Assembly (NCBI GenBank): GCA_944383695.1
Contig: CALWQP010000013.1
Coordinates: 1 to 64,000, forward strand
DNA from: an uncultured Mediterraneibacter sp.
GTDB taxonomy: Bacteria; Bacillota; Clostridia; Lachnospirales; Lachnospiraceae
DNA: 64,000 nt
Reading direction: 5' to 3'
Within the stretch, counting starts at the first letter, position 1; the number at the start of each line of letters is the position of its first letter. The notes below the pieces were generated by a model. It did not search any database, was not told the DNA's origin, and saw only the letters and a program-made list of their open reading frames with translations. Shown here one piece after another: positions 1 to 64,000 of this stretch. The translations under genes were made by a program, and so were the position numbers.

Positions 1-7
1 CTCTTAG

Positions 8-76
8 AAAAGTGACATTTTCTCAAATAAATTTAAACATTAAAAAGTGACATTTTCAAAAGTTATTGACATTTTT
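8..76. repeat. 15-bp direct repeats, possible IS end
   Basis: The motif AAAAGTGACATTTTC occurs perfectly at 8-22 and 43-57, with a shorter related copy (TGACATTTTT) at 67-76. The stretch is very AT-rich and lies directly beyond the end of metQ. Multiple short terminal repeats of this kind are known at the ends of IS21-family elements, so the window may start just inside the edge of such an element. No transposase is visible here, so the IS assignment is inference. Confidence 0.4.
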
Positions 77-140
77 ATGACACCCAGATTTTTATTAAGT
101 TTTTGCTCCTGTGATTCCGGCAATGACGGGAACAAGATGC

Positions 141-953
141 TCAGAATACCGGGAGCACTGCTCCGTCGTAAGTCTCATTGATAAACGTTTTCGCATTCTC
201 TGACAGGACAGCGTCCACGAGCGCTTTTGTCTTGTCGGAATCCTCGTTCCCTTCCCGGACCACGATCACGTTAGCGTATGTCTCGGCAGCCTCGGAAGTG
301 TCCGCCTCATGGGCAATGGCCTCGTCAAGGTCTGCCTCCAGGGCATAGTTTCCATTAACACAGGCTATATCAACATCGCCCACTGCCCTTGCCACTTGTT
401 CTGCAGCCAGCTCCCGAATTTCCAGGTTCAGCGGGTTTTCCTCAATATCCAGTATTGTTGCCTGGAGCCCTGCGCCTTCCTTTAACTTAATCAATCCTTC
501 CTGCTGGAGCAGAAGAAGGGCTCTTGCCTCGTTGGTCGTGTCGTTGGGCACTGCCACCACAGCGCCTTCCTTCAGCTCATCCAGACTTGCCGTCTTGCCT
601 GCATAGATCCCAAGGGGTTCAAAGTGGACGTCTGCCACGCTCACCAGATGGGTTCCGTTTTCCGCGTTAAAATCATCCAGGTAGGGCTGGTGCTGGAAAA
701 AGTTTGCGTCCAGATCCCCATCCTCCAGGGCTGTGTTTGGAAGCACATAGTCGTTATATTCCACGATCTCCAACGTGTACCCCTGCTCCTTAAGGTCATC
801 GGAAACAGCCTCCAGTATCTCCGCATGGGGCGTGATGCCGGCTCCTACACGGATTACTTTTTCATTCTCACCGGAAGCGGACGCTCCGCATCCTGATACA
901 AGTCCTGCGATCAAAGCAACTCCTGCCGCCAGTGTGATAAGTTTTCTTTTCAT
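141..953 (-). CDS. metQ: D-methionine-binding lipoprotein MetQ (NlpA family)
   Basis: Substrate-binding lipoprotein of the methionine ABC importer, 270 aa. The N-terminus has a lipoprotein signal peptide with lipobox LVSGC, so Cys22 should be lipidated and anchored on the outer face of the membrane. The body matches the NlpA/MetQ fold (early GAGITPHAEIL, then DGDLDANFFQHQPYL; C-terminal GAVLPVF). The ATG has a good ribosome binding site (AGGAGG, 8 nt upstream). It is the last gene of metN-metI-metQ. No terminator hairpin is visible between its stop and the AT-rich repeats at 8-76. Family assignment is secure; substrate (L- or D-methionine, or related peptides) is inferred. Confidence 0.93.
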   Translation of the reverse strand: MKRKLITLAAGVALIAGLVSGCGASASGENEKVIRVGAGITPHAEILEAVSDDLKEQGYTLEIVEYNDYVLPNTALEDGDLDANFFQHQPYLDDFNAENGTHLVSVADVHFEPLGIYAGKTASLDELKEGAVVAVPNDTTNEARALLLLQQEGLIKLKEGAGLQATILDIEENPLNLEIRELAAEQVARAVGDVDIACVNGNYALEADLDEAIAHEADTSEAAETYANVIVVREGNEDSDKTKALVDAVLSENAKTFINETYDGAVLPVF

Positions 954-982
954 AATACATTCCTCCTGAATATAAGTCTGTT

Positions 983-1642
983 TTATTTGATCCGCTTGTC
1001 AATGCGGCGGACAAGGCGCAGCCCGCCCTCCTGGAAGATCTGTACAATGACCACGAGAAGAAGGACCGTGATCAGCATCACTTCCGTATTGTAACGGTAG
1101 TATCCGTAGTTGGTGGCAATTGCTCCGAGACCTCCGCCTCCCACAAATCCCGCCATGGCGGAATACCCCAGTATAGTGGCAAGGGAGATGGTCGCCCCCA
1201 CAAGAAGGGAGGGCTTTGCCTCCGGGAGCATGACGTTTAAGATGATCTGCATACGTGACGCTCCCATTGCCTGCGCTGCTTCCACAACACCTGAATCCAC
1301 CTCTTTTAAGGAGGATTCCACCATGCGGGCAACGTAGGGAGCCGCAGCTACCACAAGGGGAACGATGGTGGCAGTGGAACCGATGGTAGTCCCCACGATC
1401 AGCCTTGTAAAAGGCAGGATCAGCACCAGAAGGATCAGGAAGGGGATGGAGCGGATAAAATTGATCACACCCCCGATCAGCAGATTCAGAACCCGGTTTC
1501 TGCAGATTCCGTTCTTATCGGTTACAAACACGAGCACACCGAGGGGAATCCCGATCACATAGGAGAAAAGGGACGATACAAGTACCATGTACAGCGTCTC
1601 CCATATGCCCTGCCCCAGTAGTCCGATGAACTGTTCTGTCAT
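983..1642 (-). CDS. metI: Methionine ABC transporter permease MetI
   Basis: Membrane permease of the methionine importer, 219 aa, with about five transmembrane segments. The EAA-type loop that contacts the ATPase is visible near residues 140-160 (VVEAAQAMGASRMQIILNVM). Its ATG overlaps the stop codon of metN by 4 bp (1639-1642), which implies translational coupling. metQ follows 29 bp downstream. Length and topology are normal for the family. Confidence 0.93.
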   Translation of the reverse strand: MTEQFIGLLGQGIWETLYMVLVSSLFSYVIGIPLGVLVFVTDKNGICRNRVLNLLIGGVINFIRSIPFLILLVLILPFTRLIVGTTIGSTATIVPLVVAAAPYVARMVESSLKEVDSGVVEAAQAMGASRMQIILNVMLPEAKPSLLVGATISLATILGYSAMAGFVGGGGLGAIATNYGYYRYNTEVMLITVLLLVVIVQIFQEGGLRLVRRIDKRIK

Positions 1643-2652
1643 GATGTCGTTCCTCCTTCCTCAAAATGAATGCCCTGTTCTGTAAGATACTGTCGGATCT
1701 TCTCCAGCGCCTCAGCGCTTTCAGGACATTGTATCAGCATCTGTCCGTAAGCCTTGCCCCCGATATTCTCAGTGTTGGCTCCGAGAATATTTATCAACTC
1801 CCCGGAATGCAGGGTAAGCTGTGAGATAATAGGGTCTGACGAGGACTGTCCGTCAAAGGCAATCCGGATCACCCGCTTCGCAGCGCCCTCCGCGTCAAAC
1901 TGATTGTCCGGCAGGATCAGCTTTCTCGCCGTCTCAGACTGGGGATTTAAAAATACATCCTTTACCGCTCCCATCTCCACGATCTCGCCCCGGCTCATGA
2001 CCGCGATCCGGTCACAGATCTGTTCTGCCACCTGCATCTCATGGGTGATGATCACGATGGTCACGCCGTATTCCTGATTGATCTTTTTCAACAGCTCCAG
2101 GATAGACTTTGTAGTGATCGGGTCAAGAGCGCTTGTGGCCTCATCGCAGAGGAGCACCTCCGGGTTCGTTGCAAGGGCTCTGGCAATGGCGACCCGCTGT
2201 TTCTGTCCGCCTGAGAGCTGTGCCGGATACGCCCTTTCCTTGTCTGTCAGATCGACCAGCTCAAGGAGCTGGCGCGCTCTTTTTATCCGTTTCTCCTTTT
2301 TCATTCCCGCGATCTTCAGAGGAAAACAGATATTATCCAGCACATTTTTCTGGGCGAGCAGGTTAAACTGCTGAAAAATCATCCCCATCTTGAGCCGGGT
2401 ATCCCTAAGCGTTCTCTCACTGACATCCATCAGGTTCGTGTCGTCAAAGTATACTGCCCCATCGGAAGGCCGCTCCAAAAGATTGATGCACCTCACCAGG
2501 GTGGATTTTCCCGCTCCCGAGAATCCGATGATCCCGAAGACCTCACCCCTTTTTATTTCCAGATTGATATTACTGACAGCAAGTATGTCCGTGTTTCGTG
2601 ATGAAAACTGCTTACTGACATGTTCAAGTCTTATGATATGTTCCTTTTCCAT
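1639..2652 (-). CDS. metN: Methionine ABC transporter ATP-binding protein MetN
   Basis: ATPase of the methionine importer, 337 aa. Visible motifs are Walker A (GFSGAGKST), ABC signature (LSGGQKQRVAIARAL), Walker B with catalytic Glu (LLCDEATSALD) and the H-loop (ITHEM). The C-terminal ~75 residues form the NIL domain, which in MetN binds methionine and shuts down transport when the cytoplasmic pool is high. It is first in the operon. The 64 bp between its start and the upstream terminator are too short for an S-box riboswitch. Confidence 0.94.
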   Translation of the reverse strand: MEKEHIIRLEHVSKQFSSRNTDILAVSNINLEIKRGEVFGIIGFSGAGKSTLVRCINLLERPSDGAVYFDDTNLMDVSERTLRDTRLKMGMIFQQFNLLAQKNVLDNICFPLKIAGMKKEKRIKRARQLLELVDLTDKERAYPAQLSGGQKQRVAIARALATNPEVLLCDEATSALDPITTKSILELLKKINQEYGVTIVIITHEMQVAEQICDRIAVMSRGEIVEMGAVKDVFLNPQSETARKLILPDNQFDAEGAAKRVIRIAFDGQSSSDPIISQLTLHSGELINILGANTENIGGKAYGQMLIQCPESAEALEKIRQYLTEQGIHFEEGGTTS

Positions 2653-2678
2653 ATGTATTGCTCCTTTGAGATCATGCC

Positions 2679-2684
2679 ATTATA
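2679..2684 (-). promoter_or_regulatory. Candidate -10 of metNIQ promoter
   Basis: A perfect TATAAT lies on the minus strand 26 nt upstream of the metN ATG, between the lysR terminator and the ribosome binding site (AAAGGAG). No good -35 box is found at 16-18 nt, so the promoter may depend on an activator, possibly the adjacent LysR-type protein. Confidence 0.4.
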
Positions 2685-2716
2685 CTAGCACGGGTCAAAA
2701 AGGCTGTCTAATATAC

Positions 2717-2755
2717 AAAAAAAATACCCGGCTATAAACTGAAGTTATAACCGGG
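2717..2755 (-). terminator. Intrinsic terminator after lysR
   Basis: On the minus strand CCCGGTTATAA pairs with TTATAGCCGGG around a short loop and is followed by an uninterrupted run of U (plus-strand A tract at 2717-2724). It separates the parE-parC-ttcA-lysR unit from metNIQ. Confidence 0.85.
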
Positions 2756-2803
2756 GCGTGAAACAGGAGCTTTCAAGCGCTCCCGCTTTACGGAATATCA
2801 AAC

Positions 2804-3724
2804 TTACGTAATATTGAGATATTTTTTAATGGCCTGGATATACTGCTCACCCATTCTGCTTAAGATGGTGTTCTTCCGGGTCACATGGCCAATCCGCATT
2901 GTGCTGTTTGGATTCTGCTCGTCGTCCTTATAAGGCACGGCCACATAATCGCTCCCGTTTAATTCCTCGCAGATGATACCGGAGCACAATGTATAGCCGT
3001 TCAGCCCCACCATCAGATTGAGCATGGTGGCGCGGTCATTAGCCCGGATGATCCGGGAATATTCATTGGTAGAGAGGATTTCCTCCGCCAGATAGAAGGA
3101 ACTGTTGTCCCCCTGGTCAAAGGACAGACAGGGGAAATCTGCAAGCTGGTCAAAGCAGATGTAAGGCTCCGACGCAAGGGGATGATGCTTCCATATATAC
3201 ACATACGCCTGACAGTCGATCAGGTGGTGGAAGGTCAGATTGGCGCTTCGCAGCAGCTTTTCCATCATTTTCTGATTGAAATCACACAGATAGAGCACAC
3301 CGATCTCACTTTTCATGGTACTCACATCGCTGATCACTTCCGCTGTCCGCGTCTCCCGGATGGCAAACTCGTACTTGGAAGTGTCATATTCCTGCACCAT
3401 ATCCACAAACGCCTTTACCGCAAAAGAATAGTGCTGAGTGGAGACGCTGAATTTCTTTTTATAAGCCCCGCCTTTTCCGTACCGCTCAAGGAGCGCCTCA
3501 TACTGGCTGTAGACTTCTTTTGCGTAGAGCAGAAATTCCACGCCGTCGTTTGTCAGAGTGACGCCCCTGCCGCTGCGGTGAAACAGAGTGATCCCCAGTT
3601 CCTTTTCCAGCTCCTTCATGGCGCTCGTAAGGGAGGGCTGGGATACATAGAGCTGCTCCGCAGCCTTGTTAAATGATTTTGTCTCCGCAATGGTAATGAC
3701 GTAATTAAGCTGTGTTAATGTCAT
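2804..3724 (-). CDS. LysR-family transcriptional regulator
   Basis: LysR-type regulator, 306 aa. An N-terminal winged helix-turn-helix (residues 1-60; FNKAAEQLYVSQPSLTSAMK) is followed by a periplasmic-binding-protein-like effector domain. Its ATG overlaps the stop of the upstream rhodanese/TtcA gene by 4 bp, so the two are translationally coupled. It stands between a sulfur-handling gene and the methionine importer. A role in sulfur or methionine control is a reasonable inference, but the effector is not recognisable. Confidence 0.9.
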   Translation of the reverse strand: MTLTQLNYVITIAETKSFNKAAEQLYVSQPSLTSAMKELEKELGITLFHRSGRGVTLTNDGVEFLLYAKEVYSQYEALLERYGKGGAYKKKFSVSTQHYSFAVKAFVDMVQEYDTSKYEFAIRETRTAEVISDVSTMKSEIGVLYLCDFNQKMMEKLLRSANLTFHHLIDCQAYVYIWKHHPLASEPYICFDQLADFPCLSFDQGDNSSFYLAEEILSTNEYSRIIRANDRATMLNLMVGLNGYTLCSGIICEELNGSDYVAVPYKDDEQNPNSTMRIGHVTRKNTILSRMGEQYIQAIKKYLNIT

Positions 3725-4884
3725 TTCTTTCTCCTCTTGTCGTAATCATCGAGAAAATGATAGGAAACGCCGTCCTTCTGATATCCGATCACAGTGCGCA
3801 GGTTTACGTTCCTGACGCTGTTGAATATATTCGTCTCAATGACCTTGCTCGTCTTTCTGAACTGAGCGATCAGTTCCTTCATCTCGTCCCGCTTGGAGCC
3901 TTTCTCTCCCCCGCACACGGAGCACGCCTCGGTAAAACGGCAGGCACACTGTATAAACTGAAGTCCGTTATAGTCCCGCCATGCCTTGATCGCCTCCTCC
4001 TTCACAAGATACATGGGCCGGATCAGCTCCATGCCTTCAAAATTCTGGCTGTGCAGCTTCGGCATCATGGTCTCCACCTTTCCGCTGTAGAGCATCCCCA
4101 TGAGGATCGTCTCAATTACATCGTCAAAGTGGTGTCCCAGGGCGATTTTGTTGCATCCAAGTTCCTTAGCCTTGGAATAAAGGTAGCCCCTCCTCATCCT
4201 TGCGCACAGGTAGCAGGGACTTTTTTCCACCTCCACCACCGTATCAAAAATATCCGTGTTGAACACGGTGAGGGGGATGCCCAGGAGCCTGGCATTGTCC
4301 TGGATGATATTCCAGTTGTATTCATTATATCCCGGGTTCATTGTCAAAAACACGGCGTCAAAGTCCACCTGTCCGTGCCTCTTTAGCTCCTGGATGAGCT
4401 TTGCCAGGAGCATGGAATCCTTGCCTCCTGAGATACAGACAGCGATCTTATCCCCCTCCTGGATAAGCTGATAATCATTGAGCGCTTTTGTAAATGGTCT
4501 CCAGACTGACTTGCGGAACTTTTTAATAATGCTGCGCTCGATCTCGGCTGTCTTTTCTTCCCGGCTGTCCGCGCTCTCCTCCTGCATGAACCGGGACAGG
4601 CTCAGCCGCAGATAAGCCCGGTAGCCGCCGTCTACATTATAGGCGTCATAGCCCAGCTCCTCCAGCCTGCGGACATAGTCCGCGCTCCTGTCCCCGGTAT
4701 GACAGACCAGATAGATTGGCTGCGCCGGATTCAGCTCGAATACCCGGCTTTCAAGCTGGTCCATGGGGATATTCACTGCCCCGGGAAAGGTTCCCGCCGC
4801 AAACTGCTCCGGCGGGCGCATATCCACAACTGTCCCTCCTGCTGTACTTTGATTTTCCAGTTCCTCAATGGTGACTGATCTCAC
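3721..4884 (-). CDS. Rhodanese domain fused to TtcA-like tRNA thiolation ATPase
   Basis: Two-domain protein, 387 aa, GTG start with GGGAG 10 nt upstream. Residues 1-100 form a rhodanese domain with active-site loop CHTGDRS (Cys61), which can carry a persulfide. The rest is a PP-loop ATPase of the TtcA family, which makes 2-thiocytidine in tRNA: PP-loop SGGKDSM near residue 150, a CxxC pair (CYLC), and a Cys-rich segment near the C-terminus (CACRFTEACSVCGGEKGSKR) likely to bind Fe-S or Zn. The fusion puts a sulfur donor and a thiotransferase in one chain. It starts 34 bp after parC and overlaps lysR. Exact tRNA target is inferred. Confidence 0.85.
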   Translation of the reverse strand: MRSVTIEELENQSTAGGTVVDMRPPEQFAAGTFPGAVNIPMDQLESRVFELNPAQPIYLVCHTGDRSADYVRRLEELGYDAYNVDGGYRAYLRLSLSRFMQEESADSREEKTAEIERSIIKKFRKSVWRPFTKALNDYQLIQEGDKIAVCISGGKDSMLLAKLIQELKRHGQVDFDAVFLTMNPGYNEYNWNIIQDNARLLGIPLTVFNTDIFDTVVEVEKSPCYLCARMRRGYLYSKAKELGCNKIALGHHFDDVIETILMGMLYSGKVETMMPKLHSQNFEGMELIRPMYLVKEEAIKAWRDYNGLQFIQCACRFTEACSVCGGEKGSKRDEMKELIAQFRKTSKVIETNIFNSVRNVNLRTVIGYQKDGVSYHFLDDYDKRRKK

Positions 4885-4918
4885 AAATAATCCACTCCCT
4901 GTCGTTGTTTCCTGATTT

Positions 4919-7159
4919 TTATCTTGTTTTCGTCCCCTGACCGTCTCTTCTGGCTGCTTTCAGCTTGTTCAGAGTAACTTCCTTCTCTCCGTAGGGAACC
5001 TTTGTCTCTGTCCCTTCTTCAAAAAGATACACGTTCTCCAGTTCGTCCTTCTTCTGGAGACGGATGCCCCGCACTCCCATGGCTGCTTTCTTCTTTACCG
5101 GCACTTCCTCAGCAGGGAAGCGCAGGAAATACCCATTCTTTGTCTGGAGCACGATGTTCTGGCTGTCATTGATGACTTTCACAGCAATCAATGCATCCTC
5201 TTCCTGGAGCTTCGTCGCCGCGATAGTACGCTTAGCCACCTGGAACTCGGCCCCCTCCACCTTCTTGACCATTCCCTGAGCCGTGGCAAAGAGAAGTGTT
5301 GCAAACCGCATCTGCTCTGCATCGCAGACCATAACGATCTGTTCCTCACTGGTCGAATAATTGCTGACATTGTCAATCGGCGTTCCCTTGTCACGGAATC
5401 TGCCGTATGGTATGTCAAGTACTTTGACCTGGTGCATCCTGCCGGTATCTGTAAAGATACAGAGCTTCCCTGTGTTCATACAGTGGACAATGTATTTATT
5501 CTCGCTGTCCGCCGCTTCTTTATTTCTCTCGTAAACAGACATGTCGATGGTCTTGGCATATCCGAAACGGTCCATAAGGAAGACTACTTCCTGCTCTTCG
5601 ATCTTCTTCTCCTCGAAGACCGCTTCCTCTGCATTCTCAATGACTGTGCGGCGCTTCCGCGCGTACTCCTTTTTGAAGGCATCCAGCTCTTCTATGATCA
5701 CCCCCGCCATGGAGTCATAATTGTTCAGGATATCCTCATACCTTGCAATATTTTTCAGTGTCTGCTCATGCTCCGCGATCAGAGCCTCGATCTCCAGTCC
5801 GATGAGACGGTACAGGCGCATCTCCAGGATGGCGGTGGCCTGACGCTCAGTGAACCGGAGCAGGGCTGCCATTTTCTTTGAGATATTGGACTTGAACGTG
5901 ATATTGTCCGTCACGCCGTTCACCAGACACGCCCGCGCGTCCTTAACAGACTTGCTGCCTCTTAAGATTTCTATGATCAGGTCGATCACGTCGCACGCCT
6001 TGATCAGCCCTTCCTGAACCTCGCTCTTCTCCTGCTCTTGTGCAAGGAGAGTCTTATATTTGCGTGTTGCCAGCTCGAACTGGAAATCCACATGATGTTC
6101 GATGATCTTCTTAAGCCCCAGCGTTTCCGGGCGTCCGTTGGCCACTGCCAGCATGTTCACCCCAAAGGTATCCTCCAGCCGGGTCTTCTTGTAGAGCATA
6201 TTTTTCAGGTTCTCCGCGTCCGCCCCTCTCTTTAACTCCAGGACGATGCGGATTCCCTCTTTGGAGGACTGGTTGGAAATGTCCACGATATCCGTGGTCT
6301 TTTTTGTCTCAACAAGGTTTGCCACATCGTTTAAAAACTTCCCGATGCCTGTCCCGATCATAGTGTACGGAATCTCGCTGATGACAAGCTGTTTCTTCCC
6401 GCCTTTTAACTCTTCCAGCTCTACCTTGCCCCGGATCTTGATCTTACCCTGTCCGGTCTCGTAGATGTCCAGAAGGTCATCTTTGTTGACCACAATGCCC
6501 CCGGTGGGGAAGTCCGGTCCTTTGATATACTTCATGAGCTGCCTTGTGCTGATCTCGTCATTTTTCATGTACGCCTTCACCGCGTCAATGACCTCGCCCA
6601 GATTGTGGGGAGGGATGCTGGTCGCCATACCGACCGCGATACCCTCCGCGCCGTTCACCAGGAGATTCGGGACCCGCATGGGAAGGACGAGAGGCTCTTT
6701 TTCCGTCTCGTCAAAGTTCGGTCCAAAGTCAATGACGTCCTTATCCAGATCGGCAAGACACACTTCCTGGGTAAACTTCGTTAGCCTTGCCTCAGTATAA
6801 CGCATGGCAGCAGCCCCATCCCCCTCGATGGAGCCGAAATTTCCGTGACCATCCACCAGCTTCTGCCCCTTCTTAAAGTCCTGGGCCATGACGACAAGCG
6901 CCTCATAGATAGAGCTGTCTCCGTGTGGATGATATTTACCCATCGTATCTCCCACGATACGGGCGCATTTCCGGTAGGGCTTGTCATAGCGGATTCCCAG
7001 CTCGTACATATCATAGAGAGTGCGGCGCTGGACAGGTTTCAGTCCATCCCTCACATCCGGCAGGGCGCGGGCAATAATCACGCTCATGGCGTAATCGATA
7101 TATGATTTTTTCATAAGATCTGAGTATTCTGTCCTTATGATCTGTGATTCACTGTTCAT
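4919..7159 (-). CDS. parC: DNA topoisomerase IV subunit A (ParC-like)
   Basis: Type IIA topoisomerase breakage-reunion subunit, 746 aa. The N-terminus (SYIDYAMSVIIARALPDVRD) and the quinolone-resistance region (HPHGDSSIYEA) are clear, with Ser and Glu at the usual quinolone-contact positions, i.e. wild-type-like. The catalytic Tyr lies in AAMRYTEARL. The C-terminus is short and lacks a QRRGGKG GyrA box, which argues for topoisomerase IV (decatenation) rather than gyrase. It follows parE by 16 bp in one operon. Confidence 0.88.
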   Translation of the reverse strand: MNSESQIIRTEYSDLMKKSYIDYAMSVIIARALPDVRDGLKPVQRRTLYDMYELGIRYDKPYRKCARIVGDTMGKYHPHGDSSIYEALVVMAQDFKKGQKLVDGHGNFGSIEGDGAAAMRYTEARLTKFTQEVCLADLDKDVIDFGPNFDETEKEPLVLPMRVPNLLVNGAEGIAVGMATSIPPHNLGEVIDAVKAYMKNDEISTRQLMKYIKGPDFPTGGIVVNKDDLLDIYETGQGKIKIRGKVELEELKGGKKQLVISEIPYTMIGTGIGKFLNDVANLVETKKTTDIVDISNQSSKEGIRIVLELKRGADAENLKNMLYKKTRLEDTFGVNMLAVANGRPETLGLKKIIEHHVDFQFELATRKYKTLLAQEQEKSEVQEGLIKACDVIDLIIEILRGSKSVKDARACLVNGVTDNITFKSNISKKMAALLRFTERQATAILEMRLYRLIGLEIEALIAEHEQTLKNIARYEDILNNYDSMAGVIIEELDAFKKEYARKRRTVIENAEEAVFEEKKIEEQEVVFLMDRFGYAKTIDMSVYERNKEAADSENKYIVHCMNTGKLCIFTDTGRMHQVKVLDIPYGRFRDKGTPIDNVSNYSTSEEQIVMVCDAEQMRFATLLFATAQGMVKKVEGAEFQVAKRTIAATKLQEEDALIAVKVINDSQNIVLQTKNGYFLRFPAEEVPVKKKAAMGVRGIRLQKKDELENVYLFEEGTETKVPYGEKEVTLNKLKAARRDGQGTKTR

Positions 7160-7175
7160 TCCTCATTCTCCTTTA

Positions 7176-9098
7176 TCAGATATCCAGCTCTGCCTCTGTC
7201 GCATTTTCATAGATAAACGCGCGCCTCGGCGGCACTTCTGTGCCCATGAGCATTTCCGTCACCCCGGACGCCATTCTTGCGTCCTCGATCTCCACCAGTT
7301 TGAGGAGTCTCCTTTCCGGGTCAAGAGTCGTCTCCCACAGTTGTTCCGCGTCCATTTCCCCCAGTCCTTTGTATCTCTGAAGGGTGAACGGACCTTTATG
7401 CGTCTTCCGGTACTTTTCCAGCGCCTTATCATCGTAGAGGTACTCTTCCTCACCATTCTTTGGCATCGCCTTGTAGAGAGGCGGCATGGCGATGTATACA
7501 TGCCCCTCGTAGATCAGCTCCGGCATGAACCGGTAGAACAGAGTGAGGAGCAGTGTGGATATATGGGCGCCGTCCACGTCCGCATCCGCCATGATGATGA
7601 TCTTGTCGTATCTTAGTTTCGTAATATCAAAGTCATTTCCATACCCTTCAGAAAATCCGCATCCGAAGGCATTGATCATAGTCTTGATCTCCGCATTGGC
7701 AAGAATCTTGTCAATGCTCGCCTTCTCCACGTTCAGTATCTTGCCCCGGATCGGAAGGATGGCCTGGAAATTCCGGTCTCTTGCTGTCTTTGCCGAGCCG
7801 CCGGCGGAATCTCCCTCCACGATGAATATCTCACATTTTTTCGGGTCCCGGCTCTCGCAGTTTGCCAGCTTTCCGTTGCTGTCAAAGGAGTATTTTTGTT
7901 TGGTGAGCAGATTTGTCTTTGCCTTCTCCTCCGTCTTTCTGATCTTAGCCGCCTTCTCCGCGCTGGAGAGAACGATTTTTAAAGTGTCCAGATTCCGGTC
8001 AAAATACCGGACGATCTCGTCTCCTGTTACCTTTCCTACAGACTTGGAGGCATCCGGGTTATCCAGCTTTGTTTTTGTCTGCCCCTCGAACCTGGGATCC
8101 GGGTGCTTGATGGAGACAATGGCTGTCATGCCGTTTCGGATGTCCGCTCCTGTGAAGTTGGCATCCTTCTCCTTCAGGATGCCCAGCTCTCTCGCATATT
8201 GGTTCATGACCGTAGTAAACGTCGTCTTAAACCCGGTCAGATGGGTGCCGCCTTCCGCGTTGTAGATGTTATTGCAGAACCCCAGTACATTTTCATGAAA
8301 TTCATTGACATACTGCAATGCCACTTCTACTTCTATGCCCTCGGACTCACCTTTGAAATACACAGGCTCATGCAGGGTTTCTTTTTTCTTGTTCAGATCG
8401 CGGATAAAGCCAATGATCCCATCCGGCTCGTGATATACCACACGCTCCGGCTCATCAGGGCGCTTGTCTTCAAACGTGATGGTCAGCTCCGGATTTAAAT
8501 ATGCAGTCTCGTGGAGACGGCTCTTTACCTCTTCTGCCCGGAACTTCGTCCTCTCAAAGATCGTGTCATCCGGGAGGAAATTTACCGTGGTGCCTGTCTT
8601 CCTTGTCTTCCCGATCTTCGGCAGAAGGCCATCCTCCAGTCCAACCACCGGGACACCTCTCTCATAACGGTCGTGGTGGATATATCCGTCCCTGCTGATC
8701 TTCACATCCATATAGGCGGAAAGTGCATTCACAACAGAGGAACCCACGCCGTGCAGACCGCCGCTGGTCTTATACGCAGAATCATCAAATTTTCCTCCCG
8801 CGTGCAGCGTGGTGAACACAAGCCTTGCCGCGGACACTCCTTTCTGGTGCATGTCCACCGGGATGCCTCTTCCGTTATCCGTGACCGTGGCGGAGCCGTC
8901 CTTTTCCAGAGTCACATGAATCTCCGAACAATATCCCGCCAGATGCTCGTCCACCGAGTTGTCCACGATCTCGTAGATGAGGTGGTTTAAGCCTTTGGTC
9001 GATACACTTCCGATATACATACCAGGACGCTTTCTGACTGCCTCCAGTCCTTCCAGCACCGCGATACTGCCTGCATCGTATGCATTTTTAGCTGCCAT
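7176..9098 (-). CDS. parE: DNA topoisomerase IV subunit B (ParE-like)
   Basis: ATPase subunit of type IIA topoisomerase, about 640 aa. Visible are the GHKL ATP site (EIVDNSVDEHLAG, TDNGRGIP, GGLHGVGSSVVNALS) and the TOPRIM domain (EGDSAGGSA; metal site DADVDGAHI). The reading frame stays open upstream to 9263, but I start at 9098 because AAGGAG lies 7 nt before that ATG and a good promoter (9199-9227) lies inside the extension. Partner of parC. Gyrase B is the alternative; the parC neighbour without a GyrA box favours ParE. Confidence 0.88.
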   Translation of the reverse strand: MAAKNAYDAGSIAVLEGLEAVRKRPGMYIGSVSTKGLNHLIYEIVDNSVDEHLAGYCSEIHVTLEKDGSATVTDNGRGIPVDMHQKGVSAARLVFTTLHAGGKFDDSAYKTSGGLHGVGSSVVNALSAYMDVKISRDGYIHHDRYERGVPVVGLEDGLLPKIGKTRKTGTTVNFLPDDTIFERTKFRAEEVKSRLHETAYLNPELTITFEDKRPDEPERVVYHEPDGIIGFIRDLNKKKETLHEPVYFKGESEGIEVEVALQYVNEFHENVLGFCNNIYNAEGGTHLTGFKTTFTTVMNQYARELGILKEKDANFTGADIRNGMTAIVSIKHPDPRFEGQTKTKLDNPDASKSVGKVTGDEIVRYFDRNLDTLKIVLSSAEKAAKIRKTEEKAKTNLLTKQKYSFDSNGKLANCESRDPKKCEIFIVEGDSAGGSAKTARDRNFQAILPIRGKILNVEKASIDKILANAEIKTMINAFGCGFSEGYGNDFDITKLRYDKIIIMADADVDGAHISTLLLTLFYRFMPELIYEGHVYIAMPPLYKAMPKNGEEEYLYDDKALEKYRKTHKGPFTLQRYKGLGEMDAEQLWETTLDPERRLLKLVEIEDARMASGVTEMLMGTEVPPRRAFIYENATEAELDI

Positions 9099-9198
9099 TT
9101 TCATTCTCCTTTTCCTCTGTACACAAAAGCGGTACGGCTTTTTGTGGAGGGTTTCGTTCTTACCGTGCCCTGCAAAAGTGCAGAACACACCATTACAT

Positions 9199-9227
9199 AC
9201 TATACCACCAGTTTTTGTGGTTGTAAA
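9199..9227 (-). promoter_or_regulatory. Sigma-A-type promoter for parE-parC operon
   Basis: Minus-strand TTTACA (9222-9227) and TATAGT (9199-9204) are separated by 17 bp, about 100 bp upstream of the chosen parE start. The position supports the short form of ParE. Confidence 0.6.
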
Positions 9228-9270
9228 TATAAAAACCATCAAGTGATAGTGTTTTCCCGGCATCTGTCAC

Positions 9271-9319
9271 AAAAATTCCGGGCAGCGCCGTGGCTGTCAC
9301 GCCACGATCCGCTGCCCGG
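9271..9319 (-). terminator. Intrinsic terminator of the giant surface protease gene
   Basis: Minus strand: CCGGGCAGCG pairs with CGCTGCCCGG around an inner GTGGC/GCCAC hairpin, followed by AATTTTTG. It lies 25 bp past the stop at 9344. Confidence 0.9.
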
Positions 9320-9343
9320 AGCATGCTGTTGTCCTTGAATCGG

Positions 9344-12300
9344 CTACCTGAGTTCCGGTATGCCGCCTGAAGAGAGACTGTCAAAGTTCCATATCTGCTC
9401 GCTCCAGCCAAGATTGTCAATATAGAAGGATTTCTCTGCCGCCCGCTCTTTTGAGACAGAATAGACGACAGATGCGGTCGCATCACTCAGATTTGTATGA
9501 CTGTTGGATGTTTCCAGCTCATACGCGCTACTGGCGATGTTCAGCACATTCCAGCCGGAGATCCGGTTTGCGTTCTCTCCGGTGCTCAGGCTTACTGAGC
9601 ACTGAAGCACTACACTGCCGTTGTTCGGTCCGCCGATTAGCCCGCCATTTCCGGTCCTGCTGGCAGCGGTAATGTCAACCTTTGTGTAGCAGTTGACGAG
9701 GATACCGCCTCCTGCCCATCCGGTGATACCGCCAGCCCGTCCCCCAAGTTGGTTGGAAAGGGTGACTTTAATGCTTCCGGTCACAATACAGTTTTCCAGT
9801 CTGTTTCCGTCAAACTGCCCGGCAATGCCACCCACCGTGTTGTTTGCCTTGATGGAAGCATCCAGAACCGAGATCCGGCTTACCGTGCTGCCCGAGATCG
9901 TTCCTGCAAGACCGCCGACCTGGTTGGAATCGTTATCAATGGTCAGATTCTTCACCCGGATGTTTTCAATCGTTGCATTCTGGATGGCGTTGGAAAGCGC
10001 TCCCTTCTGGTTGTTGGTCGTAAGGTGCGTCCCTTCCAGTGTGAGATTTCTGATATCCGCGCCGTTCACCTGCTGGAACAGCACTGCGTTCAGCCCACGG
10101 ATCGTATGTCCCTGTCCGTCTATCGTCCCGGCAAATGTGCCGCTGACCGCGTATTCAGAGACATTCATCTGGGTGAAATCAAGATTCGCTTCCAGCACAT
10201 ATTTCTTTTTCAGGGAGGTAGGAGATTCGCCGATGGCAAGAAACTCCTCTGCCGTTTTGATGCGGCTCTCTCCGATGGTAACTGACGTCTCCCCATACTC
10301 ATAGTAACCGTTTGTCTTTGTTTTCACCAGCGGAAGCTGCAGGTCCGCGTCCACGACCTTTACATCCCCGACAGTGACCCGGTTTGCGTTCACTGCCAGC
10401 AGCGCCTGTGCCTCCCCTTTATATACCGGTGACTCAATGGTAAAGTTCTTCACATGGGCATGCTGGAGATTGCCGAATATCGGATAATGTACCCCGGTGA
10501 TCTGGTAACCGGCTCCGTCAAGGATGCCGGTAAACCTGCCGGAAATATAGCTGCCGTTCACGGCCTCAATGTCGGAAAAGTCGATATCATCAGCCAGTTT
10601 ATAGTATCCATAAGGATTCTGAGCCACATAGTCGATCAATTCCTGTGCCGATGTAACAGATATCACATCCGGGCTATCGTAGATCGTTCCCTCTGTAAAA
10701 TCTCCGGTCACACGCTTCACCAGCCCGTAAAGCATACGCTTTGTCTCCACGCTCTGGTTAGCGTTTCCGTTGGACGCATCTGCCTCAAAGGCAGCCTTGA
10801 ACTGGGCGATAACAGTTTCCGCGTCAAAATAGGGGATCTGATCCAGCTTCTCCGCCACCTGGCTGTACCGGTTCATCTTGTATTCCCTCCAGGTAATATC
10901 TTTGTCTCCTGTGATCTGCCGGAGAGCGTCCAGATCACTTGTCGCCCGGCCGGACATATAGATCGCATATCCATTCTCATAACCGCCTACTCCCAGCATC
11001 TCATAGCCAAGCCGTTTGAATGAGTGAGTGTCCGGCGAACCATTATCATTATGAGACTGATACCAGTTCATCATATAGAAGGACTCATAGCCATAGCTTC
11101 CCGAATAAGCTGTTGGTATTGACTGAGGAACTTCTCCGCTTCGGACGGAGAGCTTATTATCCCACAGGTCGCCAACATCATTAAGCTCCATCGCTTCAAT
11201 CTGTGCCTCCGACACCCTCGCATATACGGTGCTTATGGAATTCCTCTGACCTTCCGCGTGAGTTGCCTGAACAGCTACCGCTGCCTGCTGGCGTGGTGTG
11301 AGCTGCAGGAATGCCTGGGCGGCAAGATAATCCAGCACATATCCAGTCTCAAACATCTCACGGTAATAGCTGTGTATCTCCTCCTTGGAGTCAATGCGTT
11401 CATAGCTGAAATTGCTGCTTGTTTCAACTGTAATGTCATCAATCCTGGAAATATTAAATACCATACTTCCATCACGGCCGCCTACGGAATCCTGGGCGAT
11501 GTTGCCGTCAGCGTGCGCCTCTCCGCCTGTGCCTGATCTTCTTCCCGCTCCGCCGTAAAAATACCTTCCATCCTGATTATGGGCGGTCTCATGGCTGAAC
11601 GTGTAGAAGGTGTAGTCGCTGCTGCTAAGAGCCGCGTCCTGCATCCAGACCACAATGGACCCGTTTGCAAAGGCAGCGCTTCCGTTATTCGCGCCCAGCA
11701 TACTGTTTGCTTCATAGACCCACTTCATGACCGGGTCTCTCGTGGTCCCTGCGTCCTGACTTCCGGCTGCGGCTGCAGTGCTTTCCGGAAAATGCATCCG
11801 TGTATCAAACTGGATGTCAACCACGCTGTTTAACTGCTCCACTGAATTATCCAGCCATGTTGAGGAAGTTCCGTAGAATATCCCCATCTTATCCGCGTAC
11901 GCCTGTGCAGTGGCACGGATCCTCTCTCTTTCCTGACCGTCCTTCTTCAGATAATCCGAATACCGGTTCATGCTCCCAATGAGAAACTGGGATGGCACGG
12001 AGATCAGATACATATCTTCCTGAGGCGCTGACAGGATGGAGAGGATCATGTTCCTTCTGTCGCTGCGCACATTGCTCAGGTTTTCCCACATACGGTACCG
12101 GATGGCATCCTTGTTTACACCATAGGCAGGCTGTTCCACCAGTACTCCTTTGAACACAGCGGTAAACCAGTCATTGGCATTTTCATATCCTGCCACTTTC
12201 ACCGCCATATCCTCCAAAAACGCGGTCAGTTCTTTTCCGGTGTAGCTTTGGAGCACATTGCTGTACAGTGTATGGGACTGCCCCACGCCTCTTTGCGCCT

Positions 12301-15300
12301 GCGCCGCTGACAGAAGCTTGTCTGTCAGCGTTTTGGCGCTCATGTCAGAGGATATCAGCTCTCCGCTAAAGAACATCAGGTCACTCAGCCTGACTCCGCC
12401 AAAATCAATGTAGTACCATTTCGTATAATAATTGTAAGCATACAGAAGCCGTTTTAACTCATCTTCATTCTGAATGCGCTCCCGCGCAAGTGCCTGCACT
12501 CCCGCATTGTCACTGTAAGTCGGATATTCCTCCTGGGACGAATACAGCTTTGCCAGCACAGCTTCCAGATTGCCTTTGACATTCTCATTGTAATAGTCCG
12601 TGTAGAGCCTGCTCTCCTCCTCTTCTGTCAGGGAAGCAAGGTTTTCCGTATAATCATAGTCCGACGCCAGAGCTGTCATCTGGCTGAAAACGGTATCATC
12701 AATGGCTGACACATAGTGGCGGAACTGATAGAGCAGCCCGGTGTCTCCGATGGTGTAGACTGCCACGATATTCCCTGCCAGATTTCTGTATGAAACAGCA
12801 TATTCTTCATTGGTTCCATCGGTGAATACAACCCGGATCCTGCCGATCACTCCGGGATTGTCCCGGCTTACTCCAACGACCAGACTGCCGCTTTCATCCA
12901 GTGGAAGGATGGCCTCGATCTCCCCGGAAAGAAGCCGGTCTGTCTCTGACAAACTGTTGCCGGACGCCACCCATACAGCCGTGTCCGCAAATGGCGCCAG
13001 CTTTGCCATGTTGGCATAAGCTAAGTCCATCTCCGAACGGTAAGCCTTATTTGCTGTCACTTCCTCGTATGCCGGTATATCATACACGTTTTCCCCGGAA
13101 GGAGTATTTTTAAGAGTCGGCAGCTTGCCCTGCGACAGAGCGTCCAGATTCCATACAGCCCCGTCAAATCTCAGGGTATCCTCATAAAAGCTTCTTTCAT
13201 AAATGGCATCCGTCTCTTTCACGTTTGCGTTGTTCGCGCCCGTAATGTTCGTTGTGCTGTCTGAACCGGAATATTCATACACTTCCGTAACACTGCCAAG
13301 CACATCAAAGCCTGCGATCCGATAACCGGATCCCCCGCTCACACTGAGGCTGTGTTCGATCTGTGGGCTGCCTGTGTTGGGGCCGCCGATCAGACCGCCG
13401 CTGCCTTTGGGGGAGGGGCTGCTGATCTGTACCCAGGTATAGCACCGGCTGATCACGCCTCCGGCGTGCCATCCTGTGATGCCTCCCACCCGGGCTCCCA
13501 ATGTTGTCTGGTCATAAAGCCCCTGAAGGGTGCCTGTCACATAGCAGTCCTCAATCCGTGAACCTGCATTGATCTGTCCGACGAGACCGCCCAGCGTGGT
13601 GTTTGACCGCAAAGACACATTGATCGCCGCGCTCTTTGAGATAGTAGAATCATACAATTCACCTGCAAATCCGCCCATCTGGTTCACCCCTGAATTGGAC
13701 ATGGTGGAATTGATGACAAACACATTCTCGATCCGAGTGTTATTCCGAACGGAGTTTGCCAGGATACCATTCCGGGCGGTTGTGATCTGTGCGTCCTCGA
13801 TCACAAGGTCGGTGACAGTCGCCCCATTCAGGGTACCGAAAAGGGATGTGGGAAGGTTCACGATCCGGTAGCCGTTTCCGTCAAGCTTCCCGGTGAATGT
13901 CCCTGCCACTGCCGCCGCACTTGTAGAAATCCCTGATGCGTCCAGATCCTGAGTGAGCTGGAAGCTGCCGCTCGGTTCAGCCGCCATTTGTTCAAACAGT
14001 TCCTGAGCGCTCTTCATCAGAGGGTGCTTCCCTTCTGCATCCTCATATGTGAGGGGTACCAGATATTCTGCCATTTTCGTACCGTCAGCAGCATACTGGA
14101 TCAGATCTGCCTGATCCACCACCGCATATACCCTTCCGGTCTTCTCGTCCTGCCTGAATTCCCGGACGCCGGCATAGAAATCCGGCAGATCGTCCATCTT
14201 GATCTGCACAAAATAACTCTCCGGATCTTCCGGCAGACCGGCTGTGATATCCAGTACCTCCACCTCGGTCTGTCCGCTTCCGCCGGCATAGTACAGAGCT
14301 GCCTCTGACACCTCTTTTAGTTCAATGGCATTGGGGGACGCGTTCTCCTGGTCAATATATACATTCTTCTCCAGCACGGTCTCATTCTCTGCCTGGACGC
14401 TGCCGTCCTGGGACTTGCTCCATGTGAGGAGGACCCGGAAGATATAGTTGGTCTTTTGCTCCGTATCAAAGGTAAACTCCTGAGCCCCGGTCTGTGTGAC
14501 CGCTTTTTCTGCCTTCACCTCTCCGTCCGGGGTGACAAGCTGTGCTTTCCCGGAAACAAAGGCACTGTCAGCATCCGTAAGGGTGAACCGGAAAATAGTT
14601 TTCCCCTCCCCGGAAACATATTCTGTCTCGTAGCCGGATGCAGCAGGAGCTGATCTGAGCACCTCTGCTGTCAGTTCATGATCGGCTGAGAGCGTGGTCT
14701 CATCGTCATAGACAATCTGCGTAAGGATAAATGTCCTGCTTCCTGCCTGGTCTCCCGCAGGAGCCGTCACCTTCCACGTTCCGTCCTGCTGTGCCTCTGC
14801 GCTGATCTGCTGGTTGTTTACCACAAGAGCTGTAATATCTGCATCCACGTTGTCACTGATCGCATAGAACAGGTCCACACTTCCACCTTTTTCCACCTGT
14901 TCCATGCCAGCGCGCCCGCTGGATACAACTGCCCGCTTTGCCGCCTCAATTGTCTGCTCTGCAAGGACTTTTCCGGTTTCCAGGCTGCTTCCGTCTGAAG
15001 ACAGGTCGAGATCTGCTGTGACCCGCACTGTATATTGGGAGGTAAGTCCGGTGTCTGTCAGAGGAATCTCCCCCTCGAACAGGGAATCCGCAAGGTCGTC
15101 CGCTGTAAAGGAACGCTCAGCCACAGCCACTCCCTCTGCATTCTCAACAACTACTTTGTGCCCGGACAGCGCATTATCCGGGTCGGTGAGCCGGAACGAC
15201 ACCCGGATCTGACCGTTCGCCGTATCTTCCTCTGCTGTAAGCCCCTCTGCTGTGGGCATTGTCTTTTGAATGTTGACTTGGATCGTATTTTCGTCTGTCA

Positions 15301-17119
15301 GATTAAATGCCTTTCCATTTTTCAAGACGATCTGCTCTACTTTGACCTGTGCAGGTCCGATCTGGTCAATGCCGTCCATCCTGACCATATATCCGCTGCC
15401 TGTCTGCTCCACCGGATAGGAAGTCCCATTTACCACAGCTCTCTCCGGGATCAGCCCGATGGCGTTGGTTGTCTCAAAGGTAAGGAAAATGGGCTGGTTC
15501 CTGCCAAACTCATCTGCCGGCGTGCCATCCTCAAACCCTGCCCTCAGTCCGCTGAATGTAAAGGCATAGTCCAGATTAAGCTGGAGGTCTCTGCTTTCCA
15601 CAAAGCTGCCGGTATGGTCCTCCGTTGTCCCAAGCTCGTCCCTGCTCCGGTTATAGCTTCCTCTTATGTACAATGTATAGGCAGCGCCGTCCTCCAGATC
15701 AAGGACGAACTCTTTCTGTCCAGCCGTGATCTCCTCTGTGAGAAGGGGACTGTCTTCGGACGCTTTCACTACTTCCACTGACGCTCCTGTCAGCGCGGCA
15801 TCCTCATCCTTTAAGGTAAAGGAGACGTTCATCTGCCCGGTCTCATTTATCTGCTCGCTGAGAAAGCCCTCCACCGAGGGCGCTGTTTTCAGCACTTCGA
15901 TCTTCTCTGTAAAGTCTGTGTCCACGGTCTGCCCTGCATCCAGACGGACTCCAGTGACGCGCAGCTCCCGGATGCCCGCCTCATCTCCAACACCAAGGCG
16001 GACTGTGTATACCGGACTGTCCGCAGCCTTTTCTGCCGGGTACTCTATCCCATTTACTGTCATGCTCTCGATCACCGCGTCCTCAGAGACGCTTGCGCTG
16101 AGCTTCAGTTCTGCCTGCTCCCCTTTTTCATAATAGAATTTTTCTGTTGCGGAAGTCAGCTTTACTTCATAATTTATGTTCTGTCCTGCCTGGGTCATCA
16201 AAAGAGACAGATCTGTGACCGTAAGATTCCCATCAGAATTCATATCCGCGGCGCTCTGAAAGCCGGAGGAAAGTTCCTGAAGGCTGATCAGGTGTTTCTC
16301 TAAAAGCTCCACGTCCGTATGATCCACTCTCCCATCTCCGTTCAGATCCCCTTTCCCGGTAAGCGCATGTACGCCGCCTGCCGCAAGGAGGACCGCAGCC
16401 GAGCAAGCCACAAGGACGGTCAGAAGCCTGGCTCTGCCGCTCAAGCGCGCCTTTTTCCGGGCAGCGAGCACGACGCACGCCGCCACTGCCGCTCCCAGTG
16501 CGATGCCTGCAAGGAGGAGAAAGCCTGCGGCCGTATCACCGGTCCTCACCCCGGAAGTCCCGGAGGAAGGAGATGCCGCTGAAACCTGCTCCTGAGATGC
16601 GAAAGCCTGCTCCTGGGATGCCGAAACCTGCTCTGATACCGAGGAAAGCATAAGGACTTGGTCTGTTGGCAGAAGATCCTCAACGCCTTCTGACACAGAG
16701 ACATCGGTCACTGATATGTACGTCTCCTTTGCGGGAATGGACTGCTTTGCCGTCAGCTGAAGGCTCATCACAGGCTCCTGCTGTGTGCTGCCCATTCTGC
16801 TGACTAGGACAAACTGTCCGTTCGCCGGATTGTAAAACAAGCTCTCCCATGTATTTAACGTCTGGAAATCCGACGCCTGAATCTCCTCAAATACTTCCGG
16901 GTCATAATTCAGTGTGCCTTTTATGGCGTTTACTCCAGTCTGGATATCTGTGTACCCGCTGAGAGCAAAGGACACCTCCATCTGGTCTCCCTTTCTAACG
17001 GCTGTATTTTCAGATGTGATCTGCATCCCTTCCACACTTGCTGCCTGTGTCTCCATGCCGCCAAGAACCATGGTACACAGAGCAAACAGCACTGCAGACA
17101 ACGCTTTTATCTTTCGCAT
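9344..17119 (-). CDS. Giant surface zinc metalloprotease, M26/ZmpB (IgA1 protease-like)
   Basis: 2591 aa. Order: signal peptide (1-26); cohesin-like beta domain (~28-158); sorting-type motif VRTGD (191-195); hydrophobic helix (~198-220); basic RKKAR; second helix (~232-252); type I dockerin with two Ca-loops (~256-312); at least three related Ig-like repeats (~320-1000); GLUG-type beta-solenoid (~1070-1285); M26 catalytic region with HETAH (His1843, Glu1844, His1847) and likely third ligand Glu1867 in GTGGE; then a further degenerate GLUG copy (~2185-2270) and a full one (~2335-2545). The internal sorting signal plus paired helices matches the layout known from streptococcal Zmp/IgA1 proteases, leaving the protease outside the cell. 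Substrate (IgA, mucin or other) is unknown. The start has GGAG only 3-4 nt upstream. Confidence 0.9.
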   Translation of the reverse strand: MRKIKALSAVLFALCTMVLGGMETQAASVEGMQITSENTAVRKGDQMEVSFALSGYTDIQTGVNAIKGTLNYDPEVFEEIQASDFQTLNTWESLFYNPANGQFVLVSRMGSTQQEPVMSLQLTAKQSIPAKETYISVTDVSVSEGVEDLLPTDQVLMLSSVSEQVSASQEQAFASQEQVSAASPSSGTSGVRTGDTAAGFLLLAGIALGAAVAACVVLAARKKARLSGRARLLTVLVACSAAVLLAAGGVHALTGKGDLNGDGRVDHTDVELLEKHLISLQELSSGFQSAADMNSDGNLTVTDLSLLMTQAGQNINYEVKLTSATEKFYYEKGEQAELKLSASVSEDAVIESMTVNGIEYPAEKAADSPVYTVRLGVGDEAGIRELRVTGVRLDAGQTVDTDFTEKIEVLKTAPSVEGFLSEQINETGQMNVSFTLKDEDAALTGASVEVVKASEDSPLLTEEITAGQKEFVLDLEDGAAYTLYIRGSYNRSRDELGTTEDHTGSFVESRDLQLNLDYAFTFSGLRAGFEDGTPADEFGRNQPIFLTFETTNAIGLIPERAVVNGTSYPVEQTGSGYMVRMDGIDQIGPAQVKVEQIVLKNGKAFNLTDENTIQVNIQKTMPTAEGLTAEEDTANGQIRVSFRLTDPDNALSGHKVVVENAEGVAVAERSFTADDLADSLFEGEIPLTDTGLTSQYTVRVTADLDLSSDGSSLETGKVLAEQTIEAAKRAVVSSGRAGMEQVEKGGSVDLFYAISDNVDADITALVVNNQQISAEAQQDGTWKVTAPAGDQAGSRTFILTQIVYDDETTLSADHELTAEVLRSAPAASGYETEYVSGEGKTIFRFTLTDADSAFVSGKAQLVTPDGEVKAEKAVTQTGAQEFTFDTEQKTNYIFRVLLTWSKSQDGSVQAENETVLEKNVYIDQENASPNAIELKEVSEAALYYAGGSGQTEVEVLDITAGLPEDPESYFVQIKMDDLPDFYAGVREFRQDEKTGRVYAVVDQADLIQYAADGTKMAEYLVPLTYEDAEGKHPLMKSAQELFEQMAAEPSGSFQLTQDLDASGISTSAAAVAGTFTGKLDGNGYRIVNLPTSLFGTLNGATVTDLVIEDAQITTARNGILANSVRNNTRIENVFVINSTMSNSGVNQMGGFAGELYDSTISKSAAINVSLRSNTTLGGLVGQINAGSRIEDCYVTGTLQGLYDQTTLGARVGGITGWHAGGVISRCYTWVQISSPSPKGSGGLIGGPNTGSPQIEHSLSVSGGSGYRIAGFDVLGSVTEVYEYSGSDSTTNITGANNANVKETDAIYERSFYEDTLRFDGAVWNLDALSQGKLPTLKNTPSGENVYDIPAYEEVTANKAYRSEMDLAYANMAKLAPFADTAVWVASGNSLSETDRLLSGEIEAILPLDESGSLVVGVSRDNPGVIGRIRVVFTDGTNEEYAVSYRNLAGNIVAVYTIGDTGLLYQFRHYVSAIDDTVFSQMTALASDYDYTENLASLTEEEESRLYTDYYNENVKGNLEAVLAKLYSSQEEYPTYSDNAGVQALARERIQNEDELKRLLYAYNYYTKWYYIDFGGVRLSDLMFFSGELISSDMSAKTLTDKLLSAAQAQRGVGQSHTLYSNVLQSYTGKELTAFLEDMAVKVAGYENANDWFTAVFKGVLVEQPAYGVNKDAIRYRMWENLSNVRSDRRNMILSILSAPQEDMYLISVPSQFLIGSMNRYSDYLKKDGQERERIRATAQAYADKMGIFYGTSSTWLDNSVEQLNSVVDIQFDTRMHFPESTAAAAGSQDAGTTRDPVMKWVYEANSMLGANNGSAAFANGSIVVWMQDAALSSSDYTFYTFSHETAHNQDGRYFYGGAGRRSGTGGEAHADGNIAQDSVGGRDGSMVFNISRIDDITVETSSNFSYERIDSKEEIHSYYREMFETGYVLDYLAAQAFLQLTPRQQAAVAVQATHAEGQRNSISTVYARVSEAQIEAMELNDVGDLWDNKLSVRSGEVPQSIPTAYSGSYGYESFYMMNWYQSHNDNGSPDTHSFKRLGYEMLGVGGYENGYAIYMSGRATSDLDALRQITGDKDITWREYKMNRYSQVAEKLDQIPYFDAETVIAQFKAAFEADASNGNANQSVETKRMLYGLVKRVTGDFTEGTIYDSPDVISVTSAQELIDYVAQNPYGYYKLADDIDFSDIEAVNGSYISGRFTGILDGAGYQITGVHYPIFGNLQHAHVKNFTIESPVYKGEAQALLAVNANRVTVGDVKVVDADLQLPLVKTKTNGYYEYGETSVTIGESRIKTAEEFLAIGESPTSLKKKYVLEANLDFTQMNVSEYAVSGTFAGTIDGQGHTIRGLNAVLFQQVNGADIRNLTLEGTHLTTNNQKGALSNAIQNATIENIRVKNLTIDNDSNQVGGLAGTISGSTVSRISVLDASIKANNTVGGIAGQFDGNRLENCIVTGSIKVTLSNQLGGRAGGITGWAGGGILVNCYTKVDITAASRTGNGGLIGGPNNGSVVLQCSVSLSTGENANRISGWNVLNIASSAYELETSNSHTNLSDATASVVYSVSKERAAEKSFYIDNLGWSEQIWNFDSLSSGGIPELR

Positions 17120-17166
17120 ATTCTCCTGTCATCCCTTCATTGAATCCGCTCAACAATTACTATTTT

Positions 17167-17195
17167 ATTTTAATTGTTTTGTTCGTTTCAGTCAA
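17167..17195 (-). promoter_or_regulatory. Promoter of the giant protease gene
   Basis: Minus-strand TTGACT (17190-17195) and TAAAAT (17167-17172) with 17-bp spacing, about 50 bp upstream of the start codon. The surrounding 100 bp is strongly AT-rich. Confidence 0.6.
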
Positions 17196-17263
17196 TAAAA
17201 TAATGTCTGTTTTTGATCGATTTTTCCCGGTTTTATCTAATATTTCCTGCTGTATCCTGCCTG

Positions 17264-18454
17264 TTATCCATCTGTGATGACATGAGCCAGAGTGTCTGCC
17301 AGGACTTCCATGGCATTCCGCATTTCTTCTACTGTGTTTGTCTGCGCCCCTGCTTCTACGAGCAGAGACTTGGGCAGGAGATGGAGGTTATACCGGTACG
17401 CCCTCAGATAGATGTGCCGGACAAATCCCGGATACAGACTCTCCGAGGCGAGCTGCATCTGGAGGGAAAACGCAAGATTATCCTGTATGTACGGATTATA
17501 AAGATAATCAATATCCCCATTGGTGCGCGTCCGGCTCAGTCCGTTAAAATACATGATCTTTGCCGTTGGTTTGCCGTTGATCTCCGTCACCAGGTGCGTG
17601 CCCTCTGCCACGCCGTCCCTGTGCAGGTCAATGGCTACTTCCAGAGTCGGGTTCGCCTCGATAACAGGGCGCACCGAAGCCTCCGCATTCTCATACGCAT
17701 TGCTGCGGTCAAGCTGGCCGTTAATGATATCATATACCCCTGTGTCATGGATCGTCTCAATCCCTTTTTCATTCAAAAGCTGGGTCAGGTATTCTCCCAT
17801 GCCCACGATACTGGTTGCAGGGTCTCCCGGTGTGGAATCCACAAACTCTTCCTGGGAATGGGTGTGGAAGATGATCACCTTCGGCCCCCCTGTGGTATTG
17901 TCGATCTTCATGCTCCGACTGAGAAGATCATCCGCGTTCAGCTGCTCAGGACCGATCATGGTAGAACTGTCCACTGTATAAAAATTACTCAGTAGATAAT
18001 CAAAATCCCTAAGCTTCTCAATGGACATGTCCACGGTCGGTGCGGCGGTCTGTGCCGCTGTCTCTGCCTGCCCCGGATCACCTACCAGATTTCCGTTCTC
18101 ATCCACTGCGTTCTCGTCATTTGCCTGGGCCTCCAGGATCTTCGCCAGTGTTTCCTCATCTTCGATGGCAGGGGCGTCCGCGGCATGGTCTTCCGCATAG
18201 GTGACGAGAGGAAGCCAAGCAAGCGCCTTTTCCTTCACCCATTCCTGTATTCCCTTTCCGGGCGTGCGGTTCAGATAGGCAAGTGCCGGCATGTACATTT
18301 CTTCAGCGCATGTAAATATCCTGTTCTGAAAATCATAGCGCCAGGTCCCTCTGCTCCCGCCTGCTGTGCTCCATATCAGGCAGGCAGTCAGAAGAAGGAC
18401 CGGCGCTGCGGCTTTTGTCTGTCCGAATTTTCTTGTTCTTATTTCTCCTGTCAT
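17264..18454 (-). CDS. spoIIP: Stage II sporulation protein P
   Basis: Cell-wall amidase/endopeptidase needed for engulfment during sporulation, about 396 aa. An N-terminal membrane anchor (PVLLLTACLIW) precedes a linker rich in Asp, Glu and Ala, then the SpoIIP catalytic domain with the first metal-ligand His in HTHSQEEF and a later DLHRDG. The frame is open to a TTG at 18529, but only the ATG at 18454 has a ribosome binding site (GGAGGGG, 11 nt). It follows gpr by about 67 bp, the usual gpr-spoIIP arrangement of Clostridia and Bacilli. Confidence 0.93.
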   Translation of the reverse strand: MTGEIRTRKFGQTKAAAPVLLLTACLIWSTAGGSRGTWRYDFQNRIFTCAEEMYMPALAYLNRTPGKGIQEWVKEKALAWLPLVTYAEDHAADAPAIEDEETLAKILEAQANDENAVDENGNLVGDPGQAETAAQTAAPTVDMSIEKLRDFDYLLSNFYTVDSSTMIGPEQLNADDLLSRSMKIDNTTGGPKVIIFHTHSQEEFVDSTPGDPATSIVGMGEYLTQLLNEKGIETIHDTGVYDIINGQLDRSNAYENAEASVRPVIEANPTLEVAIDLHRDGVAEGTHLVTEINGKPTAKIMYFNGLSRTRTNGDIDYLYNPYIQDNLAFSLQMQLASESLYPGFVRHIYLRAYRYNLHLLPKSLLVEAGAQTNTVEEMRNAMEVLADTLAHVITDG

Positions 18455-18521
18455 CAGAGCGGATTCCCCTCCCAGCCTTTTCTCCTGAAATTGTATGCTC
18501 GCTCTGCAGCAGTTATGACGG

Positions 18522-19511
18522 TTACTCAAAAAGCATGTTGATGGCCTCAGAGATCGTATGGCTGATATGGTGGATCAGTTCATCCACATCCTTCGGCGTC
18601 ACGAACATCCCATTTAAGTGCGGCGCGATCAGTTCCTTTACAAACTCATACTTCTCCCCCGCGCTGTAAGAACGAAGTTCTTTCCCCACTCCTTTAAGAG
18701 CGTCCGATGATTCCAGGGCACGGATGAAATTTTCCATCGTATCATTTACGATCGTAGCCGCATCAACTACAGTGGGGACGCCGATACCGATCACAGGCAC
18801 TCCAAGAGACTCTTTCGTCATGCCGATCCTGTGGTTTCCCACACCTGAGCCGGGGTGGATTCCTGTATCCGCGATCTGCACTGTCCGGTTCAGCCGCCTG
18901 CTGTTGCGCGCGGCCAGAGCATCTACCGCGATCACGATATCCGGATGCGTCTCCGCAACGATCCCCCGCACGATCTCCGAGCTCTCCATCCCGGTCTGTC
19001 CCATCACACCCGGGACGATGGCGCTGATCATATTTGCCTGTTCCATGCCCATGGCATATTTTCCGTATTCTTTTACAATGTGCCTGTTCACCGCGAGGTG
19101 GTCTGCCACATAGGGACCAAGCGCGTCAGGCGTCACTTCCCGGTTGCCCAGACCGACTACAAGGACAGATAAGTCTCCGTCTTCTGCCCCCTCTTTCTTT
19201 TCCCTGTCTTTATCGATATTTTTATCAATCAGTTCACGGATATGCCGGCACAGTTCTGACGCGATCTCCATATGTGTGTCATCATCAGGGAGAGCAAGGT
19301 TCGGCGTCTCCAGCGTCAGATACGTCCCTGTCGGCTTTCCCATCGCCTTTGCGCCGTTCTCAGTCTCGATCTCCACACGAGTGATCCGCATTTCCCTCTC
19401 TTCATCATAATCCTCTTCCAGCACAACTCCGGGGATTTCCACATTATCCGACTCGAACCGCTCTTTTTCCTCTAAGGCAAGATCTGTCCTCACACTGTAA
19501 TTTCTCAACAT
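18522..19511 (-). CDS. gpr: Germination protease GPR
   Basis: Aspartic-type spore protease (family A25) that degrades small acid-soluble proteins at germination, 329 aa. The N-terminus (RTDLALEE) includes the propeptide region removed on activation; the conserved core has VVGLGNREVTPDALGP and DALAARN. Presence of gpr and spoIIP shows that the host is, or was recently, a spore former. It is upstream of spoIIP on the same strand. Confidence 0.94.
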   Translation of the reverse strand: MLRNYSVRTDLALEEKERFESDNVEIPGVVLEEDYDEEREMRITRVEIETENGAKAMGKPTGTYLTLETPNLALPDDDTHMEIASELCRHIRELIDKNIDKDREKKEGAEDGDLSVLVVGLGNREVTPDALGPYVADHLAVNRHIVKEYGKYAMGMEQANMISAIVPGVMGQTGMESSEIVRGIVAETHPDIVIAVDALAARNSRRLNRTVQIADTGIHPGSGVGNHRIGMTKESLGVPVIGIGVPTVVDAATIVNDTMENFIRALESSDALKGVGKELRSYSAGEKYEFVKELIAPHLNGMFVTPKDVDELIHHISHTISEAINMLFE

Positions 19512-19577
19512 GTTTTATCCTCGCTTTCCCGCATGGTCTTTTCTACTCAGTTTTCTCAATATTTCTTAAAATATGTA

Positions 19578-19606
19578 TTGACAACCCCTTCCAGTTAGCA
19601 TAAAAT
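19578..19606 (+). promoter_or_regulatory. Strong promoter of rpsT
   Basis: TTGACA (19578-19583), 17 bp, TAAAAT (19601-19606). The ~85-nt leader contains a hairpin (GTGTCC paired with GGACAC near 19632-19653) before the ribosome binding site. Confidence 0.8.
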
Positions 19607-19698
19607 GAATGAGTATGTTCCAGCGGAGCGTCCGTGTCCGAATCTGTTGGGACACATGATCTACATTTGAATTTCATGTTTATTTGGAGGTGTACAGA

Positions 19699-19962
19699 TT
19701 GGCTAACATTAAGTCTGCTAAGAAAAGAATTTTAGTAAATGAGACAAAGGCTGCAAGAAACAAAGCAATCAAGTCTAAAGTAAAGACTGCTGTTAAAAAA
19801 GTTGACACTGCTGTTGCTCAGAAAGACGCAGATGCAGCTAAGACTGCACTGCACGCAGCGATCGTTGAGATTTCCAAAGCAGGAAGCAAGGGTGTTTATC
19901 ACAAGAAAACTGTTTCCAGAAAAATCTCTCGTCTGTCAAAAGCTGTTAACGGCATTGCTTAA
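19699..19962 (+). CDS. rpsT: 30S ribosomal protein S20
   Basis: Small-subunit protein that binds 16S rRNA, 87 aa, very Lys/Ala-rich (ANIKSAKKRIL at the start). The start codon is TTG at 19699: GGAGG lies 8 nt upstream and the protein then begins exactly like S20 homologues. E. coli rpsT also uses a UUG start tied to autoregulation, so the weak start and structured leader may be functional here too (inference). Confidence 0.96.
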   Translation: MANIKSAKKRILVNETKAARNKAIKSKVKTAVKKVDTAVAQKDADAAKTALHAAIVEISKAGSKGVYHKKTVSRKISRLSKAVNGIA

Positions 19963-19993
19963 TTTGCTTCATCATTGATAGAAAAATCCATGA

Positions 19994-20026
19994 GACATTC
20001 GCACCGTCAGGCGGATGTCTTTTTTT
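19994..20026 (+). terminator. Intrinsic terminator of rpsT
   Basis: GACATTCGC pairs with GCGGATGTC (one G-U) across an 8-nt loop, followed by seven T. Confidence 0.9.
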
Positions 20027-20058
20027 GCAGGCCCCCCTCCTGGTCCTACTCTCCCGCA

Positions 20059-20733
20059 TTATACTCCAGTCAGTTCCCCCGACAGAAGCTCAAAGTGATT
20101 CCTTTCTACCCGGATCAGTCCGTCCCGCTGCATCTTGCTCAGTTCATTTGACATTGCAGACCGGTCTACCCCCAGATAATCCGCCAGCTGCCGCCGGTTA
20201 AAGGGAATGTCAAACTGCTGTTTACCTTTTTGTACCGCCTGATCGGACAGGTAGGACAAAAGCCTTCCTCTGATCGTTTTTGACGATGTATTAAAAATCC
20301 GCCGGGACAGGTTAAGATTTTTCTGCGCGGATATGGAAAGAAGATTGCGGATCAGTTTGCTGTGATAGGAGCAGGAGTTTGGGCAGGAGCGTATGATCCT
20401 GCCCACATTCAAAAAAAGAATGACCGTATCCTCCGCGGCAGTCACATTGACCATCAGCTTTTCTCCCGGCACACAGGCATAGGTCTCTGCAAAGATCTGT
20501 CCGGGTCCCACACGGTCCAAAATACTGCGGTTTCCCCAGATATCGTCATTTTCGATCAGAACGCTCCCCGAGATCACAACGCCAAGAGAGGTCACTGTAT
20601 CTCCCATGTGGCAAATGATCTCTTCTTTTTTATAATGTTTTTCCTCTGCCCTCAGGCAGCTTAATATCTTTTCCGTCTCCTCAGCGGTGCTTCCCTGAAA
20701 AAGAGCTGTTTTGGATAAATTAAAAAAATTCAT
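20059..20733 (-). CDS. Crp/Fnr-family regulator, probable HcpR-type
   Basis: 224 aa. N-terminal cyclic-nucleotide-binding-like barrel (~20-130) and C-terminal Crp-type helix-turn-helix (RRQLADYLGVDRSAMSNELSKM, ~170-200). It is divergent from hcp, the layout of HcpR/NO-responsive regulators in anaerobes that control hybrid-cluster protein. There is no obvious FNR-type N-terminal Cys cluster. A palindrome in the shared intergenic region (20749-20762) fits binding and autoregulation. Nitrosative-stress sensing is inferred from context. Confidence 0.85.
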   Translation of the reverse strand: MNFFNLSKTALFQGSTAEETEKILSCLRAEEKHYKKEEIICHMGDTVTSLGVVISGSVLIENDDIWGNRSILDRVGPGQIFAETYACVPGEKLMVNVTAAEDTVILFLNVGRIIRSCPNSCSYHSKLIRNLLSISAQKNLNLSRRIFNTSSKTIRGRLLSYLSDQAVQKGKQQFDIPFNRRQLADYLGVDRSAMSNELSKMQRDGLIRVERNHFELLSGELTGV

Positions 20734-20748
20734 TTTTTCTCCTTTTTT

Positions 20749-20762
20749 GTTGTTTTAACAAC
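20749..20762. promoter_or_regulatory. Palindromic operator between crp-type gene and hcp
   Basis: GTTGTTTTAACAAC is an almost perfect dyad. Its centre (20755.5) lies at -41.5 relative to the start site predicted from the hcp -10 box, the textbook class II position for Crp/Fnr activators. It also sits just upstream of the regulator gene's ribosome binding site, so it could serve for autoregulation. Confidence 0.65.
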
Positions 20763-20784
20763 ATCGTAATTATCATGATTATAT

Positions 20785-20790
20785 TATACT
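20785..20790 (+). promoter_or_regulatory. hcp -10 box
   Basis: TATACT, with no -35 consensus at the 17-bp position. This fits a promoter that depends on an activator bound at 20749-20762. Confidence 0.55.
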
Positions 20791-20857
20791 CATATCACAG
20801 GATCTGACAAGGTCCAAAACAAAGTATTGTGATCATTACTAAAGGAGGACATAAGAA

Positions 20858-22510
20858 ATGGAAACTGGAACAAAAACACAAAAGATGTTCTGCTATCAAT
20901 GTCAGGAGACCGCCGGGTGCAGTGGGTGTACCATGTCCGGCGTCTGCGGCAAGAAACCGGATGTGGCAGCCATGCAGGATCTTCTCGTATATGTGACTAA
21001 AGGGCTCTGCGCGGTCACCACGCAGATGCGCGCCGAGGGAGCCGGTGTCCCGGAACGGATCGATCGTCTCATCACCCTGAATCTCTTTGTCACCATCACA
21101 AACGCCAATTTCGACAAGGAAGCAATCGTTGCCCGCATCAAAGAAACGCTGGAAACAACACAGGAACTGCTCCCGCAGGTAAAAGAGCAAAGTTCTCTGC
21201 CGGAAGCCTCCCTGTGGAACGGAACAGAGGATACTTTTGAGAAAAAGGCTGCCCTGACCGGAGTTCTCTCAACCGAAGATGAGGACATCCGGAGCCTGAG
21301 GGAGCTCATCACCTATGGGCTGAAAGGGCTGTCCGCATACACAAAGCACGCCAACGCTCTTTTGGCTGAGAGCAGGGAAACAGACGCTTTTCTCCAGCGT
21401 GCTCTTGCGGCTACTCTAAATGATGCCCTGTCTGTTGACGATCTGGTGGCGCTCACAATGGAGACCGGAAAATACGGCGTTGAATGTATGGCGCTTCTTG
21501 ACAAGGCAAACACGGAGGCATACGGAAATCCTGAGATCACCACAGTCAAGCTTGGCGTGGAAGACCGCCCGGGTATCCTCATCTCCGGACATGATTTAAG
21601 AGACCTGGAGATGCTCCTGGAGCAGACCCAGGGAACAGGTGTGGATGTATATACCCACTCAGAAATGCTCCCTGGCCACTACTATCCCAAATTCAAGAAA
21701 TATGAAAACTTTATCGGCAATTATGGGAATGCGTGGTGGAAACAAAAAGAAGAATTTGAGACCTTTCATGGCCCCATCCTTATGACTACCAACTGCATCG
21801 TCCCGCCTCTGGACAGCTACAAGGACCGCATGTACACGACCGGAGCCGCAGGCTATCCTGGGTGTACACACATTGAGGAGGATGAGAACGGAAGAAAAGA
21901 TTTCTCCGCAATCATCGAACATGCGAAACGCTGCTCCGCTCCCGCTCAGATCGAAGAAGGTGAGATCATTGGCGGCTTTGCCCACGCGCAGGTGCTTGCC
22001 CTCGCAGACAAGGTAGTGGACGCTGTAAAATCCGGCGCAATCAAAAAGTTCGTGGTCATGGCAGGGTGCGACGGCAGGGCAAAGTCACGGAGCTACTATA
22101 CGGATTTTGCCAAAGCTCTGCCAAAGGATACGGTCATACTGACAGCCGGATGTGCAAAATACAAATACAACAAGCTGGACTTGGGAGAGATTGGGGGCAT
22201 CCCCCGGGTGCTGGATGCCGGACAGTGTAACGACTCCTACTCACTTGCGGTAATCGCCTTGAAATTAAAGGAAGTTTTCGGGCTTGATGACATCAACGAC
22301 CTGCCCATCATCTACAACATCGCATGGTATGAGCAGAAAGCGGTTATCGTGCTTCTGGCGCTTCTGTATCTGGGCGTTAAAAATATCCATCTCGGACCTA
22401 CTCTTCCTGCCTTTCTCTCTCCAAATGTGGCAGACACTCTGATCCAAAACTTTGGGATTGCCGGGATCGGTACTGTGGAAGAAGACATGAAACTGTTCTT
22501 TGGTGCATAA
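20858..22510 (+). CDS. hcp: Hybrid cluster protein (hydroxylamine reductase)
   Basis: 550-aa Fe-S enzyme with an N-terminal Cys motif for the first cubane ([13 protein letters not shown], then VCGKK) and later Cys/His/Glu ligands of the hybrid cluster (e.g. [29 protein letters not shown]). Hcp proteins reduce hydroxylamine in vitro and NO in vivo, protecting anaerobes from nitrosative stress. Excellent ribosome binding site (AGGAGG). Likely activated by the divergent Crp-type regulator. Confidence 0.95.
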
Positions 22511-22518
22511 AAATGAGA

Positions 22519-22545
22519 ACCACCGGCTCAGCCGGTGGTTTACTC
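22519..22545 (+). terminator. Terminator after hcp
   Basis: ACCACCGGC pairs with GCCGGTGGT around TCA, followed by TTACTCTTT. Strong stem, weak U tract. Confidence 0.7.
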
Positions 22546-22635
22546 TTTCCCTGTAATAGACTGTTTACTATCTGTCTTCTAAATTTAGGGACATGACATT
22601 TACACTCCCAAGTCGTATGTGGGATCTGTAAATGT

Positions 22636-23667
<1,032 letters not shown>

Positions 23668-23686
23668 CTAAAAAATCATTAAAATC

Positions 23687-23703
23687 TGCCGGACCTTCCG
23701 GCA
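23687..23703 (-). other. Hairpin between ilvN and ilvC
   Basis: TGCCGG pairs with CCGGCA (5-nt loop). On the minus strand it is followed by GATTTTAATGATTTTTT. It could be a weak terminator or an mRNA-processing or stability hairpin inside the ilvN-ilvC transcript. Confidence 0.4.
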
Positions 23704-23806
23704 ATCTATGTATAGTGAAAGGTTCTTACCTCTTACTACCTCTTTTTCTTGTCTTCTTATCTCCGCTCTCCGCGCATCAGGCCTGTCAGACGCTCCCGGA
23801 GATTTT

Positions 23807-24304
23807 TCAAAGATAAGCCACGTCTTTGCTTCCTCTGGAAAGTCCAGTGATCCCGGTCCTTGCCAGCTCCAGGATCTCATATCCTTTCAGAAGGTTAAGG
23901 AAAGCTTCCAGCTTGCTCTGTGTTCCCGTGAGTTCTACGATGAGAGAATCTTCCTCCACATCCACGATCTTCGCCCGGAAAATGTCCGCCACAGAGATGA
24001 TCTCTCCTCTCTGCGCCGCAGTGGCGCGCAGCTTTACCATGATCAGCTCCCGGCACACGGATTCTCCGTCCTTTAACACTTTGATGTCCACCACATCCTC
24101 AAGCTTTCTGACCTGTTTCTCTATCTGGGACAGGATCAGTTCATCCCCGGATGATACGACTGTGATCCTTGAAAATCTCGGATCAGCCGTCATACCTGCG
24201 GTGATGCTGTCAATGCTGTATCCGCGGCGGCTGAACAGACCGGATATCCGGCTTAAGACACCAGGATTATTGTCTACGAGCAATGAAAATACCTGTTTTC
24301 TCAT
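23807..24304 (-). CDS. ilvN: Acetolactate synthase small (regulatory) subunit
   Basis: 165 aa. N-terminal ACT domain (VFSLLVDNNPGVLSRISGLFSRRGYSI) that binds valine for feedback control, then the ALS small-subunit C-terminal domain. The catalytic subunit gene (ilvB) is not next to it: upstream lies an ABC-F gene, downstream ilvC. The large subunit must be encoded elsewhere. Confidence 0.94.
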   Translation of the reverse strand: MRKQVFSLLVDNNPGVLSRISGLFSRRGYSIDSITAGMTADPRFSRITVVSSGDELILSQIEKQVRKLEDVVDIKVLKDGESVCRELIMVKLRATAAQRGEIISVADIFRAKIVDVEEDSLIVELTGTQSKLEAFLNLLKGYEILELARTGITGLSRGSKDVAYL

Positions 24305-24358
24305 TGTGTTCTTCCTTTCTCACCCAAAAACAGAGCGCAATCTGTTTTATCTTTTATC

Positions 24359-24387
24359 ATATTACCAAGTGTACATTTCTTTGTCAA
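24359..24387 (-). promoter_or_regulatory. ilvN-ilvC promoter
   Basis: TTGACA (24382-24387), 17 bp, TAATAT (24359-24364) on the minus strand. The ~48-nt leader holds an 8-bp inverted repeat (AAAACAGA/TCTGTTTT) but is too short for a T-box. Confidence 0.75.
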
Positions 24388-24428
24388 GCAGTTAGATTAT
24401 TTTTATACATGATTCCAGCACGATCCTC

Positions 24429-26246
24429 TCATCCCTGCTCCGCCATCTTCTCTGCCAGATCGTTCAGGTACACCCACCGATCCATCTTCTCATCCAGCTC
24501 TCCCCGGATCTTTTCCTGCTCTTCCAGCAGTTCTTTCAGCTTTACCGAATTGGTGGCGTTTGCTTTGATCTGCCTCTCAATGCTATCCAGCTTTTCTTCA
24601 AGAGCGGAAATTTCATCGTCGATCACCTCATATTCCCTCTGCTCCTTATAAGAAAACTTCAGCTTCTGGGGCTGGTCTTGTTTCCAGTCCTTACTGTTCT
24701 TCCCAATGGCAGTTTCCGCAGCTTTCCCAATCTTCCCGGTTTTTCCGGTATCCTCTGCCCTGTCGTCTGAAGCCATTTTCTTTTTCTTTGCTTCCAGATA
24801 GTCTGTATATCCTCCCTCATACTGAATCACGTGCCCCTTCCCATCCAGTTCCAGGATACGATCCGCGATATTATCCAGAAAATACCGGTCGTGGGAGACC
24901 GCGATGACAATGCCTGAAAAAGAGTTCAGATAGTCCTCAAGAATGGTCAGGGTCGGGATATCCAGGTTGTTCCCTGCCTCGTCCAGCAGAAGTACATTGG
25001 CATTCTCCGCCAGGACGCCTAGGAGATAAAGACGCCGCTTCTCTCCGCCCGAGAGCTTGCCGATGGGCGCGTACTGCATGTCCGGCGTGAACAAGAACCT
25101 CTCAAGCAGCGATGACGCGCTGATCTTCCCATCTGTTGTAGTAATGTATTCCGCGATATCCTTTACATGGTCAATGACCCGCTGTGCGTCATCCATATGC
25201 TGCTCTTCCTGCCCGAAATACCCGTTCCTGACAGTCTCTCCGATCTCGATCTTTCCGGAATCCGGCTCTACCAGTCCGGCAAGCATCTTCATAACCGTGG
25301 ACTTTCCGCATCCGTTGGGACCAATGATGCCAAGCCTCTGATTTTTCAGCACGATATAGCTGTAATCCTCAAGGATCTTCTTCTCACCATACCGTTTGCT
25401 CACATGATGGAGCTCGATGGTCTTCTTCCCCATCCGGGTTTCCACAGAGCCCATCTCCACCGTCTGGTCCTGCACCGGCGCTTTTCCGTTTTTCAGCGCT
25501 TCCAGACGCTCCAGCCTTGCCCGCTGCTTGGTGGTTCTGGCGCGGCAGCCCCGCTTCGCCCACTCCAGCTCCATCCGCAGGATACTCTGGCGCTTCCGCT
25601 CAGAGGCAATCTCCATCTCTTCCCTCGCCGCCTTCAGCTCAAGGAATCCGGAATAATCCGCGTCATACCCATACATCTTCCCCTGGCTGATCTCCAGGAT
25701 CCGGTTCGTCACTCGGTCAAGGAAATACCGGTCATGGGTCACCATGAGGATGGTCCCTCTGTATCCCCGCAGATATTCCTCCAGCCATGCGATCATCGTC
25801 CCATCCAGATGATTGGTCGGCTCGTCCAGGAGAAGCACATCAAAATCTCCTGCCAGAGTCTTTGCCAGGACTACTCTTCTTTTCTGTCCGCCGGAAAGAT
25901 GTCCGATCTTCTGCTCCATGTCTGTGATCCCCAGTTCCATCAGATTGCTCTCCACCTTCCACTCCTCTCCTTCTCCCTTTCCCAGGGCATAAGAGCGGAT
26001 ATCCGCCCCCTCCGGAAGAACAGGATTCTGAGGCACAAAGGCAATCTTAAGTCCATTCTGCCTTATGACCTGACCTTCATCCGGGACTTCCTCCCCTGCC
26101 ACCATCTTTAACAGGGTCGATTTCCCTGTACCGTTAATCCCGACAATGCCGATCTTGTCCCCTTGCTGAATGCCGAAAGACGCATCCTCGTATATCGTCT
26201 TTTCTCCATAAATCTTGCTGATATGTTCGATATTGATGATATTCAT
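24429..26246 (-). CDS. ABC-F family ATPase (Uup-like)
   Basis: 605 aa, soluble, with two ABC domains. First: Walker A GINGTGKST, signature LSGGQKRRV. Second: GPNGCGKST, LSGGEKRRL. A basic linker joins them. The C-terminal ~100 residues are a charged coiled coil as in Uup. ABC-F proteins act on the ribosome, either as housekeeping translation factors or as antibiotic-resistance factors. The 19-bp inverted repeat ending at a U tract just before the ATG is a reason to consider an induced, resistance-type role. Confidence 0.88.
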   Translation of the reverse strand: MNIINIEHISKIYGEKTIYEDASFGIQQGDKIGIVGINGTGKSTLLKMVAGEEVPDEGQVIRQNGLKIAFVPQNPVLPEGADIRSYALGKGEGEEWKVESNLMELGITDMEQKIGHLSGGQKRRVVLAKTLAGDFDVLLLDEPTNHLDGTMIAWLEEYLRGYRGTILMVTHDRYFLDRVTNRILEISQGKMYGYDADYSGFLELKAAREEMEIASERKRQSILRMELEWAKRGCRARTTKQRARLERLEALKNGKAPVQDQTVEMGSVETRMGKKTIELHHVSKRYGEKKILEDYSYIVLKNQRLGIIGPNGCGKSTVMKMLAGLVEPDSGKIEIGETVRNGYFGQEEQHMDDAQRVIDHVKDIAEYITTTDGKISASSLLERFLFTPDMQYAPIGKLSGGEKRRLYLLGVLAENANVLLLDEAGNNLDIPTLTILEDYLNSFSGIVIAVSHDRYFLDNIADRILELDGKGHVIQYEGGYTDYLEAKKKKMASDDRAEDTGKTGKIGKAAETAIGKNSKDWKQDQPQKLKFSYKEQREYEVIDDEISALEEKLDSIERQIKANATNSVKLKELLEEQEKIRGELDEKMDRWVYLNDLAEKMAEQG

Positions 26247-26255
26247 AAAATAAAA

Positions 26256-26325
26256 AACTCCTCACAAACTCTTCTGTCACCTCGTGACGGTACACAAAGA
26301 TATTTTGAAGAGTTTATAAGGAGTT
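26256..26325 (-). promoter_or_regulatory. Attenuator-like terminator overlapping the ABC-F start region
   Basis: The arms at 26307-26325 and 26256-26274 form a 19-bp RNA stem with only two G-U pairs. A small GTCAC/GTGAC hairpin sits in the loop and TTTTTTATTTT follows, directly before the ATG. The 3' arm contains the GAGGAG ribosome binding site. Read-through RNA from upstream would therefore terminate and also hide the start signal. Confidence 0.7.
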
Positions 26326-26330
26326 GTCAA
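26302..26330 (-). promoter_or_regulatory. Candidate ABC-F promoter inside the 5' attenuator arm
   Basis: TTGACA (26325-26330) overlaps the start of the 5' arm; CAAAAT lies 17 bp downstream as a moderate -10. A transcript from here would lack the 5' arm and so escape the terminator. Confidence 0.45.
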
Positions 26331-26336
26331 GAAAAT

Positions 26337-26432
26337 TTACTTATTCACCTGATGCCTGCGGAAGAAAAGGTACGCCATCCCGACAGGAGCGCCGCGCACA
26401 CTCCATTTACCATCATTGCCGCAGCAGGCCAT
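26337..26432 (-). CDS. Possible 31-codon upstream ORF (leader peptide)
   Basis: ATG to TAA, 31 codons, ending YLFFRRHQVNK. The stop lies 11 nt before the 5' attenuator arm, close enough for a ribosome at the stop to reach its first bases. There is no clear Shine-Dalgarno sequence and no homologue I recognise. Its position is the only argument, so confidence is low. Confidence 0.3.
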   Translation of the reverse strand: MACCGNDGKWSVRGAPVGMAYLFFRRHQVNK

Positions 26433-26482
26433 GACCAGGACCAGCACTCACGCCCGCCGCTTAAAATATCTCCGCAAAGAGA

Positions 26483-27550
26483 TCATTTTACCGGACAATT
26501 TTCTATTTTTAACTTCGTTTTATTTTTCTCACCCAGCCGCACGGCGATCACTACGATCAGGCTGATCACAAGCAGAAAATAGAAATTGATCCCACGGCTC
26601 ACCAGCATGGATGGGATCAGATACATCCCGGTAAACACATGAGTGAACACTGCCTGGTACATCAGCTCTGTGATACCCTGCGCGCCGGGCAGAGGGAGCA
26701 TGTCTACCGCAATATACACGACTGCCTGGAGCAGTATCACCCGCATGGCGGAAGTACCCTCCAGTCCGAATCCGAGATATACCATATAGGTCAGGACGAA
26801 CACACTGCACCTCTGGAGGAAGGTTATAAAAATGATAAACGCCAGACTTCCCTTGTGCGCTTTCAGCCATGTCACTGCGTTCTGATAACTGTCGATAAAC
26901 GCCCGGATCTTGTCTTCTCTCTGCTCCGAAGGCTTCCAGATCTTCATGCGTATCAGCAGGCCTTCAAAAAGCAGAGCCACTTTTAACATGACCTGAGGAA
27001 AAAGCATCACTCCCAGGATTACAATGACAAGGATCACATTCAAGGACAATCCCAGCAGATAAAGCGGGAAATATTTCCCCATCTCCTCTGTAAGAGGCTG
27101 AAACCATAACAGCAGGATGCCAAACCCCATGACCACCAGAACAAACTTATATGCCACTGCCACGGTCATGAGCACCACCGTACTGTCAGATCCTCTGTTT
27201 CCGTCCTTGTTCATATAGTAAAGCTGCACCGGCTGGCCTCCGGAAGCGGACGGCGTGATGCCCGAGTAAAAAAATCCGATAAAAGAGTATTGGATGCATC
27301 GGAACAGGGAACTGCCCTTTCCCCCGCTCTTATGCGCTTTCATGGAACGCAGAAGATACCAGATCATATAGCCTTCCGCACACACGAAAAACATGGCAAG
27401 ACCAACAGCAGGGATGAGATACAGCGGTGACATTTCCGCCACTGCATGAGCAATATCTGACAGGTTGCGCCCGCTGAAGAGGGCATAGAAGGTCATCAGC
27501 ATGATCACGAGAAATAGCGTGATCTGGAGTGCTCGTTTCTTAGCGCTCAT
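26483..27550 (-). CDS. Flippase-like membrane protein (LPG synthase TM / YbhN family)
   Basis: 355 aa with about eight hydrophobic segments, of the family named after the membrane domain of lysyl-phosphatidylglycerol synthase (e.g. GFFYSGITPSASGGQPVQLYYM, then LPLPGAQGITELMY). These proteins are thought to move lipid-linked substrates across the membrane. There is no aminoacyl-transferase domain. It overlaps the upstream papain-like gene by 4 bp and belongs to the operon that starts with the GT2 gene. Confidence 0.85.
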   Translation of the reverse strand: MSAKKRALQITLFLVIMLMTFYALFSGRNLSDIAHAVAEMSPLYLIPAVGLAMFFVCAEGYMIWYLLRSMKAHKSGGKGSSLFRCIQYSFIGFFYSGITPSASGGQPVQLYYMNKDGNRGSDSTVVLMTVAVAYKFVLVVMGFGILLLWFQPLTEEMGKYFPLYLLGLSLNVILVIVILGVMLFPQVMLKVALLFEGLLIRMKIWKPSEQREDKIRAFIDSYQNAVTWLKAHKGSLAFIIFITFLQRCSVFVLTYMVYLGFGLEGTSAMRVILLQAVVYIAVDMLPLPGAQGITELMYQAVFTHVFTGMYLIPSMLVSRGINFYFLLVISLIVVIAVRLGEKNKTKLKIENCPVK

Positions 27551-28203
27551 AATCTGTCCCCCCGCTTCCTCAGATTTCGTATATATCTATATCCCAGCTT
27601 CATGTATGCCGTGCCGGCAAATGCCGGACGCACCAGATGAAATAACGGAACTCTTTTGAGCTCAGGAGCTTTACTCACTGCGTCTGTCAGTTCCTGGAGA
27701 CTCCCCTCAAATATTTTCTGCTTGTCCTTATATTCAAAGAAATCCTTTGGCGTCACAAGAGAAAAGTGTTTCTCCCATTTACAAACGCCCGCCTCTTCCA
27801 GAAGTTTTGCGATATAAGAAGAGCATGTATAATGATTTTTCTGATAGAACGGTCTGTTCAGCAGGATGAACGGCAGTCCGAGCACCGCATAATGATAGCG
27901 GAAGCGTCTCCTCATTGCCTCTCTCAGTTCCTGCTCTATAAAATCTTTCTGCTCTGCCGTGCACTCTATGCTGCACACCATGTAATCTGCATCCGGAAAC
28001 GCCTGCAGGATCTTCCTTTTGTCTTCTTTTTCAAATCCCGCGATCAGAGGAATGGACGGATGCCTCCTGCCGATGCTGTACGCCTCTTCAAGATACGGAT
28101 CGAGCCCCAGTACAACGTGGATATATTTCTGTTTGATCGTCCTTCGGATGAGTCCCGCGAAAAATCCTGGGGTATCGACAAACGCAATGTATATCTGTGC
28201 CAT
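27547..28203 (-). CDS. Permuted papain-like (YiiX/NlpC-P60-type) putative hydrolase
   Basis: 218 aa. A His near the N-terminus (KYIHVVLGLD) and a later Cys-helix (YTCSSYIAKLLEEAG) give the permuted His-before-Cys order of YiiX/NlpC-P60-like amidases. No signal peptide, so it is probably cytoplasmic or membrane-associated. It lies between a glycosyltransferase and a flippase-like protein with 4-bp overlap, suggesting a joint job on a lipid- or glycan-linked substrate. Catalysis is inferred from motif order only. Confidence 0.6.
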   Translation of the reverse strand: MAQIYIAFVDTPGFFAGLIRRTIKQKYIHVVLGLDPYLEEAYSIGRRHPSIPLIAGFEKEDKRKILQAFPDADYMVCSIECTAEQKDFIEQELREAMRRRFRYHYAVLGLPFILLNRPFYQKNHYTCSSYIAKLLEEAGVCKWEKHFSLVTPKDFFEYKDKQKIFEGSLQELTDAVSKAPELKRVPLFHLVRPAFAGTAYMKLGYRYIRNLRKRGDRL

Positions 28204-28279
28204 AAGTATGTATGCCTCCCTCTTCTGTCCTTTGCAGGTTCCTGTATCCGCCGGATCCTGCTGTCTTTAGATGCGCCTC

Positions 28280-29320
28280 CTATTGGAACTGATAGATCTT
28301 TCTGGCAAACCTGTAGCCACCTATGGTCAGTTTCCCGCCCAGTTTTCCCGGCAGATAGGTTAAACCGCTCAACGTCGAATAACGAAGCCGGTAATAAAGC
28401 GCAGAATTATACGCTTTGATGCTGTCCCACATCTCTCTTCTCTTCTGCTCCGCCTCTGCCGTCTTGATCAGGAGCAGATGGATAGAGGATATGGACAGCA
28501 TGATAGAGATATTCCGTGTCATATAAGATGCCAGCTTCGGATACTTTTCCTTCACTGCCTGCAGGTCTACGCTTTTTGCCACCAGCTCTGTCACACGTAT
28601 CTGCTGATCAATCCTCTTCATGAGCACTTTTTCATTGACCGACTGATCCTCCCGCCCAAGATAATAGTGATATAAGTCAAGGTCCATATAATAAATATTC
28701 TCCACATATGGAAGGGGCTGGTAGGAAAACAAATTGTCAACATAAAATGTGTGCTCCGGCAGCTTCACACCGGATTGTCTCAACACTTCCGCACGGAACA
28801 TAAGTGAATGCATGATCAGATACTGGGACAGCTTAAAACGCCCGATTTCATTCCAGGTACACATATTTTCTTTCGGTAAAACATTTCTGTAATCCATCAC
28901 CCGGCTCGTTCCTTCGTCCAGATGGTCATACACATAGTTGCATACAAAAAGATCCGGAAGTTTCCGGTCAGAACCCTGAGTCCCATCCGCGGAAAAATCT
29001 TTTATCCTCTGCAGAAGCTTCAGATAAGCCTCCTTGTCAAGCCAGTCATCAGAATCCACCACTTTATAATAAATCCCGCGAGCCAGCTCCAAGCCTCTGT
29101 TCACTCCGGACCCATGTCCGCCGTTTTCCTTGTGTACAGCACGGACGATATCAGGATATTTCAACTGGTATTCATCCGCAATCTCAGCCGTCCCATCCGT
29201 GGATCCGTCGTTGACCAGGATAATCTCCACGTCCCTGCCGCCTGCGAGCAGAGAATCCACGCACCGCCTCATATAACTCTCTGAATTATAGCATGGTACG
29301 GCAAACGTAATGTACTTCAT
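28280..29320 (-). CDS. Family 2 glycosyltransferase
   Basis: 346 aa. GT-A fold motifs: VPCYNSESYMRRCVDSLL, nucleotide-binding VNDGSTDGT, and the DXD-type site VVDSDDWLD. The C-terminal part is helical, without clear membrane spans. First gene of the GT2/papain-like/flippase-like unit. Start supported by AAGGAG. Donor and acceptor sugars cannot be read from sequence. Confidence 0.9.
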   Translation of the reverse strand: MKYITFAVPCYNSESYMRRCVDSLLAGGRDVEIILVNDGSTDGTAEIADEYQLKYPDIVRAVHKENGGHGSGVNRGLELARGIYYKVVDSDDWLDKEAYLKLLQRIKDFSADGTQGSDRKLPDLFVCNYVYDHLDEGTSRVMDYRNVLPKENMCTWNEIGRFKLSQYLIMHSLMFRAEVLRQSGVKLPEHTFYVDNLFSYQPLPYVENIYYMDLDLYHYYLGREDQSVNEKVLMKRIDQQIRVTELVAKSVDLQAVKEKYPKLASYMTRNISIMLSISSIHLLLIKTAEAEQKRREMWDSIKAYNSALYYRLRYSTLSGLTYLPGKLGGKLTIGGYRFARKIYQFQ

Positions 29321-29400
29321 AGTTTATGTCTCCTTAGTATCATAACCTGCAGTATCTCTCAGGCATCCTTCATCTTTCACAGTCCTATTGTAAAAAAATG

Positions 29401-29433
29401 TTCTTAAGATAACCAGAAAGTAATTCTTAAGAT
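29401..29433 (-). repeat. Direct repeat upstream of the GT2 operon
   Basis: TTCTTAAGAT occurs perfectly at 29401-29410 and 29424-29433 (23-bp period). On the minus strand it lies just upstream of a possible -10 (TACAAT). This resembles a binding site for an OmpR-type response regulator. Confidence 0.4.
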
Positions 29434-29470
29434 TTTGGAAAGATTTGTGAAACGCTGTAAAAAGAAAGGA

Positions 29471-29626
29471 TTATTTGTTAAATCTGAGCAATGCCCTGTC
29501 CGCAGCGGACCAAAGGCCGGATATCACAAACATCACAGCACCGATGGGCACAATGATCATCACTAGAAGCGCAAGAAGGATCCAGCTAAGCGCCCTGCAC
29601 ATCCGTCTCTCTTTTTTCTTCTCCAT
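29471..29626 (-). CDS. Small single-span membrane protein
   Basis: 51 aa: basic N-terminus (MEKKKERRM), one long hydrophobic helix (~residues 14-36), short tail with FNK. The ATG at 29626 is preceded by AGGAGG at 7 nt; an ATG further upstream lacks one. No family recognised. Its promoter region carries a 9-bp direct repeat (29709-29738). Confidence 0.6.
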   Translation of the reverse strand: MEKKKERRMCRALSWILLALLVMIIVPIGAVMFVISGLWSAADRALLRFNK

Positions 29627-29708
29627 TTTTATTCCTCCTGTCAGTAAATCTCTGTTTCCTGTCTTCATATCCATGGTAACAGAATCCAGAGATATACTTC
29701 CATTCAGA

Positions 29709-29738
29709 CAGCTTACAATTCGCCTGATGCAGCTTACA
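29709..29738 (-). repeat. 9-bp direct repeat at promoter of the small membrane protein
   Basis: On the minus strand TGTAAGCTG occurs twice with 12 bp between (period 21, two helical turns). The second copy overlaps a possible -35 (TTGTAA), 16 bp before TATATC. This fits a response-regulator operator. Confidence 0.45.
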
Positions 29739-29784
29739 CTTTTGTAAGATGTATAAAATCTTTTTTAAATTTTCAACAGATGCC

Positions 29785-29813
29785 TTGTGAAAGGAACAAA
29801 AAAATTATAACAT
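29785..29813 (+). promoter_or_regulatory. Candidate promoter of the 236-aa membrane protein
   Basis: TTGTGA (29785-29790), 17 bp, TAACAT (29808-29813), 33 bp before the ATG. Confidence 0.4.
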
Positions 29814-29845
29814 AAGAAAAACTTTTAAGGAAGTGGGGAAAGTCC

Positions 29846-30556
29846 ATGAAACGCAAAAAAGATTGTTCATATATATTGGATGATGATTTTGAAGTGACTT
29901 ACGAAGACGGATGGGAAGACGTCTCGTACAATGACATCGGTTATCAGCGTCAGGACAGGTACAGCGACGACGACAGCTATGCGGACCAAAGATACGACAG
30001 ATACAGTGAAGACTCCCCTTCTCCACGGCGTAGGAGCAGAGGGGGTGTCCCTCTCGCCGCCCCCATCCGAAAGGGCGGGCGTGTCCTCTCCCATGCCGCG
30101 TCGGCGCTGGTCCGCTCTCTTACTGCTGTCCTTATACTGGCAACGGCAGCTTATGTGACATATACGTTCTGGCGGGCAAGCACGCCATATGGAGATATTA
30201 TGGAAGCCATCCGCACACGTAAGATTTCCATGACGCTGGCAGCGTATATCTGTGTCGCCATCATTTTTCTTCTCTCTGAATTCATCGCTCTGCTCTGGTC
30301 AATGACAAGAGTGCGTGTCCGGGATGACGCCGGCTGGTGGAAAGAAGATGCCGGGCGGGGGCTCTTTTCCTTTATACTTGTATTCGCCTCCTCCTATCTG
30401 GCCTTCCTTCTGTACCGATTCCTGCCTGGATCGCCGGACATCCTGCGCGGTCTCAAAGGAGCTCTGGAGGTATACGGCTCCATGCATAATGTCCTCTTCG
30501 GACTATGTGCAGCCGGAACGGCCTCCTGCCTTGTCCGGAAATACTTTTCGCACTGA
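29846..30556 (+). CDS. Hypothetical membrane protein with acidic, Tyr/Asp-rich head
   Basis: 236 aa. Residues 1-60 are hydrophilic with many D, Y, E and R and no fixed fold expected; an Arg-rich patch (PRRRSRGG) follows; then four hydrophobic helices (~90-108, 130-150, 175-192, 210-228). I do not recognise a family. It stands alone on the plus strand between minus-strand genes. The charged head could bind a cytoplasmic partner (inference). Confidence 0.6.
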   Translation: MKRKKDCSYILDDDFEVTYEDGWEDVSYNDIGYQRQDRYSDDDSYADQRYDRYSEDSPSPRRRSRGGVPLAAPIRKGGRVLSHAASALVRSLTAVLILATAAYVTYTFWRASTPYGDIMEAIRTRKISMTLAAYICVAIIFLLSEFIALLWSMTRVRVRDDAGWWKEDAGRGLFSFILVFASSYLAFLLYRFLPGSPDILRGLKGALEVYGSMHNVLFGLCAAGTASCLVRKYFSH

Positions 30557-30611
30557 TCTGCTCCAATCTGTCTGTACGCTTTCCGGTAACAGACAGTATC
30601 TTACAGATTCT

Positions 30612-31502
30612 TTAAGGACTCTCAATGCGGATCTTCACCAGTTGGTCTGCATGCCTGCAAAGGCTGCCGCGGTAGTTCATGCTGCGGTATCTCCGGATCT
30701 GCTGCTGCGTTCTCCCCATCTGCTCCGCCACTTGCTTCGGCGAAGCTCCATAGGAAAACAGATTAAAAGCACAGCAGTTCCGCACTGCCTCCGCGCTGTG
30801 ATCATTGATCCCGGCCTTCCGGCAGTATTTTTTCATCATCCGGCTGATATACATTGTATTAAGGCGCCTGCCGCTCCTGTTATAAAAAAGACTTGGATGG
30901 ATTTCTCTCAGATCCAAATATTTCATTAGGATCTCCCATGCATCTTCCGGGATATAGCACGGCTCTTCCCTGCCTGACAGCAGGACGTATCCCTCATCAC
31001 CGTACATGACAAAATCTTCAGGACCGTTCAGCCCTGCGATCTCTGTAGAGGACAGTCCGGCGCGGTACAAAAGCGTCAATATCGTATATGACATCATATC
31101 TTCTGAAGCCGCTTCCAGAAGCGCATCCATTTCATCCACCGGAACTGATCTTGAAAGGGCCCTTTCTTTTTCCATGCTCTTCAGATACGGATAGAAATCA
31201 TCTGTATACTCTGTTCCGTCATCCCACTCTTTCGCCGCAAACTGCAAAAAGGAATGAAGCTCCCGAAACTTTTTCGTCACAGTCAGAGGGCTTATCCGGC
31301 CATTCTCGATCTTGTTTCTCATGAATGCATAATAGCGTTCCACATCACCTCGCTTTGTATCTTTCAGGTTTTTCCCGCAGAAACGGCAGAACTCCATGAT
31401 ATCTGACCAATATGACGCTTCTGTTGTCTCACTCTTAAAACGTTTTTTGAATATTTCCCATAATTCTCTGTTGACAAATTCCTGCTGAACGTTTTGGCTC
31501 AT
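30612..31502 (-). CDS. Tyrosine recombinase-like protein with altered active site
   Basis: 296 aa. SAM-like N-terminal domain (~10-110) and phage-integrase catalytic fold (~120-285). Arg I (YRAGLSSTEI), Arg II (EAVRN) and the Tyr (IRRY) are in place, but the HxxR His is Glu and the late His/Trp (usually LGH) is Arg (MGR). No attachment sites, excisionase or phage genes are nearby. It may be a domesticated or inactive recombinase. Confidence 0.75.
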   Translation of the reverse strand: MSQNVQQEFVNRELWEIFKKRFKSETTEASYWSDIMEFCRFCGKNLKDTKRGDVERYYAFMRNKIENGRISPLTVTKKFRELHSFLQFAAKEWDDGTEYTDDFYPYLKSMEKERALSRSVPVDEMDALLEAASEDMMSYTILTLLYRAGLSSTEIAGLNGPEDFVMYGDEGYVLLSGREEPCYIPEDAWEILMKYLDLREIHPSLFYNRSGRRLNTMYISRMMKKYCRKAGINDHSAEAVRNCCAFNLFSYGASPKQVAEQMGRTQQQIRRYRSMNYRGSLCRHADQLVKIRIESP

Positions 31503-31599
31503 CCGTCTGGCCTCCCCTGCCTTGTATGTAGCTTTTTAATTTGTTATTAGTATTATTCATACTATAACATTTTGTTTTACATTTTGCAAATGAAACAGA

Positions 31600-31658
31600 A
31601 AAAACTGCCTGTAACTTCACTGCGGCCTCGTTTACGAGCCACTCATGACGTACAGGCA
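31600..31658 (-). terminator. Terminator of the SPFH/RHH/ECF operon
   Basis: Minus strand TGCCTGTA pairs with TACAGGCA around an inner GGCTCG/CGAGGCC hairpin, followed by GTTTTTTC. Confidence 0.85.
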
Positions 31659-31683
31659 GGCATTTTCTACAGGATACGGAGTA

Positions 31684-32250
31684 TTACTCTGCATCAGAAA
31701 CTGTCTCTTTTTTATGTGTGTGAAAATGTACCAGCCCTGTCTTTCCAAGGGCTGCCATGACTGCCGGAATCAGGACGAGCTGTATCACAATCCCCGGTAC
31801 TGCGTTCAAAAACGCGCCTGCAAGGAACATCTGCATCGTAAAAGCACTGCCCGACACACCGAGCAATATCATCTGCACTGCCGCCCACACGAGCCGCCCT
31901 GCTATCATCGCCGTGATCAGCGCCCGGTAAAGAGCAAGGATACATTTCCACCGGGACAGGGCATACACAAGTCCGATCACCAGTCCGTAGGTCATAAGCT
32001 CAAATGCCATTGCGATCCCTGTCGGAAAAAGAACAGGCATGCCAAAGACAAGATACCGGAGAGGCGGAAGTACGAATCCCAGCACTGCACCGTACTGCCA
32101 CCCGCAGATCAGCCCGCACAAAAGCACCGGAATGTGCATGGGGAGCATCATATTCCCGATCTGCGGAATCTGTCCTGTCAAAAAGGGCAGCACCATGCCG
32201 ATCGCCAGGAACATGGCAGAAAGAGTCAGATTTTTCGTAGTCTTGCTCAT
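31684..32250 (-). CDS. ECF transporter substrate-binding (S) component
   Basis: 188 aa integral membrane protein with about six helices. The N-terminus (ALxSAMFLAIGMVLPFLTG-like) and HIPVLLCGLICGWQYGAVLGF match vitamin-type S components. The ATG at 32250 is supported by GAGGAG (10 nt); a GTG at 32271 is less likely. No ECF A/T genes are here, so it should use a shared energizing module. Substrate unknown. Confidence 0.8.
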   Translation of the reverse strand: MSKTTKNLTLSAMFLAIGMVLPFLTGQIPQIGNMMLPMHIPVLLCGLICGWQYGAVLGFVLPPLRYLVFGMPVLFPTGIAMAFELMTYGLVIGLVYALSRWKCILALYRALITAMIAGRLVWAAVQMILLGVSGSAFTMQMFLAGAFLNAVPGIVIQLVLIPAVMAALGKTGLVHFHTHKKETVSDAE

Positions 32251-32267
32251 ATGGCTTTCTCTCCTCG

Positions 32268-32498
32268 TCACTCATCGAATTCAAGCACTGCAATGTGGAA
32301 CTGCGGTGTTTCCTTTAATTCCTTCACAACGCCCCTTCTCGTTTTAAGGCGCTCTGCATATTTAAAATTTGCACTCATTCCCAGCGCATGCTCGATCATA
32401 TAATAATAAGATGAAGGCAGCACTCCCTCTGTCACATTTACTTCCATACCGGGGTTGAGCGCCTCTGTATTCTCAATCGTAAATTCCATTTCTCTCAT
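32268..32498 (-). CDS. Small hypothetical protein (76 aa)
   Basis: 76 aa, start ATG with AGGAG 10 nt upstream. Hydrophilic, mixed alpha/beta, no Cys. It contains GVLPSSYYYMIEHALGM and ends AVLEFDE. No family recognised. It lies between the ribbon-helix-helix gene and the ECF S component, with gaps of 34 and 17 bp, so it is co-transcribed. Confidence 0.6.
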   Translation of the reverse strand: MREMEFTIENTEALNPGMEVNVTEGVLPSSYYYMIEHALGMSANFKYAERLKTRRGVVKELKETPQFHIAVLEFDE

Positions 32499-32532
32499 GC
32501 TGTTTCGTCTCCTGCTGTATGATACAGCATTT

Positions 32533-32736
32533 TTAACTGATATCCAGCTCCGGCGGTTCATCCAGATGCTCGGATACATATTTCCCACTCTTCTTCCTCT
32601 GACGCACACACTCTGTCAGCAGATATTCGATCTGTCCGTTGACTGAGCGGAAGTCGTCCTCTGCCCAGGCTGCTATGGCATCGTACAGCTTCGCTGAGAG
32701 TCTGAGAGGAATCTGTTTCTTTTTGTTATCTGCCAT
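32533..32736 (-). CDS. Arc-type ribbon-helix-helix DNA-binding protein
   Basis: 67 aa. The N-terminal strand [20 protein letters not shown] followed by two helices ([17 protein letters not shown]) is a typical RHH fold, which binds DNA as dimers on tandem sites. It is 28 bp downstream of the SPFH gene. No toxin partner is evident. Likely autorepressor through the 11-bp repeats at 33811-33849 (inference). Confidence 0.85.
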
Positions 32737-32764
32737 GCTGCTGATCTTCTTCCGTCCGGACCGA

Positions 32765-33787
32765 TCAATACAAGCTGCCGGAATTCACAACCGGCTGGGC
32801 ATCCCTGTTGCCGCAGAGCACGACGAGCAGATTGGATACCATTGCAGCCTTTCTCTCCTCATCCAGTTCCACCACGCTGTTTTGATTCAGTCTGTCAAGA
32901 GCCATCTCCACCATGCCGACAGCACCGTCCACGATCATCTTTCTCGCGTCAACGATGGCAGACGCCTGCTGTCTCTGGAGCATCACTGCCGCAATTTCCG
33001 GGGCGTAGGCAAGATAGGTGATCCTTGCCTCAATGATCTCGAGCCCTGCCTCTTCTACCCTGCTCTGTATCTCATCCCGGATCCTTGCCGCCACGACCTC
33101 GCTGGAGCCTCTCAGGCTTCCCTCATCCGCAATGCCGTCCCCTGTGGTATCCACGTTCGGGGCTACATCATACGGATAAATACGCACAATATTCCGAAGC
33201 GCTGTATCACACTGGAGGGAAAGATATTCTTTATAATTATCCACATGGAACACGGCTTTCGCCGTATCGACTACACGCCACATGACGGCGATCCCGATCT
33301 CCACCGGATTGCCAAGACAGTCATTGATCTTCTGCCGGTTGTTGTTCAGGGTCATGATCTTGAGTGAAATCTTCTTCCCTGCCAGATCTACTTCTGCCTT
33401 CCCTACATTCAATGCAAAAGACATGGACGGCTTTACAGTTTTATTATCTACATCCCCGCTCTGGTTCAGGTGGGTGTCAGCCGCCGGGTTTACACTGGTA
33501 CAGAACGGATTGACATAATAAAATCCATCCCCCTTCAGCGTGCCCACATATTTGCCGAACAACGTGAGTACCAGAGCTTCCTGAGGCTTTAATACCTTAA
33601 GCCCGCAGTAGGGAAACCACCCGATGCACAGCCAGATAATGCTGATCACGAGCAGCGCCGCGCTTCCTCCCCGGCTGACCGTCATGCCTCCGAAGACACA
33701 TCCTCCGACAGCCGCCACATAAAGCACCGTTGTGAGAAGCAGCACGAGCATACCATGCTTTTTGTTTGTCAAAACTTTTTCTTCCAT
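32765..33787 (-). CDS. SPFH/Band 7 membrane protein
   Basis: 340 aa. Two hydrophobic helices (~14-34 and 38-58) are followed by an SPFH domain (~65-250) and a helical tail with [28 protein letters not shown]. Proteins of this kind form oligomeric membrane scaffolds. The ribosome binding site is AGGAGG at 8 nt. First gene of the operon with RHH, 76-aa and ECF-S genes. Confidence 0.88.
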
Positions 33788-33810
33788 GATAGATTCCTCC
33801 TTTACGACGA

Positions 33811-33849
33811 AATATCTATTTGATATCTTTATGATATCACTTTATATTC
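33811..33849 (-). promoter_or_regulatory. Tandem 11-bp repeats, candidate RHH operator
   Basis: RATATC-type hexamers occur at 33811, 33822 and 33833 with exact 11-bp period, and a degenerate fourth (ATATTC) at 33844. They cover the -10 box and transcription start of the SPFH operon. RHH proteins bind tandem half-sites about one helical turn apart, and one is encoded in this operon. Confidence 0.6.
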
Positions 33850-33859
33850 CAGCTGTAAA
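33831..33859 (-). promoter_or_regulatory. SPFH operon promoter
   Basis: TTTACA (33854-33859), 17 bp, TATCAT (33831-33836) on the minus strand. The -10 box lies inside the 11-bp repeats. Confidence 0.55.
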
Positions 33860-33896
33860 GAGGAATCCTTGATATTCTTTTTAAAAGAAATACTGC

Positions 33897-34514
33897 TTAC
33901 CGGATAAAATTTGTCCTGCATGCCGGCTCTTTCTCCGGCAGCCCATACTCTTTCTTCCCGAGCGAAATGCTCTTCATAAGAAATGTCATGTTTCTCGCAA
34001 GGGTGCGCATTGTCTGCAGCCCTTCTCCGTCCTGATCTGCCTCTCCGGGTGTTCTGCCGTGGATGCTGTTCCAGTACTGCCCGGATGCCACCGGCATTCC
34101 GCTGATCGTAAAATATTTATTCAATTCATCAAATGTTGCCGACAGTCCTCCTCTGCGCCCTGCCACCACACTTGCCCCGACCTTCATAGTCTTGTCAAAG
34201 GGCGTGCTGTAAAAGAGCCGGTCCAGAAATGCCACCAGGGTTGCATTGGCAGATGCATAGTACACCGGGCTTGCCACTACAAGACCATCGCACTCCTCAA
34301 ACTTGGGGGCAGCCTCATTTACTGCATCGCTGAAAACACATTTTCCGTTCTTTACACAAGAGCCACAGGCAATACATCCCCTTACCGCCTGGTTCCCGAT
34401 ATGAAAGATTTCTGTCTCGACCCCCTCCTGTTCAAATACTTTCTCCATCTCATGCAGGGCAATGTATGTATTCCCCTTTGCATGAGGGCTTCCATTGATC
34501 ATCAAGACTTTCAT
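33897..34514 (-). CDS. Flavodoxin-like NAD(P)H-dependent FMN reductase
   Basis: 205 aa. The FMN phosphate loop is INGSPHAKGNT; a Cys cluster (GCIACGSCVKNGKC) follows, as in iron-sulfur flavoproteins; ASPVYYASANATL contacts the flavin. Redox enzyme of unknown substrate. It follows the histidine kinase gene by 54 bp on the same strand, so it may be a distal member of that operon. Confidence 0.85.
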   Translation of the reverse strand: MKVLMINGSPHAKGNTYIALHEMEKVFEQEGVETEIFHIGNQAVRGCIACGSCVKNGKCVFSDAVNEAAPKFEECDGLVVASPVYYASANATLVAFLDRLFYSTPFDKTMKVGASVVAGRRGGLSATFDELNKYFTISGMPVASGQYWNSIHGRTPGEADQDGEGLQTMRTLARNMTFLMKSISLGKKEYGLPEKEPACRTNFIR

Positions 34515-34568
34515 TTTTCACTACCTCCTGTCTCACAGATATACCCGAAAACGGATACATTATTCATT

Positions 34569-35486
34569 TTAGAACGAATGACCGGGAATGTCAATTTCCT
34601 TAAAAACACCCTCCACCCAGAACTCGCTGCCCGTGATGCCCGCATGGAGTTCACCTCCCATTTTCACAGCCAGCTCTCTCGCAATGGAGAGGCCGAGACC
34701 GCTGGAAGTCCTGCTCCTTGCCGCGTCAGATTTATAAAACCGTTCAAACACTCTGGACACATCGATCTTTTCAGGATGTTCTACCTGATTGCTGATCCTC
34801 AGCCGGATCAGCCCTTCAGATGAAGCCAGCCGGATCTGTATCCTGTTCTTTCCGTGGTCAAGACCGTTTTTGATCACATTCTGGAGCAGTCTCTTCACCC
34901 CCTGTTCATTTCCGGTGAAATACAGCCTCTCACGGGGAATGAGGATTTCCGGGGTGATCTCTTTCTTTTCCCACTCATCATAATATGAAAACACCGTATC
35001 CTTTAGAAGCTTATTCATACAGCACTGTGACAGTTCCATCCGGTAACTGTCATTTTTCAATTTCGTGAACAAAAACAGCTCCTCCAGCATTTCTTTCAAA
35101 CTTCCAATACGCTCCTCAATGACGCTGATATAGCGCTCCTGTTCCCGAGGATCATTGCTGGTCTCCAGAAGTTGGAAATAGCCGTCCAGGGATGTAAGCG
35201 GTGTGCGGATATCATGGGACAGGCTGGTATAAATGTCTGAGATCATCTTTTCTTTTTCCTGATATCTGCGCTTTTCCCGGCGGCGCATGAGCAGAAGCTC
35301 ATTCAGCTCCTCCGCAAGCCGTCCCAGTCCGCCGGCCTCCATATCCGTGGTGATCAGCATGTTGGTGTCATTTCTGATCAGAAACGCAAGCTGGCGGCAG
35401 ATGACTTTCACCTGCCGCTGATATTTAAATAATAAAACGGTCTGAATAAGAAAAAGTACTGTCAGTATCCCTGCAAATATCTCCAT
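34569..35486 (-). CDS. Sensor histidine kinase with minimal input region
   Basis: 305 aa. One N-terminal membrane helix (residues ~3-22), almost no extracellular part, then the HisKA H-box (SHDIRTPLTSLDGYF) and HATPase boxes (NVIKNGLDHG; SSGLGLSIAREL). Kinases this short, next to an ABC exporter, usually monitor the transporter or the membrane. Partner response regulator at 37413-38102. Confidence 0.9.
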   Translation of the reverse strand: MEIFAGILTVLFLIQTVLLFKYQRQVKVICRQLAFLIRNDTNMLITTDMEAGGLGRLAEELNELLLMRRREKRRYQEKEKMISDIYTSLSHDIRTPLTSLDGYFQLLETSNDPREQERYISVIEERIGSLKEMLEELFLFTKLKNDSYRMELSQCCMNKLLKDTVFSYYDEWEKKEITPEILIPRERLYFTGNEQGVKRLLQNVIKNGLDHGKNRIQIRLASSEGLIRLRISNQVEHPEKIDVSRVFERFYKSDAARSRTSSGLGLSIARELAVKMGGELHAGITGSEFWVEGVFKEIDIPGHSF

Positions 35487-35503
35487 CCCGCGCCTCCTTT
35501 ACC

Positions 35504-36373
35504 TTACACATCCCTCCGCCTGAACACACCGCAGGTCAGCGCTGTTGCAAGTGTCCCGAACACTACCGCTGTCCCGATAGAAAGCAGACTTTCCTTCACG
35601 CCCGCGTCCATGGAGAATAGAGTGATCTTTCCTGTCACTGTATGTTCGATCAGATGGAAACTGTCCGCTCCCAGCTTTTCCAGCACTTTATCAATGGCGC
35701 TGTAAACAATAACCAGCAAGTTCATGGTCAGGCAGACGCAGAGCGTCATGCTGATCACATTGGACTTTAAGATCACGGCAAACGCCATGCCGATCAGTAC
35801 AAGCGCGTAGTGGAGCACGGTCTGTACGCCGACGTATGTCCAGAACTGTGCGATGTCTCCCCAGAGCAGCTTTCCAAAAAAGAGCCTCTGGCAGATTATC
35901 TGGACGATCAGGTTCATCGCCATGGTCAGAAACGTAAATACAAAGAGCGCCGCCGCTCTTGACAGGATCAGACCTGACCGATCCCGCACCTGGCCGCCGA
36001 TGTTCTTGATGTAACCGCTGTTGATATCCGCAGCAGAGAACAGAACGGTAAAGATCAGCAGGAACAGCGCCACGAATTTCCCCTGGAGGTTGGCGTATAT
36101 CTGATCAAACAATGTGATCTCTTCCCCGGGCTGTGTGGGAAGAACGATATCCATTCCCAGCGCGACAGCCTTCCCTTCTGTCTCTCCATCTCCGGTTTCC
36201 TGTGGCATCTCCTGAGTAAAGGATGATTCCTGTGTCACCTCCGGCTCATACTTTGACAGCTCCCATGACAGGTAGGTACTAAAAAGTATGGCAGCGGCCA
36301 GTACGATCCAGATGATATAGAGAGATTTCATGCGGAACATCCTGTACAGATCCATTTTTATCGGATTAAACAT
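35504..36373 (-). CDS. ABC-2 type permease
   Basis: About 289 aa. One N-terminal helix, a large extracytoplasmic loop rich in E, T and Q (~35-95), then five helices. Start at 36373 has AGGAGG 8 nt upstream and follows the ATPase stop within the same stretch. Forms an exporter with the ATPase at 36366; bacitracin/lantibiotic-type self-protection transporters share this layout. Confidence 0.85.
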   Translation of the reverse strand: MFNPIKMDLYRMFRMKSLYIIWIVLAAAILFSTYLSWELSKYEPEVTQESSFTQEMPQETGDGETEGKAVALGMDIVLPTQPGEEITLFDQIYANLQGKFVALFLLIFTVLFSAADINSGYIKNIGGQVRDRSGLILSRAAALFVFTFLTMAMNLIVQIICQRLFFGKLLWGDIAQFWTYVGVQTVLHYALVLIGMAFAVILKSNVISMTLCVCLTMNLLVIVYSAIDKVLEKLGADSFHLIEHTVTGKITLFSMDAGVKESLLSIGTAVVFGTLATALTCGVFRRRDV

Positions 36374-37283
36374 GGCTGGCACCTCCTGTCAGATTCAGAA
36401 AATAATTCTCAAGCTCCTGGCTGGTGATAGAGATACCCTTCACAGGGATTTCCGCTTTTGCCAGCGCCATATTCAGAACATCACTCTCCTCCAAGCGCTC
36501 AAAGACATGAATGTGATGTCTGTCCGTCACCTGATAGTTGGTAAAGCCCATTTCATCCAGTATGGGCAGAGCGGCCTCCGGCTGGTCCAGCGTGATCTCG
36601 ATACGCTCGCTGCACCGCTTCATCAGCTCCTCTCTCGTCATCTCCTGGAGAAGGACGCCATTGTGGATAATCCCATAATCTGTGGCGATCTTGGACAGTT
36701 CCTCCAGAATGTGACTGGAAATAAGCACAGTCATGTTCCTCCGGTCACACAGCGCCTGTATGGTGTCCCTGACCTCCGCGATACCCTGAGGGTCAAGTCC
36801 ATTGATGGGTTCCTCCAGCACGAGAAGATCCGGTTCTCCCACAAGCGCAAGTCCGATCCCGAGACGTTGCTTCATACCAAGGGAAAAATGCTTTGTCCGC
36901 TTCTTCCCCACATCCTTCAGCCCTACTGTGTCCAGAATATCCTCGATATATCCGCGCGTCCTGATCCCGAAAAATCTGCACTTGATCTTCAGGTTTTCAT
37001 AGGCTGTCATGTTCCCATACAGCCCTGGCACTTCGATCAGGCATCCTATCCTGGAGCGCACCTCCCGCAAGTCTTTTCCCTGACGCCCGAACATGGATAT
37101 ATCCCCTTCTGTGGGTCTGGCAAGTCCGCTGATCATGCGCAGGCAGGTCGTCTTTCCGGCCCCGTTTCTCCCAATGAACCCATAGATCGCCCCTTTTTTG
37201 ATGTGAATGTCCACATGGTCCACAGCCTTGTTCCTGCCGTACTGCTTTGTCAGGCCATGTGTCTGTAATAAGATCTCGCTCAT
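36366..37283 (-). CDS. ABC transporter ATPase (antibiotic-peptide type)
   Basis: 305 aa. Walker A GRNGAGKTT, signature FSLGMKQRL, H-loop SSHILEEL. The Walker B segment reads LLVLEEPINGLDP: the usual Asp before the catalytic Glu is replaced by Glu (codon GAG). The C-terminal ~90 residues match the BcrA-like extension. Works with the adjacent permease. The family handles bacitracin, lantibiotics and similar peptides; the substrate here is unknown. Confidence 0.88.
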   Translation of the reverse strand: MSEILLQTHGLTKQYGRNKAVDHVDIHIKKGAIYGFIGRNGAGKTTCLRMISGLARPTEGDISMFGRQGKDLREVRSRIGCLIEVPGLYGNMTAYENLKIKCRFFGIRTRGYIEDILDTVGLKDVGKKRTKHFSLGMKQRLGIGLALVGEPDLLVLEEPINGLDPQGIAEVRDTIQALCDRRNMTVLISSHILEELSKIATDYGIIHNGVLLQEMTREELMKRCSERIEITLDQPEAALPILDEMGFTNYQVTDRHHIHVFERLEESDVLNMALAKAEIPVKGISITSQELENYFLNLTGGASHV

Positions 37284-37412
37284 CTTATCCGTCTCCTTTT
37301 CCCTTTTTACGGACAGTTCAGCCGGGAAATAGTTCCCGCGTCACTGCTGTATTCTTATCATAAAGGACACATCCTAATGAAACGCAAATAAAAAGTAAAA
37401 AAAGAGTAAAGT

Positions 37413-38102
37413 TCACGGATGCAGCCGGTATCCGATGCCCCACACAGTCTCAATATATTCCTTGGACGTGACAGCTTTTAACTTCTTTCGGATATTGCTG
37501 ATGTGGACGTCCAGCGTCTTTGTCTCACCCATATAGGGCTCCTCCCAGGCATACTCAAAGATGTCTTCTTTGCTGAATACCTGTTTCGGATGCCGCAGCA
37601 GAAGCTCTAAAATGGCATATTCCTGTTTCGTCACTTTGGAAAGAGGTGTCCCCGAGACCGTGACCTGCCTCGTCGTCCGGTCCAATATAAGATCATGGCA
37701 TGTAAGCCGATCTGATCCCTGCTCATTGACCGCCCGCCTGAGCTGCACCTGCACTCTTGCCACCACCTCTGGTATCTCAAAAGGTTTTGTGATGTAGTCA
37801 TCTGTCCCGCCGGTGAGCACACTGACCTTATCATCCAGCTCATCCTTTGCAGTCAGTACGATCACCGGAACATCGCTCCCGGAGCGGACAGAGGCGAGCA
37901 GTTCCTCACCTGTCATCCCCGGAAGCATCAGATCCAGCAGGATCAGGTCAAATTTGTTCTCCGCCATGCCCAGCAGCATCTTTGCCTCGGTGCCGGAATA
38001 AGCCTGCACCGTACTGTATCCGGCTTTTGAGAGCGCTGTATGCAACAGCTCATTAATGTGTGTATCATCCTCTGCGATCAAAATTTTCCTCTTATTTTCC
38101 AT
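37413..38102 (-). CDS. OmpR-family response regulator
   Basis: 229 aa. Receiver domain with acidic pocket (AEDD), phosphorylation Asp in LILLDLMLPG, Lys in VLTAKDE; C-terminal winged helix (EYAILELLLRHPKQVFSKEDI; TKTLDVHISNIRKKL; GIGYRLHP). First gene of the RR/ABC/HK module. Its 5' part lies in a ~440-bp segment repeated at 44601-45041. Confidence 0.93.
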   Translation of the reverse strand: MENKRKILIAEDDTHINELLHTALSKAGYSTVQAYSGTEAKMLLGMAENKFDLILLDLMLPGMTGEELLASVRSGSDVPVIVLTAKDELDDKVSVLTGGTDDYITKPFEIPEVVARVQVQLRRAVNEQGSDRLTCHDLILDRTTRQVTVSGTPLSKVTKQEYAILELLLRHPKQVFSKEDIFEYAWEEPYMGETKTLDVHISNIRKKLKAVTSKEYIETVWGIGYRLHP

Positions 38103-38285
38103 CCGTTGTCTGTCTCCTCTGTTTCTTCTAAAAGCACAGTTTCTCCCCGCACAGAGTATAGCATGCTATGCTGCCCGGGGCAATGAAATAAGGCTTCCGA
38201 TAACGTTCACATTATCGGAAGCCTTTGGGGATCAATATTTATTTCATGCTGTTTCTCAGAACTTGCCAGCCTTAGCCGCTTCCTC
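37846..38285. repeat. Duplicated flank, copy A
   Basis: About 440 bp related to 44601-45041 (roughly 90-95% identical by eye, with small indels). It covers the 5' part of the response-regulator gene, its leader, a terminator and the last 11 codons of a GGGtGRT gene (VEEAAKAGKF). In this copy the regulator is intact and the GGGtGRT gene is only a remnant. Confidence 0.9.
38191..38224 (-). terminator. Duplicated GGGtGRT-gene terminator (copy A)
   Basis: GGCTTCCGATAA pairs with TTATCGGAAGCC and is followed on the minus strand by TTATTTC. The gene it once served is gone except for 11 codons. Confidence 0.8.
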
Positions 38286-38396
38286 TACACGGGAGTTTGA
38301 TAGTTGAATAACTAAAAAAATACTTGCAGGCCGCATAAAACCTGCCCTTTTTATGTCAATTTTTTAGTTTTATAGTATGTCATTTTATATTATTGT
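38286..38396. other. Island left edge with nested inverted repeats
   Basis: No gene. AACTAAAAAA (38310-38319) pairs with TTTTTTAGTT (38360-38369), enclosing GCAGG/CCTGC. It may be a bidirectional terminator or the remains of an element end, right where the duplicated flank stops. Confidence 0.4.
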
Positions 38397-38571
38397 ATCT
38401 TCGTACTTGTCAATTATTTTTCTTTGTCTCCAAAATTTTAAGATTTTTCCTAATGCTTCCGCGGAATAAAATAGTTGTACTGATCACTTCCGGTTACATT
38501 CACCTTTTTATCATAACAGTATTTTTATTCGTATCGAAAATTTCAATTGCAACCGGGATATCAAAACTATC
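38397..38571 (-). pseudogene. Remnant of a paralogue of the 156-aa membrane protein
   Basis: Matches the intact gene at 40521-40991 over its 3' end and its middle, but about 155 bp coding for the two membrane helices are missing, with the junction at a short T-rich stretch. The 5' part is absent too. Confidence 0.8.
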
Positions 38572-38634
38572 ATGGTGTCAGTTTTCTTTCCGATACAATT
38601 CAAGTTTTCCATTATCTTCTTCTCTCCATACTTC

Positions 38635-39306
38635 TTACCAAAACCAATACGGTTTTTTTACTACAACATAAATCACCAATAAAATAATTACCACAATCCC
38701 GGCTATAACCAGCACTATTAGATATACTTTCCCATCGGGCAGCTTACCTTCAGTTATCAAATATTTCCCCTCCGTGTCCAGTCGCAGGGAGGTCACATCT
38801 TTTTCATTTATAAGTTCATATACTGTAGCTATACCGGCATTGCTGGTCTTGGTAAAGGATCCTTTCTGAAGAGGCAGTTTCCGGTATGACTGTTACATCT
38901 AAAATGTGAGATGTTCCCACCTCAATTTCAGAAGGGCAGTCTCCTAAATCCAAGTCCCGAACAGTTTGCGCGTCCGTCACTGTCAGTTTAAATTTTTCTG
39001 TCACATTACCGCAACTGACCCGAATCTCTGTCACCCCTGATTTTACAGCGGTTATCCGTGCCATGCCGTTTATTGTTGCTACGCCTGTATTACTTGAAGA
39101 ATACACTATTGTCTGATCTGCTGTATCAGCAGGTAGCAACGTTACGTCAAGCTATTGCTTTTCTCCTACTTTCATCTCTGACTGATAATCTCCCAGGTCT
39201 ATTTCATTTACCGCTGATTCTGCCACAGACACAGTCCGAAATGGTAGCAAAGCAAATGCGCAAAGCAGAGTGCAGGCAATATATCTTCTGAATTTCTTTC
39301 GTAACA
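38635..39306 (-). pseudogene. Surface protein with Big_2 Ig-like repeats, disrupted
   Basis: Reads as signal peptide (LRKKFRRYIACTLLCAFALL), two Big_2-type repeats (each with an LGD..SE..VG motif) and a C-terminal membrane helix ending KKPYWFW. Two lesions: an in-frame TAG (39152-39154) where Gln is expected, and a frameshift near 38860 in the second repeat. It directly precedes a ~20-bp gap to the HlyD-like gene start, implying a former shared operon or surface complex. Confidence 0.8.
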
Positions 39307-39326
39307 TGATATTCCTCGTATATGAA

Positions 39327-40403
39327 TTACTTATATTTTACGCCTAATTTTTCCAGCAGATAATCAAAATATGTCAGTCTGTCATAGATGATCCTGGCCT
39401 CCACGGTAATTCCATTTTCCAGATTTACCTTATCACCGCCCCTGGAGACAAGATAATCTGTTTCAGGAAGGATCCGGATTTTAAACATCTGTGAATTTCC
39501 ATTTTCATTTTCGATTGTCGTTACATTACTGTCAATCTGCTGTACTGTTCCATTTATATTTCCATAAATGGTCTGGCTCAATCCACTTACCTCAATCTGT
39601 ACATCATCTCCGGTATTCATTCTGGCCATATCTGCTGTACTTACGTAAGCCTCTATAATTGTATCTGCATTTTCCGGCGATATCACCGCAACAGGAGATG
39701 CCGTCTGAACACCCATTCCCTTTTTACAATCAGACAAAAGATGGAGTTTTCCCGTACTGGTGGCTTTGATCTGATATTCGTTTTGACCATTTCCTATGGC
39801 AGATAACTGAGCTTCTACATTATTTAACTGGTTTTCAATTTCTTTTTTCGCATTCTCGGCGGACTGAAGGGCAGTATAGTATAATTCAGATTTCTTTTCC
39901 TGCGCTTTTGTAAGTTCATATTCAATCTGCTCATCCGTATATCCGTATACACTGTAAGTAGTAACATCAATCTCACTTTGGGCGACCTGAGACTTGTACA
40001 TCTCAAAGGTACTGTAATACAACGTATCTTCGCTGTTTCCTGCATCGAACAAATTCGTATCCTCTTTTATTGATTGAATCAACTTCTCATACTGCGCAAT
40101 CTGATTTTCATAATTATTTCTGCTTCTTATCAATTGTTCTTCCTGCAGATCATAATCTGTACTTTTTACCGAAAACAGGATATCTCCTTCTGAAACCAGT
40201 TTGCCTTCTTCCATATATGATTCCTTTATCTCACCTGTGTAAGAAGACATCACATAATTGGATTCTGATCTGGTGACTGTTCCGTCCGCACGGATCATAT
40301 ATGCTTTGTGGGCAAACATGCTCCAGATAAAGACGCCGACTAACAGCACTGACATAATACTTACAAGGATATACCCAAATGGCGGAACATCCTTATCAAA
40401 CAT
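39327..40403 (-). CDS. HlyD-family secretion adaptor (bacteriocin-export type), orphan
   Basis: About 358 aa. One N-terminal membrane helix, a biotinyl/lipoyl-like segment (SSYTGEIKESYMEEGKLVSEGDILFSV), a long coiled-coil hairpin (~100-210) and a beta-barrel C-terminus. Such adaptors pair with peptidase-containing ABC exporters for double-glycine peptides, but no exporter gene lies in the window. No ribosome binding site precedes the ATG, so the 5' end may be damaged. Confidence 0.75.
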   Translation of the reverse strand: MFDKDVPPFGYILVSIMSVLLVGVFIWSMFAHKAYMIRADGTVTRSESNYVMSSYTGEIKESYMEEGKLVSEGDILFSVKSTDYDLQEEQLIRSRNNYENQIAQYEKLIQSIKEDTNLFDAGNSEDTLYYSTFEMYKSQVAQSEIDVTTYSVYGYTDEQIEYELTKAQEKKSELYYTALQSAENAKKEIENQLNNVEAQLSAIGNGQNEYQIKATSTGKLHLLSDCKKGMGVQTASPVAVISPENADTIIEAYVSTADMARMNTGDDVQIEVSGLSQTIYGNINGTVQQIDSNVTTIENENGNSQMFKIRILPETDYLVSRGGDKVNLENGITVEARIIYDRLTYFDYLLEKLGVKYK

Positions 40404-40520
40404 GATCTGACTATCACACAATATCGATCAATAAGAAATATAACAGCATTTCTCTAAATATCAAATTCTTTTTATCTGAATCACTTCCTCCGGGAAGTTT
40501 ATTTTCCTGTTCGTCACCCT

Positions 40521-40991
40521 TTATCTTATTTCGTACTTGGTAATTATTTTTCTTTGTCTCCAAAATTTTAAGATTAAAAGTAAAAGCATTGCTAAAACTA
40601 TTAAAAATGTAATCCCCGCCACCGGATTAAAATGCCCGGGAACCGCAAATATATATAACACAAGAGCGCTTATCAGTAATTGCAACGTAATCATAAGACA
40701 AAGTGCAATGGCATAACTTCTTCTCCATTTTTCATAATGTTTCCGCGGAATAAAATAGTTGTACTGATTACTGCCGGTTACATTTAACTTTTTATCAATA
40801 ACAATTTTTTTATTTGTATCGAAAATTTCAATTACAACCGGAATATCAAAACTATCCTTATCCGGTAGAAAGAGTTCAATAATTGCTGTAACTAACAGCA
40901 AAAACAGATTAGTATTCTCATAGTAGGAATTATAGATGATCGTGCGTTTCCCATCTGTTCTATAAGTATAGTTTTCATTCATACAATTCAT
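40521..40991 (-). CDS. Hypothetical membrane protein (156 aa)
   Basis: N-terminal half soluble, with one hydrophobic segment (~28-42); the C-terminal half has two close helices (~95-116, 122-143) and a basic tail. No recognised family. A degraded paralogue lies at 38397-38571, so the gene was once duplicated. No clear Shine-Dalgarno. Confidence 0.55.
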   Translation of the reverse strand: MNCMNENYTYRTDGKRTIIYNSYYENTNLFLLLVTAIIELFLPDKDSFDIPVVIEIFDTNKKIVIDKKLNVTGSNQYNYFIPRKHYEKWRRSYAIALCLMITLQLLISALVLYIFAVPGHFNPVAGITFLIVLAMLLLLILKFWRQRKIITKYEIR

Positions 40992-41092
40992 ATTCGTTTC
41001 ATATCAGTTTATCTTTCAAACCGTTTAATCTAACTAATTCAGACTGTGTTCACTAAAGTCAAAAGATTGTACGTATCAGTTAAAAGAAGTAA

Positions 41093-41323
41093 CTATTTTT
41101 TGCCACCAAAAATTCCACCATTCCACAAAATTACTCCCACTGACAGCACAACGAGCAGACTTACGAAAGTTGCGATAATAACACTCATTGTTGTGTTTAA
41201 AGAACCAATAGCCCACAAAAGCATATCCACTGAAAGCACGAACAACAAGCTAACAAAAACACCCAAAATCAGCCGTAACCTATTTTTCCTATTTTTTTGT
41301 TCAACATTTGAATTTCTATCCAT
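41093..41323 (-). CDS. Small two-helix membrane protein with internal repeat
   Basis: 76 aa, ATG preceded by AAAGGAG at 7 nt. A polar, Asn/Lys/Arg-rich head (~20 aa) is followed by two helices that are copies of one another: FVSLLFVLSVDMLLW and FVSLLVVLSVGVILW. C-terminus GGIFGGKK. No family recognised; it could be an immunity or peptide-like protein of the decayed secretion locus (inference). Confidence 0.55.
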   Translation of the reverse strand: MDRNSNVEQKNRKNRLRLILGVFVSLLFVLSVDMLLWAIGSLNTTMSVIIATFVSLLVVLSVGVILWNGGIFGGKK

Positions 41324-41980
41324 ATTCAATCTCCTTTCAACACTTAGAGTTTCACAAACTACAGATTCCTTAAAACCAACTCTCAAAAATTCATCAACAA
41401 TTTCAATTCAACCATACCAGGATTTCTCTATAAATATTGTCAAATTCCAAAATTCTATAATCACTAAATAACTATCCTGATTTTACGCAACACTGACTTT
41501 AATACCAGTACGTCTGCATTATAAAAAAGAAACAACCATTACAAGACTGAGGGATATGATGGGAACGGACTTAAAAGGAACGAACCTGCTGGGTCTGTCA
41601 AAATGCGCCTCGACTTTGGGATTTGTTACGCAGGCGGTACGTGTTGATAAAGTAGGGTTCCTTAGTAAATATACCTTACCGGCAATTAGTGTAAAATGAC
41701 AACAATCTATAGTTTTGCATATAGACATACCATAGCAAGGCACACGGCGGCACAATCTGTTGCATCGTGTTGTTTTACATACGTATATCGCATTCTCAAT
41801 GCACCTTTTCATTAGAATACTACAAAAATTATCTACCAAAAATCCATTTCCAAATATCTATCCCCCCACTTATTTTTCTCCTCATAAAAAATAGACCAAA
41901 AACTTACGTTTTCAATCTATCCCTCTTTCCCTTGATTTTCAATATAATTCCTACGAACGGTCGAGAAAGTCGTTGAACGG
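41324..41980. other. AT-rich intergenic stretch of the island
   Basis: No confident gene in 650 bp. It holds one possible 47-codon ORF (41556-41699, plus), long AT-rich tracts, and a direct repeat GAACGGTC at 41955 and 41975 next to the kinase stop codon. Confidence 0.6.
41556..41699 (+). CDS. Possible 47-residue peptide
   Basis: Starts with two ATGs; GAGGG lies 5 nt before the second. The product would be mildly hydrophobic with one Cys and no double-glycine leader. No homologue recognised and no promoter evident. Base composition here is less AT-rich than around it, which might reflect a gene remnant. Confidence 0.2.
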   Translation: MMGTDLKGTNLLGLSKCASTLGFVTQAVRVDKVGFLSKYTLPAISVK

Positions 41981-41982
41981 TC
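41955..41982 (-). repeat. Direct repeat, possible LytTR-type site
   Basis: GACCGTTC occurs twice on the minus strand with 20-bp period (plus-strand GAACGGTC at 41955 and 41975), overlapping the stop codon of the LytTR kinase gene. LytTR regulators bind pairs of ~9-bp repeats about two helical turns apart. Confidence 0.4.
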
Positions 41983-43276
41983 ACGTCTGCAGCAGTACTT
42001 CCGCTATATAGTATCCATTTTCAATGCGATACTGATAACTCCCATTATATGACGCCGCCACTGCCTTCACATTTCTGATGCCAAGTCCATGTAACCTTTT
42101 ATTGTTTTTTTCTGTAACCGGATACCCGTCTCGGATTGAGATTTTCTCTGAATCCGCTGTATTTTTCACCTTAATGCTCAGGAACCGTTTCCCCTGGTTT
42201 ACTTCGAATATGATTTCTTTTTGTTCACGTGTGCACTGTTCTACCGCCTCTGCCGCGTTCTTAACCAGATTGGAGACAATAACGCACAGGTCCGCCCTTG
42301 AGATTCCGGTTTCCGGGTGGGCGTATCCCTTTACTTTGATCCTGCATTCTGATGCAAGCGGCGAAAGATATGTATTTAGCAGTGTATCGATAATATCATT
42401 TCCCACGTGATACCCTTTCTTGTTGATTAGGGTGATCTCATCTAAAAGTTCTCTGATATACTGCTCTTCCCCTTTGTAATCTCCCTTTTCGCAGAAGTTT
42501 TGGATCTGAAGGAGATGTGCCGTAATATCGTGCCGGAACTGCCGCGTATCCTGCTCTTTTTTCAGTAAACCTTCAAAGTACTGCTTCTGCTGTTCTCTGT
42601 ACTGTTCCAGAAGATCTCTCTGCGTCTGATATTTCTCCTTTGTATTGAAATAATAGATCATCGCGTAGATGAGGACAAAAATCGCCAGTCCTTCCGCCGT
42701 GATCAGAATTACCCCTATCGACTCTTCCTTTGTTCCTATTACCTCCATTAAAATATAAGTAAAATAAGAAATCAGACCGAAAGTCAAAAACATAACTCCT
42801 GACACGATCAGCCACATACGGCCGTTCAGATACAATACGTCTTTATCCAGTTTTCTTCCCAGGAGTGCATAATAAAGCCAAAGCAGCGCTATGATACAGC
42901 CCAGACATATAATGCCGTTTTCTTTCCCTCCAAGGTCTGTTGCAACACCCAGTATAAATACAACGACATTTTCCAGTATGGACAGGGCCAGGTATGCCGT
43001 GATGCAGCACTTTACAACATTTATAAATGGAACTTCAAATATCAGATATATCGTTCCTGTAGAAAGCAAAAGCCCTGTAAAGTACAGCGATATCATGCTC
43101 CACTCTCCAAAACCCAGTGCGGTCACGCACGCAAAAATCCCCCCGCTCCATATCATCCGTTTTTTTGAGAACTCTCTTAGTTCTCTTTGAAGGATCGTAT
43201 AGAAAAAGGACACATATTCGGTGATAAGTAGCAATAAAAATATGATATTTACCAGAATCACCATGCTTTCACTCAC
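41981..43276 (-). CDS. AgrC/GHKL-type sensor histidine kinase
   Basis: 431 aa. N-terminal ~210 residues contain about six membrane helices (peptide-sensor type), then a coiled coil, a phosphoacceptor box FRHDITAHLLQIQN and a GHKL ATPase domain (NLVKNAAEAV; HGLGIRNVKA). Starts inside the stop of the response-regulator gene (ATGA overlap). Typical partner of LytTR regulators in peptide quorum sensing; no agrB/D-like gene is visible. Confidence 0.88.
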   Translation of the reverse strand: MSESMVILVNIIFLLLLITEYVSFFYTILQRELREFSKKRMIWSGGIFACVTALGFGEWSMISLYFTGLLLSTGTIYLIFEVPFINVVKCCITAYLALSILENVVVFILGVATDLGGKENGIICLGCIIALLWLYYALLGRKLDKDVLYLNGRMWLIVSGVMFLTFGLISYFTYILMEVIGTKEESIGVILITAEGLAIFVLIYAMIYYFNTKEKYQTQRDLLEQYREQQKQYFEGLLKKEQDTRQFRHDITAHLLQIQNFCEKGDYKGEEQYIRELLDEITLINKKGYHVGNDIIDTLLNTYLSPLASECRIKVKGYAHPETGISRADLCVIVSNLVKNAAEAVEQCTREQKEIIFEVNQGKRFLSIKVKNTADSEKISIRDGYPVTEKNNKRLHGLGIRNVKAVAASYNGSYQYRIENGYYIAEVLLQT

Positions 43277-43989
43277 CCCCTGCCGTTTCCTGTATCAAAT
43301 GCCATATACGCCTGCATCACATCGCGTCTCCGGCGCCTGGCGATGGGAATCTCTTCTCCGCTTTCAAGAAAGATCGTATCTTTCCCTACCTTTCTGATCC
43401 TCCTCAAATTTACAATATAGCTCTTATGGCAGTCGATAAAAAGGCGGCCGTCCAGTTCTTCTTTCCAGTTCTTCAGGGATTTTGTACTCTCGCAGACCTT
43501 CTCCCCGACACACACTTTCATATAGTCTCCGCATGCCTGCAGATAGTCGATCTGATACTGGCGCACCTTACATACGACTCTCCCAAATCTCAGTTCCGTT
43601 TGTGCATATCCCAGCAAAGTATCTCTGGCATCATCCAGCGCCTCCCACAGTTCGTCTGTGTCGACCGGCTTTGTCACAAATCGATATGCACCGATCTTGA
43701 AAGCGTCTTTGAACCGCTCTCTCTTCGAAGTGAGCATGATGATCCGGCACACTCTCTCCTGTTCTCTCAGCCTGTATGCCGCTTTGATTCCGTCTGTCCG
43801 CGGCATATCGATATCCAGCAGGAGGATTGGGATACTCTCCCCTGATTCCAGTAATTCTCCTGCGGAGTAAAAGTGAACCACTTCTATCGTGCATTTTCTT
43901 TCCTTTTTATAATCTTCTATACTTTTCGCGACTGCCTCATGCACATGCGTCTCATCATCGCACAGACCTATTTTTATCCGTTCATCCAT
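43273..43989 (-). CDS. LytTR-family response regulator
   Basis: 238 aa. Receiver domain (GLCDDE; phospho-Asp in LLLDIDMPRTDGI; Lys in FVTKP) and a C-terminal LytTR DNA-binding domain (YLQACGDYMKV; FIDCHKSYIVNLRRI). Start at 43989 chosen for GGAGG 9 nt upstream. LytTR regulators often drive bacteriocin or export genes, which fits the HlyD-type gene in this island. Confidence 0.9.
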   Translation of the reverse strand: MDERIKIGLCDDETHVHEAVAKSIEDYKKERKCTIEVVHFYSAGELLESGESIPILLLDIDMPRTDGIKAAYRLREQERVCRIIMLTSKRERFKDAFKIGAYRFVTKPVDTDELWEALDDARDTLLGYAQTELRFGRVVCKVRQYQIDYLQACGDYMKVCVGEKVCESTKSLKNWKEELDGRLFIDCHKSYIVNLRRIRKVGKDTIFLESGEEIPIARRRRRDVMQAYMAFDTGNGRG

Positions 43990-44069
43990 TTGCCTGTTCC
44001 TCCCTACGCCAAACGGCACCTGGTAATTTATGACACACCTGCTTTCCCTTATACACCAACACTATGTTT

Positions 44070-44098
44070 AGTTTACCTTACCGCACCTGCATTTTCAA
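44070..44098 (-). promoter_or_regulatory. Candidate promoter of the LytTR two-component genes
   Basis: TTGAAA (44093-44098), 17 bp, TAAACT (44070-44075), about 80 bp upstream of the regulator start. Confidence 0.45.
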
Positions 44099-44124
44099 CA
44101 AATATCTTGCATCTGTCTCACACT

Positions 44125-44600
44125 TTATTGAACACGAAGGGTCTGAAAGATTTGTTACAATGGCTGCTCAAACACAACTGCAAGGATGTCTGTATGGAAT
44201 CTATCAGTAAATACTGGATTCCTGTCTACAACGTCTTAGAAAACGATTGTACGATTGTCCTTGCCCATCCCAAATATGTTAAGGCTATCCGTGGAAAGAA
44301 AACTGACAAGAAAGACGCCAAATGGATTGCTGACATGTTCAAGCATGATCTTGTTGCCGGAAGCTTTATGCCGCCCGCTGACATCCGCCAGCTTCGCGAC
44401 CTTATGCGTTACCGTTTCAAACTGACCTGCTTTATGCCAAGCGAAAAGAATCGTTTACAGAACCGTCTCACGGTTTCCAATATCCAATTGGGAAACGTTG
44501 TCTCGGACACCTTCGGCAAATCTGCTCAGGCCATACTGGATAAACTTTTGGAAAATCCCGCAGATACTTCCTTTGACCTTGAACCTCTTGTTTTCAAAAT
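44125..44600 (+). pseudogene. IS110-family transposase fragment
   Basis: About 155 codons of the DEDD RuvC-like N-terminal domain: the catalytic Glu in CMESISKYW and two Asp in KKTDKKDAKW remain; the first catalytic Asp and N-terminal ~45 residues are missing, as is the whole C-terminal half (Transposase_20). It ends exactly where duplicated flank copy B begins. Confidence 0.85.
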
Positions 44601-44616
44601 TTTGCAGTCAGTACGA

Positions 44617-44856
44617 TCACCCGAACATCGCTCCCGGAACAGACAAAGGCGAGCATTTCTCCCCCGGCATCCCCGGAAGCATCAGATCCAGCAGGATCAG
44701 GTCAAATTTGTTCTCTGCCATGCCCAACAGCATCTTTGCCTCGGTGCCGGAATAAGCCTGCACCGTACTGTATCCGGCTTTTGAGAGCGCTGTATGCAAC
44801 AGCTCATTGATGTGTGCATTATCCTCTGCGATCAGGATTCTCCTCTTATCTTCCAT
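44617..44856 (-). pseudogene. Truncated response-regulator copy
   Basis: About 63 residues nearly identical to the N-terminus of the regulator at 37413-38102, including LILLDLMLPGM, then a frameshift and early stop. No effector domain. Confidence 0.88.
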
Positions 44857-44946
44857 ATCCGTTGTCTGTCTCCTCTGTTTCTTCTAAAAGCACGGTTTCT
44901 CTCCGCACAGAGTATATCATACTATGCTGTACGGGGCAATGAAATA

Positions 44947-44980
44947 AGGCTTCCGATAACATTTATATTATCGGAAGCCT
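44947..44980 (-). terminator. Terminator of the GGGtGRT gene (copy B)
   Basis: GGCTTCCGATAA/TTATCGGAAGCC stem followed by TTATTTC on the minus strand, 31 bp past the stop codon. Confidence 0.85.
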
Positions 44981-45011
44981 TTGGGAATCAATATTTATTT
45001 CATGCTGTTTC

Positions 45012-46022
45012 TTAGAACTTGCCTGCCTTAGCTGCTTCCTCGATGGAAACCGCAACCGCAACAGTCATACCTACCATTGGGTTATTTCCGGCGCCGATCA
45101 GCCCCATCATCTCAACGTGAGCCGGTACGGAAGATGAACCAGCGAACTGTGCATCAGAATGCATACGTCCCAGTGTGTCTGTCATACCGTAGGAAGCCGG
45201 ACCTGCTGCCATGTTGTCTGGGTGAAGGGTACGTCCTGTGCCGCCGCCGGATGCGACAGAAAAATATTTCTTTCCTGCCTCTACGCACTCTTTCTTGTAT
45301 GTGCCTGCCACCGGATGCTGGAAACGTGTCGGGTTCGTAGAGTTACCTGTGATGGAAACGTCAACGCCTTCCTTCCACATGATCGCAACACCCTCACGGA
45401 CATCATTCGCGCCATAGCAGTTTACTTTGGAACGGAGTCCGTCAGAGTAAGCTGTACGGGAAACTTCTTTCAGTTCTCCTGTATAGTAGTCATAGTCTGT
45501 CTGAACATATGTAAATCCGTTTATTCTGGAGATGATCTTTGCAGCGTCTTTTCCAAGGCCGTTCAGGATAACGCGGAGAGGCTTCTGACGAACCTTGTTT
45601 GCCTTCTCTGCGATACCGATAGCTCCTTCTGCCGCCGCGAAGGACTCATGTCCTGCCAGGAAGCAGAAACAGTCTGTGGACTCTTCCAGAAGCATCTTTC
45701 CGAGATTTCCGTGTCCGAGCCCCACTTTACGCTGGTCAGCAACAGAGCCAGGGATACAGAATGCCTGAAGTCCTTCTCCGATGGCTGCAGCCGCGTCAGC
45801 CGCTCTTGTGCAGCCTTTCTTGATAGCGATCGCCGCTCCCGTTATGTAAGCCCAGCAAGCGTTCTCGAAGCAGATCGGCTGGATCCCTTTGATCTGATCG
45901 TAAACGTTCAGTCCGGCATCCTTTGTGATCTTCTCAGCTTCTTCCAGGGAAGCGATGCCATAACTGTTTAAAACTTCATTGATTTTATCAATTCTTCTTT
46001 CATAAGATTCAAATAAAGCCAT
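45012..46022 (-). CDS. GGGtGRT protein
   Basis: 336 aa conserved protein named for its motif (SGGGTGRTLHPDN near residue 260). Soluble, no signal peptide; further glycine-rich segments (GLIGAGNNPMVGMTVAVAV) near the end. Function is not established. It directly follows the NifU-like scaffold gene (57 bp), a pairing known in gut Clostridia, which suggests a role linked to Fe-S clusters. Confidence 0.88.
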   Translation of the reverse strand: MALFESYERRIDKINEVLNSYGIASLEEAEKITKDAGLNVYDQIKGIQPICFENACWAYITGAAIAIKKGCTRAADAAAAIGEGLQAFCIPGSVADQRKVGLGHGNLGKMLLEESTDCFCFLAGHESFAAAEGAIGIAEKANKVRQKPLRVILNGLGKDAAKIISRINGFTYVQTDYDYYTGELKEVSRTAYSDGLRSKVNCYGANDVREGVAIMWKEGVDVSITGNSTNPTRFQHPVAGTYKKECVEAGKKYFSVASGGGTGRTLHPDNMAAGPASYGMTDTLGRMHSDAQFAGSSSVPAHVEMMGLIGAGNNPMVGMTVAVAVSIEEAAKAGKF

Positions 46023-46079
46023 TTATATATCCTCCTGATTATTACCTTTCTCGAGATTTTCCTTAAAGTGCGATGAGCA

Positions 46080-46772
46080 TCACTCTTTACGCGGATCGAT
46101 GATCTTCACCGCGTCATCAACACGGCCATACTGTCCTTTTGCCTTCTCCCATGCATCGTTGGGTGTATCGCCTGCTTTGATGAAGTCTGTGAATTTTCCA
46201 AGGCTTACGAACTGGTATCCGATGATCTCATTATTCTCATCAAGAGCGATACCTGTCACATAGCCCTCTGCCATCTCAAGGTAACGAGGACCTTTCGCCA
46301 ATGTACCATACATTGTACCAACCTGAGAGCGAAGTCCCTTTCCAAGGTCTTCCAGACCTGCGCCGATCGGAAGTCCGTCCTCGGAAAATGCACTCTGTGT
46401 CCTTCCGTATACGATCTGAAGGAAGAGCTCTCTCATTGCTGTATTGATCGCATCACAGACAAGGTCTGTGTTCAGTGCCTCTAAGATTGTTTTTCCCGGG
46501 AGGATCTCAGATGCCATAGCTGCAGAATGTGTCATTCCTGAACATCCGATAGTCTCTACCAGCGCTTCCTGAATGATTCCGTCTTTGACATTCAGAGTCA
46601 GTTTGCAGGTTCCCTGCTGAGGCGCGCACCAGCCTACGCCGTGTGTAAGACCGGAAATATCTTTGATCTCCTTAGCCTTTACCCATTTCGCCTCTTCCGG
46701 GATCGGAGCCGGTCCGTGATTTGCGCCCTGAGCTACCGGACACATCATTTCTACTTCATGTGAATAAATCAT
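46080..46772 (-). CDS. NifU/IscU-like iron-sulfur scaffold protein
   Basis: 230 aa. Cys residues expected of an IscU-type scaffold occur in GWCAPQQGTC, TIGCSGMTHSA and LVCDAINTA. It is longer than typical IscU, with an N-terminal and a C-terminal extension (VTGIALDENNEIIGYQFVSLGKF). Start at 46772 chosen for AAAGGAG at 7 nt. Operon with the GGGtGRT gene; long structured leader upstream. Confidence 0.85.
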   Translation of the reverse strand: MIYSHEVEMMCPVAQGANHGPAPIPEEAKWVKAKEIKDISGLTHGVGWCAPQQGTCKLTLNVKDGIIQEALVETIGCSGMTHSAAMASEILPGKTILEALNTDLVCDAINTAMRELFLQIVYGRTQSAFSEDGLPIGAGLEDLGKGLRSQVGTMYGTLAKGPRYLEMAEGYVTGIALDENNEIIGYQFVSLGKFTDFIKAGDTPNDAWEKAKGQYGRVDDAVKIIDPRKE

Positions 46773-46828
46773 GTTAAAACTCCTTTCAATATGTGTGATT
46801 TTCTTCGCATATGGCACACAATTCCGCA

Positions 46829-46875
46829 CAAAAACCGACAGTCCTGTCCCTGAACCGTTGAAAACACGGACTGTC
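46829..46875 (-). promoter_or_regulatory. Terminator-like hairpin in the leader of the NifU-like gene
   Basis: Minus strand GACAGTCC (46868-46875) pairs with GGACTGTC (46837-46844) around an inner CCGT/ACGG hairpin, followed by GGTTTTTG, about 60 nt upstream of the ribosome binding site. It could be the expression platform of an attenuator. Confidence 0.5.
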
Positions 46876-47026
46876 TGCACGGCACAGATCCTCCGCCACC
46901 TGCCGCGGGAAATCTATCTGTCCCATATATGGATTATTTTCGCATAAATTACATTATTCGTCAATCATCAGTTTGTCTGTTTTTTATCAATTCACCTGTG
47001 ATATTCCTATTTCTCCGCTGTCCGGT

Positions 47027-47569
47027 CTACATTCCGCCCTCCGTGAGTACCTGCCGGTTCTTCCACACATAGTCGGCCAGAGAAATAACAGTCAGCGCCA
47101 CAGCGATCCAGATCAGTATCGTGCCGATCAGGTCGAACATTCCTCCAATATCTGCGATAAGCACAATGATCATAGCCATCTGGAACACGGTCTTGAACTT
47201 GCCCCAGTAGCTCGCCGCGATCACGATGCCCGCGTCAGACGCCACAAGGCGGAATCCGCTGATGATGAACTCCCTTGCAATGATAACAATGACAATGGCT
47301 GCATCCAGCTTCCCGGATGGGATCAGGCAGATCATCGCAGAGCAGACGAGCAGCTTGTCCGCCAGCGGATCCATGAACTTTCCGAAATTTGTCACCAGAT
47401 GATATTTCCGGGCGATCTTCCCATCCAGCAAGTCCGTAAGGCTGGCGACAACGAAAATCACAAGCGAGATCCATTTATTTGCAGCGCCTCCCACGTCAGT
47501 GAGCATAAAAAACACAAAAAACGGCACCATGATAATTCTTAATACTGTCAGCTTATTTGGCAAATTCAT
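47027..47569 (-). CDS. pgsA: Phosphatidylglycerophosphate synthase
   Basis: 180-aa membrane enzyme making phosphatidylglycerol phosphate from CDP-diacylglycerol and glycerol-3-phosphate. The CDP-alcohol phosphotransferase motif is intact (DLLDGKIARKY, then GKFMDPLADK). Four or more helices. Overlaps the end of rimO by 4 bp, as in many Firmicutes. Confidence 0.95.
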   Translation of the reverse strand: MNLPNKLTVLRIIMVPFFVFFMLTDVGGAANKWISLVIFVVASLTDLLDGKIARKYHLVTNFGKFMDPLADKLLVCSAMICLIPSGKLDAAIVIVIIAREFIISGFRLVASDAGIVIAASYWGKFKTVFQMAMIIVLIADIGGMFDLIGTILIWIAVALTVISLADYVWKNRQVLTEGGM

Positions 47570-48888
47570 ATCAATTCTCCTATCAGATCATACTCAGCCG
47601 CTCCGGTCACTTTCACCCGCGCAAAATCTCCGGAAACCAGTTCTTCATCCGTGTTGATGAAAATGAGTCCGTCTACGTTCGGCGCGTCCCGGTACGTCCG
47701 CCCCACATAGGCATTCTCATCCGCCACCTTCCCTTCGATCATCACGAGCACTTCCCTGCCTATCATATTCTGGGCATTGTCAAAGGCGATATCCTGCTGG
47801 AGCTCCATGAGCTCTGCCTGACGTTCTTTTTTGACTTCCTCGTCGATCTGATCCGGCATAACAGCGGCAGGGGTATCTTCCTCAGGCGAGTAGGTGAACA
47901 CGCCCAGCCGGTCGAATTCCAGCTCATCCACAAAGCCCATCAACTCCTCATGCTGCGCTTTCGTCTCCCCAGGGAATCCGGTGATCAGCGTGGTCCGCAG
48001 GCAGATGTCCGGGATTTCTTTCCTCAGCTTGCCGACAATATCGATGAGCTCCTGCTTTGACGTCCTGCGTCCCATCCGTCTCAGGATCCCGTCATTCGCG
48101 TGCTGGATCGGCAGGTCAAGGTAATGACAGACCTTTGGCTCCTCCTTTATCACCTGGATGAGCTCGTCCGTGATCTCTTCCGGATAACAGTAGAGGATGC
48201 GGATCCATCGGATTCCGCTGATCTTACAGAGCTCTTTTATCAGCATGTGAAGCGATTTTTCTCCATACAGATCCTTTCCGTAAAGCGTCGTCTCCTGAGC
48301 TACCAGGATCAGCTCTTTCACGCCCTGTGCCGCCAGCTCTTCTGCCTCTTTCATAAGCCGTTCCATGGGGACGCTGCGGAAATTCCCCCGGATCTTCGGG
48401 ATGATGCAGTAGGTGCAGTGCTTATCGCACCCTTCCGCGATCTTAAGATAGGCGAAATGCCCGCCAGTCGTCACCAGGCGCTTCGTCTCCGGCAGCGGGA
48501 GCGCGTCCGGGTCCGAGAGCATGACCGAATGCCGTCCCTCAAGCGCGGCGTCCACGGCGTCAAGGATCTGGTCATAAGCTGTCGTTCCCAGCACCTCGTC
48601 CACCTCAGGGATCTCATCTATGATCTCCTGCCTGTACCTTTCCGCAAGACATCCTGTGACGATGAGGGCCTTAGCCTGCCCGGTCTTTTTATATTCTGCC
48701 ATTTCCAGGATATTCTGGATGCTTTCTTCCTTGGCGTCATGGATGAAACAGCAGGTGTTGATCACAATGATATCCGCCTGGGTCTCATCATCGGTCATCT
48801 CATATCCACGGGATGCCAGGAGTCCGAGCATGACCTCCGTGTCCACGAGATTCTTGTCGCAGCCAAGAGAGATGAATAATATCTTCAT
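47566..48888 (-). CDS. rimO: Ribosomal protein S12 methylthiotransferase RimO
   Basis: 440 aa radical-SAM enzyme that methylthiolates an Asp of S12. N-terminal UPF0004 domain (SLGCDKNLVDTE), radical-SAM Cys motif CDKHCTYC, C-terminal TRAM domain (VEGKVADENAYVGRTYRDAPNVDG-type). The first Cys of the N-terminal domain and others (NTCCFI, VTGCLAERY) are present. Coupled to pgsA. Confidence 0.95.
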   Translation of the reverse strand: MKILFISLGCDKNLVDTEVMLGLLASRGYEMTDDETQADIIVINTCCFIHDAKEESIQNILEMAEYKKTGQAKALIVTGCLAERYRQEIIDEIPEVDEVLGTTAYDQILDAVDAALEGRHSVMLSDPDALPLPETKRLVTTGGHFAYLKIAEGCDKHCTYCIIPKIRGNFRSVPMERLMKEAEELAAQGVKELILVAQETTLYGKDLYGEKSLHMLIKELCKISGIRWIRILYCYPEEITDELIQVIKEEPKVCHYLDLPIQHANDGILRRMGRRTSKQELIDIVGKLRKEIPDICLRTTLITGFPGETKAQHEELMGFVDELEFDRLGVFTYSPEEDTPAAVMPDQIDEEVKKERQAELMELQQDIAFDNAQNMIGREVLVMIEGKVADENAYVGRTYRDAPNVDGLIFINTDEELVSGDFARVKVTGAAEYDLIGELI

Positions 48889-48963
48889 AATACGATAAAT
48901 ACCTCCGTTTTCAGTCTGTCAGAAAAAAGGCAGATACCACATGTGCATCTGCCCGTCCTGATC

Positions 48964-49212
48964 TTACTCTTCTGCATTTTCAGCCATGATCTTCAGCTGG
49001 CCTTCATTGAGTTCTTCGATGGCAATGGAAAGAGGCTTTTCTCCTTCTTTCGCGTCAACGAGCGGAAGGTCTCCGGCGATCAGCTGTCTCGCGCGCTTGG
49101 AGGTCGCCATCACGATCGAATAACGGCTGTTAACGATCTTTGTTTCTCCCTCCTCTACGTCTTTATTGACCACTTTCATCAAATCTGTGTAAGATGGATG
49201 CAGCATGTTCAA
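48964..49212 (-). CDS. rpoZ: RNA polymerase omega subunit
   Basis: 82 aa. Conserved core YSIVMATSKRARQLI near residue 30. Stabilises the polymerase beta-prime subunit. Overlaps gmk by 4 bp in the common yicC-gmk-rpoZ order. Confidence 0.93.
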   Translation of the reverse strand: MNMLHPSYTDLMKVVNKDVEEGETKIVNSRYSIVMATSKRARQLIAGDLPLVDAKEGEKPLSIAIEELNEGQLKIMAENAEE

Positions 49213-49853
49213 TCTTCTCCTTTCAATCCTTTCAATCTTTCCAGATCTTCTTTTATCTCTTTCATAAATGCTTTGTTGCGAAAGCTTCTGTGGTGTTCTC
49301 CCTGAATGATCTCATGCATTTCTTTCACGCATGTAACCAGGTCATCGTTGACGATCAGATAATCGTAACTGTCCATACCTTCCGCCTCTTCACAGGCACG
49401 GTCCATCCTGGAGCGGATCACGTCCATTGTCTCTGTCCCTCTGCCCACGAGACGTTCTTTCAGCTCTGCGGCACTTGGCGGCGTGACGAATAAAAGCAGG
49501 GTGTCCGGAAACGCCTTCTTCACTTTCAGCGCACCCTGGATCTCAATTTCCAGAATCACGTCCTTTCCCTCTTCAAGCTTCTTCTCCACGTATTCCCGAG
49601 GCGTGCCATAGTAGTTTTCCACATATTTAGCATACTCTATCAGTTCGCCTTTGGCAATCATTTTTTCAAATTCATCCTTAGAAATGAAGAAATATTCCCT
49701 GCCGTGCTGCTCTCCTTCCCGCGGCGCCCGCGTTGTCGCCGAAACGGACAGGGCATATGCATCCGGATATCTGGAGAGAAGTTCTTTCATCAATGTTCCC
49801 TTTCCCGATCCCGAAAACCCGGATACAACAATCAAAATTCCTTTTCTGCTCAT
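49209..49853 (-). CDS. gmk: Guanylate kinase
   Basis: 214 aa; GMP + ATP to GDP + ADP. P-loop SGFSGSGKGTL, GMP-binding segment (SVSATTRAPREGEQHGREYFFIS). Normal length. Between yicC and rpoZ. Confidence 0.95.
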   Translation of the reverse strand: MSRKGILIVVSGFSGSGKGTLMKELLSRYPDAYALSVSATTRAPREGEQHGREYFFISKDEFEKMIAKGELIEYAKYVENYYGTPREYVEKKLEEGKDVILEIEIQGALKVKKAFPDTLLLFVTPPSAAELKERLVGRGTETMDVIRSRMDRACEEAEGMDSYDYLIVNDDLVTCVKEMHEIIQGEHHRSFRNKAFMKEIKEDLERLKGLKGED

Positions 49854-49876
49854 AGTTCTTTCCCCTTATAATCGGA

Positions 49877-50755
49877 TCATTCAATATTCTGGATCTGCTC
49901 ACGGATCTTCTCAATCTCTGTCTTAAGGCTGATCGCGTAATCAGATACTTCCAGGTCATTCGCCTTGGAAAGGATGGTGTTTGCCTCCCTGTTCATCTCC
50001 TGGGCGATAAAATCCAGCTTACGCCCGATCCCTTCTTTTTCTTCCAGGGTGTTCCTCATATGCTGGATGTGGCTTTTCAGCCGGACCACTTCCTCGTCCG
50101 TACAGATCTTATCCGCAAACAGGATCACTTCCGCGGCAATGCGGTTCTCCTCGATCTGTGTATCTGCCAGAAGCTCTTTCATCTTATCTTCCAGCTTCGC
50201 CCGGTATTCCGCAATGATCTGAGGGGAACGTTCCTCAACGAACCCGATCTGCTCCTCCAGGAGATCCAGTTTGGAGAGGATATCTTTCTTCAGGTTCTCT
50301 CCTTCTGTCTTCCTTGTCTCAACGAACTGTGCAAACGCTCCCTCCAGCGCTGCTTTCAACCCATTCCACAGTTCCTCTTCGTCCTCGCTCTGTTCCTCCA
50401 TGGTAAAAACTTCCGGATAGCGGGAGAGCGTGGAGACACAGACGTCATTCTCAAGACCGAACTCCTCTTCCATCTGTTTTAAATATTTCAGATATTCTGC
50501 CGCCAGCGCCGCGTTATACTTCACTGACACCTGGGTCTGTGACAGATCTTCATAAGTAATGAAAATATCAATCTTTCCCCGGTTCACATAAGATTTTAAA
50601 AGCGTTCTTATGGCTGTCTCGAAGAAGTTCAGCTTCTTCGGCATCCTGATATTCACATCAAGATAACGGTGGTTGACGCTTTTTAACTCCACTGTAAATT
50701 TTCTGGATTCCTTCTGTATCTCACATCTGCCGAATCCGGTCATGCTTTTTATCAT
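49877..50755 (-). CDS. yicC: YicC-family endoribonuclease-like protein
   Basis: 292 aa. N-terminus KSMTGFGRCE and SVNHRYLDVNIRMP are hallmarks of YicC; the C-terminal DUF1732 part ends EKIREQIQNIE with IGRKLDFIAQEMNREANTILSK. Members have been described as endoribonucleases. First gene of the gmk-rpoZ unit. Confidence 0.93.
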   Translation of the reverse strand: MIKSMTGFGRCEIQKESRKFTVELKSVNHRYLDVNIRMPKKLNFFETAIRTLLKSYVNRGKIDIFITYEDLSQTQVSVKYNAALAAEYLKYLKQMEEEFGLENDVCVSTLSRYPEVFTMEEQSEDEEELWNGLKAALEGAFAQFVETRKTEGENLKKDILSKLDLLEEQIGFVEERSPQIIAEYRAKLEDKMKELLADTQIEENRIAAEVILFADKICTDEEVVRLKSHIQHMRNTLEEKEGIGRKLDFIAQEMNREANTILSKANDLEVSDYAISLKTEIEKIREQIQNIE

Positions 50756-50824
50756 GTTTTCATCCTCTGCTGTTTTTCATTTTAGACAGCCGCTTTCCCT
50801 GGCTGCATCCGTACGATCTAAAGT

Positions 50825-50854
50825 ATTATAACTCGTCCAGCCTCAAATGGTCAA
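50825..50854 (-). promoter_or_regulatory. yicC-gmk-rpoZ promoter
   Basis: TTGACC (50849-50854), 18 bp, TATAAT (50825-50830) on the minus strand. Confidence 0.7.
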
Positions 50855-50889
50855 CAAATTAAATGTGTTTCATCTCTTTTATATAGGTC

Positions 50890-50918
50890 TTTTTTCCATT
50901 TTTTGATTATGCTATACT
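50890..50918 (+). promoter_or_regulatory. rqcH promoter
   Basis: Extended -10 TGCTATACT (TATACT at 50913-50918) with only a T-rich -35 region. Divergent from the yicC promoter. Confidence 0.45.
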
Positions 50919-50948
50919 AATCCGTATGATAATAAAGGAGAATTATTT

Positions 50949-52685
50949 ATGGCTTTTGACGGAATCGTCGTGGCAGACCTTGTCCACGAATTAAGAAAAG
51001 AAATATTAAACGGAAGGATCGCCCGCATCGTCCAGCCGGAAGCGGACGAGCTTTTGATCACTATCAAGACGCCGGAGGGGCAGAAACGCCTCCTGATCTG
51101 CGCGGACGCCTCCCTCCCACTGGTCTATCTGACTGACACGAACAAACCTGCGCCCATGACCGCACCTAACTTCTGCATGCTCTTGAGAAAGCATATTGGA
51201 AACGGCAGGATCATTGATATCCGCCAGCCCAAGCTGGAGCGAATCATCCAGATTACCATCGAGCATCTGAACGAGCTGGGAGACCTGTGCCAAAAACTCC
51301 TGATCGTGGAGATCATGGGAAAGCACAGCAATATCATCTTCTGTACAGAAGACGGGAAGATCATTGACAGCATCAAGCATGTGTCCGCCCAGATGAGCTC
51401 TGTGCGTGAGGTGCTCCCCGGACGGGAATATTTTGTCCCGGACACCATGCACAAAGCAGATCCCCTGGCCGTATCCCGGGAAGAATTTTTCTCCATGCTG
51501 ACGGAAAAGCCAGCTCCGGCCGCAAAAGCTCTCTATACCAGCTTCACCGGCATCAGCCCTGTCACCGCGGAAGAGATCTGTTATCTCGCCGGACTGGATT
51601 CTTCTGTCCCTGTAAAGGAATATTCTGAAGATGTCCTCTTTCATCTGTATACACAGTTTGAGATCTATCTGTCTGCGGTAAAGGAAGGGCGCTTTTCTCC
51701 TGCTATCTATTATGACGGACGTGAGCCTAAGGAATTTTCCGCCCTCCCCCTCACTCATTTTTCCGGATATGCAAGACAGGAATCTTCCTCCATATCCGAA
51801 GTGCTTAAAACCTACTACTCCACCCGCAGCCAGCTCACCCGCATCCGCCAGAAATCAGCTGATCTGCGCCATATCGTGCAGACTGCGCTGGAGCGGAACC
51901 GGAAAAAATATGAGCTCCAGCTCCACCAGCTCAAAGACACAGAAGGCCGGGATAAATATAAGGTCTACGGAGAGCTTATCAATACCTACGGCTACAATGT
52001 AGCTGAAGGGGCAAAACAGATGGAAGCGCTCAACTACTATACGAATGAAACGGTCACGATCCCCCTGGATCCCACAAAGAGCCCGCAGGAAAACGCCCAG
52101 CGCTATTTTGCAAAATATAATAAGCAGAAACGGACCTTTGAGGTGCTCTCCGGGCTTTGCAAAGAGACAAAGGATGATATCTCCTACCTGGAATCCATCC
52201 AAACCTCACTGGACATCGCCGTCACCGAGGACGATCTTGCAGGGATCAAAGAGGAGCTGTCGGAATCCGGTTATATCAAAAGGAAAGCTGTCCGCAAAAA
52301 GGTCAAGATAAAAAATACACCCCTGCACTATATCTCAAGCGATGGGTATCACATGTATGTAGGGAAAAATAATCTCCAGAATGAAGAACTGACCTTCGGG
52401 TTCGCCTCAGGCAACGACTGGTGGTTCCATGCCAAACAGGCTCCCGGATCACATGTCGTCGTAAAGACAAATGGGGACGAACTGCCGGACCGAACTTTCG
52501 AGGAAGCCGGACGTCTTGCGGCATACTATTCCAGCATGCGGGGGAGTGAAAAAGTCGAGATCGACTATGTAGAGAAAAAGCATGTCAAAAAACCCAAAGG
52601 CGGTAAGCCGGGGTTCGTAGTGTACTATACAAATTATTCACTCGTCATCGACAGCGATATCCGCGGGATAAAACAGGCAGATTAG
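50949..52685 (+). CDS. rqcH: RqcH/NFACT ribosome quality-control protein
   Basis: 578 aa. NFACT-N domain (DGIVVADLVHELRKEILNGRI), helix-hairpin-helix and coiled-coil middle (~220-440), NFACT-R at the end (FGFASGNDWWFHAKQAPGSHVVV). In Bacillus RqcH adds C-terminal Ala tails to nascent chains on stalled 50S subunits; family members were earlier called fibronectin-binding proteins. Start supported by AAGGAG. Confidence 0.92.
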   Translation: MAFDGIVVADLVHELRKEILNGRIARIVQPEADELLITIKTPEGQKRLLICADASLPLVYLTDTNKPAPMTAPNFCMLLRKHIGNGRIIDIRQPKLERIIQITIEHLNELGDLCQKLLIVEIMGKHSNIIFCTEDGKIIDSIKHVSAQMSSVREVLPGREYFVPDTMHKADPLAVSREEFFSMLTEKPAPAAKALYTSFTGISPVTAEEICYLAGLDSSVPVKEYSEDVLFHLYTQFEIYLSAVKEGRFSPAIYYDGREPKEFSALPLTHFSGYARQESSSISEVLKTYYSTRSQLTRIRQKSADLRHIVQTALERNRKKYELQLHQLKDTEGRDKYKVYGELINTYGYNVAEGAKQMEALNYYTNETVTIPLDPTKSPQENAQRYFAKYNKQKRTFEVLSGLCKETKDDISYLESIQTSLDIAVTEDDLAGIKEELSESGYIKRKAVRKKVKIKNTPLHYISSDGYHMYVGKNNLQNEELTFGFASGNDWWFHAKQAPGSHVVVKTNGDELPDRTFEEAGRLAAYYSSMRGSEKVEIDYVEKKHVKKPKGGKPGFVVYYTNYSLVIDSDIRGIKQAD

Positions 52686-52703
52686 CTCCCTGCAGCGTTT
52701 TTG

Positions 52704-52735
52704 AAAAAGGGGCTGTGAATCCACAGCCCCTTTTA
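52704..52735. terminator. Bidirectional terminator between rqcH and the GH20 gene
   Basis: GGGGCTGTG pairs with CACAGCCCC, flanked by A5 on the left and T4 on the right, so it can serve both converging genes. Confidence 0.9.
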
Positions 52736-52764
52736 AGAAATCCTGTCCTTTGTTATCGTTTTTA

Positions 52765-55700
52765 TTATCTTCTTCTGCGTCTTGATATTACCGCAGCCGC
52801 TGCGCCTGCTGCCATGAAGATAACTGCGGTGTATCCGGCAATCCTGCCAAGATCAGTCATATCACCACTTTTTACGGCTCTTTCATCCTTTGCTCCGCTG
52901 CCAGACGTTGAGGTATCAACTTTCTCAAAACGCGCCTCAATCACAAGATCGGACGTGACAGGCTGTGAGAAGTCATACTCCTTATCCCCTGTGTACCAGC
53001 CGATAAACTTATATCCTTCAAGCGCCGGGTCTGCCGGACGCGCGAGAAGTTGTCCATCTTCCACCATGACCGCCTGGCCGTTGATCGTTACCGTATGGTA
53101 GATCGCGCCAGGAGCAGCCGCTTCATAGACTGCTGTCAGAGCTGTGTCCGCTGATGGGATCAGTGTATATTCATATCCGGTATAGATAATGCTGCCGTCT
53201 GCGGTTCTCCATCCGAGGAAATTGTATCCTTCTCTCACAGGAGCGATGATCGTCACCTGTCCTCTGTCGTCCATCTCACTGACAGTGACTTCTACTCCGC
53301 CTTCGGCGCTAAGGGTTACTTTATACTGTGTAAATCTGGATTCAACCTCCATGTCGCCTGTGACCGGCTGCGTAAAGTCTGCCTGTGTGTCTGTTCCCAC
53401 AAGATAAAAGCCATCAAAGCGGTGTCCCGGCTTTTCCGGTGTCTCGATCACCAGGGTCTCGCCATCTTTCACCTTGTACTCCGTCCCATCGACAATCACT
53501 GTATGCGTTGACTCCTGCATACTGTTTTCATAATCGGTGAGAGCTGCGTCAAGGGCCGCTGCCGCATCGGTAATCTCTCTCTGCGCCGCTGCTGCATTCC
53601 CATAAGTATTCTTCGCCAAAATGAGCGCCTGCTCCAGCGCTGCTGCCTCTGCACTGCTGTCAGATCCCGGATCATTTTCCGCGATGATCTTCTCTGCTCC
53701 GGCGATCAGTCCGCTCAGCTCCGTTCTGTCTACCTTTTCGAACACCTCAAGCTCGCTGACAGCATAGTAGGTTGTATTTCTGCTTACACCCTGTATCTTC
53801 ACATACCGCGCGGTCACCGGAGTGTCCAGGGTCACCTCGCTGATGGAAGCACTGTTGTTTCTCACTTGTTCCACAGTATCCCAGCTCGTTCTGTCCATGG
53901 ACACCTGAACGTCAAATCCGGTTGCCCAGTTCTGTCCCTGCCAGTTCACAACAACCTTGCTGACATCGCGCTCTTCGCCCAGGTCTACCATAAGGTAATC
54001 ATTATTGCTGCTGTTAGAACTGCGCCAAAATGAATGCGGGTCTGTTGATGGTGAAATACCTGCTTCTGCATCTGTCTTGTCTCCGTCCGTCGCCTTATAT
54101 GCCGGATGGTATTTCAGCGCTCCTGAATTTTGTGTAGTGATATCCGGCTGGCTGCCGTATCTCTCTGCATATGCGTTGCGGTTCAGAGCCACGTTGACTT
54201 CCGTCACTTCCGATACATCTGTACGGAGCATTTCAGGTTGCAAAGCCTTGTTATAGGCTTTGATATTCCCGATATATCCATGGAAATTTTCACCGATGGT
54301 CTCCATAGGAAATACAAATGTACTGAAATACTGGTCTGTTTCTCCCGAATCCGTCCTGTACAGCATCTTTACAAGCTCGCCGTCCACGTACAGCTTTGTA
54401 TTGCGTGCAGTTCCGACGATGGTGATATTCACTCTTTTGCCGACAGGTAGCTCATAGTCAAAGGACTGGTGATAGAACATTCTGTTCAGAGACATATTGT
54501 TATTGCCGATCCCTTTTGCCAGAAGCTGTCCATCATAGCCGGAAAACAGAAGGGAATCCTCCGTGTTTCCTTCACCTGCCTGTACGTCAAAAGATATGGT
54601 ATACGGATAAGAAAGGGTCTGGAGCGGCGTGGTCATAACAGTGTCTCCGTCAAATGCGATCATAGCTCCGGTGTCTGTCTCGATAATCTCTCCGCCTGTC
54701 ACCTGGGCGTCATATCCGTTTCCGCTGCTGTCTTTTACTGTGATAGCTCCGTCTGACACTTCCGTCCTGCTCATATCATAATCCGCCACAACGTCTGTCT
54801 CGCTGTCGATGGACATTGCGATCTGTGTGCCCGGACCTTCCTGAAGCCGGTCAAACGTCTGCTGGTATTCAATATAATCGTCTGTCTTCTCAGAACCGCC
54901 CCATGTCTTTTCAGCGACCATTGCCACAGAGCGCAGCGCTCTCTCATGAAGGTCGGCTTCCACGACACCTTCACGGAACTCATCTCCCCAGATAGATGCC
55001 TTTGCTCCTAAAAGGAGAGGTTCGCCTGCCTCCGCCCGGATATTTCCGTTAAAGATCGTAGGATCCCAGTTCTTGTAGAGCCACTCTTCCACGATCATGT
55101 CCTTGTGATCTCTTCCCGGCGTGGTGTAGAGATAGGGCTGTGGGAAGTTAACAACGCGGAATCCCTCTTCCAGACGCGCGATCGGATCTTCCTCATAAGT
55201 CGCCCACACGTCAATGATGATATTGTCCGGTGAAATTTCCGTCTTGCCTGGGAACAGTTTCAGAGCTCCCCACATACGAGTCGTCTTCCCATAACTCTGC
55301 ATCAGTTCGTCAAGGAATACGATATACTTGCGGAATGCCTCGGGATTTGACTTATCCCAGTATTCATCAACGCCTATGTTTACAGTGTCGCCGGTAAACA
55401 CCGGGTCATCTCCGCCCAGATAGTCAGCATACAGGGTCTCCATGAACTTTCTCGCAGTCCGGGCCTTCTCAGCCTCTGTTGTATTCGAAGAATCGACGTC
55501 AAGGGCAAGCTGCTGTGGATCATTATTTGACTGGAGCGGTCCAAGCCAGGAAATATTGTCAGGATTTTCCTGTGCATACCGGATATAAGCATTTGAGTGG
55601 GACGGCGTGTCAAACTCGGGGATCAGCTCGATCCCGCCCGCATTTGCCATCCGTTCCAGATTTCTGTAATCCTCTTTTGAATAAACCGGATCACTGTATA

Positions 55701-57789
55701 CTTCATTAAAATAGTCAAATTTCTCTCCTGTATATACACGGTTATCTGTCAGACTCGGAAAGGCATCACTTTCCAGCCTGTGCATGCCGTTCCATACGCT
55801 TCCGCTGGGAAGACCTTCCGGACTGTACTGGAAGTCGTCATTCAAATGGAGCTGGAACTCATTCATCTTATACCATGTAAGGATCTTGGTATAATCCTCC
55901 AGATACTGCAGACGATGTGGGATCCTTCCCACGTCAAACATTACCCCGCGGATCTCATAGTCCGGATAGTCTCTTATCACTCCGTAAGGGACATTGTCAT
56001 TTCCCTCATCCTGCCAGAGGAGCTGCTCAACGGTGATCGTCCCATAAAGGCATCCCGAATATGTACTGCTGTAGATACGGATCCCCTTGTCATCCACTGT
56101 CATGAAATATCCTTCGTCCCCGACATCATAGACATCCGAACCCTGTGATTCAATATATATATCCGCCGCCGTGACATCCACCTCTGTACCGGAGACGATC
56201 TCCGGAGTCACGCCTGCAAACTCGGCAAGGTCATCCAGCATATTCTGAGCGACAGCCTGAAGTCCCACGCTGGCGGTGTCATTGATGATGATCCTTGTAT
56301 CCCCGCTCAGCGTATAAGCGCCTTCATATCCGTACCATTCCTGAAGAGTGGGGATCACGGAAGGCTTCCCATTCGGATTTGCCACAGTGGGATAAAGATC
56401 CGAATACAGCCCATTCTTGGACGGTATCGTCACTGTAAAATTCTTTCTTTCCAAATCCGCATTCTCGTCTTCGGCCCCGGATACAGCGCGCACTTCTACA
56501 AGAAGCGTCACTTCAATATCTCCGATATTATGATCTGTGATAGCACCGTCGTTTGAGACAACGCCTTCCCTGTCACTGCCCACGACAGCGATCTCAAATC
56601 CTTCCGGCACTTCCGGAAGCTCGATCTGAACGCTGTCCACAGTGGGCGCCGGCAGCTCTGTGATGGATGCCATCACTTCCGCTGCGGTCTGAGGAGTCTC
56701 CACTGGCGGTACATAAGTCTGGGTACCATTGATGGTGATCTCTCTCACAGAAACTCCAGTTCCGCCCGCGTTAACATTGATCTTCTCAAAATAGAAACGC
56801 ACATAGCGCTGCAAATTAACTGTACTTGTCTCATCTGCCCCAAAAGTATCGAAGACATCAGTCTGGTCGTCTATTCCCTGTGTACTTGACCTCGCAACCG
56901 ATGCAACTGTTGTCCACTCCGCTGCATTCGCTGTCGCCGCAGTCTCGATCCGGTACTGAGTCGCCCATACCTTCAGATAGAAATCAATCTGTATGCGGTC
57001 TGCCACGGACTGCTCCGCCCCAAGATCGATAACAAGCCACTGAGGAGTCTGGTCTGAGTCGTCTGTAATATTATTCTCCTTCATCCTCTCGCTGGACCAT
57101 CTTGTATCGTTATTGCCATCCACGGTGTTCGAGCCCACGTTCTGTGGCATTGCCGTCTCAACAGTGGATGTGCTCACACTTTTATTCAATGCGATATTTC
57201 CGGTCACAAGCTGCGTCCCCTGGATGTCAATCTCCGTGATGGACACGCCTGTCCCGCCTGCGGTATAGTTGACTTTTTCAAAATAAAAACGGACATACCG
57301 TTCCAGAGTGGCAATCCCCGGAACCTCCGTAGAATCAAACCTGTCTACACGCCCGGAGTTGTTCATATTCCCATCACGAGAGATACTATGTACGGTCCTC
57401 CATTGGGTATTATCATCATTGGTCGCCGCCGTCTGGATCTGATAGTCAGATGCCCATACATGAAGATAGAAATTGATCGTTATACTCTCCACCTGCGTTT
57501 CCGAAGCCTGGAGATCTATCGTCAGCCACTGAGCCGTCTGTGCCGTATCTGCCGCAGCGCCGTTCGGTTTCATCCTTTCGCTTGACCACCTTGTCCCCTC
57601 GTCCCCATCAACTGTGTTGGCGCCCACATTTTGCGGCATTGCCTGTTCCACAGAAGACACAGTCACCGTCTTCCCAAGCGCCACATTCTCCGGATCAAAA
57701 CCATCGGCATTTACAGACTTCCCCGGAAACACAATGCTTGTAAGAATCATTGCAAGCGCCGCCAGAAAACTGATACATCGCTTTTTCAT
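52765..57789 (-). CDS. Cell-surface GH20 beta-N-acetylhexosaminidase with F5/8-type domains
   Basis: About 1674 aa. Signal peptide (1-28); two F5/8-type C (discoidin/CBM32) domains (~34-193, ~197-357); GH20b domain (~478-600); GH20 catalytic barrel (~610-960) with the Asp-Glu pair D808-E809 in NIGVDEY; LamG-like domain; a third F5/8 domain; FIVAR-like helical repeat; two or three InlB/List-Bact repeats; C-terminal VKSGD, hydrophobic helix and RRRRR. GH20 enzymes release terminal GlcNAc/GalNAc or lacto-N-biose from glycans, which fits mucin or milk-glycan use. Which linkage is cut cannot be decided. Start at 57789 chosen for the signal peptide and GAGG. Confidence 0.92.
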   Translation of the reverse strand: MKKRCISFLAALAMILTSIVFPGKSVNADGFDPENVALGKTVTVSSVEQAMPQNVGANTVDGDEGTRWSSERMKPNGAAADTAQTAQWLTIDLQASETQVESITINFYLHVWASDYQIQTAATNDDNTQWRTVHSISRDGNMNNSGRVDRFDSTEVPGIATLERYVRFYFEKVNYTAGGTGVSITEIDIQGTQLVTGNIALNKSVSTSTVETAMPQNVGSNTVDGNNDTRWSSERMKENNITDDSDQTPQWLVIDLGAEQSVADRIQIDFYLKVWATQYRIETAATANAAEWTTVASVARSSTQGIDDQTDVFDTFGADETSTVNLQRYVRFYFEKINVNAGGTGVSVREITINGTQTYVPPVETPQTAAEVMASITELPAPTVDSVQIELPEVPEGFEIAVVGSDREGVVSNDGAITDHNIGDIEVTLLVEVRAVSGAEDENADLERKNFTVTIPSKNGLYSDLYPTVANPNGKPSVIPTLQEWYGYEGAYTLSGDTRIIINDTASVGLQAVAQNMLDDLAEFAGVTPEIVSGTEVDVTAADIYIESQGSDVYDVGDEGYFMTVDDKGIRIYSSTYSGCLYGTITVEQLLWQDEGNDNVPYGVIRDYPDYEIRGVMFDVGRIPHRLQYLEDYTKILTWYKMNEFQLHLNDDFQYSPEGLPSGSVWNGMHRLESDAFPSLTDNRVYTGEKFDYFNEVYSDPVYSKEDYRNLERMANAGGIELIPEFDTPSHSNAYIRYAQENPDNISWLGPLQSNNDPQQLALDVDSSNTTEAEKARTARKFMETLYADYLGGDDPVFTGDTVNIGVDEYWDKSNPEAFRKYIVFLDELMQSYGKTTRMWGALKLFPGKTEISPDNIIIDVWATYEEDPIARLEEGFRVVNFPQPYLYTTPGRDHKDMIVEEWLYKNWDPTIFNGNIRAEAGEPLLLGAKASIWGDEFREGVVEADLHERALRSVAMVAEKTWGGSEKTDDYIEYQQTFDRLQEGPGTQIAMSIDSETDVVADYDMSRTEVSDGAITVKDSSGNGYDAQVTGGEIIETDTGAMIAFDGDTVMTTPLQTLSYPYTISFDVQAGEGNTEDSLLFSGYDGQLLAKGIGNNNMSLNRMFYHQSFDYELPVGKRVNITIVGTARNTKLYVDGELVKMLYRTDSGETDQYFSTFVFPMETIGENFHGYIGNIKAYNKALQPEMLRTDVSEVTEVNVALNRNAYAERYGSQPDITTQNSGALKYHPAYKATDGDKTDAEAGISPSTDPHSFWRSSNSSNNDYLMVDLGEERDVSKVVVNWQGQNWATGFDVQVSMDRTSWDTVEQVRNNSASISEVTLDTPVTARYVKIQGVSRNTTYYAVSELEVFEKVDRTELSGLIAGAEKIIAENDPGSDSSAEAAALEQALILAKNTYGNAAAAQREITDAAAALDAALTDYENSMQESTHTVIVDGTEYKVKDGETLVIETPEKPGHRFDGFYLVGTDTQADFTQPVTGDMEVESRFTQYKVTLSAEGGVEVTVSEMDDRGQVTIIAPVREGYNFLGWRTADGSIIYTGYEYTLIPSADTALTAVYEAAAPGAIYHTVTINGQAVMVEDGQLLARPADPALEGYKFIGWYTGDKEYDFSQPVTSDLVIEARFEKVDTSTSGSGAKDERAVKSGDMTDLGRIAGYTAVIFMAAGAAAAVISRRRRR

Positions 57790-57860
57790 TCCTTTTTCCT
57801 CGCTTTCCCTTTTTCTTTTCCCATAACCTGTCCATTTTTGAAGCAAACATATATACTTTT

Positions 57861-57888
57861 AGTCTACCATTTTTGTAAAATATGTCAA
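57861..57888 (-). promoter_or_regulatory. Candidate GH20 gene promoter
   Basis: TTGACA (57883-57888), 16 bp, TAGACT (57861-57866), about 70 bp upstream of the start. The rest of 57890-58033 holds no gene. Confidence 0.5.
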
Positions 57889-58033
57889 ACTTTTTTTGTG
57901 TTTCCAATTGATAAAATCATACTTTGCACAATTATCTGATTTTCTTTTCATCCATATAGCGCATATCGCACAATATATATCCATCTGCAAACTCTCATGA
58001 GTCATCCCCTATCATAAGTCTCCTCATATAGAA

Positions 58034-58079
58034 AAACAACGGGATATACCAAAGAAATACTTTCTCATGATATATCCCG
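58034..58079 (-). terminator. Terminator after the DUF815 ATPase gene
   Basis: Minus strand GGGATATA pairs with TATATCCC across a long loop, followed by GTTGTTTTTC. Confidence 0.7.
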
Positions 58080-58109
58080 CCTTATTCAGATCTCGGAACA
58101 GTTCCATAT

Positions 58110-59423
58110 CTATCTTTCCGTCAAATCCGCTTTTATACCCGCCAGATAATCCACAAACTGCTGGGCAGTCCTTCCGGACAGCCCTCCGTGAGACAACTCC
58201 CATTTATTTGCTTCCATGAGCAGTTCTTCTTCAGGCATATCAATGCCGCTTTTTCTGGCAAGCACCCGCACAATTTCCTGGAATTCTTTTTTGTCCGGAG
58301 AGCCAAAGTAAATGGTCACTCCGAATCTCGCCACAAGGGAAAGCTTCTCCTGCACAGTGTCGTTTGTGTGCAGTTCATCATCTCTGTCTGCTTTGTCCCG
58401 GAAAGTCTCCCGGATCAGATGGCGCCGGTTGGAAGTCGCATAGATCAGTACGTTCTCAGGCTTGCGCTCCAGACCCCCCTCGATCACTGCCTTGAGATAT
58501 TTATACTCAATCTCAAACTCCTCAAAAGAAAGGTCATCCATGTAGATGATAAATTTGTAATTGCGGTTCTTGATCTGAGCGATCACATCATTCAGTTCTT
58601 TGAACTGGTGCTTGTACACCTCAATCATCCGGAGCCCCTGGTCATAATACTTGTTCAGGATTGCCTTGACAGATGAAGATTTTCCAGTCCCCGCATCACC
58701 GAAGAGCAGACAGTTGTTCGCCCTGCGCCCCTGCACAAATGCCTCTGTATTGTCGATCAGCTTTTTCTTTGCAATCTCGTAACCTACAAGGTCATCCAGA
58801 TGGACATGGGCAATATTTGTGATGGGCATGATCTCCACAGCCCCTCCTTCGGGATGTTCGATGCGGAACGCCTTGTGAAGTCCCAGTCTTCCCACGCCGA
58901 ACTCCTTATAGAACTGAGTCATTTTTTTCTGAAAATCCACTGCGTCCGGAGCGCTGCCAAGCACTGTCGCCAGATGGCAGATCCGGTCTCTGATACGGCG
59001 GTTAAAAACCTTTCCTCCGCTGCTTCCGTTTTTATAATCCATAAGGAGGCGGATGCAGTCCGCGCTGAGATCCTTTTCCAGAGCTGTAAAATCATAGTCA
59101 AACAGCTCCTTGAAAATAGAAAAATCATGAAGGGCAATCTCATTGATACTCCCCTCTGTCTCACCGATGATCTCGCAGGAGGTGCTGTAAGCATTTTCGT
59201 CATTGACAAGCAGGAAGGTCAGATAAGTATGCCAGAGATTCCCTTCGAATCCATGGCTCACTGAGAGTTCCAGCAGTTTATTGACGCACTCAAAGAGAAG
59301 GCTTCTCAGGTCTTCCCTGTTGTAATAATCATTTCGGTGATTTTCCATGAGGAAGGTCATGTCGTTCAGAAGCTCCCCATGGTCCATGTTTTTATACAGC
59401 ATCAGCTCGTTTGTCCGCATCAT
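58110..59423 (-). CDS. DUF815-type AAA+ ATPase
   Basis: 437 aa. The N-terminal half is helical with no known domain; the C-terminal half is AAA+ with Walker A GDAGTGKSSS, Walker B IIYMDDLSFEEFE, sensor IYATSNRRH and an Arg-finger region. Role unestablished. It follows pheA by 55 bp on the same strand, though a functional link to Phe synthesis is not expected. Confidence 0.88.
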   Translation of the reverse strand: MMRTNELMLYKNMDHGELLNDMTFLMENHRNDYYNREDLRSLLFECVNKLLELSVSHGFEGNLWHTYLTFLLVNDENAYSTSCEIIGETEGSINEIALHDFSIFKELFDYDFTALEKDLSADCIRLLMDYKNGSSGGKVFNRRIRDRICHLATVLGSAPDAVDFQKKMTQFYKEFGVGRLGLHKAFRIEHPEGGAVEIMPITNIAHVHLDDLVGYEIAKKKLIDNTEAFVQGRRANNCLLFGDAGTGKSSSVKAILNKYYDQGLRMIEVYKHQFKELNDVIAQIKNRNYKFIIYMDDLSFEEFEIEYKYLKAVIEGGLERKPENVLIYATSNRRHLIRETFRDKADRDDELHTNDTVQEKLSLVARFGVTIYFGSPDKKEFQEIVRVLARKSGIDMPEEELLMEANKWELSHGGLSGRTAQQFVDYLAGIKADLTER

Positions 59424-59478
59424 CTCTCATCCTTTCCGCATCTTGCCGGCGGTCTGCCATACTTTCCGCTGAATATTT

Positions 59479-60609
59479 TTAATAATTTCCCAGGATCTTC
59501 AGGTTCTTGGCCTCTTCCCGCAGTCCGCGGACCGCATTCTTCACCGCGGCTTCCTCCAGGTTCCCATCGAAATCCACAAAGAAACAGTATTCCCACGGTC
59601 TTCCCTTTATGGGACGGGACTCAATCTTGGACATGTTCAGATCATTATGGATAAAGTGAGAAAGAATACTGTACAGCGAGCCGCTCTGGTGGGGCAGCTC
59701 GAACCGTATGCTTATCTTCGAGGCGTTCTTCAGAAATACTTTCTGGTTCGTGACCACGATAAAGCGGGTGGAGTTATCCGCAACGTCATTGATCTCGTCT
59801 ACCAGCACTTCCAGTCCGTGCACCTTTGCCGCATAGGCGCTGCACACTGCCGCCTGAGAGATATCCTGATCTTTGAGCACCTTCTTTGCCGCGATCGCTG
59901 TGTTCACCACGCTGATCTTCTGCCAGTCCGGATGATCGTCCAGGAACCGGGTTGTCTGCATCAGCGCCTCTGTCTTGGAGTAGACCCGCTGGATGTCAGA
60001 CAGCTTGGCCCCTGGAAGCCCTGAGAGCGTATGCACGATAGGCAGGATCGTCTCTGCCACGATATAGTTTTCAAATTCATCCAGAAGGTCATACATTTCA
60101 ATGACCGGACCTGCCGTGGAATTCTCGATCGGAAGGACCGCATAATCCGCCGCCCCTTCTTCGATCGCCTCCATGGCGTCACGGAAGGTCCGCACATGGA
60201 AACCATTCACATCCTCCCCGAAGAACTGCCGCATCGCTGCCTGTCCGTACGCTCCTTCCGTCCCCTGGAACACGACTCTGGCATTCCTTTTATCCAGATC
60301 ATCGATCCGGATAAACGGAAGACGCCCCAGGGCCCCGGCCTCCACAAGCTGCTGGTACTGCAGCTTCCTGCTCATGGACATGAGCTGCTGGTAAAGCTCC
60401 TGGATTCCTTTTTTGTTAAAGTCTCCGGTCACTTTTGACGCGACTTCCGCAAGTTTGTCTCTTTCTCTCTGCCGGTCAAATACTTTTTTCCCTTCTTTTA
60501 CTTTGTACTCTCCCACTTCTGCGCAGACGTCCATTCTCTTTTCGTAGAGCAGGGCAATCTGTTCGTCAATATGATCCAGTTTTTCTCTGAGTGCTTCCAG
60601 TGTCTCCAT
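59479..60609 (-). CDS. pheA: Bifunctional chorismate mutase / prephenate dehydratase
   Basis: 376 aa. AroQ-type chorismate mutase (1-85; LREKLDHIDEQIALLYEKRM), prephenate dehydratase (~110-285; FQGTEGAYGQAA, PIENSTAGPV, NSTRFIVV) and a C-terminal ACT domain for Phe feedback (~300-370; SGSLYSILSHF, ESRPIKGRPWEYCFFVDF). Catalyses the two steps from chorismate to phenylpyruvate. Confidence 0.96.
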   Translation of the reverse strand: METLEALREKLDHIDEQIALLYEKRMDVCAEVGEYKVKEGKKVFDRQRERDKLAEVASKVTGDFNKKGIQELYQQLMSMSRKLQYQQLVEAGALGRLPFIRIDDLDKRNARVVFQGTEGAYGQAAMRQFFGEDVNGFHVRTFRDAMEAIEEGAADYAVLPIENSTAGPVIEMYDLLDEFENYIVAETILPIVHTLSGLPGAKLSDIQRVYSKTEALMQTTRFLDDHPDWQKISVVNTAIAAKKVLKDQDISQAAVCSAYAAKVHGLEVLVDEINDVADNSTRFIVVTNQKVFLKNASKISIRFELPHQSGSLYSILSHFIHNDLNMSKIESRPIKGRPWEYCFFVDFDGNLEEAAVKNAVRGLREEAKNLKILGNY

Positions 60610-60650
60610 TTTTCTTCCTTCCCTTCATTCCATGCTGCACTTAATTAAAT

Positions 60651-60679
60651 ATGATACCATATTACTCCGAAAGAGTAAA
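60651..60679 (-). promoter_or_regulatory. pheA promoter
   Basis: TTTACT (60674-60679), 17 bp, TATCAT (60651-60656) on the minus strand. A small TTACTC/GAGTAA hairpin lies in the -35/spacer region. Confidence 0.5.
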
Positions 60680-60736
60680 ATATGAATTTGATGTATCTGC
60701 CCTGGCTCAGATCCGATCCTTATGCCTGTATACGGC

Positions 60737-60770
60737 AAAATCCCGCATCCTGTCCGGTATGCGGGATTTT
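60737..60770. terminator. Terminator between NADH oxidase gene and pheA
   Basis: AAAATCCCGCAT pairs with ATGCGGGATTTT: perfect 12-bp stem with A and T flanks, able to work in both directions; it terminates the oxidase transcript. Confidence 0.9.
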
Positions 60771-60813
60771 ATCACTGTGATCTTTCCCCCAGATCTCATC
60801 TTGCTCCGGAGGC

Positions 60814-62148
60814 TTATTTTGCCCCAAGAGCAGCCATTGTGATATAGTTGTATGGCTGATTAAAATGAGGCAGGAAGAAAATATCAAGAAGTTTCAGCTT
60901 ATCAATGGTCACGCCCTCCTCAATGGCAAGGGAGAACATATGGATTCCCATTGAAATATCCTCATAAGACGCGATCTGCGCGCCCACGATGCGGCGTGAG
61001 GACTTCTCATATACAATACGTACCTTCACGGACTGGTTTTCCTTAATAAACGCCGGTTTCTGAAGATCCTGGTAGTCTGTATACTCAACCTCAATACCTG
61101 CCGCCTCGGCTGCCTTCAGGTTCAGGCCTGTTGAAACCATGTTATAGCCGTAAATGCTGATCCCATTAGAACCCTGCACGCCAATGGATTCCAGGGCAGT
61201 CCCGCATGCATTGTGAGCTGCCACGATACCGCTGCGCACTGCGTTTGTCGCCAGCGCGATATATGCAGGTCCTCTCAGGGCATTGCTGTAAACCGTAGCA
61301 CAGTCGCCGATGGCATAAACATCCGGCACACTGCTTTCCTGATGCAGGTTCACCAGGACCGCCCCATTAGTATGGAGCTTCAGCGCATCCTTTGCCAGCG
61401 CATTGTTGGGCACGAATCCGATCGCAAGGATGACCAGTTCCACGGCATACTCGCCCTTGTCCGTGCGGATGCTCTGCACCTTACCGTCCGAGCCCTTCAG
61501 TTCCTCCACAGCTTCACTGTAATGGAGATCAATGCCGTGTTCTCCCAGGATCCGGTCCATATCATGGGTAAACCACGGGTCATAGTATCCCGCAAGAGAA
61601 GTATCCTGCATCTCAAACAGCATAGCGTTTTTCCCGCGTCTGCGCACTGCTTCCGCGATCTCCACGCCAATGTATCCCGCGCCTACGACAGCCACGTTCC
61701 TGATGTTCGGGTCATCCAGGGCACGGTTGATTTTCTGTCCATCCTGAAACAGCTTTACAACTTCCACATTGTCAAGGTCGATACCCGGGATTTTCGGGAT
61801 GATCGGGAGAGACCCTGTTGCAAGGATCAGCTTGTCATATCCTTCCGTGATCTCACTTCCGTCTTTTGTCCTTGCATACACTTTCTTGTTTGTGTAGTCA
61901 ATATCCGTGACTTCTGTCTCCATGTATACTTTTGCGTGCTTTTTCTCAAAAACATCCTGAGAGCAGTAGAACAGCCCGTCCGTCCCATCAATCTGACGTC
62001 CGACCCAGAGAGCCGTACCACAGCCCAGATAACTGATATTTGAATTTCGGTCGATAATGACCACCTCATGATCCGGATAATTGTCCAGAATCGTGTTTGC
62101 CGCCGCAGTTCCGGCGTGATTTGCGCCAATTAATACAATTTTACTCAT
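60814..62148 (-). CDS. nox: CoA-disulfide reductase/NADH oxidase-family flavoprotein
   Basis: 444 aa. FAD-binding N-terminus (IVLIGANHAGTAAANTIL), redox-active Cys in SYLGCGTALW, NAD(H) motif VVGAGYIGVEIAE, second FAD motif DVYAIGDCATV, C-terminal dimer domain. The single active-site Cys fits water-forming NADH oxidases, which detoxify oxygen in anaerobes and regenerate NAD. Start at 62148 chosen for AAAGGAG; it overlaps the stop of a 25-codon upstream ORF. Confidence 0.88.
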   Translation of the reverse strand: MSKIVLIGANHAGTAAANTILDNYPDHEVVIIDRNSNISYLGCGTALWVGRQIDGTDGLFYCSQDVFEKKHAKVYMETEVTDIDYTNKKVYARTKDGSEITEGYDKLILATGSLPIIPKIPGIDLDNVEVVKLFQDGQKINRALDDPNIRNVAVVGAGYIGVEIAEAVRRRGKNAMLFEMQDTSLAGYYDPWFTHDMDRILGEHGIDLHYSEAVEELKGSDGKVQSIRTDKGEYAVELVILAIGFVPNNALAKDALKLHTNGAVLVNLHQESSVPDVYAIGDCATVYSNALRGPAYIALATNAVRSGIVAAHNACGTALESIGVQGSNGISIYGYNMVSTGLNLKAAEAAGIEVEYTDYQDLQKPAFIKENQSVKVRIVYEKSSRRIVGAQIASYEDISMGIHMFSLAIEEGVTIDKLKLLDIFFLPHFNQPYNYITMAALGAK

Positions 62149-62218
62149 AATCTGTTTTCTCCTTTCCAATTTTCGCCGGTGTCCAAAGAACAGCCGTTTC
62201 TTTTTCCCCCGGCACCAT
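62141..62218 (-). CDS. 25-codon upstream ORF coupled to the NADH oxidase gene
   Basis: ATG preceded by AGGAG at 5 nt, 25 codons, with its TAA overlapping the oxidase start (ATGAGTAA). Such overlap gives translational coupling. The oxidase's own ribosome binding site lies inside this ORF. The peptide is hydrophilic with one Trp; no family recognised. Confidence 0.45.
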   Translation of the reverse strand: MVPGEKETAVLWTPAKIGKEKTDYE

Positions 62219-62230
62219 GCTGTCTCCTAA

Positions 62231-62259
62231 ATTTTACAATCTTGTAAATGTAAATACAA
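62231..62259 (-). promoter_or_regulatory. NADH oxidase promoter
   Basis: TTGTAT (62254-62259), 17 bp, TAAAAT (62231-62236) on the minus strand. Confidence 0.6.
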
Positions 62260-62260
62260 G
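62241..62260. promoter_or_regulatory. Palindrome over the NADH oxidase promoter
   Basis: CTTGTA and TACAAG separated by 8 bp, covering the -35 and spacer: a likely repressor site. It resembles but does not match the Rex consensus. Confidence 0.5.
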
Positions 62261-62321
62261 ACTTTTTTTATCCAATTAATAAAATATATCCATTAAATCC
62301 CTTTCCGCATCTTCTTCTCCG

Positions 62322-62359
62322 GCATAAAACAGACGGTCCCGGGAAATCCGGAACCGTCC
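62322..62359 (-). terminator. Terminator of the cell-wall protein gene
   Basis: Minus strand GACGGTTCCGG pairs with CCGGGACCGTC, followed by TGTTTTATG. Confidence 0.8.
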
Positions 62360-62401
62360 GCCGCAAAGTCCTGTCTTATTTAAATCGTTTATTGACCCTT
62401 G

Positions 62402-64000
62402 CTATTGTGCTCTTTTCCTTCTGTAAACTGTCATTCCAAAGAGGATCGCACAGGATGCAAGAAGCCCTGCATACACCATCGCCATATCCGAGCTGTCCCC
62501 GGTAGTAGGAGTTCCCGAGGTATCTGCCGCTGTCTGTGTACTGCCGGCAACAGTAGTCTGTGTATTGCCCGGAGTTGTCTGTGTATCTCCGGGTGTTGTC
62601 TGTGTGTCTCCGGGAGTAGTGGTCTGTGCTGCTCTCCAGCTGATCATGATCGGAGACAATCCTGTAACGCTAAACTGGATTCCCGCATTAGTTTTCGTTA
62701 CAGCAGGAATCTCAATTTCGCCGGGCTGTTTTCCGAAGTCAGCGCTTGTAATCATGTGAGCTACCGTAAAGTCATGAGTGTTCATTCCGGTACCTGCCGG
62801 ATAAGGCATGGTCACCGTAAGTCCGCCGTTTGTCCCAAAGTGCTCAGGACCTGCAATGATCCATCCGCTTCCTTCGTCAACCATCAGAGTCACATTGTAC
62901 AGAGACGTATTTGTCGCATCAGCGGACACGCCTGTCTGAGCGATGGATGTCTGGATCGCTGTCTGGATCTTTTCCGGTGTGTCCAGAGAAGTGTTGCCTA
63001 CAAGACTATCCGGCACAGTAGTGATTCCTGACTCAAGGATCAGTTTCATGCTGTAGCCGGAAGACGATGCGGGAAGAGTTACCTCCTGTGCCTGTGAACC
63101 GAAATAGACTGCGTTCACTGTCATATCAGAGGTCACATTGGTGATGCTTCCCGGATTCCAGACCGGAGAGATCGTATCGTATCCTGCCTTTGTCGGAATC
63201 GTGGGGAACACCGTCGGAGCTAAGCTCTCGCCGTGTCCGACCATCACAGTGCCGATAGTTACTCCGTCTGCCACAAAGGTTATCGTATGTGTTAAATATT
63301 CCATAATTTCAAAAGTTACATTCCCAACAAAAGATATATTGTAGTTTGGATTCAGATCGTTTGTGAGAGTTCCCTGCGTGATCGTATATGTTCCGATCGT
63401 TTCTCCTGTTGCACGAGAAAGTTCTCCCTGAAGGGTCTCCCCAGCAACTACACTGCCTGATGTAACAGTATATGTGAGTGTCGGATCAGCCTGGCCTTCC
63501 ACCTTCTTTTGTCCGGCATCCGGAGTTATGGTCACCGAACGGCGCGTGATGGTCCCGGCAACAGAGACAGTTGTCGCTGCAAGCTGATAATTGACTTCGC
63601 CTGCCGTGTTGAGAGCGATTCCTGATGCAGTGATCTGATTTGCTGTGCTTACATCAGCGCTGTTATAAGCATAGGACTGTGCTGACGCGCTTACCGTATC
63701 CCCGGGCACGACTCCTTCCAGTCCAATGCTGATCCCGCTCGGTCCATTGGTCGTCCCATCATATTCTTTTGTAGTTGTCCCATTCAGGACAGGAGTCACC
63801 GTCGCCTTACCAACCGTCACTGTGATCCGGCTGCTGACACCAGTCTGTCCTCCCACAGTCGCCTGACAATAATATGTATATGTCCCTACGCCAAGCCCTG
63901 TCGGCAAAGTATAAGAAGCTGCTGTCGCATTGGAAACAGGTGTGGCACTTCCCTGCGCATCCACCTGATACCACTGGTATGTCGCGCCTGTTCCGTCCAC
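62402..64000 (-). CDS. Repeat-rich cell-wall protein, C-terminal part (5' end outside window)
   Basis: 532 residues visible; the frame is open to the window edge. Order: Ig-like domain, YDG-type segment (TTKEYDGTTNG), MBG-type segment (KKVEGQADPTLTYTV), an InlB-type repeat (IGTVMVGHGESLAP), a beta domain, a TTPGDTQ repeat (three copies, encoded by near-identical DNA), then TPTTGD, a hydrophobic helix and RRKRAQ. This is a sortase-type C-terminus. Likely adhesin or structural surface protein. Confidence 0.85.
   Translation of the reverse strand: MDGTGATYQWYQVDAQGSATPVSNATAASYTLPTGLGVGTYTYYCQATVGGQTGVSSRITVTVGKATVTPVLNGTTTKEYDGTTNGPSGISIGLEGVVPGDTVSASAQSYAYNSADVSTANQITASGIALNTAGEVNYQLAATTVSVAGTITRRSVTITPDAGQKKVEGQADPTLTYTVTSGSVVAGETLQGELSRATGETIGTYTITQGTLTNDLNPNYNISFVGNVTFEIMEYLTHTITFVADGVTIGTVMVGHGESLAPTVFPTIPTKAGYDTISPVWNPGSITNVTSDMTVNAVYFGSQAQEVTLPASSSGYSMKLILESGITTVPDSLVGNTSLDTPEKIQTAIQTSIAQTGVSADATNTSLYNVTLMVDEGSGWIIAGPEHFGTNGGLTVTMPYPAGTGMNTHDFTVAHMITSADFGKQPGEIEIPAVTKTNAGIQFSVTGLSPIMISWRAAQTTTPGDTQTTPGDTQTTPGNTQTTVAGSTQTAADTSGTPTTGDSSDMAMVYAGLLASCAILFGMTVYRRKRAQ

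Follow-up and report, generated by a model that had tools for sequence, protein, structure and literature searches.

In streptococcal M26 proteases, the sorting motif is followed by two helices. The pneumococcal LPNTG domain was reportedly the subject of work by Bender and Weiser in 2006. Three papers, in their available parts, describe N-terminal LPXTG signals in these proteases (PMC7695701, PMC9637739, PMC7939560), in line with what the sequence-only reading of the present DNA had stated. The available text of one of them describes covalent attachment of the M26 enzyme to the cell surface by sortase (PMC7695701), whereas that of another reports cleavage of M26 IgA1 proteases 56 residues downstream of the N-terminal LPXTG motif (PMC9637739). 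Because the signal lies at the N-terminal end, a cut within it should part the M26 enzyme from the wall. The relevant section of the latter paper assigns at least one G5 domain to streptococcal M26 proteases and mentions neither cohesin nor dockerin. A review of gut proteases published in 2026 (PMC13271334) nowhere uses the words dockerin and cohesin. Among the matches listed in a search of the open-access literature, with most subscription journals and all preprints outside its scope, none dealt with an M26 protease that has a cohesin or dockerin anchor.

Here we describe a 2591-amino-acid M26-type metalloprotease precursor that combines an internal sorting signal with a cohesin and a dockerin. 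It is encoded at 9344..17119, on the minus strand, of the window, that is, the whole 64,000-nucleotide stretch analyzed, which belongs to contig C13 in the draft genome (2.84 Mb) of an uncultured Mediterraneibacter sp.

Architecture of the precursor and its host genome

The open reading frame, all features of which lie on the minus strand, shows Pfam matches to M26_N, M26_C, Dockerin_1 and Glug. The protein is a member of peptidase family M26, with M26_N (172.7 bits against a gathering score of 27.7) and M26_C (140.5 against 22) both far above threshold. The catalytic region (residues 1446-2062, 10934..12784) contains the HETAH motif at residues 1843-1847 (11579-11593) and, 24 positions past the first histidine, a glutamate that is a candidate zinc ligand. 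As in streptococcal IgA1 proteases and Zmp proteins, there is an N-terminal LPXTG-like motif (VRTGD) followed by two helices. The NCBIfam Zmp models score far below their cut-offs (ZmpA, 222 against 3000 bits), and no G5 domain is among the Pfam matches up to an E-value of 1 over the whole protein; since no G5 domain was found and the substrate is not established, we do not label the protein an IgA1 protease or Zmp.

GLUG solenoids flank the catalytic part on both sides. The first (residues 1053-1337, 13109..13963) overlaps M26_N, and the second (residues 2307-2591, 9347..10201) was recognized by its likeness to the first, with 40.8% identity over 289 columns in a segment-against-segment comparison. 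When the full-length protein was compared with itself by BLAST, no match off the diagonal was reported; comparison of segment against segment gave matches and did not resolve the Ig repeats. The region called Ig-like (residues 312-922, 14354..16186) has only a weak Big_13 match and is mostly missing in relatives of about 2050 amino acids, in which the cohesin-dockerin module is present.

The N-terminus begins with a signal peptide (residues 1-27, 17039..17119; hydrophobic windows from residues 3-6, cleavage site placed by eye) and a cohesin domain (residues 28-164, 16628..17038). Pfam Cohesin gave 18.3 bits in one scan and 24.3 in another against a gathering score of 24.1, and because Pfam alone is ambiguous, the cohesin call rests on the fold: structure prediction yields the cohesin beta-sandwich, with the cohesins of Clostridium perfringens glycosidases (2vo8, 2jh2, 2w1n) as the best structural matches. 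The internal sorting motif VRTGD (residues 191-195, 16535..16549) is kept in relatives and shows the same pattern as C-termini of this genome. It is followed by helix 1, taken as transmembrane (residues 197-219, 16463..16531; hydropathy, and a helix in the predicted model), the basic loop ARKKARLSGRAR, taken as cytoplasmic (residues 220-232, 16424..16462) and lysine/arginine-rich in relatives, and helix 2, a putative second signal peptide that ends in VHA (residues 232-252, 16364..16426; hydropathy, and likeness to the N-terminal signal peptides of the split genes described below). The TG motif, hydrophobic helix and basic tail together have the composition of a cell wall sorting signal, and the whole chain contains three hydrophobic stretches (19-residue mean of at least 1.6), namely the signal peptide and those starting at residues 194 and 228. 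After the second helix, GGVHA leads into a type I dockerin with two calcium-loop/helix repeats (residues 255-311, 16187..16357), which scores 45.4 bits with Dockerin_1 against a gathering score of 22.9 (E-value 9e-12) and 51.9 bits in the genome search. By sequence, the module finds its best matches in the PDB among dockerins, and the block means of pLDDT over most of this domain are 92-97. The elements that the sequence-only reading had picked out, namely the cohesin-like domain ahead of a sorting signal, the VRTGD-helix-basic segment with a second helix, the type I dockerin, the HETAH protease and the doubled GLUG solenoid, are all present, and this observation is confirmed.

The host genome has four sortase matches. 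The sorting-signal profile PF00746 gave 25 weak matches here and, at an E-value of 10, also responded to 13 of the 14 genomes used as controls; because it is unspecific, C-termini were read directly, and 12 of the 20 loci read have an open reading frame ending in xx[TAS]GD, a helix and a basic tail. Within the window, an MBG/YDG protein (62402-64000, minus strand), the start of which lies past the window, has the C-terminal sorting signal TPTTGD, and a 1693-amino-acid GH20 protein (52765-57846, minus strand), in which Pfam also finds F5/8 type C domains, suggests use of host glycans.

Two M26 proteins with the module are encoded in the genome, the window protein and a paralogue, and they carry both of its dockerin matches. 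There are three cohesin matches, in three separate proteins, a count from a draft genome that may miss parts and that misses the cohesin of the paralogue. A cellulosome would have a multi-cohesin scaffoldin and several dockerin enzymes, parts of which the draft could miss. Besides the window protein, cohesins occur in a GH31 protein with F5/8 type C and FIVAR domains by Pfam (L007:2-4978, plus strand), with a degenerate dockerin-like loop just ahead of the cohesin (by eye) and the C-terminal sorting signal VETGDTA...RKKVR, one of the 12 such C-termini above, and in a 490-amino-acid protein (L008:2861-4333, minus strand), the cohesin of which is barely above the Pfam cut-off. Inspection of the latter by eye suggests a single membrane helix and a strongly acidic tail at the C-terminus. 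Both cohesin proteins could be alternative partners of the dockerin. The genome also encodes a third M26 protease (L046; G000:C9:34000-48000, a frame of 1787 amino acids), in which the signal peptide is the sole hydrophobic stretch and both cohesin and dockerin are absent.

Conservation and split forms of the cohesin-dockerin module

A search of 146 related genomes with PF07580, which covers the catalytic region only, gave 30 M26_C matches in 24 genomes, and the cohesins and dockerins of these genes were scored with profiles built from the family. Cohesin and dockerin share a frame in 22 genes, whereas neither domain is found in three (L046, L049 and the distant L039), and not one of the 30 has a single domain of the two. 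Three further genes are broken, with both domains in upstream frames (L055, L065 and L066, the cohesin piece of the last being found in separate searches), and two have their start past the contig end. Beyond these 30, a broken remnant (L069, G015:C37) has a cohesin without a dockerin in the 8 kb examined. Five broken genes of M26 proteins with the module (L055, L065, L066, L129, L151) are spread over at least two frames each, through real decay or assembly error.

We aligned 28 modules, that of the window included and some of them near-identical (L056, L065); L066 and L069 were left out because the cohesin and the rest lie in different frames or the dockerin is missing, and the loci of the module scan described below were not part of the alignment. 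A sorting motif is present in all 28, in 24 as [VI]x[TAS]G[DN] (by script) and in four as PL[TA]GD; the motif of L055, L057, L064 and L067 was placed by reading the alignment. At the end of helix 2, just ahead of the dockerin, all 28 have [AVIT]-x-A (by eye). Joint inheritance in one gene is in itself no proof of contact between the cohesin and the dockerin.

A scan of genome contigs with the module gave 62 loci, many on contigs already in the M26_C set. An M26_C match in some frame accompanies the module in 58 of these (all except L122, L140, L143 and L145), and no cargo other than M26 was seen among the 62. In 398 genomes drawn from the phylum, with up to five candidates scored in each, the full module was found only in the genome under study; three others gave matches confined to the dockerin range. 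Among 26 distant fused open reading frames selected by hand from the 62 loci, 15 have a clear TG motif (by eye), often in the canonical form LPKTG, LPQTG or IPNTG. The other 11 have no clear motif, and seven of these are Tenericutes or Bacilli records; because of these 11, a sortase cannot be necessary in every form, and their cohesin may simply be retained in the membrane. The same module occurs in another type of M26 protein, in which HETAH is replaced by HEFEH, HEMEH or HEYEH (L125, L126, L128, L131, L133, L136, L137, L138, L144, L146, L150, L154).

The module lies in pieces in four genomes of other Clostridia (G146-G149). The cluster of G147 starts with a protein consisting of a signal peptide, a dockerin and the M26 protease (L184:2340-10280), followed, after an intervening frame, by a 318-amino-acid adaptor that combines an M26-type cohesin with a dockerin of another type (L184:12280-13233). 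Directly after the adaptor comes a second signal peptide-dockerin-M26 protein (L184:13237 on, into L185), which is followed by a 400-amino-acid cohesin-dockerin protein and then by a cohesin protein of 250 amino acids that has LPKTG plus a helix (L185:5770-6519). The same pair, with the adaptor directly ahead of the signal peptide-dockerin-M26 gene, is found in G146 (L186). The adaptors of G148 and G149 are 98-99% identical to that of G147, and the contig pieces past them stop ahead of the catalytic region, so that we count about two independent split cases. Since the adaptors have a further dockerin and no sorting signal, the anchors of the split genomes would need one extra step. The split loci mean that cohesin and dockerin are also parts of different chains encoded by neighboring genes, and stand-alone counterparts of both halves of the fused protein occur in other Clostridia (cohesin-LPKTG-helix proteins of 232-250 amino acids and signal peptide-dockerin-M26 proteins), in keeping with the sequence-only reading, in which the two halves look like complete proteins. 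Helix 2 of the fused proteins and the N-terminal signal peptide of the split protease A have a common IGTVYG core, and the split forms point to a mechanism for the fused protein. In G151, the genes for a sortase and for a large protein with a dockerin flank that of a cohesin-LPKTG protein, which matches Cohesin and Gram_pos_anchor of Pfam. Rows of a sortase, a cohesin-LPKTG protein and a large protein with a C-terminal dockerin, at L192:4967-10001 and L193:1340-4999 (both on the minus strand; sortase identified by Pfam in L192 and by likeness in L193), appear to be minimal three-gene cassettes for cohesin-dockerin display.

The cohesins and dockerins fall into types when scored with profiles (74 and 91 non-identical rows, respectively), in which members of the 28-module alignment score high by construction and the adaptors and distant forms do not. 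Dockerins of the M26 type, in frames whose start resembles that of the module or of its dockerin half, score at least 65.7 bits, and all other dockerins, including those from 18 loci of the genus, at most 37.1. M26-type cohesins, both fused ones and those of the 318- and 332-amino-acid adaptors, score at least 81.6 bits, except for a 38-residue cohesin piece of the broken gene L129 (24.6 bits), and the other cohesins, from the 400-amino-acid, 1259-amino-acid and wall-anchored proteins, at most 56.9. The adaptors pair an M26-type cohesin with an other-type dockerin, as would a link from protease to wall. Among 58 genomes of the genus, 31 have a dockerin, which in 24 is in an M26 module, and 20 of these 24 have no other dockerin (draft genomes, tallied by hand).

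A tree built from 60 M26_C domains places the split protease L156 together with L155 (support 0.983), the dockerin frame of which also begins with a signal peptide. These two group with L126 (support 0.959) inside a clade of eight (support 1.0), the rest of which are fused or, in the case of L135, broken in frame. Because L156 nests among fused genes, at least this split arose from a fused gene that came apart. The other split type, represented by L184 and L186, branches as sister to the larger clade. The module-less L046 and L049 stand beside fused genes (support 1.0) and appear to have lost the module as a whole. By hydropathy, they keep the signal peptide and have no C-terminal anchor or other hydrophobic stretch, so that they should be free enzymes, and L046 is probably the free form of the M26 protease. 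Nine tree labels (L050, L052, L055, the upstream copy of L128, L129, L135, L149, L151, L155) reflect contig ends or frames that are broken or masked, and call for caution. An old gene fusion, which the sequence-only reading had considered as the origin of the fused gene, is partly supported: the stand-alone halves exist, but the nesting of L156 within fused genes speaks for the opposite direction in that case.

A proposed self-anchoring mechanism

We consider it probable, from sequence comparison, that the N-terminal 311 residues form a self-anchoring module, such that one precursor would yield two products held together by cohesin-dockerin binding. The first signal peptide would export the chain, which would then span the membrane twice and leave the basic loop on the cytoplasmic side. 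Sortase would cleave the internal xxTGD motif and join the cohesin fragment, ending at the motif threonine, to the wall; signal peptidase would cleave past helix 2, between VHA and LTGKGD, releasing a protease that starts with the dockerin after V-x-A. A wall-fixed cohesin, from the same or a sister precursor, would catch this dockerin through calcium-dependent, non-covalent binding. Two products are predicted because the internal sorting signal precedes a helix that has a signal-peptide counterpart in split relatives, and the predicted signal peptidase site lies about 58 residues past VRTGD, which nearly matches the 56 residues past the motif given in the available text for the cut in IgA1 protease (PMC9637739).

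Contact between cohesin and dockerin is suggested by their matched types, by their inheritance together and, indirectly, by the predicted model. The predicted model of the module has a pTM of 0.66, where the cohesin makes up 46% of the length and the cohesin and dockerin together 65%; this value is close to that for the two domains placed together and above that for the cohesin alone. It is weak evidence for contact because, in the adaptor used as a negative control (cohesin with its own other-type dockerin; alignment of 7 rows), the dockerin was unfolded in the model (pLDDT 30-48, pTM 0.43). For the fuller scenario, we see the balance as even: a single precursor would yield a sortase-fixed cohesin and a dockerin enzyme freed by signal peptidase, and in some Clostridia this arrangement would have been unpacked into a small protease cellulosome of wall cohesin, adaptor and dockerin-M26.

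The precursor might instead stay uncut, as a two-pass membrane protein in which the two helices and the basic loop would hold the chain, and the cohesins and dockerins of different molecules would link into a surface protease mesh. The 11 distant fused forms without a clear TG motif and the presence of two such proteins in one genome are compatible with this possibility, which we nevertheless regard as unlikely, given the motif in all 28 aligned modules, canonical LPKTG in many distant forms, the conserved [AVIT]-x-A site, the use of the same stretch as an N-terminal signal peptide in split genes, and the downstream cleavage of M26 IgA1 proteases reported in the available part of PMC9637739. 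Cleavage could also proceed as proposed with other partners, so that a different cohesin would take up the dockerin, and other enzymes or a host ligand would bind to the anchored one, an arrangement for which the further cohesins of this genome, the adaptor between protease and wall in split genomes and the C. perfringens glycosidases as sources of the nearest solved cohesins could be cited. This seems rather improbable, however, when 20 of the 24 genus genomes with an M26-module dockerin, draft as they are, offer that cohesin no other dockerin, and when the M26-type cohesin and dockerin co-occur, fused or neighboring, with the other scored cohesins in another class. That both domains are relics without a binding role, with the double helix alone anchoring the enzyme, is very hard to credit: although one scan placed the cohesin below the Pfam cut-off and that of the paralogue was missed, the mean majority fraction is 0.61 in the cohesin and 0.72 in the dockerin against 0.29 in the linker and 0.41 and 0.50 in the helices, and the short forms that drop most of the Ig-like sequence keep both domains.

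Comparison with known surface enzymes

The self-anchoring mechanism that we propose for these M26 surface proteases is well supported by comparison. With the streptococcal and Gemella M26 proteases (IgA1 protease, ZmpB-D), as far as the sources describe them, the protein studied here has in common M26_N, M26_C, HExxH and the N-terminal sorting motif; it differs in that Pfam finds no G5 domain and in that the GLUG solenoid is doubled. Both a covalent sortase link and a downstream cut are reported for the M26 enzyme in the available texts, and a family of putative self-anchoring precursors suggests how the two could be reconciled, an answer that two small domains suffice to test. If the proposal is true, it explains why the cut does not cost the cell an enzyme whose sorting signal is N-terminal, describes a distinct mode of surface enzyme display, and adds the M26 proteases of gut bacteria to the systems assembled through cohesin and dockerin. 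The module would also offer surface display a natural tag of compact size.

The C. perfringens cohesins that match best in structure are non-cellulosomal and sit in glycosidases; we know of no case in which these are paired with an internal sorting signal and a dockerin. For a double-dockerin S8 protease of C. thermocellum, the available text suggests that the dockerin may tie the protease to a cell-bound cohesin (PMC12484212), as proposed here, but this enzyme belongs to another family, and dockerin and cohesin are on separate proteins. ScaE, a scaffoldin of Ruminococcus flavefaciens, is described in the available part of PMC2930009 as a single cohesin with LPXTG that is anchored by sortase and receives a dockerin, the role that we propose for the cohesin fragment; ScaE, however, is a separate gene in a cellulosome of many parts, whereas here the anchor is fused to the single enzyme that it would hold.
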